Assembly: GCA_021234155.1 (NCBI GenBank)
Contig: JAJEKV010000101.1
Coordinates: 3,453,748 to 3,517,747, forward strand
From: Isoetes taiwanensis
Taxonomy: Eukaryota; Streptophyta; Lycopodiopsida; Isoetales; Isoetaceae
Direction of reading: 5' to 3'
Length of the DNA: 64,000 nucleotides
The notes below the pieces were generated by a model. It searched no databases. It worked only from the letters and a program-made list of their open reading frames with translations, and had not been told where the DNA came from. Positions within the stretch are counted from its first letter, which is position 1, and the number at the start of each line of letters is the position of its first letter. This document shows positions 1 to 64,000 of the stretch, one piece after another. Made by a program: the position numbers and the translations under genes.

Positions 1-766
1 TTTATCATCTGCAAAACATAAACGATGCAAGAAATCTTGCAATTTATCTTTCTCACTTTTATCTTCGCATGCGCTTTCTAGGTAGCCTTTTTTTAAGAAT
101 AGAATGGATTTTTATTGTCCAGGGAGACCAATTGGCCAAACATAGATGGAACTTTGGCCAATGTTGCAAACATAGATGGAACTTTGGCCAATGTTGCTTA
201 CAAAAATGCATTGGGAAAGAAAGAGATTATAGAAAGGGTATAAATTGTAGTCTTGAATATTAAATTGAAATACGCTTTTAAAGGTTTGCAAATTCTTGCA
301 AACAACCATCTCTAATCATATAAGCAGGAGGCGTTTATATTTTGCAAAAAGGGTTTCTCATTCAAGTTCCAAAAATGCATAGATGCCAAGTAAGATACAG
401 TGGCCTTCAAAATTGAAGGTGGAAGATGGACCTCGAAATTGTCCAAAGTAACAAAATAAACTTGTCACTAACAAGTCTTGCAACCCAAATAGCATTGGTT
501 GGATGTCTCTAGTTTGTTGACCGCAAGAAATATATGAATTTGAAGCTTGGAAAACATTGCTTTGATTAATTTTCTTCAACTAGGTCCAAACTATGCTTCT
601 GGTTATGTTATCGGGCATGCATTCTAATGCTTGCATGCTGGATGATAAGACTTGTCCGGCAAACATAGATGGAACTTTGGCCAATGTTCCTTACAAAAAT
701 GCATTGGCAAAGAAACAGATCATAGAAAGGGTATAAATTGTAGTCTTGAAATATTCAATTGAAATG
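1..766 (+). repeat. A block, unit 1
   Basis: Non-coding repeat block. It contains a perfect 30-bp tandem duplication at 137-166 and 167-196, then a second, diverged version of the block from about 415. Related copies lie at 15522-16286, 33712-34497 and 49686-50481, and after each BiP at about 11150, 27360 and 45470, where the 30-bp element is single. Short open frames here differ between copies, and I see no gene. Confidence 0.75.
137..196 (+). repeat. 30-bp perfect tandem duplication
   Basis: Two adjacent identical 30-bp copies (137-166 and 167-196), each containing 'catagatggaactttggcc'. The pair is kept at the start of every unit (about 15660, 33862 and 49835), so it predates the unit duplications. 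Confidence 0.85.
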
Positions 767-2078
767 CACATCTTAAAGAGTAAGTACACGCTTTTAAAGG
801 TTTGCAAATTCTTGTAAACAACCATCTCTAATCATAAGACAAGCGGGGAGGCGTGCCATTGTTAGTTGTATTTTTTGCGTAAAGGGTTTCTCATTCAAGT
901 TCCAAAAGTGCCTAGATGTCAAGTAAGATACAACCATGGAATAATTTAAGGGCTAAACTTAGCTATTTGGCATTTTTTTAGCACATTTTGAAAAAAAAAA
1001 AAAAAATTGGCTAAAGTAAATGGAAAAAATTGGAAAAAAGATAATAATTTTAGCTTAACTTTTTTTGGGACTGCACCAGACCTGGAGCTCTTTAGCCAAA
1101 TGCTAGAAAGTAAGAGAGTGAAATTTTATATTGTTTAGCTAAGCCATAGAAATATCATTCTAATTTAAAAGAAATATATGATTAGTAGTTTAGTTTCTAG
1201 CATTATAAATTAATTTAAGTCATAGATTTTGCTAGTTAGCATTATTTTAGAATATTTTCACAAAGAAAATGACTAAAATAAGTGGAAACAATTGGAAAAA
1301 AGTATAGTAATTTGGCTTGATATTTCCGTTGGCCACACCATAGAAATTTTTGGGAAGATGTTTGGGTTAGTTTAGCTAAACGCTAGAAAGTATGAGATGA
1401 AAATATGTAGAGTTTAGCTAAACCACAGAAAGTTTGGGGATTACTATCGAGCAAGTTTAGCTAAAGTCATTCTGGCTAATAAGAAATATGCGATTAGTAA
1501 TTTATTCCCTGGATACAGTGGCCTTTAAAATTGATTTCAACAAGTCAATTTAAGTGCTTCTTGTTGGTGTTAATGATGGCAAACATAGTCTGATAGATAC
1601 TCTATATGAATCTATTTATCACTATTGTTAACATCTCCACTCATCTTTATATTATAATGTTAACTCATGTGTCATGGATCACGCCCTAAAACTTTGGACG
1701 GCCCAGATTTACTTGAATTTTTTTTTTTGATGCCTTAGATTTACTTGAAAAAGTTGATTGGTACTTTTCTTTCTTAAGTTTTCCACGTTTTAAGGTCTCT
1801 GCCGCCATTGGCGAGGATATGGTGGTAGCAATGGAGCAATTGTGGAAATAGGATGCGGAAGGAAGCCGTTTTTTCGTGAGTTACTTTAGAAAGCATCTTC
1901 ACAAAGCATTTGCAGTGCGTGGCTTGGTGGTTGGATTTGCTACATCTAATTTAGACAACAAAAATAACCCAAATAATCTGTCATTTCTGTGTTGATTCTC
2001 TTGCTCCAGAGGTCCAAATCTAGCGCTCCATCCTCTTAGATGTCTCTAGGTTTGATCCTGTCCCCCTCGCCTTGCCAC
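767..2078 (+). repeat. S block, unit 1 copy 1 (MITE-bearing)
   Basis: Runs from 'cacatcttaaagagtaagta' to 'ccccctcgccttgccac'. Interrupted by MITE-A at 935-1511. It lacks about 40 bp near 1905 ('cacaaagcatttgcagtgcg') that other S copies carry, a deletion shared with unit 2 copy 1 and unit 3 copy 1. Confidence 0.75.
935..1511 (+). mobile_element. MITE-A, hAT-type, unit 1
   Basis: Ends are CATGGAATAATTTA on the left and, read on the other strand, CAGGGAATAAATTA on the right: imperfect terminal inverted repeats starting with CA. The right flank is GATACAGT; the left flank is GATACAAC here but GATACAGT in units 3 and 4, giving an 8-bp target duplication. The empty site reads straight through at about 2332 and 12175. 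Length is 577 bp. TIR type and 8-bp duplication fit the hAT superfamily. There is no transposase. The interior is rich in TTTAGCTAAA palindromes. Confidence 0.85.
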
Positions 2079-2157
2079 TTGTATCATGTCGTGAGGCTAA
2101 TACATCAACCACATAGCCTAGCATGGAGCGCACAATCTGCAACCATCCTATTGAAAA

Positions 2158-2938
2158 GCACATCTTAAAGAGTAAGTACATGCTTTTAAAGGTTTGCAAA
2201 TTCTTGTAAACAACCATCTCTAATCATAAGACAAGCATGAGACGTGCCATTGTTAGTTGTATTTTGCAAAAAGGGTTTCTCATTCAAGTTCCAAAAGTGC
2301 CTAGATGTCAAGTAAGATACAGTGGCCTTCAAAATCGATTTCAACAAGTCGATTCAAGTGCTTCTTGTTGGTGTTAATGATGGCAAACATAGTCTGATAG
2401 ATACTCTATATGAATCTGTTTGTCACTATTGTTAACATCTCCACTCATCTTTATATTATAATGTTAACTCCTGTGTCATGGATCACGCCCTAAAACTTTG
2501 GACGGCCCAGATTTACTTGAAATTTTTTTTGATGCGTTAGATTTACTTGAAAAAGTTGGTCGGTACTTTTCTTTCTTAAGTTTTTCACGTTTTAAGGCTG
2601 CTACAGCCGCCATTGGCAGGATATGACAGGGTAGCAATGGAGCAGTTGTGGAAATAGGGTGCAGAAGGAAGCCGTTTTCCAGTTTCACAAATTTGTAAAA
2701 TTCGTGAGTTACTTTAGAAAGCATCTTCACAAACCAAACTTCTTATATCCTATAAAGTCTTCTCTCCTTTTTGCGGTCGTGGCTTGATGGTTGGATTTGC
2801 TACAACTAATTTAGACAACGAAAATAACCCAAATAATCGGACATTTCTGTGTTGATTCCCTTGCTTTAGAGGTCCAAATCTAGCGCTCCATCCTCCTAGA
2901 TGTCTCTAGGTTTGATCCTGTCCCCCTCACCTTGCCAC
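2158..2938 (+). repeat. S block, unit 1 copy 2 (MITE-free)
   Basis: Same block as 767-2078 but with an empty MITE site at about 2332 and an empty Helitron site between 2461 (A) and 2462 (T). The minus strand has an 82-codon open frame (2476-2724) that recurs in other S copies, but its C-terminal half changes frame with the length of a poly(T) tract, so I do not treat it as a gene. Confidence 0.75.
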
Positions 2939-4779
<1,841 letters not shown>

Positions 4780-4780
<1 letters not shown>

Positions 4781-5340
4781 GTCACAATACCCAAAACTTA
4801 TTATCCTTAAATGTTTTCCAAATCATTTTAGCTTGTCGACCTTGATTTGTTGCAACTTGAAATTTCAATCCTTAAAGCAATCATTAGGAAATGCCTTGTG
4901 CATATTTACAAACTGGAACATAATATGTTGCATTACCTAGTTATGGAAAAGGATTTGTGAACTGCAATAGGATTGCATCCATCGTCCAGTGGTCCTCAAG
5001 GATTTAGCATTAAATAAGGCAAAATGCCTAAGCTTGGAAGAGTCATGGAATGTATTCCAACACGGGAACTTGCAAAATAATATGATATGGTTGAAGTAGA
5101 TAACAGATATTTGCCTATTTAGAAAAAGAGCCAAAGGCATACTAGGCATTCCATCTTAATGCTCACTTCTTTCTGGCGGAATTTTTGGCTCTATTGATCA
5201 GTTTGCTAAGTAATTTATATTTTCATTTCAGGTGACAACTCTGACAGGTCGTTTCAATGTATTGTTGGAGAACGTGCAGATGATCCTCATAGGAGCAAAA
5301 AAGTGAATAGAAAATTGAAAAAACTGAGCAAGAAGTAAAC
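4780..5340 (+). pseudogene. Decayed PPR-protein fragment, unit 1
   Basis: Two plus-strand pieces in different frames resemble a plant pentatricopeptide-repeat protein. At 5016-5096 the frame reads AKCLSLEESWNVF and then MIW, close to the usual AKCGSLEDAxxVFxxMPxxxxVSW repeat core. At 5249-5338 it reads IVGERADDPHRSKK followed by LKKLSKK, close to the E/E+ region before a DYW domain. A splice-acceptor-like 'tatattttcatttcag' precedes the second piece. There are stops between and after the pieces and no intact domain. PPR proteins of this class act in organelle RNA editing; this relic should have no function. The assignment rests on motif resemblance only. Confidence 0.45.
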
Positions 5341-8300
5341 AGGGCATGAAGAAGAATTTTGAGCTGTATAAGCAACGCTTGTTTGACATTCCAAATCTTA
5401 TGCATTAATTTATCAAGCATGCAATCTGTATTGACATCTAAGCTATAAATTAATTTACCTCTTACCGTCAATAACATCGTCTGCTCTATCTTTGCTTGAG
5501 TTCTGCAACTACAGTTCTATCTTATGCATGCTGCCCATATCCAGAAATCAATGGTTGTGTCATGATACTACATGTTTACTTGGTAATCTTCCAAAGCTCC
5601 AAAGCTCCTAGACGCAGTATCCAAGTCTCCATATATGGGCATACATATCTATAAGTGCATTGTCAGCCTCGTCTGTAGCTTTACATGCTTTTATAATGCT
5701 CAAAATGCAACTTCTGGATTATACTTGGTCATCTTGATTTGAAAGTTTCATGTCCCACATAATAATTATAAGGCATGCGAACCCAGCCTTGTGGATGCAT
5801 TAGTTCTGTCAACACAGTTACCCTTCCACGACTTTTAGTCATGATTCGCTTTCTCCTATGATAAATAACACCACATTCCAGATGCAATATAACATGGAAG
5901 GCTACCTTCACATTTGATCGCAACACATACAGTGCTAGAACTAGATTGACATGACAAGCCATGTGAATTTATGAGAGAAAAAAATATGTGCATGCCCTAT
6001 GAGTTCAAACAAAGGAGGATTATATTATGTGCATTAGACATAGCTGACCGAAATTCAATGCCGTGGATAACTATTCTTTGTTTAAAATACCAAAATTTGG
6101 AACACAGACAGCCAATAGAACAAACATGTAATGGCTCTAACAATCCTTCCGTGCAGATCTAGAATACATAACTGAATCATCTAACCAGAGCTCTGATACC
6201 TAGGCAACATGCCTCATGTCTCTATCACTCTAGCCTCCAGAATAATTCAGTCAACTGCTGCAGTGCAAGCTGATTCACTTTTTGCAAGCTTGTGGAGTCA
6301 CGAAAACTTCCATTTCCATTTAGACCAATGCAGACCCAGCATATGCTAATATAATCTAGAGCAAACTAAACTACAAACATATAAATCCTTACCTTTTGAA
6401 ATAATAAAAGCCCAACGACATCAACCGCTTCAATCATTTGAAGCTTCCATTTGGCATTAACATTCAATTTCTAAGAACATCGGAGTCTGTTGCTATCTAA
6501 GAGACTATTTATTTTAAAGAAAATACCTGCAACAAAATTCCGTCCAAGCTTGTTACATCTCTATATAATTCGCAAAACTCTATACCCAACCGATGTAAAC
6601 TACAACTAAGCACATGAAGTAGCTTAGCTTGGTAGCCATTGCAAGCTGGTATAACACAACCATGCCAAAACAAACTCAAGGCTTTCAAATAATCCTCAAT
6701 TATATTGCAATATCTGCTGGAGGAAAACACATAGAGAGGAATTTGAAGAGGAATTTGCAGTTAGTAGGAAAACAACCTAAATCTTTGGGGCATGATGTAA
6801 CGTTGTGCAGATTAAGATAGAAAAGTGTTGGCCCAAGTTCAATGACGTGAGCATGATAGCATGGATTTTCACCTTTCTTGCATCATGTTCGTTATCTCCT
6901 TCACAGTCCTGGTTTTTTATATCTGCAAATTAAAATGGCAAAGCATTGGCCAAGTTCCAGGATGTCAGCTTAAAGGCATGATAGTATGGATTTTCATCTT
7001 TCTTGCATCATGTTCGTTGGCTAGTTCACAGTCCTGCTTTTTATATCCGAGCAGTAATTGTTTTCTGCAAGTGAATATGAGTGTGTCCTAATTTTTGCTT
7101 CCTTCTAGTCATAGATAATAGTGAACTGCCTTTGTGTGCCAATAACACTATGAACATAGTCTGCAAATGCCTTTAATACCATTGAAACCTCTGTGAGATG
7201 AAGCTGAAAGGCCTTTATAGCTCAAGCTCTCTTTGTCCATTCAAGAGAAACCTCCATGCTATGAGAGTTTGCAATGGGTGCCTCCAGGTTTGACAGTGGT
7301 GGAATTGCATGGCCAGCTCCAGTGGGCTCTTGAGAACAAATTCTCAAGGTAATAGGATGTTGCGTAGAAAATATTACCCCTTAAAGGGGCAAGATGAGAA
7401 GTGGCCATAGTATGAACAAAATTTATTGCCTACATGCATAGGCATTCTTCAACAAATAAAAGGTCGTCGACCCATGGAAATTCATTGCCCCTGCATGCAA
7501 AGCCACTCTCACCGAATAAAGGTTTTCCGATCATACCTTCACTGTATATCATGTTATTATTCACCCAAACATAAGGACGTCTGTAAATTTCTTCTGTTGC
7601 TAAATAAACTGCAAGGACATGTGCAGAATGAATATGGATTTGCTGCAATGGGATTAGCATCTGGATTTACACGATTAGCATTTGAATGTCATGATTGCTG
7701 CTTGAACATGGCAGAGATATGCCTTTCTCTAGATCCTCCATTCTCACATTTGAGAATAACCAAGAATGACCTTGACTGAGAAAGGTCTCTTCAAAAAAGC
7801 TCACATCCTTGCATTCTACAAAATTTTTAAGCTCGTAGAAAAACCAATAAATTGAAGTACTGCCTTTGGACCCTTGGTACTAATAAAGCCTTAACAGACC
7901 ATAATTATCCAGTTCAAATAGTCTAAGGTAGCTTAAGGAACCCTGGGATCATCATATTCTCTTCTGAATACTATTTATCTAGCAATGAGCAGGACTTGCA
8001 ATTGAAGCAAGCCATGAATTGAAAAGTGGAGTTATTGATGGCTTTCTTCTTACAAGATCATTGATAACTAAGGTCTAGCCCAAAAAACACATGCATGGCC
8101 ACGGGAGGAAATGAGCCCGGCAATAACTAGTCACAATAATTAGCAAATCATTCAATTTCCCTAAACACAACTGCAAACCATCACCTTAAATAACATGAGA
8201 TAAGCTCCAAAATATGCAAGTCCTGGCAGCACGTCTCCTTCGATTCCTAGGGCCTGCAAAAACCACGAGGATCACGGGCCTGCATAAAAAAGAAAGTGCG

Positions 8301-8760
8301 GATGTGAACATTCCAAGAGTATTGCCCTGGATGGAACTCTAAAGATTATTTCAAGCAAAATCACATTGCACAAATTAGTAAAGTGATCACTTTAAATAAC
8401 ATGCAGGCAAGCTCTAGAATATGCACAGCTTAGCAGCATTTCCCCTTTAGAACGTGTATCGTCAAACAGTTGGAATACTAGATTAAATATGCAAGCTTAG
8501 GGGCATCTCAATTTGATGCAAAACCCTGGATACCTTACAAAGGATGGTTTCTTCGCCCATATAGTAATGCACAGCATATGCAACCAATTTTAATAACATG
8601 CTGTCAATCCTCCACATGCTGCTATTACATGCAACAAAACGAATTTAAGGGGCATATAGTATTTGCGCATAAAATCACCATACTCTTCCATTTCGTGCCA
8701 AGATCGGCCAGCAAAGAATTAGGTTCAATAAGAACTCATCAAGAAGAAAAAAATAATGCT
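5341..8760 (+). other. Spacer upstream of BiP, unit 1
   Basis: About 3.4 kb with no gene I recognise. It is kept in units 2 and 3 at near identity and, truncated, in unit 4. It contains an imperfect tandem duplication of about 118 bp (6826-7050). Short frames on both strands, for example 5729-5962 minus and 7426-7779 plus, persist across units only because the DNA is nearly identical. Confidence 0.6.
6826..7050 (+). repeat. Imperfect tandem duplication, about 118 bp
   Basis: 'catggattttcacctttctt' in the first copy matches 'tatggattttcatctttctt' in the second, with 'gcatcatgttcgtt' and 'cacagtcctg' in both. The same pair is in units 2 (about 23082) and 3 (about 41193), so it predates the unit duplications. 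Confidence 0.75.
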
Positions 8761-8894
8761 TGCCTTTTTTTTTCCCTTTTCCCTTTTGCGTTTCTTTTCA
8801 TTTCCTTTGCCCTTTTCCTTGCTTGTTTAAAAGAAGCAGAGTGGTGAGAAGCAGAAGCAGAAGAGAGTGTTGAGAGAAGCAGAGGCAGTAGAGA
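8761..8894 (+). promoter_or_regulatory. Putative BiP core promoter and 5' leader, unit 1
   Basis: A long pyrimidine-rich tract (8763-8822) is followed by TTTAAAAG at 8826 and a purine-rich leader with repeated 'agaagcag' up to the ATG at 8895. The pyrimidine patch resembles a plant Y patch. I did not find a clear CCAAT-N9-CCACG ER-stress element nearby; CCACG occurs near 8266 without an obvious CCAAT partner. The arrangement is the same in units 2 and 3. Confidence 0.3.
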
Positions 8895-10915
8895 ATGTCG
8901 AGGGAAGTAGCTCATGTTAGCAGATTAGGTCTATGCTTGGTTTTGCTTGCAATTTGGGTTGTATCTGTAGCAGCAGGCGCAGAAGAAGCTCCCAAATTAG
9001 ATACAGTAATTGGTATTGATCTGGGAACAACATATTCTTGTGTGGGTGTTTATAACAAAGATGGGCATGTAGAAATCATAGCCAATGACCAGGGAAATCG
9101 AATCACACCATCATGGGTAGCCTTCACAGATTCTGAAAGGCTTATTGGAGAGGCAGCCAAGAACCAAGCTGCTTCTAACCCCGAAAGGACAATTTTGACC
9201 CTAAACGTTTGATTGGAAGGAAGTTTGACGACAAAGAAGTCCAAAATGATATGAAACTATTGCCCTACAAGATCATCAACAAAGATGGGAAACCTTATAT
9301 ACAAGTTAAGATCAAGGATGGCGAAGTTAAGCTTTTCAATGAAGGAGGAGATTATGCTATGATTTTGATAAAAATGAAGGAAACTGCCGAGGCATTCTTA
9401 GGAAAGGTCGTAAAAAATCTTTGTTATCTTTGTCCGGCTTATTTCAATGATGCACGCAGAGACTTGGCCACAAAAGATCTTTGGTATCATTCTTTGGACT
9501 TAACGTGGCAAACATAGATACGAATGAGCCAAGCTGCTTACAAAAAGCATTGGCTTATGGACTTAATGAGAAGGGAAACGAGAAGAACATACTTGTGTTT
9601 GACCTTGGTGGTGGTACCTTTGATGTCGACATCTTAACAATTGATAATGGAGTATTTGAAGTTTTAGCCACAAGTGGTGATACTCATCTTGGAGGAGAGG
9701 ATTTTGACCACGGAATTATGGAGCACTTCATTAAACTCATCAAGAAGAAGAAAGTACAACAAGGACATCAGCAAGGATAGCGGGGCTATTGAAAAACTTC
9801 CGTGCTGAGGCAAGAGCGTGCAAAAGAGGGTACTCAGATAACTTGGCACCAAGTTAGAATTGAGGTTGAGAGTCTTTTTGATGGTGTTGATTTCTCGAAC
9901 CACTTACAAAGCAAGGTTTGAGGAGCTTAACAATGACTTGTTCAAGAAGACATTGGGCCTCTAGTTTGGAAGGAAGGCCATGAATGATCTCGGGCCTTAA
10001 GAAGTCATGATTGATGAAATCATTCTTGTTGGAGGAAGTACTCGTATCCCAAAGATACAAACAATTGTTGAAGGACTACTTTGAGGGCAAGGAGCCTAGC
10101 AAGGGAGTCAATCCCGATGACTTTGTAGCCTATGGTGCAGCCAGTTCAAGGAGGCATTCTAAGTGGGGAAGGCGGGCGAAGAGACTAAAGATGCACTCAT
10201 CCTTGATGCCACTCCTTTGACCCTTGGCAAAAAACTGTTGGTGGAGTGATGACAAAGCTCATTCCCGTGGGTACTAACGATTCCAACTAAAAAAATCCCA
10301 AGTGTTTAGCACCTATCGGGATAAGCAAACAACCGTGTACATTCGTGTCTTTGAAGGAGAAAGAAGCTTGACAAAAGATTGTGGGGAACTTGAAAATTTG
10401 ATTTGAGCGGTATTGCCTTCACTCAAGAGGTATTCCTCAAGATTGAAGTTACTTTTGAAGTAGATGCGGATGGAATTCTAAAAGTGAAGGCAGAGGATAA
10501 GGCGTCCGGTGAAGGCGGAGAGAAGATCATCATTAACATCGACAAAGATCGTTTATCTTAGATGAGGTTGATAGAATGATCAAGGAGGCCGAGGAATATC
10601 GCGAGCAAGATAAGAAGGTGAAGGAAAAGATTGATGCCAGGAATAGATTGGAGACATATGTGTACAACATGAAGAGTTCAATTGGTGACAAGGACAAGCT
10701 AGCGGATAAGCTAGATTCTGATGACAAAGAAAAGATTGAAGCTGAATTGAAGGAAATCTTGGAGTGGTTGGACGATAACCAAAGTGCTGAAGGGGAGGAT
10801 TTCGAAGAGAAACTGAAGGAGATTGAGGATGTTTGCAATCCCATAATAACCAAGATTTATCAAAAGCGGTGCTCATGTCTCGGAGGAAGAGGATGAAGAT
10901 CACTCTGAGCTGTAA
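8895..10915 (+). pseudogene. BIP: BiP (ER-luminal HSP70) copy 1, frame-broken
   Basis: BiP is the HSP70 chaperone of the ER lumen. It binds unfolded secretory proteins in an ATP-driven cycle. The first 99 codons are clean: an N-terminal signal peptide (hydrophobic core about residues 11-27), then [13 protein letters not shown], the first HSP70 signature. Loss of one T near 9193 breaks the frame, and many further indels follow. DLGGGTFDV is readable at about 9602-9628, but the next residue is D, not [11 protein letters not shown] is readable near 10026-10056. The C-terminal stretch from 10576 is mostly intact and the end encodes HSEL-stop. No intron interrupts the 2.0 kb from ATG to stop. It is the most broken copy. 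The breaks sit mainly at CAG/CTG triplets and homopolymers, so some may be consensus errors. Confidence 0.85.
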
Positions 10916-12007
10916 ATATCTTGAGACATTCAAAATTCATGGTCACGACAAATGTAACGAATACTTGTAGATATGGAAATAGCAATATGAGATGTATATT
11001 AGCTTATGCTTATTATCTGGTTTTCACACCACTTGTCTTAGCTTTCAACTTTTCTAATAACTTTTAAAATTTTGCACACGTTCTACATGTTAGACATGCA
11101 TTTACAAGACTTTGCTTGCATGAAACAAAAGAAAAGAAGAAGTGGTAATGAATGAAGGTGGAAGATGGACGTCGAAATTGACCAAAGTAACAAAATAAAC
11201 TTGTCACTAACAAGTCTTGCAACCCAATGTCTTTCTTTGCTGACTGCAAGAAATATATGAATTTGGAGCTTGGAAAACATCGCTTTGATCAATTTTCTTC
11301 AATTAGATCCACACTATGCCTCTGGTTACTTTATCGGGCATGCATTCTGATGCTTTCATGCTGGATGGTAAGACTTGTCCGGGCAAACATAGATGGAACT
11401 TTGGCCAATGTTGCTTACAAAAATGCATTGGCAAAGAAAGAGATCATAGAAAGGGTATAAATTGTAGTCTTGAATATTAAATTGAAATGCACATCTACGC
11501 TTTTAAAGGTTTGCAAATTCTTGTAAACAACCATCTCTAATCATAAGACAAGAAGGAGGCGTACCGTTGTTAGTTATATTTTGCAGAAAGTGTTTCTCAT
11601 TCAAGTTTCAAAAATGCCTAGATGCCAAGTAAGATACAATGGCCTTCAAAATTGAAGGTGGAAGATGGACCTCGAAATTGTCCAAAGTAACAAAATAAAC
11701 TTGTCACTAACAAGTCTTGCAACCCAATAGCATTGGTTGGATGTCTCTAGTTTGTTGACCGCAAGAAATATATGAATTTGAAGCTTGGAAAACATTGCTT
11801 TATCAATTTTCTTCAATTAGGTCCACACTGCTTCTGGTTATGTTATCGGGCATGCATTCTGATGCTTGCATGCTGGATGGTAAGACTTTTCTGGGCAAAC
11901 ATAGATGGAACTTTGGCCAATGTTCCTTACAAAAATGCATTGACAAAGAAACAGATCATAGAAGCATAGAAAGGGTATAAATTGTAGTCTTGAAATATTC
12001 AATTGAA
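10916..12007 (+). repeat. BiP 3' UTR and post-BiP A blocks, unit 1
   Basis: The 3' UTR ('taaatatcttgagacattca') runs to about 11140 without an evident poly(A) tract. Two tandem A-type blocks follow (from about 11154 and 11658), each with one 'catagatggaactttggcc' element. Homologous segments are at 27126-28198 and 45233-46327. I see no gene. Confidence 0.65.
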
Positions 12008-12798
12008 ATGCACATCTTCAAAAGTAAGTACACGCTTTTAAAGGTTTGCAAATTCTTGTAAACAACCATCTCTAATCATAAGACAAGCAGGAGACGTGCC
12101 ATTGTTAGTTGTATTTTGCAGAAAGGGCTTCTTATTCAAGTTCCAAAAGTGCCTAGATGTCAAGTAAGATACAGTGGCCTTCAAAATTGATTTCAACAAG
12201 TCGATTCAAGTGCTTCTTGTTGGTGTTAATGATGGCAAACGTAGTCTGATAGATACTCTATATGAATCTGTTTGTCACTATTGTTAACATCTCCACTCAT
12301 CTTTATATTATAATGTTAACTCATGTGTCATGGATCACGCCCTAAAACTTTGGACGGCCCAGATTTACTTGAAATTTTTTTGATGCCTTAGATTTACTTG
12401 GAAAAAGTTGGTCGATACTTTTCTTTCTTAAGTTTTCCACGTTTTAAAGGCTTCTCGAATCATTGCCATTGGCGTGATATGACAGGATAGCAATGGAGCA
12501 GTTGTGGAAATAGGGTGCGAAGGATGGAAAATTTTTTCAAAACAAATTTGTAAAGTTCGTGAGTTACTTTAGAAAGCATCTTCACAAAGCAAGCTTCTTT
12601 ATATCCTATGAAGTTTTCTTCTCTTTTGCAATGCGTGGCTTGGTGGTTGGATTTGCTACATCTAATTTAGACAACAAAAATAACCCAAATAATCTGTCAT
12701 TTCTGTGTTGATTCCCTTGCTCCAGAGGTCCAAATCTAGCGCTCCATCCTCCTAGATGTCTCTAGGTTTGATCATGTCTCCCTCGCCTTGCCATTTGC
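12008..12798 (+). repeat. S block, unit 1 copy 3 (post-BiP, MITE-free)
   Basis: Carries intact empty sites for MITE-A (about 12175) and for the unit 2 Helitron (between A12299 and T12300), which makes it the reference for both insertions. Confidence 0.75.
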
Positions 12799-13790
12799 AT
12801 TATTTTCGATCTTCTTTATGATAACTCCGGGCATTGGCACAAAAGCTGTCATTGTTTATTATGATGTCTGCATGATTGGGTTGGAATGAAGACCCACGAG
12901 TAAAGAATTATATAATTTAGATACAGAAACATGTGCTCTTATTCACATGCACATGGCAAAGAGATTTCTTTGCTTCTAATATGATGCCAAACCAAGCCTA
13001 GTTCTCTTCATTTGGGAGGATGGAGCCCCTAAAAAACTGCTTTTATCGTTGCTTTTACCTCTGTTGTATATGATAACAGATTTAATGACAAATGGAGTTA
13101 TGTTGGAATCTGCATGTTATAGCGCTCTGGCCATGGGATGCACATGATGTTGTGCTTTATTATTTATGTTTCATTATCTTCTATTCTATCTCTCTCTCTT
13201 TCTCTTAAATATAGTCAATGTGTGCGCTCCGATTATTTTGTACTTTGGTACTTTTTTACAATGTCCTGGACTAGCAAGGAAATTGCAATTTCGAAGTTCC
13301 TCCAAGGTATTAGTTCGCGAATGCTTCTTAAAATCCTCTTTAGAAGCCCATAACTATATGCTTTATAATGTCCGCATGTATTCATTGGTTAAAGTCTTCT
13401 ATATGCTTTCTAATCTTTCCATGCCTTCATTGGTTAAAGTCTACCATCGAGGTTCTTCTATTGATGAAATCGTTTTTAGAGAATTGGCATGTCATAAATT
13501 CTTTTACTTTTTGCACGTAAATGCAGCATTGACTATGCCTTCATTGTAGCTTGCTTTTAATTTCTCTCTCCTACTTCAGTATTGTGCAAGTGGTTCATTT
13601 AGAAGAAAAGCAAGCCTTTTTTTTTAAGGTGCATGCTAAGTTAGGTGAGTTTTATCATCAGAAAAACACAAACGATGCAAGAGATCTTGCAATTTATCTT
13701 TCTCACTTTTCTCTTCAAGATGATTTTTCTAGGTATCCTAAACATTGCAAAACATGTCCAGACTTACAACATGAGCAACACTTATAGAAA
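12799..13790 (+). repeat. Post-S segment with short (TC)n, unit 1
   Basis: A diverged relative of the T block: the microsatellite position holds only 'tctctctctctttctctt' (about 13188-13206). It ends in the segment that also opens the next unit. Homologues are at 32869-33711 and 47108-48070. I see no gene. Confidence 0.6.
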
Positions 13791-13974
13791 CCATTAAGCT
13801 TGAATAATGTAAACATTTTGAATAATGTGGACAATTTGAGATTATGTAAACTTCATTAAACTTATTTGCTTACATTGATCCTTCATATGCTCTTGCTTAC
13901 ATAGCTAAAAGAAAGAGCAAAGCTATCAATCACTTTTACTATCTAAGTATCACTTTCACTTTTACTATCACTTC

Positions 13975-14235
13975 CACTCGATTGAGTTATGTAAATATCT
14001 TGAGACATTCAAAATTCATGGTCACGAGTAATGACACAAATACCTGTAGATATGGAAATAGTAATATGAGATGTATATTAGCTTATGCTTATTATCTAGT
14101 TTGTTTAAACCACTTTTCTTAGCTTTCAACTTTTCTAATAACTTCTAAACATTTTGCACACTCTTTATAAAAATTTGTCCAGCATGTTCAACATGCATTT
14201 ACAACATTTTGCTTGCATCAAACAAAAGAAAAGAA
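13975..14235 (+). pseudogene. Orphan BiP 3' end, unit 1
   Basis: From 13975 the sequence matches the last few bases of the BiP coding region and about 220 bp of 3' UTR ('taaatatcttgagacattca', then 'agatatggaaatag'), with no BiP coding sequence before it. It is more diverged from the three BiP copies than they are from each other, and keeps about 15 bp ('tttataaaaatttgtccagc') that their 3' UTRs lack. Confidence 0.8.
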
Positions 14236-14329
14236 TTATCTTCTTATCATTATACGAAGATAAATTCAATTGTCAAAACGGATAGGTAGACAAAATTAGA
14301 GAGGAAAAAAGGAGACAAACTAAAAGAAA

Positions 14330-14475
14330 GCCACATCTGGGCATCTCCACTAAAACAAATTGTTGAAGCCACATCTGGGCATCTCCACTAAAATAAATAA
14401 CTAGAATACAATGCTGATATCGAAAGCCACATCTGGGCATCTCCACTAAAACAAATAACTAGAATACAAAGCTAT
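14330..14475 (+). repeat. Short tandem repeat, three copies
   Basis: 'ccacatctgggcatctccac' occurs at about 14331, 14369 and 14427 with partly matching tails. Unit 3 has a single copy near 48610, so the copy number changed after the module was duplicated. Confidence 0.85.
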
Positions 14476-14793
14476 CCTTTGAAAGTGTAACAATTATAGC
14501 CGGGATTAAAAAACCTCGTCCTTTTGGTTTTTCGGGGAAAAACCCTGATGATAATAGAAACACTAAACAAAGATCTTTATCTGAACACAACTAAGTATAA
14601 CAAGGCTTAAATAAGCCGATAATGCTTTGCTTTGAGAAAAGCCGGTAGTCATGACTCTCGATCAATTGTATACACCAATACTTGAATCTCCGTAAGCTAT
14701 TTAACCTGCTAATGCACATGCCGTGAGGCTAATACATCAACCATATAGCCTAGCATGGAGCTTAATCTGCAACCATCCTCTGATAACCATCAA

Positions 14794-14909
14794 ACTAGGC
14801 ACGAGGGCCTCTCACAACCAATAATACTAGGCACGAGGGCCTTCAATCTCACAACCAACCACTGGCACGAGGGCCACAAAACTCACAAACCTCCACTGGC
14901 ACAAGGGCC
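14794..14909 (+). repeat. Four interspersed 'ggcacgagggcc' repeats
   Basis: Copies at about 14794, 14826, 14861 and 14895 at a spacing of 32-35 bp, the last with one change. The same four are in unit 3 at about 48975-49092. Function unknown. Confidence 0.8.
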
Positions 14910-15521
14910 ACCATACACAAACATCTATATGCAAAGGGGTCACAAAATCATAATCAATACTTGTCACAAGAAGCATAAAGGTCTTTCATAAATAAGCATA
15001 TTAGCGGGATAGTTGAAGGGGTGGGTGGGTGGTGGTACAGGGTCGAGAAAACAAGGAAGCATAATGCAGATGTGCAATACAATGCTAGAATACAAAGTTG
15101 TCACTATGTTTCCTCCAAACAAGAGCCTGCCACAATACACATTAACCATGATGCTAATGCTGCTCGAACCATAAATCTTCACCAAAACATAAGATGCACC
15201 ACAACATGCAAGCCACACATTAGCCACATGCTAATGCTGCTAATGTCTGCATGTATTCTTTGGTTAAAGTCTTCTATATGCTTTCTAATCTTTGCATGTC
15301 TTCATTGGTTAAAGTCTACCATCAGGTTCTCCTATTGATGAAATCGTTTCAGAGAATTGGCATGTCATAAATTCTTTTACTTTTTTGCACGTAAATGCAG
15401 CATTGACTATGCCTTCATTGTAGCTTGCTTTTAATTTTTTCTCTTCTACTTCAGTATTGTGCAAGTGGTTCATTTAGAAGAAAAGCAAGCCTTTTTTTAA
15501 GGTGCATGCTAAGTTAGGTGA

Positions 15522-16286
15522 GTTTTATTATCTGCAAAACATAAACGATGCAAGAAATCTTGCAATTTATCTTTCTCACTTTTATCTTCGCATGCGCTTT
15601 CTAGGTAGCCTTTTTTTAAGAATAGAATGGATTTTTATTGTCCAGGGAGACCAATTGGCCAAACATAGATGGAACTTTGGCCAATGTTGCAAACATAGAT
15701 GGAACTTTGGCCAATGTTGCTTACAAAAATGCATTGGGAAAGAAAGAGATTATAGAAAGGGTATAAATTGTAGTCTTGAATATTAAATTGAAATACGCTT
15801 TTAAAGGTTTGCAAATTCTTGCAAACAACCATCTCTAATCATATAAGCAGGAGGCGTTTATATTTTGCAAAAAGGGTTTCTCATTCAAGTTCCAAAAATG
15901 CATAGATGCCAAGTAAGATACAGTGGCCTTCAAAATTGAAGGTGGAAGATGGACCTCGAAATTGTCCAAAGTAACAAAATAAACTTGTCACTAACAAGTC
16001 TTGCAACCCAAATAGCATTGGTTGGATGTCTCTAGTTTGTTGACCGCAAGAAATATATGAATTTGAAGCTTGGAAAACATTGCTTTGATTAATTTTCTTC
16101 AACTAGGTCCAAACTATAAGCTCGGTTATGTTATCGGGCATGCATTCTAATGCTTGCATGCTGGATGATAAGACTTGTCCGGCAAACATAGATGGAACTT
16201 TGGCCAATGTTCCTTACAAAAATGCATTGGCAAAGAAACAGATCATAGAAAGGGTATAAATTGTAGTCTTGAAATATTCAATTGAA
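15522..16286 (+). repeat. A block, unit 2
   Basis: Near-identical to 1-766, including the 30-bp tandem pair. One local difference, 'ctataagctcgg' for 'ctatgcttctgg' near 16115, is the type of CTG-centred change seen throughout. Confidence 0.75.
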
Positions 16287-17594
16287 ATGCACATCTTAAA
16301 GAGTAAGTACACGCTTTTAAAGGTTTGCAAATTCTTGTAAACAACCATCTCTAATCATAAGACAAGCAGGAGACGTGCCATTGTTAGTTGTATTTTGCAG
16401 AAAGGGTTTCTCATTCAAGTTCCAAAAGTGCCTAGATGTCAAGTAAGATACTGATCATGGAATAATTTAAGGGCTAAACTTAGCTATTTGGCGATTTTTT
16501 AGCACATTTTCGAAAAAAAATTGGCTAAAGTAAATGGAAAAAATTGGAAAAAAGATAATAATTTTAGCTTAACTTTTTTTGGGACTGCACCAGCCCTGGA
16601 GCTCTTTAGCCAAATGCTAGAAAGTAAGAGAGTGAAATTTTATATTGTTTAGCTAAGCCATAGAAATATCATTCTAATTTAAAAGAAATATATGATTAGT
16701 AGTTTAGTTTCTAGCATTATAAATTAATTTAAGTCATAGATTTTGCTAGTTAGCATTATTTTAGAATATTTTCACAAAGAAAATGACTAAAATAAGTGGA
16801 AACAATTGGAAAAAAGTATAGTAATTTGGCTTGATATTTCCGTTGGCCACACCATAGAAATTTTTGGGAAGATGTTTGGGTTAGTTTAGCTAAACGCTAG
16901 AAAGTATGAGATGAAAATATGTAGAGTTTAGCTAAACCACAGAAAGTTTGGGGATTACTATCGAGCAAGTTTAGCTAAAGTCATTCTGGCTAATAAGAAA
17001 TATGCGATTAGTAATTTATTCCCTGGATACAGTGGCCTTTAAAATTGATTTCAACAAGTCAATTCAAGTGCTTCTTGTTGGTGTTAATGATGGCAAACAT
17101 AGTCTGATAGATACTCTATATGAATCTATTTATCACTATTGTTAACATCTCCACTCATCTTTATATTATAATGTTAACTCATGTGTCATGGATCACGCCC
17201 TAAAACTTTGGACGGCCCAGATTTACTTGAATTTTTTTTTGATGCCTTAGATTTACTTGAAAAAGTTGATTGGTACTTTTCTTTCTTAAGTTTTCCACGT
17301 TTTAAGGCTGCTACGGCCGCCATTGGCAGGATATGACAGGGTAGCAATGGAGCAGTTGTGGAAATAGGATGCGGAAGGAAGCCGTTTTTTCGTGAGTTAC
17401 TTTAGAAAGCATCTTCACAAAGCATTTGCAGTGCGTGGCTTGGTGGTTGGATTTGCTACATCTAATTTAGACAACAAAAATAACCCAAATAATCTGTCAT
17501 TTCTGTGTTGATTCTCTTGCTCCAGAGGTCCAAATCTAGCGCTCCATCCTCTTAGATGTCTCTAGGTTTGATCCTGTCCCCCTCGCCTTGCCAC
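16287..17594 (+). repeat. S block, unit 2 copy 1 (MITE-bearing)
   Basis: Homologue of 767-2078, interrupted by MITE-A. It shares the 40-bp deletion before 'tttgcagtgcg'. Confidence 0.75.
16456..17025 (+). mobile_element. MITE-A, hAT-type, unit 2
   Basis: 570 bp with the same TIRs as the unit 1 copy. The right target copy is GATACAGT (17026-17033); the left copy is altered to GATACTGAT. It sits at the same position of the S block as in the other units, so this is one ancestral insertion carried by duplication. Confidence 0.85.
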
Positions 17595-17673
17595 TTGCAT
17601 CATGTCGTGAGGCTAATACATCAACCACATAGCCTAGCATGGAGCGCACAATCTGCAACCATCCTATTGAAAA

Positions 17674-18454
17674 GCACATCTTAAAGAGTAAGTACATGCT
17701 TTTAAAGGTTTGCAAATTCTTGTAAACAACCATCTCTAATCATAAGACAAGCATGAGACGTGCCATTGTTAGTTGTATTTTGCAAAAAGGGTTTCTCATT
17801 CAAGTTCCAAAAGTGCCTAGATGTCAAGTAAGATACAGTGGCCTTCAAAATCGATTTCAACAAGTCGATTCAAGTGCTTCTTGTTGGTGTTAATGATGGC
17901 AAACATAGTCTGATAGATACTCTATATGAATACGTTTTGTCACTATTGTTAACATCTCCACTCATCTTTATATTATAATGTTAACTCCTGTGTCATGGAT
18001 CACGCCCTAAAACTTTGGACGGCCCAGATTTACTTGAAATTTTTTTTGATGCGTTAGATTTACTTGAAAAAGTTGGTCGGTACTTTTCTTTCTTAAGTTT
18101 TTCACGTTTTAAGGCTGCTACAGCCGCCATTGGCAGGATATGACAGGGTAGCAATGGAGCAGTTGTGGAAATAGGGTGCAGAAGGAAGCCGTTTTCCAGT
18201 TTCACAAATTTGTAAAATTCGTGAGTTACTTTAGAAAGCATCTTCACAAACCAAACTTCTTATATCCTATAAAGTCTTCTCCTCTTTTGCAGTGCGTGGC
18301 TTGATGGTTGGATTTGCTACAACTAATTTAGACAACGAAAATAACCCAAATAATCGGACATTTCTGTGTTGATTCCCTTGCTTTAGAGGTCCAAATCTAG
18401 CGCTCCATCCTCCTAGATGTCTCTAGGTTTGATCCTGTCCCCCTCACCTTGCCA
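17674..18454 (+). repeat. S block, unit 2 copy 2 (MITE-free)
   Basis: Homologue of 2158-2938, with the MITE site empty near 17848. Confidence 0.75.
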
Positions 18455-18772
18455 CATTATTTTCGATCTTCTTTATGACAACTCCAGGCATTGGCACAAC
18501 AGCTGTCATTATTGTTTATTATGATGTCTGCATGATTGGATTGGAATGAAGGTCCAAGAGATTTCTTTGCTTCTAATATGACGCTTAAACCAAGCCTATG
18601 GCTCTTACATTTTGGGAGGAAGGAGCCCCTAAAAATCTGCTTTTGTTTTTGCTTTTACCTCAGTTATATATGATAATAGAGTTAATGACAAACGGAGCTC
18701 TGCATGTTGTAGCGTTTTGGCCATGGGATGCACATGACGGTGTGCCTTACTATTTATGCTTCATATCTTTTG

Positions 18773-18917
<145 letters not shown>

Positions 18918-19744
18918 ATGGTCAATGTGTGTGCTCCGATTATTTTGTACTTTGGTACTTTTCTGGGTGTCGGACTAGCAAGGAAATTGCAATTTTTGAG
19001 TTCCACCAAGGTATTACATCTGTCAGTGCTTCTTAAAAAGGCAGTTGAAGCCCATATATATGCTTTATGTCTACATGTAGTCGTTGATTAAAGTTTTTTA
19101 CATGCCCAAAGGGGCCGAGCAACCTAACCTAAACACAATATGGCAATGGGGCCTCAACGCCTAAAAGCCCTTCTTGGCGAAAAAGAGAGCTCGATGGTGG
19201 CCGGATGGAATGTGAGGAGCACAGGTGCATCCAAGTGCAAGCGGAGGCCCGGTCATTTGCCGATCTCATTTGGAGGGGAGGGTAACATTGCATGGTATGC
19301 AATTTTTGTTGTGTGAGCATGGGCATCATTGCATTGTTTTTGTCAAGCTTCTAGCAACAAATGAGGTTGGTGTAATGTTGGAAGCATGAATCTTTGTTCA
19401 TAGATTTGTAATTGACTTTATCTTTTGCTTCCTTTGAATGTGGAGTTTGGAAAAGCATCTCTAGAATCATAAAATTGATTAAGGTTTAAGATGATTCTTG
19501 TATTATGAATGTGGCGGCGAGGTTAGATGCATGCATGCTAGAGATGGAAGACGCCTTTTTTCTTTTTCTTTTTTCTCCTTTTGTTTTGGGTAGGGTGTGG
19601 TGGATGGGGGATGATGATGATGGGGAATGGCTATGTGTGAGAGCTATTTCGTCTCTATTGATTATTTTCTAGGAAGCCATTATTTAATTTCTAGTTCTTA
19701 CTTGAATTATGCCACGTTTGGTGCTTATGGCTGGTGTAGAGGGC

Positions 19745-20432
19745 CAATGTTGTTAAATACTTTGCATACCATACGGGTAGCATACGTTTTTTAAGTTTTT
19801 TTTAAGTTTTTTATTTTTGGTTTTTAAAATCTTAGAATACGTTAACTTAATAATATAGATAGATAGTAGTTTTAACGTCACGCCACTAGGCATAAAGATT
19901 TAGCTTATTATCATACTAGAGGTAGATAGAAGAGAAATGAATATAGGTAAAAAAGAATTATTTGAAGCAGCTATACCTTTGGAACGGTTTTGGTTCACTT
20001 CCTGCTTCTATTTATCACTTATGGCGGTCCGGATCTTGAAGCAATATAGAAAAAAAAATGAATCGAAATAAAATTAGTTGTAAAAGAAGAAGAATGGAAA
20101 AGTTACCTTGGTTGGATTTGGTTTTGGATTAGGCGCAAGAAGCTGTTTCACGGTTTGCATGGTGCGATAAAACCTTTCTTTCATTGAGCAAAAACCGGAA
20201 CCACGGTTCTACATGCATTCCGCATGTTTCTACATGCATCACGCGTCGCTCATAGTTCCAAAATCTTGTTTGCTAGACTAGAAAATCTAAATGAAAGTCA
20301 TTCGAGGCATTGATAATGGTTTTTTTTTTTTTACATTTTTTGATAACCCCCGATGGTTGCAAACGTTTAGAAAACATAGGGGTTTTTTAAGAAGTACTCT
20401 ATGGTTAAAAACGGGGTTTTTTAACAACACTG
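19745..20432 (+). mobile_element. MITE-B, hAT-type, only in unit 2
   Basis: 688 bp bounded by CAATGTTGTTAAA on the left and, on the other strand, CAGTGTTGTTAAA on the right (12 of 13 match). Flanked by an exact 8-bp duplication, TAGAGGGC, at 19737-19744 and 20433-20440. Unit 3 keeps the empty site ('tgtagagggcgcaattgag', near 38537). TIR and duplication length fit hAT. There is no transposase and no similarity to MITE-A beyond the terminal type. It inserted after unit 2 was formed. Confidence 0.88.
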
Positions 20433-21044
20433 TAGAGGGCGCAATTGAGTGTAAAACTGCAATGAAGAATGGTGTTCATGTAATTTAAAAGTGGTAACCT
20501 CAACTTTCGGTGAAATGTTGCTAATTTAAAAAGATGCATTAAGCATGAAGACATGATCATAGTAGCCAACTAATAATTCATAATGATTTTGCATCCGTGA
20601 CCTTAATCATGCAATCGTGTGGATTTGTTTCCCTTGTCCCAGTGCAACTGCTATTGTACAGGAGCTTAGAATGATAATATAAGTAACATCCTTTAGTATG
20701 TAGAGACATTCTTCGTAACAATTTTCTCAAAACTATTGCCTACACATATCCTAACCTATATCTCATGTTTACATAATATTCTTCCAGCAATCATGGTTTC
20801 GAAGACTCTCTAGGCTTCCTCAAGACTTGCACAATGAATCAAAATGTCGCTTCATAATAGAGTCAATGACATGGCACACTTGGCATTGCATAGAGCCTAA
20901 ATGATGTTAGCGCAAGCTGTCTAAGTTTGTTTTTGCATTATTATTTCATGCGGTCTCCTAGCATCAAAATGAATTTACAAAAGTGTGTGTCTTGAACGGA
21001 CATAATTCAAACAAAGTGGACACAAAGATGCCAACGTGACAATA

Positions 21045-21595
21045 CCCAAAACTTATTATCCTTAAATGTTTTCCAAATCATTTTAGCTTGTCGACCTTGA
21101 TTTGTTGCAACTTGAAATTTCAATCCTTAAAGCAATCATTAGGAAATGCCTTGTGCATATTTACAAACTGGAACATAATATGTTGCATTACCTAGTTATG
21201 GAAAAGGATTTGTGAACTGCAATAGGATTGCATCCATCGTCCAGTGGTCCTCAAGGATTTAGCATTAAATAAGGCAAAATGCCTAAGCTTGGAAGAGTCA
21301 TGGAATGTATTCCAACACGGGAACTTGCAAAATAATATGATATGGTTGAAGTAGATAACAGATATTTGCCTATTTAGAAAAAGAGCCAAAGGCATAGTAG
21401 GCATTCCATCTTAATGCTCACTTCTTTCTGGCGGAATTTTTGGCTCTATTGATCAGTTTGCTAAGTAATTTATATTTTCATTTCAGGTGACAACTCTGAC
21501 AGGTCGTTTCAATGTATTGTTGGAGAACGTGCAGATGATCCTCATAGGAGCAAAAAAGTGAATAGAAATTTGAAAAAACTGAGCAAGAAGTAAAC
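21045..21595 (+). pseudogene. Decayed PPR-protein fragment, unit 2
   Basis: Same relic as at 4780-5340, shifted by 16255 bp. The repeat-core piece starts at 21271 and the E/E+-like piece near 21504. Small differences from unit 1 do not restore a frame. Confidence 0.45.
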
Positions 21596-24500
21596 AGGGC
21601 ATGAAGAAGAATTTTGAGCTGTATAAGCAACGCTTGTTTGACATTCCAAATCTTATGCATTAATTTATCAAGCATGCAATCTGTATTGACATCTAAGCTA
21701 TAAATTAATTTACCTCTTACCAAATCAATAACATCGTCTGCTCTATCTTTGCTTGAGTTCTGCAACTACAGTTCTATCTTATGCATGCTGCCCATATCCA
21801 GAAATCAATGGTTGTGTCATGATACTACATGTTTACTTGGTAATCTTCCAAAGCTCCAAAGCTCCTAGACGCAGTATCCAAGTCTCCATATATGGGCATA
21901 CATATCTATAAGTGCATTGTCAGCCTCGTCTGTAGCTTTACATGCTTTTATAATGCTCAAAATGCAACTTCTGGATTATACTTGGTCATCTTGATTTGAA
22001 AGTTTCATGTCCCACATAATAATTATAAGGCATGCGAACCCAGCCTTGTGGATGCATTAGTTCTGTCAACACAGTTACCCTTCCACGACTTTTAGTCATG
22101 ATTCGCTTTCTCCTATGATAAATAACACCACATTCCAGATGCAATATAACATGGAAGGCTACCTTCACATTTGATCGCAACACATACAGTGCTAGAACTA
22201 GATTGACATGACAAGCCATGTGAATTTATGAGAAAAAAAATATGTGCATGCCCTATGAGTTCAAACAAAAGGAGGATTATATTATGTGCATTAGACATAG
22301 CTGACCGAAATTCAATGCCGTGGATAACTATTCTTTGTTTAAAATACCAAAATTTGGAACACAGACAGCCAATAGAACAAACATGTAATGGCTCTAACAA
22401 TCCTTCCGTGCAGATCTAGAATACATAACTGAATCATCTAACCAGAGCTCTGATACCTAGGCAACATGCCTCATGTCTCTATCACTCTAGCCTCCAGAAT
22501 AATTCAGTCAACTGCTGCAGTGCAAGCTGATTCACTTTTTGCAAGCTTGTGGAGTCACGAAAACTTCCATTTCCATTTAGACCAATGCGGACCCAGCATA
22601 TGCTAATATAATCTAGAGCAAACTAAACTACAAACATATAAATCCTTACCTTTTGAAATAATAAAAGCCCAACGACATCAACCGCTTCAATCATTTGAAG
22701 CTTCCATTTGGCATTAACATTCAATTTCTAAGAACATCGGAGTCTGTTGCTATCTAAGAGACTATTTATTTTAAAGAAAATACCTGCAACAAAATTCCGT
22801 CCAAGCTTGTTACATCTCTATATAATTCGCAAAACTCTATACAAACCGATGTAAACTACAACTAAGCACATGAAGTAGCTTAGCTTGGTAGCCATTGCAA
22901 GCTGGTATAACACAACCATGCCAAAACAAACTCAAGGCTTTCAAATAATCCTCAATTATATTGCAATATCTGCTGGAGGAAAACACATAGAGAGGAATTT
23001 GAAGAGGAATTTGCAGTTAGTAGGAAAACAACCTAAATCTTTGGGGCATGATGTAACGTTGTGCAGATTAAGATAGAAAAGTGTTGGCCCAAGTTCAATG
23101 ACGTGAGCATGATAGCATGGATTTTCACCTTTCTTGCATCATGTTCGTTATCTCCTTCACAGTCCTGGTTTTTTATATCTGCAAATTAAAATGGCAAAGC
23201 ATTGGCCAAGTTCCAGGATGTCAGCTTAAAGGCATGATAGTATGGATTTTCATCTTTCTTGCATCATGTTCGTTGGCTAGTTCACAGTCCTGCTTTTTAT
23301 ATCCGAGCAGTAATTGTTTTCTGCAAGTGAATATGAGTGTGTCCTAATTTTTGCTTCCTTCTAGTCATAGATAATAGTGAACTGCCTTTGTGTGCCAATA
23401 ACACTATGAACATAGTCTGCAAATGCCTTTAATACCATTGAAACCTCTGTGAGATGAAGCTGAAAGGCCTTTATAGCTCAAGCTCTCTTTGTCCATTCAA
23501 GAGAAACCTCCATGCTATGAGAGTTTGCAATGGGTGCCTCCAGGTTTGACAGTGGTGGAATTGCATGGCCAGCTCCAGTGGGCTCTTGAGAACAAATTCT
23601 CAAGGTAATAGGATGTTGCGTAGAAAATATTACCCCTTAAAGGGGCAAGATGAGAAGTGGCCATAGTATGAACAAAATTTATTGCCTACATGCATAGGCA
23701 TTCTTCAACAAATAAAGGTCGCCGACCCATGGAAATTCATTGCCCCTGCATGCAAAGCCACTCTCACCGAATAAAGGTTTTCCGATCATACCTTCACTGT
23801 ATATCATGTTATTATTCACCCAAACATAAGGACGTCTGTAAATTTCTTCTGTTGCTAAATAAACTGCAAGGACATGTGCAGAATGAATATGGATTTGCTG
23901 CAATGGGATTAGCATCTGGATTTACACGATTAGCATTTGAATGTCATGATTGCTGCTTGAACATGGCAGAGATATGCCTTTCTCTAGATCCTCCATTCTC
24001 ACATTTGAGAATAACCAAGAATGACCTTGACTGAGAAAGGTCTCTTCAAAAAAGCTCACATCCTTGCATTCTACAAAATTTTTAAGCTCGTAGAAAAACC
24101 AATAAATTGAAGTACTGCCTTTGGACCCTTGGTACTAATAAAGCCTTAACAGACCATAATTATCCAGTTCAAATAGTCTAAGGTAGCTTAAGGAACCCTG
24201 GGATCATCATATTCTCTTCTGAATACTATTTATCTAGCAATGAGCAGGACTTGCAATTGAAGCAAGCCATGAATTGAAAAGTGGAGTTATTGATGGCTTT
24301 CTTCTTACAAGATCATTGATAACTAAGGTCTAGCCCAAAAACACATGCATGGCCACGGGAGGAAATGAGCCCGGCAATAACTAGTCACAATAATTAGCAA
24401 ATCATTCAATTTCCCTAAACACAACTGCAAACCATCACCTTAAATAACATGAGATAAGCTCCTGGCAGCACGTCTCCTGCGATTCCTAGGGCCTGCAAAA

Positions 24501-25017
24501 ACCACGAGGATCACGGGCCTGCATAAAAAAGAAAGTGCGGATGTGAACATTCCAAGAGTATTGCCCTGGATGGAACTCTAAAGATTATTTCAAGCAAAAT
24601 CACATTGCACAAATTAGTAAAGTGATCACTTTAAATAACATGCAGGCAAGCTCTAGAATATGCACAGCTTAGCAGCATTTCCCCTTTAGAACGTGTATCG
24701 TCAAACAGTTGGAATACTAGATTAAATATGCAAGCTTAGGGGCATCTCAATTTGATGCAAAACCCTGGATACCTTACAAAGGATGGTTTCTTCGCCCATA
24801 TAGTAATGCACAGCATATGCAACCAATTTTAATAACATGCTGTCAATCCTCCACATGCTGCTATTACATGCAACAAAACGAATTTAAGGGGCATATAGTA
24901 TTTGCGCATAAAATCACCATACTCTTCCATTTCGTGCCAAGATCGGCCAGCAAAGAATTAGGTTCAATAAGAACTCATCAAGAAGAAAAAAAATAATGCT
25001 TGCCTTTTTTTTCCCTT
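21596..25017 (+). other. Spacer upstream of BiP, unit 2
   Basis: Near-identical to 5341-8760, with small indels. I recognise no gene. The putative promoter and leader precede the ATG at 25134 as in unit 1. Confidence 0.6.
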
Positions 25018-25133
25018 TTCCCTTTTGCGTTTCTTTTCATTTCCTTTGCCCTTTTCCTTGCTTGTTTAAAAGAAGCAGAGTGGTGAGAAGCAGAAGCAGA
25101 AGAGAGTGTTGAGAGAAGCAGAGGCAGTAGAGA

Positions 25134-27125
25134 ATGTCGAGGGAAGTAGCTCATGTTAGCAGATTAGGTCTATGCTTGGTTTTGCTTACAATTTGGGTTG
25201 TATCTGTAGCAGCAGGCGCAGAAGAAGCTCCCAAATTAGATACAGTAATTGGTATTGATCTGGGAACAACATATTCTTGTGTGGGTGTTTATAACAAAGA
25301 TGGGCATGTAGAAATCATAGCCAATGACCAGGGGAAATCGAATCACACCATCATGGGTAGCCTTCACAGATTCTGAAAGGCTTATTGGAGAGGCAGCCAA
25401 GAACCAAGCTGCTTCTAATCCCCGAAAGGACAATTTTTGACCCTAAACGTTTGATTGGAAGGAAGTTTGACGACAAAGAAGTCCAAAATGATATGAAACT
25501 ATTGCCCTACAAGATCATCAACAAAGATGGGAAACCTTATATACAAGTTAAGATCAAGGATGGCGAAGTTAAGCTTTTCAGCCCAGAGGAGATTAGCGCT
25601 ATGATTTTGATAAAAATGAAGGAAACCGCCGAGGCATTCTTAGGAAAGGTCGTAAAAAATCTTTGTTATCAACGGCCCCAAACTTATTTCAATGATGCCG
25701 CAGACAGCCACAAAAGATCTTTGGTATCATTCTTTGGACTTAACGGGCTCAAATTTCGAATGAGCCAAGCTGCAAAGCATTGGCTTATGGACTTAATGAG
25801 AAGGGAAACGAGAAGAACATACTTGTGTTTGACCTTGGTGGTGGTACCTTTGATGTCAGCATCTTAACAATTGATAATGGAGTATTTGAAGTTTTAGCCA
25901 CAAGTGGTGATACTCATCTTGGAGGAGAGGATTTTGACCACAGAATTATGGAGCACTTCATTAAACTCATCAAGAAGAAGTACAACAAGGACATCAGCAA
26001 GGATAGCAGGGCTATTGGGAAACTCCGTCGCGAGGCAGAGCGTGCAAAGAGGGCACTCAGTAACCAGCACCAAGTTAGAATTGAGGTTGAGAGTCTTTTT
26101 GATGGTGTTGATTTCTCTGAACCACTTACCAGAGCAAGGTTTGAGGAGCTTAACAATGACTTGTTCAAGAAGACATTGGGCCCTGTTAGGAAGGCCATGA
26201 ATGATGCTTTGGCCTTAAGAAGTGTGATTGATGAAATCGTTCTTGTTGGAGGAAGTACTCGTATCCCAAAGATACAGCAATTGTTGAAGGACTACTTTGA
26301 GGGCAAGGAGCCTAGCAAGGGAGTCAATCCTGATGAGGCTGTAGCCTATGGTGCAGCAGTTCAAGGAGGCATTCTAAGTGGGGAAGGCGGCGAAGAGACT
26401 AAAGATGCACTCATCCTTGATGCCACTCCTTTGACCCTTGGCATTGAAACTGTTGGTGGAGTGATGACAAAGCTCATTCGAGGGTTTCTGATTCCAACTA
26501 AAAAATCCCAAGTGTTTAGCACCTATCAGGATAAGCAAACAACCGTGTCTGTTCAGGTCTTTGAAGGAGAAAGAAGCTTGACAAAAGATTGTCGGGAACT
26601 TGGAAAATTTGATTTGAGCGGTATTGCCCGGCTCAAGAGGTATTCCTCAGATTGAAGTTACTTTTGAAGTAGATGAGGATGGAATTCTAAAAGTGAAGGC
26701 AGAGGATAAAGGCGTCGGTAAAGGCGAGAGAAGATCATCATTACTGGCGACAAAGATCGTTTATCTTGAGGATGAGGTTGATAGAATGATCAAGGAGGTG
26801 AGGAATATGCGAGCAAGATAAGAAGGTGAAGGAAAAGATTGATGCAGGGAATAGATTGGAGACATATGTGTACAACATGAAGAGTTCAATTGGTGACAAG
26901 GACAAGCTAGCGGATAAGCTAGATTCTCGATGACAAAGAAAAGATTGAAGCTGAATTGAAGGAAATCTTGGAGTGGTTGGACGATAACCAAAGTCTTTGA
27001 AGGGAGGATTTCAAGAGAAACCGAAGGAGATTGAGGATGTTTGCAATCCCATAATAACCAAGGTTTATCAAAAGACTGGTGCTCATGTCTCAGAGGAAGA
27101 GGATGAAGATCACTCTGAGCTGTAA
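25134..27125 (+). CDS. BIP: BiP (ER-luminal HSP70) copy 2, frame-broken in this sequence
   Basis: Same chaperone as copy 1: signal peptide, then [13 protein letters not shown]. An extra G near 25331 and an extra C near 25421 shift the frame, and 25665-25780 is garbled. From 25780 to 26655 there is a clean run of 291 codons covering much of the ATPase domain and the start of the substrate-binding domain: [65 protein letters not shown] and VGGVMTKLI. The frame breaks again near 26640, 26710, 26805, 26925 and 27000. The last codons are HSEL-stop. There are no introns. Upstream and downstream context is as in the other units. It could be a working gene with sequence errors or a young pseudogene; the long intact core favours the former slightly. 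Confidence 0.85.
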
Positions 27126-28198
27126 ATATCTTGAGACATTCAAAATTCATGGTCACGACAAATGTAACGAATACTTGTAGATATGGAAATAGCAATATGA
27201 GATGTATATTAGCTTATGCTTATTATCCGGTTTTTCACACCACTTGTCTTAGCTTTCAACTTTTCTAATAACTTTTAAAATTTTGCACACGTTCTACCTG
27301 TTAGACATGCATTTACAAGACTTTGCTTGCATGAAACAAAAGAAAAGAAGAAGTGGTAGTGAATGAAGGTGGAAGATGGACGTCGAAATTGACCAAAGTA
27401 ACAAAATAAACTTGTCACTAACAAGTCTTGCAACCCAATGTCTTTCTTTGCTGACTGCAAGAAATATATGAATTTGGAGCTTGGAAAACATCGCTTTGAT
27501 CAATTTTCTTCAATTAGATCCACACTATGCCTCTGGTTACTTTATCGGGCATGCATTCTGATGCTTTCATGCTGGATGGTAAGACTTGTCCGGGCAAACA
27601 TAGATGGAACTTTGGCCAATGTTGCTTACAAAAATGCATTGGCAAAGAAAGAGATCATAGAAAGGGTATAAATTGTAGTCTTGAATATTAAATTGAAATG
27701 CACATCTACGCTTTTAAAGGTTTGCTCTAATCATAAGACAAGAAGGAGGCGTACCGTTGTTAGTTATATTTTGCAGAAAGTGTTTCTCATTCAAGTTTCA
27801 AAAATGCCTAGATGCCAAGTAAGATACAATGGCCTTCAAAATTGAAGGTGGAAGATGGACCTCGAAATTGTCCAAAGTAACAAAATAAACTTGTTACTAA
27901 CAAGTCTTGCAACCCAATAGCATTGGTTGGATGTCTCTAGTTTGTTGACCGCAAGAAATATATGAATTTGAAGCTTGGAAAACATTGCTTTATCAATTTT
28001 CTTCAATTAGGTCCCTTTATACGGGTTATATTATCGGGCATGCATTACGATGCTTGCATCTTTGGATGGTAAGACTTTTACGGGCAAACATAGATGGAAC
28101 TTTGGCCAATGTTCCTTACAAAAATGCATTCGCAGAGAAACAGATCATAGAATCATAGAAAGGGTATAAATTGTAGTCTTGAAATATTCAATTGAAAT
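27126..28198 (+). repeat. BiP 3' UTR and post-BiP A blocks, unit 2
   Basis: Homologue of 10916-12007, with a small deletion near 27726 ('gtttgctctaatc'). I see no gene. Confidence 0.65.
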
Positions 28199-28527
28199 GC
28201 ACATCTTAAAAAGTAAGTACACGCTTTTAAAGGTTTGCAAATTCTTGTAAACAACCATCTCTAATCATAAGACAAGCAGGAGACGTGCCATTGTTAGTTG
28301 TATTTTGCAGAAAGGGCTTCTTATTCAAGTTCCAAAAGTGCCTAGATGTCAAGTAAGATACAGTGGCCTTCAAAATTGATTTCAACAAGTCGATTCAAGT
28401 GCTTCTTGTTGGTGTTAATGATGGCAAACGTAGTCTGATAGATACTCTATATGAATCTGTTTGTCACTATTGTTAACATCTCCACTCATCTTCTTATTTA
28501 AAATGGGATAGCATTGATATTTGTGCC

Positions 28528-28562
28528 GGGAACGCCGCTGTGCAGACGCATGCGGCGTTCCC
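28528..28562 (+). repeat. Perfect inverted repeat near the Helitron 1 5' end
   Basis: GGGAACGCCGC and GCGGCGTTCCC form an 11-bp perfect GC-rich stem around a 13-base loop, 39 bp inside the element. It stands out in an AT-rich window. Role unknown. Confidence 0.85.
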
Positions 28563-30872
28563 TTCCCCGCTTGCGGCTCTTCTTGGTAGACGCAGCATGC
28601 CCGGCATTCAATGTCAGTTTGAATTGCTTTGAAAAAAAAAATCGATGCAGGCTCTCTTCTTCTACGATTTCTGGGTTCTCGCTCCCTGCAAGTTCTTTTT
28701 TCCCCTCTATCATCTTGGCGCTAACTGGATAGCGTGATTCTTGGGCGTCTAACTGGGTCGTGATTCTTAAGTTGGATCGTCAAGAGTGAGTAAAGTTGAG
28801 ATTGTATAACATAGCAAGTTTTCTCTTACGGCATTCCATCTGCAAGCAACCTTGCCTATTTTTCATTATGGCATTTCATCTGCACGCAACACTTCAGATT
28901 TTTTCATTTGTCTAACATGAACATTGAACAGATTTTTTTTTTCCTTGATACTTGGTGATCGGTCACAAAGTTCAATGAGTAGCCAACAAGACGGGAGGCT
29001 ATTACAGATCAGAGTGTTGGTGCAGATCAGAGCTTTGATGTCTAGCGTTGGTGCATGTCAGAGTAGCTGGCTTTTATTGTGCATAGCATACGGTATGATC
29101 CATGCACTATTCTCAAACGAATGCATTATTTTCAATTTGGTTGGATGGGTTTAGGGTATTGTTGGTAACAGATGTCCGGCATCCCGATGGTGCCCAATAA
29201 TAGTCCGGCCTTACTTTGTACGTGGTTTTTTCTTTTCTTTGGTAAGTACCTCCTTTAAAATTTTGGTTTTACCCGAATTCAATTTCGGTTTTTGCCATCA
29301 TTCCGCATTTGTTGTCTAGAACTTTTCTCTCATAAACTCATGTGAGCTGGGCTGCATAAGCTTTTCTGCACATTATCTTTCTGCTGCACAGGCTTTTCTC
29401 TCAATCTGCACACCGCACATGCTTTTCTCTTTTCAAATTTTATCTACTCTTAGGGATTCCATGGCTTGGCATTTCTTAGTGATGATATCCACTGACGTGC
29501 AGCATCCAATCTTGCAGTCTTGGTTAATGAGTTGCAAGATCCATTTAGAAGATTCTAACACTTCTAAGAGCGATTATGCAGTAAGAATTATTATCTTAAG
29601 CATATAAACAATGGGGTTCTGACAAGGGGGAGAAATTGTGCAATGCACAGGTGAGCGCCTTTGAATTGCCATTTGGTTGTATAAAGCAACCAAAGTTATT
29701 CACTATCCATTGTTTTTTGATGCAAGCCATGGTGGAATAGGATGAAGCATGACACAGATAGGTGCTCATGCCGAATCTACATCTACTGATAATCTCACGC
29801 CGGTAATCTCATGCCAGATCATGCAGGTAATCTCATTCTCCACGTTTTTATTCGATCTTTGGACATTTCTACCGCTAGCCCATTGTTTTGTTCTGTATCC
29901 TTGAGGATTGGCTATAGCCTCCTGCTTTGTTTAAGGCCATAGCTCCATAGCTCCTGCTATGTTTTCTTTAATCTGTAACCATTGTTCTCTTCTGAAATAA
30001 CAAATGCAGCTGAAGATTTAGTACAACTCTTGATACATTAACTGATTATGCATGCTGGAAATTAGGCTTTTCAATGCCTAAATATGGCTCTGTTACATAT
30101 TTTAGTCTTCATTTAACTGCAGTTGCATGCTATATTCTCCATGAAAGCTAAGGAGGAGATTTTGATTGGTACCATCACTTTGCATTCTTTTTACTACAGA
30201 CCAAAGTGGTTACACATGGCGCATTCATTTCGGTACGTGCTCCTTTGCTCTGACTGCGATTAAAATTGCATAGCAGGCTTTTAATAACAACAAGTTCTGA
30301 CAATGCACAGGTTAAAGAGGCTAAAGGGGTTGTTGCACAGGTGAATCACAGAAGCATTTGCATTTTTATTGATATTTGCTTTTGCTAAGGAGAAGTTCGA
30401 GCGAAAGTGGAAAAGTAAACTACTCTACTTTTTTTCCATAAATTTTTATGTAAATCCAGAATTTGAGTCCTCTGCAAAACAACAACAAACACTACTTTGG
30501 CATCCAAATTTGGCCTGGCAAACAAGCATAGATGAGCAAAGTTCTTCCACGTTTTTTATCTGTAGCAACTGCAAAGCAAGTATTGCATATGCCAGGTCTT
30601 CATGAGATGAGAACATTGTAGATAAGGGATAGACATTGTAGATGATGGATGATATGCAGTTTTGTTTGACAAGTAGGGTTTTGGTGGAAAATGCTTAAGG
30701 TATTTGCTGAATTTGTGATTTATAGTGTAGTGGAACTCACATCGGCATCTGAAATTATGGAGCCACACATGTTTGCATTGTCAAACTTTTAAAAGCTTTT
30801 AATTTGCAGTTTAAGTAGTTTCTTTAGAACTTAGTGGTTTTTGAGTATTAGCTATCCAGATATTACTAGAAT

Positions 30873-30918
30873 AGAGCAAGGTCTCTCAAGTGTCTAGAGC
30901 AAGGTCTCTCAAGTGTCT
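30873..30918 (+). repeat. 23-bp perfect tandem duplication in Helitron 1
   Basis: Two adjacent identical copies beginning 'agagcaaggtctctcaagtg'. No function apparent. Confidence 0.9.
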
Positions 30919-32347
30919 GTACCTGACACTCTAAATTAGCAAAGTGTGGAACCTACTTACATTAAATTGTTGCCTTGGCACTACAAGGAAAACTAATGCA
31001 TGTAGGAATGGCATATTTATTCCCTAAATTAGATTTGTGCTATTTTAAGGTATCGTAGTCCAATGTAAAAAAAAAAACTATTGAAGGAGAAATTGAGAAC
31101 TTGCAGCTTGCAGCCACTAATTGTAGAATTATATGAAAGATGCATGTTGCATACCAGAAGAAGTTTGGATGCTATAATGTTCAAATATTTTAAGTGTCGT
31201 CCATGCCCTATATGATGTTATTTTGCTGCCGGGTATTTTAGTTATTCATTTATATCATATATACATGTTTGAATATGCACTATGCACATCTGTCCAACCA
31301 TTCAATTTAGTTATGACTTGCTTTCTATGTTCAGTTTAAATAATTTACACATCTTTTTCTAGAATGGGTGCAAAATATATTAGCATTTTATGCGCAGATC
31401 ATTCACACGTCATTTTGGAGCACTTATTTGATGATCACAAATAAACAATTACTTGCCATGGATTTCAAAGCATTGTTTAAATGGTTTGACAGATTATATT
31501 GCATTGTTTAAATAGGAGTAGATTAAGTCTTGACCGTTTATATAGGGAAAGAAGATTGTACATAGCAAAAAGTTGAATAATTCCCCATTAAGTTTGAAGC
31601 TAAAAGACAAAGGTGATATTTGCATGTTCAACATATGTTGAAAGTGTTACTAGAGGTGCATGCCCAAGGGTGCCAAGGTTTGTACTCATGTGACACTCTT
31701 AAGCTTAGATATATATTTTTGTTTTATCTTTGACTAGCAAGATTTAGCTATTTTTCTACTCATTCAAGAAAAATATCGTGAGCAATTTACCAATTACTAT
31801 CATACATGAAATGTACATAATTGAATGCCTTCCTCCATGTGTATCTCTATACTTGGTAGAAACGTTTAGCATCCTTGGATACATATGTTTTGGGTTTAGG
31901 ATTTTGGGTCAATTTCAATAATAGTCGACACTGATTTAGGGTTTAGGATTAGGGTTGAAGGGTTCAGAATTTTGGGTTTATTTAGGGGTTTCTTCAAGTT
32001 TTGGGTTTTAAGGGTTTGGGATTTATGTAATCTAGATTATGGGGGGCAAACATGATTAGATGGACCTGTTCAAGCCAAATGCCCCCTTGACTGTGAGGTC
32101 AGAGTGCACATCCAGCTATTCTAGGGAAATATTTGAGCAATCCCGGGAGAAGTTCTTGCACCCCTAGAAACTACAAATAGAAGCAGATAGAAGATATCCC
32201 TTTATCTTTGTCATTTAATCCCAAAATTCAAGAACATCGGATCTCTGGGATCCAGAGAATGCCCCCCCTTGCCTTGATGAGGTGGCAACATAATAAGGAG
32301 GCTAAGGAAGTCTATTACACTAACCATTCAGCACGTCCACGACTAAT

Positions 32348-32364
32348 GCCCGACATCGTCGGGC
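32348..32364 (+). other. Helitron 1 3'-terminal hairpin
   Basis: GCCCGACATCGTCGGGC folds with a 7-bp stem and a 3-base loop. In Helitrons this structure precedes the CTRR end and acts as the rolling-circle stop signal. Confidence 0.9.
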
Positions 32365-32868
32365 ACACGTTTCTAGTCTTTATATTATAATGTTAACTCA
32401 TGTGTCATGGATCACGCCCTAAAACTTTGGACGGCCCAGATTTACTTGAAATTTTTTTGATGCCTTAGATTTACTTGAAAAAGTTGGTCGATACTTTTCT
32501 TTCTTAAGTTTTCCACGTTTTAAGGCTTCTACAGCCGCCATTGGTAGGATATGACAGGATAGCAATGGAGCAGTTGTGGAAATAGGGTGCGGAAGGAAGC
32601 CGTTTTCCAGTTTCACAAATTTGTAAAGTTCGTGAGTTACTTTAGAAAGCATCTTCACAAAGCAAGCTTCTTTATATCCTATAAAGTTTTCTTCTCTTTT
32701 GCAATGCGTGGCTTGGTGGTTGAATTTGCTACATCTAATTTAGACAACAAAAATAACCCAAATAATCTGTCATTTCTGTGTTGATTCCCTTGCTCCAGAG
32801 GTCCAAATCTAGCGCTCCATCCTCCTAGATGTCTCTAGGTTTGATCATGTCTCCCTCGCCTTGCCATT

Positions 32869-33711
32869 TGCATTATTTTCGATCTTCTTTATGATAACTC
32901 CGGGCATTGGCACAAAAGCTGTCATTGTTTATTATGATGTCTGCATGATTGGGTTGGAATGAAGACCCACGAGTAAAGAATTATATAATTTAGATACAGA
33001 AACATGTGCTCTTATTCACATGCACATGGCAAAGAGATTTCTTTGCTTCTAATATGATGCCAAACCAAGCCTAGTTCTCTTCATTTGGGAGGATGGAGCC
33101 CCTAAAAAACTGCTTTTATCGTTGCTTTTACCTCTGTTGCATATGATAACAGATTTAATGACAAATGGAGTTCTGTTGGAATCTGCATGTTATAGCGCTC
33201 TGGCCATGGGATGCACATGATGTTGTGCTTTATTATTTATGTTTCATTATCTTCTATTCTATCTCTCTCTCTTTCTCTTAAATATAGTCAATGTGTGCGC
33301 TCCGATTATTTTGTACTTTGGTACTTTTACAATGTTGGACTAGCAAGGAAATTGCAATTTCTGAGTTCCTCCAAGGTATTAGTTCGCGAATGCTTCTTAA
33401 AAAGGCAGTAGAAGCCCATAACTATATGCTTTATAATGTCTGCATGTATTCATTGGTTAAAGTCTTCTATATGCTTTCTAATCTTTCCATGCCTTCATTG
33501 GTTAAAGTCTACCATCAGGTTCTTCTATTGATGAAATCGTTTTAGAGAATTGGCATGTCATAAATTCTTTTACTTTTTTGCACGTAAATGCAGCATTGAC
33601 TATGCCTTCATTGTAGCTTGCTTTTAATTTCTCTCTCCTACTTCAGTATTGTGCAAGTGGTTCATTTAGAAGAAAAGCAAGCCTTTTTTAAGGTGCATGC
33701 TAAGTTAGGTG
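32869..33711 (+). repeat. Post-S segment with short (TC)n, unit 2
   Basis: Homologue of 12799-13790; it runs straight into unit 3 without the 1.4-kb module. I see no gene. Confidence 0.6.
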
Positions 33712-34497
33712 AGTTTTATCATCTGCAAAACATAAACGATGCAAGAAATCTTGCAATTTATCTTTCTCACTTTTATATTCGCATGCGCTTTCTAGGTAGC
33801 CTTTTTTTAAGAATAGAATAGAATAGAATTGGATTTTTATTGTCCAGGGAGACCAATTGGCCAAACATAGATGGAACTTTGGCCAATGTTGCAAACATAG
33901 ATGGAACTTTGGCCAATGTTGCTTACAAAAATGCATTGGGAAAGAAAGAGATTATAGAAAGGGTATAAATTGTAGTCTTGAATATTAAATTGAAATACGC
34001 TTTTAAAGGTTTGCAAATTCTTGCAAACAACCATCTCTAATCATATAAGCAGGAGGCGTTTATATTTTGCAAAAAGGGTTTCTCATTCAAGTTCCAAAAA
34101 TGCCTAGATGCCAAGTAAGATACAGTGGCCTTCAAAATTGAAGGTGGAAGATGGACCTCGAAATTGTCCAAAGTAACAAAATAAACTTGTCACTAACAAG
34201 TCTTGCAACCCAAATAGCATTGGTTGGATGTCTCTAGTTTGTTGACCATAAAAAGAAATATATGAATTTGAAGCTTGGAAAACATTGCTTTGATTAATTT
34301 TTCTTCAACTAGGTCCAAACTATGCTTACGGGTTATGTTATCGGGCATGTATTCTAATGCTTGCATCTTTGGATGATAAGACTTGTCAAGACAAACATAG
34401 ATGGAACTTTGGCCAATGTTCCTTACAAAAATGCATTGGCAAAGAAACAGATCATAGAAAGGGTATAAATTGTAGTCTTGAAATATTCAATTGAAAT
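33712..34497 (+). repeat. A block, unit 3
   Basis: Homologue of 1-766, with a short 'agaat' repeat expansion near 33813 shared with unit 4. Confidence 0.75.
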
Positions 34498-35827
34498 GCA
34501 CATCTTAAAGAGTAAGTACACGCTTTTAAAGGTTTGCAAATTCTTGTAAACAACCATCTCTAATCATAAGACAAGCAGGAGACGTGCCATTGTTAGTTGT
34601 ATTTTGCAGAAAGGGTTTCTCATTCAAGTTCCAAAAGTGCCTAGATGTCAAGTAAGATACAGTCATGGAATAATTTAAGGGCTAAACTTAGCTATTTGGC
34701 GATTTTTTAGCACATTTTCGAAAAAAAATTGGCTAAAGTAAATGGAAAAAATTGGAAAAAAGATAATAATTTTAGCTTAACTTTTTTTGGGACTGCACCA
34801 GCCCTGGAGCTCTTTAGCCTGATGCTAGAAAGTAAGAGAGTGAAATTTTATATTGTTTAGTTAAGCCATAGAAATATCATTCTAATTTAAAAGAAATATA
34901 TGATTAGTAGTTTAGTTTCTAGCATTATAAATTAATTTAAGTCATAGATTTTGCTAGTTAGCATTATTTTAGAATATTTTCACAAAGAAAATGACTAAAA
35001 TAAGTGGAAACAATTGGAAAAAAGTATAGTAATTTGGCTTGATATTTCCGTTGGCCACACCATAGAAATTTTTGGGAAGATGTTTGGGTTAGTTTAGCTA
35101 AACGCTAGAAAGTATGAGATGAAAATATGTAGAGTTTAGCTAAACCACAGAAAGTTTGGGGATTACTATCGAGCAAGTTTAGCTAAAGTCATTCTAGCTA
35201 ATAAGAAATATGCGATTAGTAATTTATTCCCTGGATACAATGGCCTTTAAAATTGATTTCAACAAGTCAATTCAAGTGCTTCTTGTTGGTGTTAATGATG
35301 GCAAACATAGTCTGATAGATACTCTATATGAATCTATTTATCACTATTGTTAACATCTCCACTCATCTTTATATTATAATGTTAACTCATGTGTCATGGA
35401 TCACGCCCTAAAACTTTGGACGGCCCAGATTTACTTGAATTTTTTTTTTTGATGCCTTAGATTTACTTGAAAAAGTTGATTGGTACTTTTCTTTCTTAAG
35501 TTTTCCACGTTTTAAGGCTGCTACGGCCGCCATTGGCAGGATATGACAGGGTAGCAATGGAGCAGTTGTGGAAATAGGGTGCGGAAGGAAGCCGTTTTCC
35601 AGTTTCACAAATTTGTAAAATTCGTGAGTTACTTTAGAAAGCATCTTCACAAAGCATTTGCAGTGCGTGGCTTGGTGGTTGGATTTGCTACATCTAATTT
35701 AGACAACAAAAATAACCCAAATAATCTGTCATTTACGTATTTGATTCTCTTGCTCAAGAGGTCCAAATCTAGCGCTCCATCCTCTTAGATGTCTCTAGGT
35801 TTGATCCTGTCCCCCTCACCTTGCCAC
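34498..35827 (+). repeat. S block, unit 3 copy 1 (MITE-bearing)
   Basis: Homologue of 767-2078; contains MITE-A. It has the 40-bp deletion but keeps 'ccagtttcacaaatttgtaa', which units 1 and 2 lost. Confidence 0.75.
34664..35233 (+). mobile_element. MITE-A, hAT-type, unit 3 first copy
   Basis: 570 bp. Left target copy GATACAGT (34656-34663), right copy GATACAAT (35234-35241). TIRs as in unit 1. Confidence 0.87.
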
Positions 35828-35907
35828 TTGCATCATGTCGTGAGGCTAATACATCAACCACATAGCCTAGCATGGAGCGCACAATCTGCAACCATCCTAT
35901 TGAAAAG

Positions 35908-37266
35908 CACATCTTAAAGAGTAAGTACACGCTTTTAAAGGTTTGCAAATTCTTGTAAACAACCATCTCTAATCATAAGACAAGCATGAGACGTGCCATT
36001 GTTAGTTGTATTTTGCAAAAAGGGTTTCTCATTCAAGTTCCAAAAGTGCCTAGATGTCAAGTAAGATACAGTCATGGAATAATTTAAGGGCTAAACTTAG
36101 CTATTTGGCGATTTTTTAGCACATTTTCGAAAAAAAATTGGCTAAAGTAAATGGAAAAAATTGGAAAAAAGATAATAATTTTAGCTTAACTTTTTTTGGG
36201 ACTGCACCAGCCCTGGAGCTCTTTAGCCTGATGCTAGAAAGTAAGAGAGTGAAATTTTATATTGTTTAGTTAAGCCATAGAAATATCATTCTAATTTAAA
36301 AGAAATATATGATTAGTAGTTTAGTTTCTAGCATTATAAATTAATTTAAGTCATAGATTTTGCTAGTTAGCATTATTTTAGAATATTTTCACAAAGAAAA
36401 TGACTAAAATAAGTGGAAACAATTGGAAAAAAGTATAGTAATTTGGCTTGATATTTCCGTTGGCCACACCATAGAAATTTTTGGGAAGATGTTTGGGTTA
36501 GTTTAGCTAAACGCTAGAAAGTATGAGATGAAAATATGTAGAGTTTAGCTAAACCACAGAAAGTTTGGGGATTACTATCGAGCAAGTTTAGCTAAAGTCA
36601 TTCTAGCTAATAAGAAATATGCGATTAGTAATTTATTCCCTGGATACAATGGCCTTTAAAATTGATTTCAACAAGTCAATTCAAGTGCTTCTTGTTGGTG
36701 TTAATGATGGCAAACATAGTCTGATAGATACTCTATATGAATCTATTTATCACTATTGTTAACATCTCCACTCATCTTTATATTATAATGTTAACTCATG
36801 TGTCATGGATCACGCCCTAAAACTTTGGACGGCCCAGATTTACTTGAATTTTTTTTTTTGATGCCTTAGATTTACTTGAAAAAGTTGATTGGTACTTTTC
36901 TTTCTTAAGTTTTCCACGTTTTAAGGCTGCTACGGCCGCCATTGGCAGGATATGACAGGGTAGCAATGGAGCAGTTGTGGAAATAGGGTGCAGAAGGAAG
37001 CCGTTTTCCAGTTTCACAAATTTGTAAAATTCGTGAGTTACTTTAGAAAGCATCTTCACAAACCAAACTTCTTATATCCTATAAAGTCTTCTCCTCTTTT
37101 GCAGTGCGTGGCTTGGTGGTTGGATTTGCTACAACTAATTTAGACAACGAAAATAACCCAAATAATCGGACATTTCTGTGTTGATTCCCTTGCTTTAGAG
37201 GTCCAAATCTAGCGCTCCATCCTCCTAGATGTCTCTAGGTTTGATCCTGTCCCCCTCACCTTGCCA
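35908..37266 (+). repeat. S block, unit 3 copy 2 (MITE-bearing)
   Basis: In units 1 and 2 the second S block is MITE-free; here it carries MITE-A with the same private variants as copy 1, for example 'ctttagcctgatgctagaaa' and GATACAAT. The downstream part matches the usual second-block type. Confidence 0.8.
36073..36642 (+). mobile_element. MITE-A, hAT-type, unit 3 second copy
   Basis: 570 bp, 1409 bp after the first unit 3 copy and almost identical to it. Target copies are GATACAGT (36065-36072) and GATACAAT (36643-36650). It came by unequal crossover or gene conversion, not by a fresh insertion. Confidence 0.87.
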
Positions 37267-39150
<1,884 letters not shown>

Positions 39151-39151
39151 T

Positions 39152-39702
39152 ACCCAAAACTTATTATCCTTCAATGTTTTCCAAATCATTTTAGCTTGTC
39201 GACCTTGATTTGTTGCAACTTGAAATTTCAATCCTTAAAGCAATCATTAGGAAATGCCTTGTGCATATTTACAAACTGGAACATAATATGTTGCATTACC
39301 TAGTTATGGAAAAGGATTTGTGAACTGCAATAGGATTGCATCCATCGTCCGTGGTCCTCAAGGATTTAGCATTAAATAAGGCAAAATGCCTAAGCTTGGA
39401 AGAGTCATGGAATGTATTCCAACACGGGAACTTGCAAAATAATATGATATGGTTGAAGTAGATAACAGATATTTGCCTATTTAGAAAAAGAGCCAAAGGC
39501 ATACTAGGCATTCCATCTTAATGCTCACTTCTTTCTGGCGGAATTTTTGGCTCTATTGATCAGTTTGCTAAGTAATTTATATTTTCATTTCAGGTGACAA
39601 CTCTGACAGGTCGTTTCAATGTATTGTTGGAGAACGTGCAGATGATCCTCATAGGAGCAAAAAAGTGAATAGAAAATTGAAAAAACTGAGCAAGAAGTAA
39701 AC
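39152..39702 (+). pseudogene. Decayed PPR-protein fragment, unit 3
   Basis: Same relic as in unit 1, shifted by 34362 bp. The repeat-core piece starts at 39378 and the E/E+-like piece near 39611. No frame connects them. Confidence 0.45.
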
Positions 39703-42700
39703 AGGGCATGAAGAAGAATTTTGAGCTGTATAAGCAACGCTTGTTTGACATTCCAAATCTTATGCATTAATTTATCAAGCATGCAATCTGTATTGACATC
39801 TAAGCTATAAATTGATTTACCTCTTACCGTCAATAACATCGTCTGCTCTATCTTTGCTTGAGTTCTGCAACTACAGTTCTATCTTATGCATGCTGCCCAT
39901 ATCCAGAAATCAATGGTTGTGTCATGATACTACATGTTTACTTGGTAATCTTCCAAAGCTCCAAAGCTCCTAGACGCAGTATCCAAGTCTCCATATATGG
40001 GCATACATATCTATAAGTGCATTGTCAGCCTCGTCTGTAGCTTTACATGCTTTATAATGCTCAAAATGCAACTTCTGGATTATACTTGGTCATCTTGATT
40101 GAAAGTTTCATGTCCCACATAATAATTATAAGGCATGCGAACCCAGCCTTGTGGATGCATTAGTTCTGTCAACACAGTTACCCTTTCCGACTTTTTTAGT
40201 CATGATTCGCTTTCTCCTATGATAAATAACACCACATTCCAGATGCAATATAACATGGAAGGCTGCCTTCACATTTGATCGCAACACATACAGTGCTAGA
40301 ACTAGATTGACATGACAAGCCATGTGAATTTATGAGAGAAAAAAATATGTGCATGCCCTATGAGTTCAAACAAAGGAGGATTATATTATGTGCATTAGAC
40401 ATAGCTGACCGAAATTCAATGCCGTGGATAACTATTCTTTGTTGAAAATACCAAAATTTGGAACACAGACAGCCAATAGAACAAACATGTAATGGCTCTA
40501 ACAATCCTTCCGTGCAGATCTAGAATACATAACTGAATCATCTAACCAGAGCTCTGATACCTAGGCAACATGCCTCATGTCTCTATCACTCTAGCCTCCA
40601 GAATAATTCAGTCAACTGCTGCAGTGCAAGCTGATTCACTTTTGCAAGCTTGTGGAGTCAAGATTTAAAACTTCCATTTCCATTTAGACCAATGCGGACC
40701 CAGCATATGCTAGTATAATCTAGAGCAAACTAAACTACAAACATATAAATCCTTACCTTTTGAAATAATAAAAGCCCAACGACATCAACCGCTTCAATCA
40801 TTTGAAGCTTCCATTTGGCATTAACATTCAATTTCTAAGAACATCGGAGTCTGTTGCTATCTAAGAGACTATTTATTTTTAAAGAAAATACCTGCAACAA
40901 AAATTCCGTCCAAGCTTGTTACATCTCTATATAATTCGCAAAACTCTATACATAACCCGATGTAAACTACAACTAAGCACATGAAGTAGCTTAGCTTGGT
41001 AGCCATTGCAAGCTGGTATAACACAACCATGCCAAAACAAACTCAAGGCTTTCAAATAATCCTCAATTATATTGCAATATCTGCTGGAGGAAAACACATA
41101 GAGAGGAATTTGAAGAGGAATTTGCAGTTAGTAGGAAAACAACCTAAATCTTTGGGGCATGATGTAACGTTGTGCAGATTAAGATAGAAAAGTGTTGGCC
41201 CAAGTTCAATGACGTGAGCATGATAGCATGGATTTTCACCTTTCTTGCATCATGTTCGTTATCTCCTTCACAGTCCTGGTTTTTTATATCTGCAAATTAA
41301 AATGGCAAAGCATTGGCCAAGTTCCAGGATGTCAGCTTAAAGGCATGATAGTATGGATTTTCATCTTTCTTGCATCATGTTCGTTGGCTAGTTCACAGTC
41401 CTGCTTTTTATATCCGAGCAGTAATTGTTTTCTGCAAGTGAATATGAGTGTGTCCTAATTTTTGCTTCCTTCTAGTCATAGATAATAGTGAACTGCCTTT
41501 GTGTGCCAATAACACTATGAACATAATCTGCAAATGCCTTTAATACCATTGAAACCTCTGTGAGATGAAGCTGAAAGGCCTTTATAGCTCAAGCTCTCTT
41601 TGTCCATTCAAGAGAAACCTCCATGCTATGAGAGTTTGCAATGGGTGCCTCCAGGTTTGACAGTGGTGGAATTGCATGGCCAGCTCCAGTGGGCTCTTGA
41701 GAACAAATTCTCAAGGTAATAGGATGTTGCGATGAAAATATTACCCTTTAAAAGGGGCAAGATGAGAAGTGGCCATAGTATGAACAAAAATTTATTGCCT
41801 ACATGCATAGGCATTCTTCAACAAATAAAAGGTCATACCCATGGAAATTCATTGCCCCTGCATGCAAAGCCACTCTCACCGAATAAAGGTTTTCCGATCA
41901 TACCTTCACTGTATATCATGTTATTATTCACCCAAACATAAGGACGTCTGTAAATTTCTTCTGTTGCTAAATAAACTGCAAGGACATGTGCAGAATGAAT
42001 ATGGATTTGCTGCAATGGGATTAGCATCTGGATTTACACGATTAGCATTTGAATGTCATGATTGCTGCTTGAACATGGCAGAGATATGCCTTTCTCTAGA
42101 TCCTCCATTCTCACATTTGAGAATAACCAAGAATGACCTTGACTGAGAAAGGTCTCTTCAAAAAAGCTCACATCCTTGCATTCTACAAAATTTTTAAGCT
42201 CGTAGAAAAACCAATAAATTGAAGTACTGCCTTTGGACCCTTGGTACTAATAAAGCCTTAACAGACCATAATTATCCAGTTCAAATAGTCTAAGGTAGCT
42301 TAAGGAACCCTGGGATCATCATATTCTCTTCTGAATACTATTTATCTAGCAATGAGCAGGACTTGCAATTGAAGCAAGCCATGAATTGAAAAGTGGAGTT
42401 ATTGATGGCTTTCTTCTTACAAGATCATTGATAACTAAGGTCTAGCCCAAAAAACGGGAGGAAATGAGCCCGGCAATAACTAGTCACAATAATTAGCAAA
42501 TCATTCAATTTCCCTAAACACAACTGCAAACCATCACCTTAAATAACATGAGATAAGCTCCAAAATATGCAAGTCCTGGCAGCACGTCTCCTTCGATTCC
42601 TAGGGCCTGCAAAAACCACGAGGATCACGGGCCTGCATAAAAAAGAAAGTGCGGATGTGAACATTCCAAGAGTATTGCCCTGGATGGAACTCTAAAGATT

Positions 42701-43126
42701 ATTTCAAGCAAAATCACATTGCACAAATTAGTAAAGTGATCACTTTAAATAACATGCAGGCAAGCTCTAGAATATGCACAGCTTAGCAGCATTTCCCCTT
42801 TAGAACGTGTATCGTCAAACAGTTGGAATACTAGATTAAATATGCTAGCTTAGGGGCATCTCAATTTGATGCAAAACCCTGGATACCTTACAAAGGATGG
42901 TTTCTTCGCCCATATAGTAATGCACAGCATATGCAACCAATTTTAATAACATGCTGTCAATCCTCCACATGCTGCTATTACATGCAACAAAACGAATTTA
43001 AGGGGCATATAGTATTTGCGCATAAAATCACCATACTCTTCCATTTCGTGCCAAGATCGGCCAGCAAAGAATTAGGTTCAATAAGAACTCATCAAGAAGA
43101 AAAAAATAATGCTTGCCTTTTTTTTC
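39703..43126 (+). other. Spacer upstream of BiP, unit 3
   Basis: Near-identical to 5341-8760. I recognise no gene. Confidence 0.6.
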
Positions 43127-43246
43127 CCTTTTCCCTTTTGCGTTTCTTTTCATTTCCTTTGCCCTTTTCCTTGCTTGTTTAAAAGAAGCAGAGTGGTGAG
43201 AAGCAGAAGCAGAAGAGAGTGTTGAGAGAAGCAGAGGCAGTAGAGA

Positions 43247-45232
<1,986 letters not shown>

Positions 45233-46327
45233 ATATCTTGAGACATTCAAAATTCATGGTCACGACAAATGTAACAAATACTTGTAGATATGGAAATAGC
45301 AATATGAGATGTATATTAGCTTATGCTTATTATCTGGTTTTCACACCACTTGTCTTAGCTTTCAACTTTTCTAATAACTTTTAAAATTTTGCACACGTTC
45401 TACATGTTAGACATGCATTTACAAGACTTTGCTTGCATGAAACAAAAGAAAAGAAGAAGTGGTAATGAATGAAGGTGGAAGATGGACGTCAAAATTGACC
45501 AAAGTAACAAAATAAACTTGTCACTAACAATTCTTGCAACCCAATGTCTTTCTTTGCTGACTGCAAGAAATATATGAATTTGGAGCTTGGAAAACATCGC
45601 TTTGATCAATTTTCTTCAATTAGATCCACACTATGCCTCTGGTTACTTTATCGGGCATGCATTCTGATGCTTTCATGCTGGATGGTAAGACTTGTCCCGG
45701 CAAACATAGATGGAACTTTGGCCAATGTTGCTTACAAAAATGCATTGGCAAAGAAAGAGATCATAGAAAGGGTATAAATTGTAGTCTTGAATATCAAATT
45801 GAAATGCACATCTACGCTTTTAAAGGTTTGCAAATTCTTGTAAACAACCATCTCTAATCATAAGACAAGAAGGAGGCGTACCGTTGTTAGTTATATTTTG
45901 CAGAAAGTGTTTCTCATTCAAGTTTCAAAAATGCCTAGATGCCAAGTAAGATACAATGGCCTTCAAAATTGAAGGTGGAAGATGGACCTCGAAATTGTCC
46001 AAAGTAACAAAATAAACTTGTCACTAACAAGTCTTGCAACCCAATAGCATTGGTTGGATGTCTCTAGTTTGTTGACCGCAAGAAATATATGAATTTGAAG
46101 CTTGGAAAACATTGCTTTATCAATTTTCTTCAATTAGGTCCACACTGCTTCTGGTTATGTTATCGGGCATGCATTCTGATGCTTGCATGCTGGATGGTAA
46201 GACTTTTCTGGGCAAACATAGATGGAACTTTGGCCAATGTTCCTTACAAAAATGCATTGGCAAAGAAACAGATCATAGAATCATAGAAAGGGTATAAATT
46301 GTAGTCTTGAAATATTCAATTGAAATG
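45233..46327 (+). repeat. BiP 3' UTR and post-BiP A blocks, unit 3
   Basis: Homologue of 10916-12007. I see no gene. Confidence 0.65.
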
Positions 46328-47107
46328 CACATCTTAAAGAGTAAGTACACGCTTTTAAAGGTTTGCAAATTCTTGTAAACAACCATCTCTAATCATAAGA
46401 CAAGCAGGAGACGTGCCATTGTTAGTTGTATTTTGCAGAAAGGGCTTCTCATTCAAGTTCCAAAAGTGCCTAGATGTCAAGTAAGATACAATGGCCTTCA
46501 AAATTGATTTCAACAAGTCGATTCAAGTGCTTCTTGTTGGTGTTAATGATGGCAAACGTAGTCTGATAGATACTCTATATGAATCTGTTTGTCACTATTG
46601 TTAACATCTCCACTCATCTGTATATTATAATGTTAACTCATGTGTCATGGATCACGCCCTAAAACTTTGGACGGCCCAGATTTACTTGAATTTTTTTTTG
46701 ATGCCTTAGATTTACTTGAAAAAGTTGGTCGATACTTTTCTTTCTTAAGTTTTCCACGTTTTAAGGCTTCTACAGCCGCCATTGGCAGGATATGACAGGA
46801 TAGCAATGGAGCAGTTGTGGAAATAGGGTGCGGAAGGAAGCCGTTTTCCAGTTTCACAAATTTGTAAAGTTCGTGAGTTACTTTAGAAAGCATCTTCACA
46901 AAGCAAGCTTCTTTATATCCTATGAAGTTTTCTTCTCTTTTGCAATGCGTGGCTTGGTGGTTGGATTTGCTACATCTAATTTAGACAACAAAAATAACCC
47001 AAATAATCTGTCATTTCTGTGTTGATTCCCTTGCTCCAGATGTCCAAATCTAGCGCTCCATCCTCCTAGATGTCTCTAGGTTTGATCCTATCTCCCTCGC
47101 CTTGCGA
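46328..47107 (+). repeat. S block, unit 3 copy 3 (MITE-free)
   Basis: Post-BiP S block with the MITE and Helitron sites empty. Confidence 0.75.
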
Positions 47108-48070
47108 TTTGCATTATTTTCGATCTTCTTTATGATAACTCCGGGCATTGGCACAAAAGCTGTCATTGTTTATTATGATACCGCATGATTGGGTTGGAAT
47201 GAAGACCCACAAAAAGTAAAGAATTATATAATTTAGATACAGAAACATGTGCTCTTATTCACATGCACATGGCAAAGAGATTTCTTTGCTTCTAATATGA
47301 TGCCAAACCAAGCCTAGTTCTCTTCATTTGGGAGGATGGAGCCCCTAAAAAACCGCTTTTTATCGTTGCTTTTACCTCGTTGTATATGATAAATGATTTA
47401 ATGACAAATGGAGTTCTGTTGGAATCTGCATGTTATAGCGCTCTGGCCATGGGATGCACATGATGTTGTGCTTTATTATTTATGTTTCATTATCTTCTAT
47501 TCTATCTCTCTCTCTTTCTCTTAAATATAGTCAATGTGTGCGCTCCGATTATTTTGTACTTTGGTACTTTTACAATGTTGGACTAGCAAGGAAATTGCAA
47601 TTTCTGAGTTCCTCCAAGGTATTAGTTTGCGAATGCTTCTTAAAAAGGCAGTAGAAGCCCATAACTATATGCTTTATAATGTCTGCATGTATTCATTGGT
47701 TAAAGTTTTCTATATGCTTTCTAATCTTTCCATGTCTTCATTGGTTAAAGTCTACCATCAGGTTCTTCTATTGATGAAATCGTTTTAGAGAATTGGCATG
47801 TCATAAATTCTTTTACTTTTTTGCACGTAAATGCAGCATTGACTATGCCTTCATTGTAGCTTGCTTTTAATTTTCTCTCTTCTACTTCAGTATTGTGCAA
47901 GTGGTTCATTTAGAAGAAAAGCAAGCCTTTTTTTTAAGGTGCATGCTAAGTGAGGTGAGTTTTATCATCTGCAAAACACGAACGATGCAAGAGATCTTGC
48001 AATTTATCTTTCTCACTTTTCTCTTCGCATGCGCTTTCTAGGTATCCTAAACATTGCAAAACATGTCCAG
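47108..48070 (+). repeat. Post-S segment with short (TC)n, unit 3
   Basis: Homologue of 12799-13790. I see no gene. Confidence 0.6.
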
Positions 48071-48260
48071 CAGAAACCATTAAGCTTGAATAATGTAAAC
48101 ATTTTGAATAATGTGGACAATTTGAGATTATGTAAACTTCATTAAACTTATTTGCTTACATTGATCCTTCATATGCTCTTGCTTACATAGCTAAAAGAAA
48201 GAGCAAAGCTATCAATCACTTTTACTATCTAAGTATCACTTTCACTTTTACTATCACTTC

Positions 48261-48516
48261 CACTCTGAGCTGTAAATATCTTGAGACATTCAAAATTCAT
48301 GGTCACGAGTAATGACACAAATACCTGTAGATATGGAAATAGTAATATGAGATGTATATTAGCTTATGCTTATTATCTAGTTTGTTCAAACCACTTTTCT
48401 TAGCTTTCAACTTTTCTAATAACTTCTAAACATTTTGCACACTCTTTATAAAAATTTGTCCAGCATGTTCAACATGCATTTACAACACTTTGCTTGCATG
48501 AAACAAAAGAAAAGAA
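48261..48516 (+). pseudogene. Orphan BiP 3' end, unit 3
   Basis: Starts exactly with the last codons of BiP (cac tct gag ctg taa, HSEL-stop) and continues into a diverged BiP 3' UTR to 'cttgcatgaaacaaaagaaa'. Upstream sequence is unrelated to BiP. It is cleaner than the unit 1 copy and shows that the HSEL end predates the present array. Confidence 0.85.
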
Positions 48517-48974
48517 TTATCTTCTTATCATTATACGAAGATAAATTCAATTGTCAAAACCAGATAGACAGCATTAGAGCGAGGAAAAAGGAGACAAACT
48601 AAAAGAAAGCCACATCTGGGCATCTCCACTAAAACAAATAACTAGAATACAAAGCTATCCTTTGAAAGTGTAACCATTATAGCCGGGATTAAAAAACCTC
48701 GTCCTTTTGGGTTTTCGAGGAAAAACCCTGATGATAATAGAAACACTAAACAAAGATCTTTATCTGAACACAACTAAGTATAACAAGGCTTAAATAAGCC
48801 GATAATGCTGCTTGAGAAAAGCTGGTAGTCATGACTCTCTGATCCGTGTATACACCAATACTTGAATCTCCAGAAGCTCACGAACTAACAACCTGCACAT
48901 GCCGTGAGGCTAATACATCAACCATATAGCCTAGCATGGAGCTCACAATCTGCAACCATCCTCTGACAACCATC

Positions 48975-49092
48975 AAACTAGGCACGAGGGCCTCTCACAA
49001 CCAATAATACTAGGCACGAGGGCCTTCAATCTCACAACCAACCACTGGCACGAGGGCCACAAAACTCACAAACCTCCACTGGCACAAGGGCC
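48975..49092 (+). repeat. Four interspersed 'ggcacgagggcc' repeats, unit 3
   Basis: Same arrangement as 14794-14909. Confidence 0.8.
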
Positions 49093-49685
49093 ACCATACA
49101 CAAACATCTATATGCAAAGGGGTCACAAAACCATAATCAATACTTGTCACAAGAAGCATAAAGGTCTTTCATAAATAAGCATATTAGCGGGATGGTTGAA
49201 GGGGTGGGTGGGTGGTGGTACAGGGTCAAGAAAGCAAGGAAGCATAATGCAGATGTGCAATACAATGCTAGAATACAAAGTTGTCACTATGTTTCCTCCA
49301 AACAAGAGCCTGCCACAATACACATTAACCATGATGCTAATGCTGCTCGAACCATAAATCTTCACCAAAACATAAGATGCACCACAACATGCAAGCCACA
49401 CATTAGCCACATGCTAATGCTGCTAATGTCTGCATGTATTCTTTGGTTAAAGTCTTCTATATGCTTTCTAATCTTTGCATGTCTTTATTGGTTAAAGTCT
49501 ACCATCAGGTTCTCCTATTGATGAAATCGTTTCAGAGAATTGGCATGTCATAAATTCTTTTACTTTTTTGCACGTAAATGCAGCATTGACTATGCCTTCA
49601 TTGTAGCTTGCTTTTAATTTTCTCTCTTCTACTTCAGTATTGTGCAAGTGGTTCATTTAGAAGAAAAGCAAGCTAAGTTAGGTGA

Positions 49686-50481
49686 GTTTTATCATCTGCA
49701 AAACATAAACGATGCAAGAAATCTTGCAATTTATCTTTCTCACTTTTATCTTCGCATGCGCTTTCTAGGTAGCCTTTTTTTAAGAATAGAATAGAATAGA
49801 ATTGGATTTTTATTGTCCAGGGAGACCAATTGGCCAAACATAGATGGAACTTTGGCCAATGTTGCAAACATAGATGGAACTTTGGCCAATGTTGCTTACA
49901 AAAATGCATTGGGAAAGAAAGAATAGAATAGTTTTTTTTATCGTATAGAAAGGGTATAAATTGTAGTCTTGAATATTAAATTGAAATACGCTTTTAAAGG
50001 TTTGCAAATTCTTGCAAACAACCATCTCTAATCATATAAGCAGGAGGCGTTTATATTTTGCAAAAAGGGATTCTCATTCAAGTTCCAAAAATGCCTAGAT
50101 GCCAAGTAAGATACAGTGGCCTTCAAAATTGAAGGTGGAAGATGGACCTCGAAATTGTCCAAAGTAACAAAATAAACTTGTCACTAACAAGTCTTGCAAC
50201 CCAATAGCATTGGTTGGATGTCTCTAGTTTGTTGACCGCAAGAAATATATGAATTTGAAGCTTGGAAAACATTGCTTTGATTAATTTTCTTCAACTAGGT
50301 CCAAACTATGCTTCTGGTTATGTTATCGGGCATGCATTCTAATGCTTGCATGCTGGATGATAAGACTTGTCCGGCAAACATAGATGGAACTTTGGCCAAT
50401 GTTCCTTACAAAAATGCATTGGCAAAGAAACAGATCATAGAAAGGGTATAAATTGTAGTCTTGAAATATTCAATTGAAATG
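49686..50481 (+). repeat. A block, unit 4
   Basis: Homologue of 1-766, with a small local insertion near 49921-49945 that repeats 'agaatag'. Confidence 0.75.
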
Positions 50482-51837
50482 CACATCTTAAAGAGTAAGT
50501 ACACGCTTTTAAAGGTTTGCAAATTCTTGTAAACAAATCTCTAATCATAAGACAAGCAGGAGACGTGCCATTGTTAGTTGTATTTTGCAGAAAGGGTTTC
50601 TCATTCAAGTTCCAAAAGTGCCTAGATGTCAAGTAAGATACAGTCATGGAATAATTTAAGGGCTAAACTTAGCTATTTGGCGATTTTTTAGCACATTTTC
50701 GAAAAAAAAATTGGCTAAAGTAAATGGAAAAAATTGGAAAAAAGATAATAATTTTAGCTTAACTTTTTTTGGGACTGCACCAGACCTGGAGCTCTTTAGC
50801 CAAATGCTAGAAAGTAAGAGAGTGAAATTTTATATTGTTTAGCTAAGCCATAGAAATATCATTCTAATTTAAAAGAAATATATGATTAGTAGTTTAGCTT
50901 CTAGCATTATAAATTAATTTAAGTCAATAGATTTTGCTAGTTAGCATTATTTTAGAATATTTTCACAAAGAAAATGACTAAAATAAGTGGAAACAATTGG
51001 AAAAAAGTATAGTAATTTGGCTTGATATTTCCGTTGGCCACACCATAGAAATTTTTGGGAAGATGTTTGGGTTAGTTTAGCTAAACGCTAGAAAGTATGA
51101 GATGAAAATATGTAGAGTTTAGCTAAACCACAGAAAGTTTGGGGATTACTATCGAAAGCAAGTTTAGCTAAAGTCATTCGGCTAATAAGAAATATGCGAT
51201 TAGTAATTTATTCCCGGATCTGATGGCCTTTAAAATTGATTTCAACAAGTCAATTCAAGTGCTTCTTGTTGGTGTTAATGATGGCAAACATAGTCTGATA
51301 GATACTCTATATGAATCTATTTATCACTATTGTTAACATCTCCACTCATCTTTATATTATAATGTTAACTCATGTGTCATGGATCAAGCCCTAAAACTTT
51401 TGGGCCCAGTTACTTACTTTTTTTTTTGATGCCTTAGATTTACTTGAAAAAGTTGATTGGTACTTTTCTTTCTTAAGTTTTCCACGTTTTAAGGCTGCTA
51501 CGGCCGCCATTGGCAGGATATGACAGGGTAGCAATGGAGCAGTTGTGGAAATAGGGTGCGGAAGGAAGCCGTTTTCCAGTTTCACAAATTTGTAAAATTC
51601 GTGAGTTACTTTAGAAAGCATCTTCACAAAGCAAGCTTCTTTATATCCTATGAAGTCTTCTTCTCTTTTGCAGTGCGTGGCTTGGTGGTTGGATTTGCTA
51701 CATCTAATTTAGACAACAAAAATAACCCAAATAATCTGTCATTTCTGTGTTGATTCTCTTGCTCCAGAGGTCCAAATCTAGCGCTCCATCCTCTTAGATG
51801 TCTCTAGGTTTGATCCTGTCCCCCTCGCCTTGCCACT
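50482..51837 (+). repeat. S block, unit 4 copy 1 (MITE-bearing)
   Basis: Contains MITE-A. Unlike units 1-3 it keeps the full 'gcaagcttctttatatccta' segment, so it represents the undeleted form. Confidence 0.75.
50645..51216 (+). mobile_element. MITE-A, hAT-type, unit 4
   Basis: 572 bp. Left target copy GATACAGT; the right end and target copy are blurred ('cccggatctgatgg' for 'ccctggatacagtgg'), again at a CTG. Confidence 0.82.
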
Positions 51838-52230
51838 TGCATCATGTCGTGACGCTAATACATCAACCACATAGCCTAGCATGGAGCTCACAATCTGCAA
51901 CCATCCTATTGAAAAGCACATCTTAAAGAGTAAGTACACGCTTTTAAAGGTTTGCAAATTCTTGTAAACAACCATCTCTAATCATAAGACAAGCATGAGA
52001 CGTGCCATTGTTAGTTGTATTTTGCAAAAAGGGTTTCTCATTCAAGTTCCAAAAGTGCCTAGATGTCAAGTAAGATACAGTGGCCTTCAAAATCGATTTC
52101 AACAAGTCGATTCAAGTGCTTCTTGTTGGTGTTAATGATGGCAAACATAGTCTGATAGATACTCTATATGAATCTGTTTGTCACTATTGTTAACATCTTC
52201 ACTCATCTTTATATTATAACTAGAAAAAGT

Positions 52231-52247
52231 GCCCAGCGTTGCTGGGC
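52231..52247 (-). other. Helitron 2 3'-terminal hairpin
   Basis: Seven-bp stem GCCCAGC/GCTGGGC with a 3-base loop, seven bases from the CTAG end. Same architecture as Helitron 1, but a different stem sequence. Confidence 0.9.
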
Positions 52248-52454
52248 TTTTTGTCGGGCATAAAAATATTGAAATTGTATTAAAAGTGGCTTCAGGTTGA
52301 TTATATGAGGACAATCATTATCTTCTTGAAATGACAGAGACCGACGCTATCAGTCTTTAGTAATTTTTTGTTAGGAAATGGGAAAATAAATTTTGTCTAT
52401 GTCTTTTTGTGAAAGTGTCATGTAAGTAGAGAAATACAACGACAGTCTGTGCAC

Positions 52455-52565
52455 ATTTGGACCGTTTATTTCATTTTGTGTTAAAACTTTCATTTGGACC
52501 GTTTATTTCATTTTGTGTTAAAACTTTCATTTGGACCGTTTATTTCATTTTGTGTTAAAACTTTC
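52455..52565 (+). repeat. 37-bp perfect tandem triplicate
   Basis: Three identical adjacent 37-bp copies (52455, 52492, 52529), each starting 'atttggaccgtttatttcat'. Located 200-350 bp inside the Helitron 2 3' end. Confidence 0.95.
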
Positions 52566-52974
52566 ATTTGTAGCTTGTTAGATCATGAGTGATGTCTTAT
52601 AACCGTGTACTTGATTTAACCCTACATGGTTCACTTTGCAGTATTGGGGATGGCACCTCAAACCTTGAACTTAATTCTACATCATTTACTATATAGATTT
52701 GACACAGAGAGCACATCATTTGGGGATACATTCACTACCTTCTAACCAAGTAGCCATTGAAGAATTATGTGTCACCTTTGGAAATGCGATCTGTCACTTG
52801 CAAAGACAATACAATGCCCCAAGTTATAAATTAAAAGATAAAGGATCAAAATGTGCAAGAATTTGGATGGTGACAAGTAATGGATATGTCAAGCTCAAGT
52901 GCATGAATCTAACAGCAGAGTGAACATGCATGGATTTATTGCTTTAAGGTTAAGGCACAAGGTGGGAGTCATTA

Positions 52975-54311
52975 TCACAACACAAAAGTGGCAAGCAAAT
53001 ATATGGCCTCTAACAAAAGGGCAAGTGTAAATAAACTAATTCTTCTTTCCATACGCCAAAAGGGACAAAACAATAAACAATATAGAAATGTTGGACTATC
53101 CTTATTGAAAAGACAATAATAGTCATCAATAACAGCTTCAACTTTGTCCAAAGTCAAACAACAAAAAAACCAAAGAAGCCCAAGCGTTGAAAGCTCGAAT
53201 TTTTGAGTTCCTTTAAGTGTTTCTCCATTCTTGGAATAGGCCATACCTGAAAATTTAAGATACACAAACAGATCTGTAAATGCAAAATGTAGTTCATACC
53301 CTTTTTTCTTTCTGTGCTAGATCTAAAACCTGCAAAAGCAATCTGCTACATAAATTTCCCCTCCATTGCAACGCTACACAATGAAATATACTGGTATCAA
53401 GGATATGCACATATGAGTGAGCTGAGAAATGCCCTTTTTTCTCTTCCAATTTTTGTCCAAACAACCATTCAATCTGGCACGCTAATTTGTCACCTTCTCC
53501 TCTAGAAATGGACACTCCAAATAACTTCCCAATTTTTTTTCCAAAACTCACAAATGCCGCTGCTGTTACAACTCCAAAACCCTAAGAATCAAACCTCACC
53601 TTATGCACCAAATCCTTCCATCAGCAAATAAGAAGAATGTGAATATGAAGGCAAATGGACTTAGCAGACTACTTGTGTAAGTGTTATATTTCATGTACTA
53701 CTACAATGATATATAATTCAGTAGATATTATGTACAGCTACAATGCAATAACGAAGAACGACTAATGTTTTACCTGGAAAATAAAATGGCGAAATCATGT
53801 ACGTGGAATGCCAATGCCGAAAGCAAGCGCTTCAAAGCCAAGGTGTTGCTAGCATATAATTGCATTGTGTATGTTAACATCTGCCTCAAGCCAAAAAGTG
53901 TCAGAGAATACTCTGTGGCATGAGCTCCTTCTCTAGCACAAACAGAAAACTGATCACTTTTGAAAACTGATCACTTTGTGTCTCATGCGATGGCATAAAT
54001 GTATGATAATTTAGCTCATGGTTAGCAGGTAGTCTCAAACCTTTGGAATGATTATCTGAATCAAACCCACATATCTGCAAGGAAAGATATCTGAATCCAA
54101 AAGGTTTCTTAAAGCTAGAGGTCTGGCAGCTTGGCTTTGGCTTCATGAACTGCTGAAAACAAAATCTGAAGACATGTTTTGAAGACTTTTGCTTTTCAGA
54201 TCGAGATATGCCCTGACAATATGCATGAGAGAGTTCAGAGTTTCTACAGGTTGGGAAGAAATGCGACATCATATCATGGCCAAGACTCTGAACTGAACTC
54301 TGCTTCAACAA
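52975..54311 (-). other. Possible second captured host segment in Helitron 2
   Basis: On the minus strand there are open frames at 53901-54311 (136 codons), 53294-53551 (85) and 52975-53265 (96), with splice-acceptor-like 'ctttccttgcag' near 54075 and 'tatcttaaattttcag' near 53248. One frame contains GKKIGKLFGVSISRGEGDKL, which looks protein-like, but I cannot place it in a family. It may be exons of one captured gene or chance frames. Confidence 0.25.
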
Positions 54312-54735
54312 AATTGTCCACCATAATATGACCCATTATTTTTTAATACCCATCTTTCTCAGAGTACATGTACCTATTTCGAGCTATCTTGGCCTTTTTG
54401 GTTTGACTACAGAGATCAGTTCGGCTTGAATTACCACCGCATGCTTGTACATCAAGACAAAATAATAAGCAATAAGACCTCTGTTTTTTCCAGCAATGCA
54501 TAAATCACGCAGTACTCTAATGTATTAAACCGGCATCTTATATAAAAAAATATCAGCTTTTATATCAACAAAGCTAACATATTGCACCCGTTTGGATGAG
54601 AACCAAATCGAAGAGCATGTTTTCTCAGCATATGCTTTTATCTAGCAATAACTGGCATCAACTGCATTCCAAAGAATGATGGCTGCTTTACATTATATTT
54701 TTGACTCTCACGCTCTTTAGAATCCATATACCTAG

Positions 54736-55887
54736 ACGGCATTGCATGCTCAAGCCCTGGTTAGAGTTCAAGCTCGGGTTCGGGTCAGAATGTCAGAGGA
54801 AGGCCAAGCAGTCCAACGCCAACTGCTTCAACTGAAGCAGCAGGAGCTTCGGAAAAAAGCTATGGTAAGACTATTTTCCAAGGTCCTCTTTCCTAGTTTC
54901 GGAACATATGCGAATAAAATTATGTTTATCTTGCAGTCAGAATGCAATTCCCAGGATGCTAAGAGTGAGAGTGTTATAAATGACAGAAATTCCAACAAGT
55001 ATTGGAACGATAGCAATTTATCAGCAGAAGAGATGCAAGCAAGAATGCAGAAAACACAAGAAGCAGCACTTAAACGCGAACGAGCATTGGGATATGCATT
55101 TTCTCACCAGGTTTCCAACACCTTTCATTTCAATTCTTGTAACTTGTGATTTATTTGTCTTGGAATCTGAAGCTTGATTATGATGCTGAATATACATAAG
55201 CTATGGAAGACGGGTGAGGAAGCTGCCAGTACGTTTATAGATTGTGATCCCGAGAAAGCACCTTGGGGATGGAGCTGGCTAGAGAGGTGGATGGCTGCAA
55301 GGCCTTGGGAAAACAGGTTAGACAGTAGTACCAATGAAGTCGAAACTCCAGTTAAAAAGAAAGAGGATGCAGCTAAGAACGTCGAAACCATTTTGGCCAG
55401 ATTAAGCACAAGCAGCAAAAGCTTAGCAGCAAATTGCTACAGCCATAACGGCACTCCAGGTTCAGCACAGATAACAAGCCAATCACCCAAAACTCCTGGA
55501 AAGCCAACACATGTTCTTGTCAAGTCTGCAAGTCCTCATGCTATTAGCAGGCTCATAGATGACCAAATGAGTGTGGCATCAAGTGCTCTGAGTACTCCTA
55601 GCATGCCCTTGGCTGCCTTACGTTATGGAAATCTGTCTAATGTAAGCTCTTTCAGAAATGATGAAAGCTCTGCCAGTGCTCACATATTGCCTAGCTACAT
55701 GGCACCAACCCAATCTGCAAAAGCTAAGGTACGCTCCCATAGCACTCCTAGACAGAGTCCTGGTACTCCAGATAAAGGTGCATTATCATCAGCAAAGAAA
55801 AGACTATCTTATCCTATCTATGAAGGCTCTGTTAGCAGTTTTGGAGCAAATATACATGTCATATTGTGCTGTAACCTTGCTATTTGA
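54736..55887 (+). pseudogene. IQD: Captured IQD (IQ67-domain) gene fragment, three exons
   Basis: IQD proteins are plant-specific calmodulin-binding scaffolds on microtubules and membranes. Exon a (54736-54864, after an AG) encodes the second half of IQ67: QALVRVQARVRVRMSEEGQ. Donor GTAAGA follows. Exon b (54937-55110) ends RERALGYAFSHQ before GT. Exon c (from 55201 after AG) encodes WGWSWLERWMAARPWENR and, further on, SYMAPTQSAKAKVRSHSTPR, QSPGTPDKG and KKRLSYP, typical of the IQD C-terminal region. All three exons are in phase 0 and open. The first exons, with the start and the first IQ motifs, are missing, and the frame runs into non-IQD residues before the stop at 55885. The fragment is truncated but little decayed, so capture was recent. 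It lies antisense to Helitron 2. Confidence 0.88.
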
Positions 55888-56690
55888 GCACATAAATACT
55901 GGTCCAAACAAATGCAATAAATTTTGGATGAAAATATCACCTGCCATCATCGGATAATACAAGGCAACGTTGCTGAAAAATGTTCAAGATCTTGTCTCCA
56001 GTATGACGTTCTTTAAAGACTATAAGAGCTTGGCCTGGTGAAGGCAATACATTTTACTCAAAGAAGGAAATACATCTTGAATCCCATAGTGTCAAAGTAT
56101 ATAATAACCTAGAGCAAGAATTGAATCTCCATTTTGTTGCTGAGAACAATGCAATGAACAACGATGTGCCACTGATGATACACGACATACAACTTTTGGA
56201 AAGAGCCGTAAATGCTGGGAACCACGATCAACGTAAAGCTTGCAAATGTGTTCGATTTAAAAATGTGTTTTTTCATGCAATATATCTTTGAATTGAATTT
56301 CATGGCGCTTTTAGCCCGCATTTTTGAAAAGGGTTTTGTTCATAGACTTACTTTTGAGTAGTATTCTTCGATTCAAGCCCCTTTTCCTTGCCGGTTCAGC
56401 GGATTACTCGACCTGGGTTTTATCGTCTCCATTTCTCAGGTGCCTTGTTCTCGTTTCGCAGCCACAAAATAAAAAGCCTAAAAATCAGCCTAAATCCCTG
56501 CTCAATCTGGAAAAAAATAGTGCGTAATGGCGGAAAGAAGTGGGAAGATGCCCAGATTTGTGGGAAGAAGAGAGCCAGAACCGTCGTATAAACAAAACTG
56601 CCAAAAGCCAAAATCAAGGGACGAAAATAAGTTAAAAAATTCAATGTACAAGATTGCGCACAGACTATCATAAAACGCCTTTATTATTAT
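55888..56690. other. Helitron 2 5' region
   Basis: Between the IQD fragment and the TC end. Only short frames; I see no gene or clear repeat. Confidence 0.4.
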
Positions 56691-57170
56691 ATATAGATGT
56701 TAACTCCTGTGTCATGGATCACGCCCTAAAACTTTGGACGGTCCAGATTTACTTGAAATTTTTTTTGATGCGTTAGATTTACTTGAAAAAGTTGGTCGGT
56801 ACTTTTCTTTCTTAAGTTTTTTTCGTTTTTTGTCGCATACAGCCGCCATTGGCAGGATATGACAGGGTAGCAATGGAGCAGTTGTGGAAATAGGGTGCAG
56901 AAGGAAGCCGTTTTCCAGTTTCACAAATTTGTAAAATTCGTGAGTTACTTTAGAAAGCATCTTCACAAACCAAACTTCTTATATCCTATAAAGTCTTCTC
57001 CTCTTTTGCAGTGCGTGGCTTGGTGGTTGGATTTGCTACAACTAACAACGAAAATAACCCAAATAATCGGACATGTCTGTGTTGATTCCCTTGCTTTAGA
57101 GGTCCAAATCTAGCGCTCCATCCTCCTAGATGTCTCTAGGTTTGATCCTGTCCCCCTCACCTTGCCACAT

Positions 57171-58440
<1,270 letters not shown>

Positions 58441-59550
58441 AATGAAGGAAGCCGTTTTCCAGTTTCACAAATTTGTAAAATTCGTGAGTTACTTTAGAAA
58501 GCATCTTCACAAACCAAACTTCTTATATCCTATAAAGTCTTCTCCTCTTTTGCAATGCGTGGCTTGGTGGTTGGATTTGCTATAGCTAATTTAGACAACG
58601 AAAATAACCCAAATAATCGGACATTTCTGTGTTGATTCCCTTGCTTTAGAGGTCCAAATCTAGCGCTCCATCCTCCTAGATGTCTCTAGGTTTGATCCTG
58701 TCCCCCTCACCTTGCCACATTATTTTTGATCTTCTTTATGACAACTCCAGGCATTGGCACAATAGCTGTCATTATTGTTTATTATGATGTCTGCATGATT
58801 GGATTGGAATGAAGGCCCAAGAGATTTCTTTGCTTCTAATATGACGCCAAAGCATGTAGTCACTGATTAAAGTTTTTTACATGCCCAAAGGGGCCGAGCA
58901 ACCTAACCTCGCTTACACTATGGCAATGGGGCCTCAACGCCTAAAAGCCTGCTGGCGGAAAAAGAGAGCTCAGTGGCTGGCCAGATGGAATGTGCAGGAG
59001 CATAGGTGCATCCAAGTGCAAACGGAGGCAGATCGCTGCGATCCTCGATTTGGGGGGGGGGGGAGGGTAACATTGCAGTGGTATCCAATTTTTGTTGTGT
59101 GAGCATGGGCATCGTTGCATTGTTTTTTTGTCAAGCTTCTAGCAGCAGCGGGGTTGGTGTAATGTTGGAATCATGAATGTTGTTCATAGATTTGTAATTG
59201 ACTCTCTCTTTTGCTTCACTAAATGTGGAGTTTGGAAAAGCATCTCTAGAATCATAAAATTGATTAAGGTTTAAGATGATTACTGTGTTATGAATGTGGT
59301 GACGAGGTTAGATGCATGCATGCTAGAGATGCGTCTTTTTTCTTTTTTCTTCTCTCTGTTTTTTTTTTTTTTTTTTTTTTTTTGGGGGTGGGTGGATGGG
59401 GATGATGAAGATGGGGGATGCCTATATGTGAGAACTATTTCGTCTCTATTGATTATTTTCTAGGAAGCCATTATTTAATTTCTAGTTCTTACTTGAATTA
59501 TGCCACGTTTGGTGCTTATGGCTGGTGTAGAGGGCGCAATTGAGTGTAAA
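58441..59550 (+). repeat. Internal tandem duplication of S/T sequence, unit 4
   Basis: Repeats 56904-58440, but with about 440 bp lost at 'gacgccaaagcatgtag' (58845-58860), which removes the microsatellite. The left junction, after 'aactgcaatgaa', joins S sequence at 'ggaagccg', with GAAG shared by both partners. A T24 run near 59359 has expanded in this copy. Confidence 0.75.
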
Positions 59551-60149
59551 ACTGCAATGAAGAATGGTGTTCATGCATTTGTAATTTAAAAGTGGCAACC
59601 TCAACTTTCGGTGAAATGTTGCTAATTTAAAAGATGCATTAAGCACCTAAGACATGATCATAATAGCCAACTAATAATTCATAATGATTTTGCATCCGTG
59701 ACCTTAATCATGCAATCGTGGTGGATTTGTTTCCCTTGTCCTGCAGGTAACTGCTGCTTTGACAGGAGCTTAGAATGATAATATAAGTAACATCCTTTAG
59801 TATGTAGAGACATTCTTCGTAACAATTTTCTCAAAACTATTGCCTACACATATCCTAACCTATATCTCATATTTACATAATATTCTTCCAGCAATCATGG
59901 TTTCGAAGACTCTCTAGGCTTCCTCAAGACTTGCACAATGAATCAAAATGTCGCTTCATAATAGAGTCAATGACATGGCACACTTGGCATTGCATAGAGC
60001 CTAAATGATGTTAGCGCAAGCTGTCTAAGTTTGTTTTTGCATTATTATTTCATGCGGTCTCCTAGCATCAAAATGAATTTACAAAAGTGTGTGTCTTGAA
60101 CAGACATAATTCAAACAAAGTGGGCACAAAGATGCCAACGTCACAATAC

Positions 60150-60606
60150 CCAAAACTTATTATCCTTAAATGTTTTCCAAATCATTTTAGCGTGTTGATT
60201 TTAGCTTGTTGACCTTGATTTGTTGCAACTTGAAATTTCAGTCCTTAAAGCAATCATTAGGAAATGCCTTGTGCATATTTACAAACTGGAACATAATATG
60301 TTGCATTACCTAGTTATGGAAAAGGATTTGGGAACTGCAATAGGATTGCATCCATCGTCCAGTGGTCCTCAAGGATTTAGCATTAAATAAGGCAAAATGC
60401 CTAAACTTGGAAGAGTCATGGAATGTATTCCAACACGGGAACTTGCAAAATAATATGATATGGTTGAAGTAGATAACAAATATTTGCCTATTTAGAAAAA
60501 GAGCCAAAGGCATACTAGGCATTCCAATGTGTTGTTGGAGAACGTGCAGATGATCCTCATAGGAGAAAAAAAGTGAATAGAAAATTGAAAAAACTGAGCA
60601 AGAAGT
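60150..60606 (+). pseudogene. Decayed PPR-protein fragment, unit 4, shortened
   Basis: Repeat-core piece begins at 60389. About 110 bp before the E/E+-like piece, including the acceptor-like sequence, are deleted ('ggcattccaatgtgttgttg'). Confidence 0.4.
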
Positions 60607-61372
60607 AAACAGGGCATGAAGAAGAATTTTGAGCTGTATAAGCAACGCTTGTTTGACATTCCAAATCTTATGCATCCATTTATCAAACATGCAATCTGTA
60701 TTGACATCTAAGCTTATCTTATGCATGCTACCCATATCCAGAAATCAATCCTTGTGTCATGACAAGCCATGTGAATTTCTGAGAGAAAAAAATATGTGCA
60801 TGCCCTATGAGTTCAAACAAAGGAGGATTATATTATGTGCATTAGACATAGCTGACCGAAATTCAATGCCGTGGATAACTATTCTTTGTTATAAATACCA
60901 AAATTTGGAACACAGACAGTCAATAGAACAAACATGTAATGGCTCTAACAATCCTTCCGTGCAGGTCTAGAATACATAACTGAATCATCTAACCAGAGCT
61001 CTGATACCTAGGCAACATGCCTCATGTCTCTATCACTCTAGCCTCCAGACTAATTCAGTCAACTGCTGCAGTGCAAGCTGATTCACTTTTTGCAAGCTTG
61101 TGGAGTCACGAAAACTTCCATTTCCATTTAGACCAATGCGGACCCAGCATATGCTAGTATAATCTAGAGCAAACTAAACTACAAACATATAAATCCTTAC
61201 CTTTTGAAATAATAAAAGCCCAACGACATCAACCGCTTCAATCATTTGAAGCTTCCATTTGGCATTAACATTCAATTTCTAAGAACATCGGAGTCTGTTG
61301 CTATCTAAGAGACTATTTATTTTAAAGAAAATACATGCAACAAAATTCCGTCCAAGCTTGTTACATCTCTAT
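60607..61372 (+). other. Truncated BiP-upstream spacer, unit 4
   Basis: Pieces of the 5341-8760 spacer separated by deletions, for example 'gtgtcatgacaagcc' near 60755 that joins sequences about 470 bp apart in unit 2. I see no gene. Confidence 0.6.
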
Positions 61373-61530
61373 ATTATCTGCTTATGCTTATTATCTGGTT
61401 TTCACACCACTTGTCTTAGCTTTCAACTTTTCTAATAACTTTTAAAATTTTGTACACTTTCTATAAAAATTTATCCAGCATGTTAGACATGCATTTACAA
61501 GACTTTGCTTGCATGAAACAAAAGAAAAGA
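61373..61530 (+). pseudogene. BiP deletion scar and residual 3' UTR, unit 4
   Basis: Upstream spacer ('ttacatctctatat') joins directly to the distal BiP 3' UTR ('cttatgcttattatctgg'). In unit 2 the two points are about 4.37 kb apart (22825 to 27195), so the whole BiP gene is gone. TATAT is shared at both ends. The residual UTR keeps 'ctataaaaatttatccagc', as the orphan 3' ends do. Confidence 0.8.
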
Positions 61531-61897
61531 AGAAGTGGTAATGAATGAAGTTGGAAGATGGATGTTGAAATTGTCCAAAGTAACAAAATAAACTTGTCAC
61601 TAACAAGTCTTGCAACCCAATAATCTTGCAACCCAATGTCTTTACTTTGCTGACTGCAAGAAATATATAAATTTGGAGCTTGGAAAACATCGCTTTGACT
61701 GGATGGTAAGACTTGTCCGGGCAAACATAGATGGAACTTTGGCCAATGTTGCTTACAAAAATGCATTGGCAAAGAAAGAGATCATAGAAAGGGTATAAAT
61801 TGTAGTCTTGAATATTAAATTGAAATGTACATCTATGCTTTTAAAGGTTTGCAAATTCTTGCAAACAACCATCTCTAATCATATGACAAGCAGGAGG
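61531..61897 (+). repeat. Post-BiP A block, unit 4, shortened
   Basis: Homologue of the segment from 11154, with an internal deletion near 61697. It stops abruptly after 'gcaggagg' where the LTR-like element begins. Confidence 0.7.
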
Positions 61898-64000
61898 TGT
61901 TTGGGGTCTGGTTCGGGAACTCCTGCAAGACAGCCCTCTGTGAGGACCCTTGGATCTAACAGGAGAATCCAGGAACTATGTCACGCGGGATTTGCAAGAA
62001 AAACTAAGGAAAGGGAAAAGAAAACAAAAGAGAATAATGAGATCACAATAATAAGCTTCCTTGATATCAATGATGATGATACATGAGCTCTCGCAACCGA
62101 GAGAAAACTGAAGTGAGACAAGACTCAAAACTCATCTAAAAACTCATGTGCTAGCTCTACTCATATATATAGTACAATGGCCTTTGGCCCAATATAGACA
62201 CTGACCGATTTGGTGCCGGCTCACGAAGGAGGCCCCGATTTGTGAGGAATCTTTGGCGGTGCCTCTTGAAAAGCTCGAATACGCCGACGTTGACGCTGGC
62301 GGTGGCCGGGTCGCATACTTGTCCGCGCCTCTTGTTGGACGCCAGCGTGGTCTTTGTCTGCGTGGTCCGCTTGGTCTCATTGGCGAGCCTTTGACAACGA
62401 CCGCTACTTTGTGTGGATCCTTGGCCTTGACTTTGGTCCGTCCGAATGCATGAATAGTCCCGCATCAGAGGCACAAGACTACTCCCCCCACCAAACGACA
62501 TTCACTGGAAGAAAAAGGAGGAAAAGCTTAGAGGGAAGGGAAACTAGCGATGCGAAAGAAAGTGATCCTCACGGAATGAGGATCGCCATTATGGTAATGA
62601 GCAATGAGGTCCCCGGGCGTGGTTTGAAGGGCCAGAGTGTTGAGCCCAAGGGCAGGATCGGCATCAATGAGGAAGTGAGAGCGCATTGGCGTCTTCCAGC
62701 GGCGATGCGCGTCCGAAAGAACAAACTGGCACTCCTGCGAGAAGGCAGGTCGAGACCGAAGGCACCGGACGCCGGGCATTGGGATTGCAGTAAAAGATTG
62801 GACGCTGCCGATTTAAAGAGCTGACCAGGATGCATTTGAGAGCAGCACAGAAACCAGCTTGACGGTGGACTGAAGGGTCTGGTGAGGTGGCGGCATTCTG
62901 CAAGAAGGTATCAAGACCATGTAGCACAAATAAAAGGCCGTTGCAACCACGCTCATTAGCGATATAAATCCAATTCTCAGTAGTGTCCAAGGTGGCATTA
63001 TCCTCCCAATTGGGCGCTCGACAAATCGGGGGATCCCACTGGGAGATCCGTCGAGATCATCTGAGGCGAGTCGACCCGGCGTGGCCATCCATGATGACCG
63101 TCCAAGGGGGCGCCCGTCGAAGAGAGGAACCGTGCGGGTGGAGGGACTCCTAAGGAAGCATATGGAGAGGGAAGGGCCCGTATCGTGGGTTTGCAGCCAT
63201 GTCCTCAATTCTACCAAGACAAGATTCTAATCAAGAGCACGACACCAATGGTCCCACTCAAGTAGAGAGTAATTGATAGGCTGGAGGATTTACCCAACCC
63301 GTTTGGGATTCTTGCTTTCAGAAGGCCACGGAGTTGATTGTAGCCTCCTGCGTCTTTGCATATAAATAACTGGGCTTAATTCAAGATCATCGAGGGATCG
63401 CCAAATTTTTGTTTTTCTTCCTCCAATGTTTCAGCCCGCCGCAGGTAAGGCCGAACAAGTTCGTGCATGTACTCCTCGCTCAAAAGTCCGAGACGAAAGG
63501 GGATCCTTGAAATATGGGTTGGTTGATGATAACAACCAAAGCAAGCATTGAGTTGCCTCGAAAAACACAATGGGCCTCATCTCGAATTTATCATGGAGAT
63601 CCGCCGGTAGAAGTCATGAAAAACATAAGCCATTGGTGAACAACACGGAAAGTGACCAAATCGGGGTCTTCAGAATTGAGCTGATCAAAGACTAAGAGTG
63701 CACAAAATAAACCCTTGTCTTCCACAGAGAGATCCGGCCAGATCCGAAGAAAATCCGCACTTTTGAGTGGCTGTTGATGAACATTGCCATTGGCCGCGTA
63801 CCACTTCAAAAAGGAAAAGGTGTCGCCGGGCCACCACATAGTCAAGATAGGCTGGAAGGAGTAGAGAAGTCCACAGGGATGTTGGTAGCAATGTCGATAT
63901 ATTCCTCCTATTTGTTTTGGGCTTCTTCAGCAGATTGAACTACTTGCTGGAGCTGATGTTCAAGGTCACGGATCCGATTCTCCTTTTCTAACAAAAAGGG
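61898..64000 (-). mobile_element. LTR-like retroelement end, incomplete
   Basis: Repeat-unit sequence stops at 61897 and a new, more GC-rich sequence starts with TG (TGTTTGGGGTCTGG). Read on the minus strand this end is CCCAAACA, a normal LTR terminus. A TATA-like TATATATGAGT lies near 62160 on the minus strand, and a purine tract GGTGGGGGGAG (62482-62492) could be a polypurine tract, giving an LTR of about 585 bp, though the putative LTR start there is not TG. The interior (63376-63845 minus) has open frames of 64 and 85 codons that I do not recognise; there is no visible reverse transcriptase or integrase. The other end is outside the window. A non-autonomous LTR element is the best guess; another repeat class is possible. 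Confidence 0.45.

Follow-up and report, generated by a model that had tools for sequence, protein, structure and literature searches.

A non-autonomous Helitron of Isoetes taiwanensis carrying an IQD gene fragment that lies within an older captured fragment

The stretch of Isoetes taiwanensis DNA analysed here (64,000 nucleotides of contig JAJEKV010000101.1, called the window below) contains a complete non-autonomous Helitron of 4478 bp, on the minus strand at 52220–56697, with a fragment of an IQD gene in its interior. The joint history that we consider highly probable is of an element moved in trans that acquired the IQD piece as filler in break repair, was then amplified, inserted here recently and carries the fragment as a passenger. 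Judged from sequence comparison, the IQD piece sits within a fragment captured earlier from a BAH-like locus, a feature that adds to a preliminary description of this DNA.

The minus strand of the element reads TCTATATATAATAATAAAGG...GCCCAGCAACGCTGGGCACTTTTTCTAG, with an A preceding and a T succeeding it. Near its 3′ end is the hairpin GCCCAGC-AAC-GCTGGGC, followed by ACTTTTT and then the terminal CTAG. The stem of 7 bp, with its loop of 3 nt, stops 11 nt from the end (z −4.23), and none of 200 shuffles folded equally well. When the two flanks are joined and aligned with the nearby sister repeat, 97/100 positions are identical left of the junction and 85/100 right of it, and there is no target duplication in this empty-site alignment. 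The features of canonical plant Helitrons are thus present: a 5′ TC and a 3′ CTRR (here TC...CTAG), a GC-rich hairpin near the 3′ end, insertion between A and T without target duplication, as seen from the empty site, and recurrence of the same ends at unrelated sites (913 3′ ends, and differing 3′ flanks at the 11 IQD loci that end in CTAG followed by T). Lacking a transposase of its own, the element is a canonical plant Helitron and another example of a well-known type. The complete termini and the empty site in sister repeats had both been claimed from the letters, and both hold (Table 1).

Table 1. Window coordinates of the Helitron, its component parts and the repeat with the empty site
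Feature	Position	Strand	Evidence or remark
Complete non-autonomous Helitron	52220..56697	-	TC...CTAG, A/T target, empty site 51362/51363, 12 other IQD-bearing copies
3′ terminus: hairpin 52231-52247, terminal CTAG 52220-52223	52220..52247	-	letters, fold, 34-mer recurrence
Helitron 3′-side sequence	52220..53396	-	also in L023 and L024; partly in L025
Shared insert, also in relative L020 (C1088)	53397..54752		sequence comparison
Junction of ~620 bp deletion left of the IQD DNA, relative to sister C1018a	54743..54752		common to the window, C952 and C464
Captured IQD exon, part of IQ67 region; 9-nt in-frame deletion relative to donor	54743..54864	+	donor alignment, open frame
Captured IQD exon	54937..55110	+	open frame
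Last captured IQD exon to 55847 (DUF4005, PF13178), then chimeric tail and stop	55201..55887	+	Pfam, frame
Right half of earlier captured BAH-like locus fragment	55848..56204		97% to L027 (C69) and L028 (C1048)
Helitron 5′-side sequence	56205..56697	-	sequence comparison
5′ terminus TCTATATATAATAATAAAGGCG	56676..56697	-	letters; comparison of copy ends
Sister repeat with empty site between 51362 and 51363	51224..51510	+	repeat comparison; joined-flank alignment

The genome searched comprises 1.66 Gb in 1110 contigs. A 34-mer consisting of the last 33 bases of the element and the flanking T occurs in it 913 times with at most one mismatch, and the reversed control not once. At least 13 loci, the window and 12 others, are IQD-bearing Helitrons; 11 of the 13 end in CTAG followed by T, and their 3′ flanks differ. 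A 5′ TC is readable in seven (preceded by A in six and by T in one), though two of these seven sit in TCTA-type repeats where the exact start is ambiguous. The remaining ends are degenerate, different at that end, or beyond the stretch covered. C1007 and C1037 have identical sequence at the expected place of the family 5′ end. The predicted recurrence of the ends elsewhere is borne out by these counts, and neither of the outcomes named as contrary to the preliminary description, IQD sequence running past 52220 or 56697 or ends that never recur, was observed. Three loci that share 3′-side sequence with the element (L023, L024 and L025) have no IQD match in the 5–7 kb compared.

The captured DNA is homologous to its donor over 54743–55847. 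Read along the plus strand, antisense to the Helitron, it has three exons open in frame and GT/AG splice sites at 54865/54935 and 55111/55199. The exons, intact introns and antisense frame had been correctly recognised, but the limits then given (54736–55887) start 7 bases early and finish at a stop codon in neighbouring captured DNA, the chimeric tail of the frame coming from that adjoining fragment. The first (N-terminal) exons are absent, as is the greater part of the IQ67 region, and where an IQD gene has IQ67 and DUF4005, Pfam detects DUF4005 and no IQ motif. From its sequence, what the window holds is best described as a fragment and not a gene, and as a passenger of the element.

The full-length donor that had been predicted, near-identical in exons and introns, is at C1047:4085500-4091500 (L021; 4.085–4.091 Mb). 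It has five exons as judged by eye from open frames, from MGKKGNWFSAV to ...GVPMPLHN, with IQ (25.5 bits) and DUF4005 domains in Pfam, and over the 6 kb compared it matches the Helitron in the IQD part only. The captured stretch corresponds to donor bases 2844–3992, of which the window retains 2880–3992. The two agree at 1079 of 1095 aligned bases (16 substitutions, with 10 further gap columns), and the introns and splice sites are intact. At a rate of 6.5e-9 per site and year, the divergence of 1.3–1.5% would place the split of the donor and Helitron lineages very roughly a million years ago.

The junction at donor base 3992 is common to all 13 IQD loci. Nine of them start at donor 2844/2845, the other four being three with a shared deletion and one that is truncated. 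This pattern points to one capture followed by amplification. Since all 13 share the 3992 junction, the capture is older than the insertion in the window: the earlier claim of IQD capture by a Helitron stands, and that of capture by this very copy does not.

The surroundings of the IQD DNA are informative. In sister C1018a (L012), bases 2914–3145 match 2216–2437 of L028 and bases 4283–4634 match its 2529–2885, with the IQD DNA between. The same locus, which has a BAH-like frame, is present twice, as L028 (C1048) and as L027 (C69); BAH is sub-threshold in Pfam (22.2 against a cut-off of 30.8). A genome search with a 670-bp stretch of this locus gave 27 matches, two of them uninterrupted, those in C1048 and C69. 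The fragment resumes at query base 314 in 13/13 IQD loci, with one match each, and its left piece, found in nine, ends at query base 222 in eight and at 213 in one. Three further matches (C930, C1050 and C1061) reach base 248. The IQD insert, about 1.14 kb with its introns, replaces 91 bp of the earlier captured fragment, and inspection of the letters by eye gives 0 and 1 bp of microhomology at the capture junctions.

In the C930 relative the BAH-locus piece extends past the left breakpoint, and some 0.6–0.7 kb beyond there is a match to the family 5′ end; nothing in the 1.5 kb read matches the IQD. The stretch read is without the right half of the BAH-locus piece and reaches further left, and C930 may have captured its piece independently instead of preserving the state before the IQD capture. 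In C1018a the shared insert of Table 1 runs on into an exon that is presumably PP2C-like (Pfam gave no PP2C hit). L020 was considered as donor of that insert and rejected; it is a relative in which PPR and kinase-like fragments are present. The kinase hits in Pfam are sub-threshold, and the further labels WNK-like and ASI1-like are likewise our assumption.

A scheme can be proposed for these events. An element that already contained the BAH-like locus fragment, and was presumably moved in trans by RepHel proteins, would have suffered a double-strand break that was repaired with IQD gene DNA copied in as filler; rolling-circle transposition would then have multiplied it, and one copy would have inserted recently at the window site. 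Candidates for PF14214 are abundant (1813, of which 150 were scored). To look for a RepHel partner, the 150 scored candidates were compared by eye with approximately 100 listed ends of the 913; among these, no candidate lay within 5 kb of a family 3′ end, and none emerged as a RepHel partner sharing the ends of the element; the closest candidate among the matches listed is about 16 kb away, on C907.

The anatomy appears to fit filler-DNA repair better than end bypass, a published model (outlined in the excerpted account of PMC6544945) in which rolling-circle replication misses the 3′ end and copies flanking DNA, here the IQD gene, that is trimmed later. Read-through of this kind is very unlikely for the present element, where the IQD DNA is interior, between the two halves of one earlier fragment, and has Helitron sequence on both sides. 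For filler repair, the internal position and the source locus are observed, and the junction microhomology is just 0–1 bp.

Similar acquisitions are known. Maize Helitrons capture gene fragments stepwise (PMC3288121), and in the part of that report drawn on here they resemble the present element in their CTAG 3′ ends, in gaining fragments one by one and in undergoing internal losses; the host and the gene are different, and in the present element the fragment gained later splits the one gained before it, at the cost of 91 bp, and the donor is in the same genome. Acquisition of filler DNA has been described for the Hel1 Helitrons of Spodoptera frugiperda, again internal, stepwise and with source loci found, and end bypass is argued against there (PMC6544945, as excerpted). 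The Hel1 pieces in that account are short with junction homology of 2–13 bp, whereas here 1.14 kb of genic DNA has 0–1 bp, and this difference in homology counts against filler repair. A full-text literature search combining Helitron and IQD gave no match with either term in its title or abstract. We take SUN to be an IQD gene. Mobilisation of an IQD-family gene by a transposon would then have a parallel in the Rider retrotransposon, which carries the tomato sun locus, though that case, in the portion of the source used, is transduction by an LTR retrotransposon of a gene with a phenotype, and here a Helitron has a 5′-truncated passenger (PMC13317346).

Over the aligned pieces, the last-exon frame of the window is free of stops, and 11 of the 12 sisters have at least one. 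This could be taken to mean that selection has kept the window frame intact after exaptation, which is nevertheless most improbable. The truncated sister C1018b is also stop-free. Relative to the donor, nonsynonymous and synonymous changes have indistinguishable rates, which give no signal of selection on the frame (4/201 synonymous, 8/729 nonsynonymous and 4/162 intron; Fisher p = 0.30). In 10 of the 11 sisters measured (C1018b, being truncated, is left out of these counts and of the trees), more than half of the differences are no further than 2 bases from a CAG or CTG. Such differences recur in separate sub-lineages, disagree with the tree built from the remaining sites and have the look of an artefact.

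Concentration of differences from the donor at these places is seen in all 11 measurable sisters, about 2 to 8-fold, and when the 11 are pooled CAG heads the ranking of trinucleotides, followed by CTG. C952, the closest sister (C952:20019465-20023940), has 60/314 near CAG/CTG and 38/791 elsewhere (Fisher p 1e-12), C1018a 42/314 and 22/791, and C507, with the weakest enrichment, 55/314 and 68/791. The corresponding figures for the window are 5/314 and 22/791 (Fisher p 0.29). In a count over five regions, for which the reference consensus was partly built from the tested copies themselves, the signal is present in the IQD of C952 (40/244 against 26/850) and in window 55841–56470 (17/132 against 12/489), weak in window 53470–54742 (12/262 against 16/901) and absent from the window IQD (3/244 against 23/850). 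Four repeat pairs in the window are enriched 1.6 to 3.2-fold on small counts; the control pair L027/L028 is not, over 4.3 kb (22/871 against 71/3443). With CWG masked, nine of the 12 sisters are 0.9–3.3% from the donor. C464 (46/605), C507 (37/648) and C907a (36/637) are still 5.7–7.6% away, and part of their decay may be real. The contrast between an intact window copy and decayed sisters is unreliable. A recent capture, claimed earlier, remains favoured by the low divergence from the donor (16/1095), but the argument for it from intact exons falls, the sister comparison being confounded at CAG/CTG. Between the window and C952, differences after masking still number 15/675 inside the IQD, a point against the favoured history, and 3/1945 and 2/566 outside; from the latter two, their split would be, on a rough estimate, several-fold younger than that of donor and Helitron.

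CAG and CTG are a context of CHG methylation in plants. The likeliest cause of the sister differences would be base-calling error of nanopore type at methylated CHG sites, favoured because CHG methylation in plants shares its mCWG core with the bacterial Dcm motif. In one study of Klebsiella pneumoniae, about 70% of nanopore consensus errors were at Dcm motifs, CC(A/T)GG, with models untrained on them (PMC6591954, in the excerpt used). In both cases the methylated cytosine would precede W and G, and consensus errors would cluster under models untrained on such sites; that work concerns bacterial Dcm, and the plant CHG methylation and nanopore-type error are inferred here. The case is made by analogy to Dcm, a literature search on nanopore CHG errors in plants having given little. 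Simple deamination was rejected as the source of the decay: small complex indels make up many of the changes, and T>C, counted together with A>G, is commoner than C>T, counted together with G>A, in nine of the 12 sisters, equally common in two and rarer in one. There is a slim chance that the CAG/CTG changes are real, symmetric CHG-methylated sites in captured genes having been broken and misrepaired, perhaps once a demethylase had excised bases from both strands; captured fragments would then be inactivated by methylation-directed indel mutation, with the window IQD and the donor unmethylated and spared.

It is also very improbable that the donor overwrote the window IQD by gene conversion, which the raw identities favour (98.5% to the donor against 94.9% to C952) and which was dropped after site-by-site and tree tests: inside the IQD, 14 states that differ from the donor are common to the window and C952, and four of these, including one near CAG/CTG, are otherwise seen only in C464; a tree from 689 non-CWG columns unites the window, C952 and C464 with support of 92, as one from 398 CWG columns does not; and, in a list made separately from the masked counts, the 15 window–C952 differences outside CWG comprise 12 at CG and three inside one such cluster. 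Where the window equals the donor and C952 differs, 39 of the C952 states are shared outside its clade (34 near CAG/CTG) and 15 are private (five near).

A capture matched to its donor, in which one gene fragment has broken into another acquired before it and the bases lost are defined, would provide a clean case for break-repair models of Helitron gene acquisition. The sister copies suggest that errors at CHG and CG sites that are methylated may distort calls of intact or decayed for captured genes in long-read plant assemblies, and such errors would bear on claims of selection or exaptation for transposon-borne genes.

In the element of the Helitron family on contig C930, the piece derived from the BAH locus continues across the point at which the captured IQD piece interrupts it in IQD-bearing copies, and no IQD match was found within the stretch of C930 read (L059). 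This element may be a relative that predates the IQD capture, or else it may represent an independent capture.

A relative, L020 on C1088, has sequence in common with the window Helitron family. Its pentatricopeptide-repeat fragment and its kinase-like fragments, the latter presumably WNK-like, are flanked by Helitron sequence and the shared insert (window 53397-54752).

On the 3′ side of the window Helitron, a 43-nt stretch occurs three times, identical, at a spacing of 37 bp. The Helitron lies among repeated flanking units, and the changes that distinguish these units from one another are enriched 1.6 to 3.2-fold at CAG/CTG, based on small counts.

Two loci, on C1049 and C1072, have ~90% identity to the IQD piece over its first 273-274 bases, with an additional 84-nt match ~1.3 kb away. 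They are probably IQD paralogues with a longer intron.

Positions of the features discussed
Feature	Position
Pentatricopeptide-repeat and kinase-like fragments	L020 767-2093 (C1088:370500-376500)
Helitron-family element	L059 1-368 and 978-1041 (C930:19593500-19595000)
Repeated units flanking the Helitron	window 51224-51836, 56698-57310, 58444-58860
Tandem repeat	window 52454-52570
Locus similar to IQD piece	C1049:10879948-10881618
Locus similar to IQD piece	C1072:3580491-3582104
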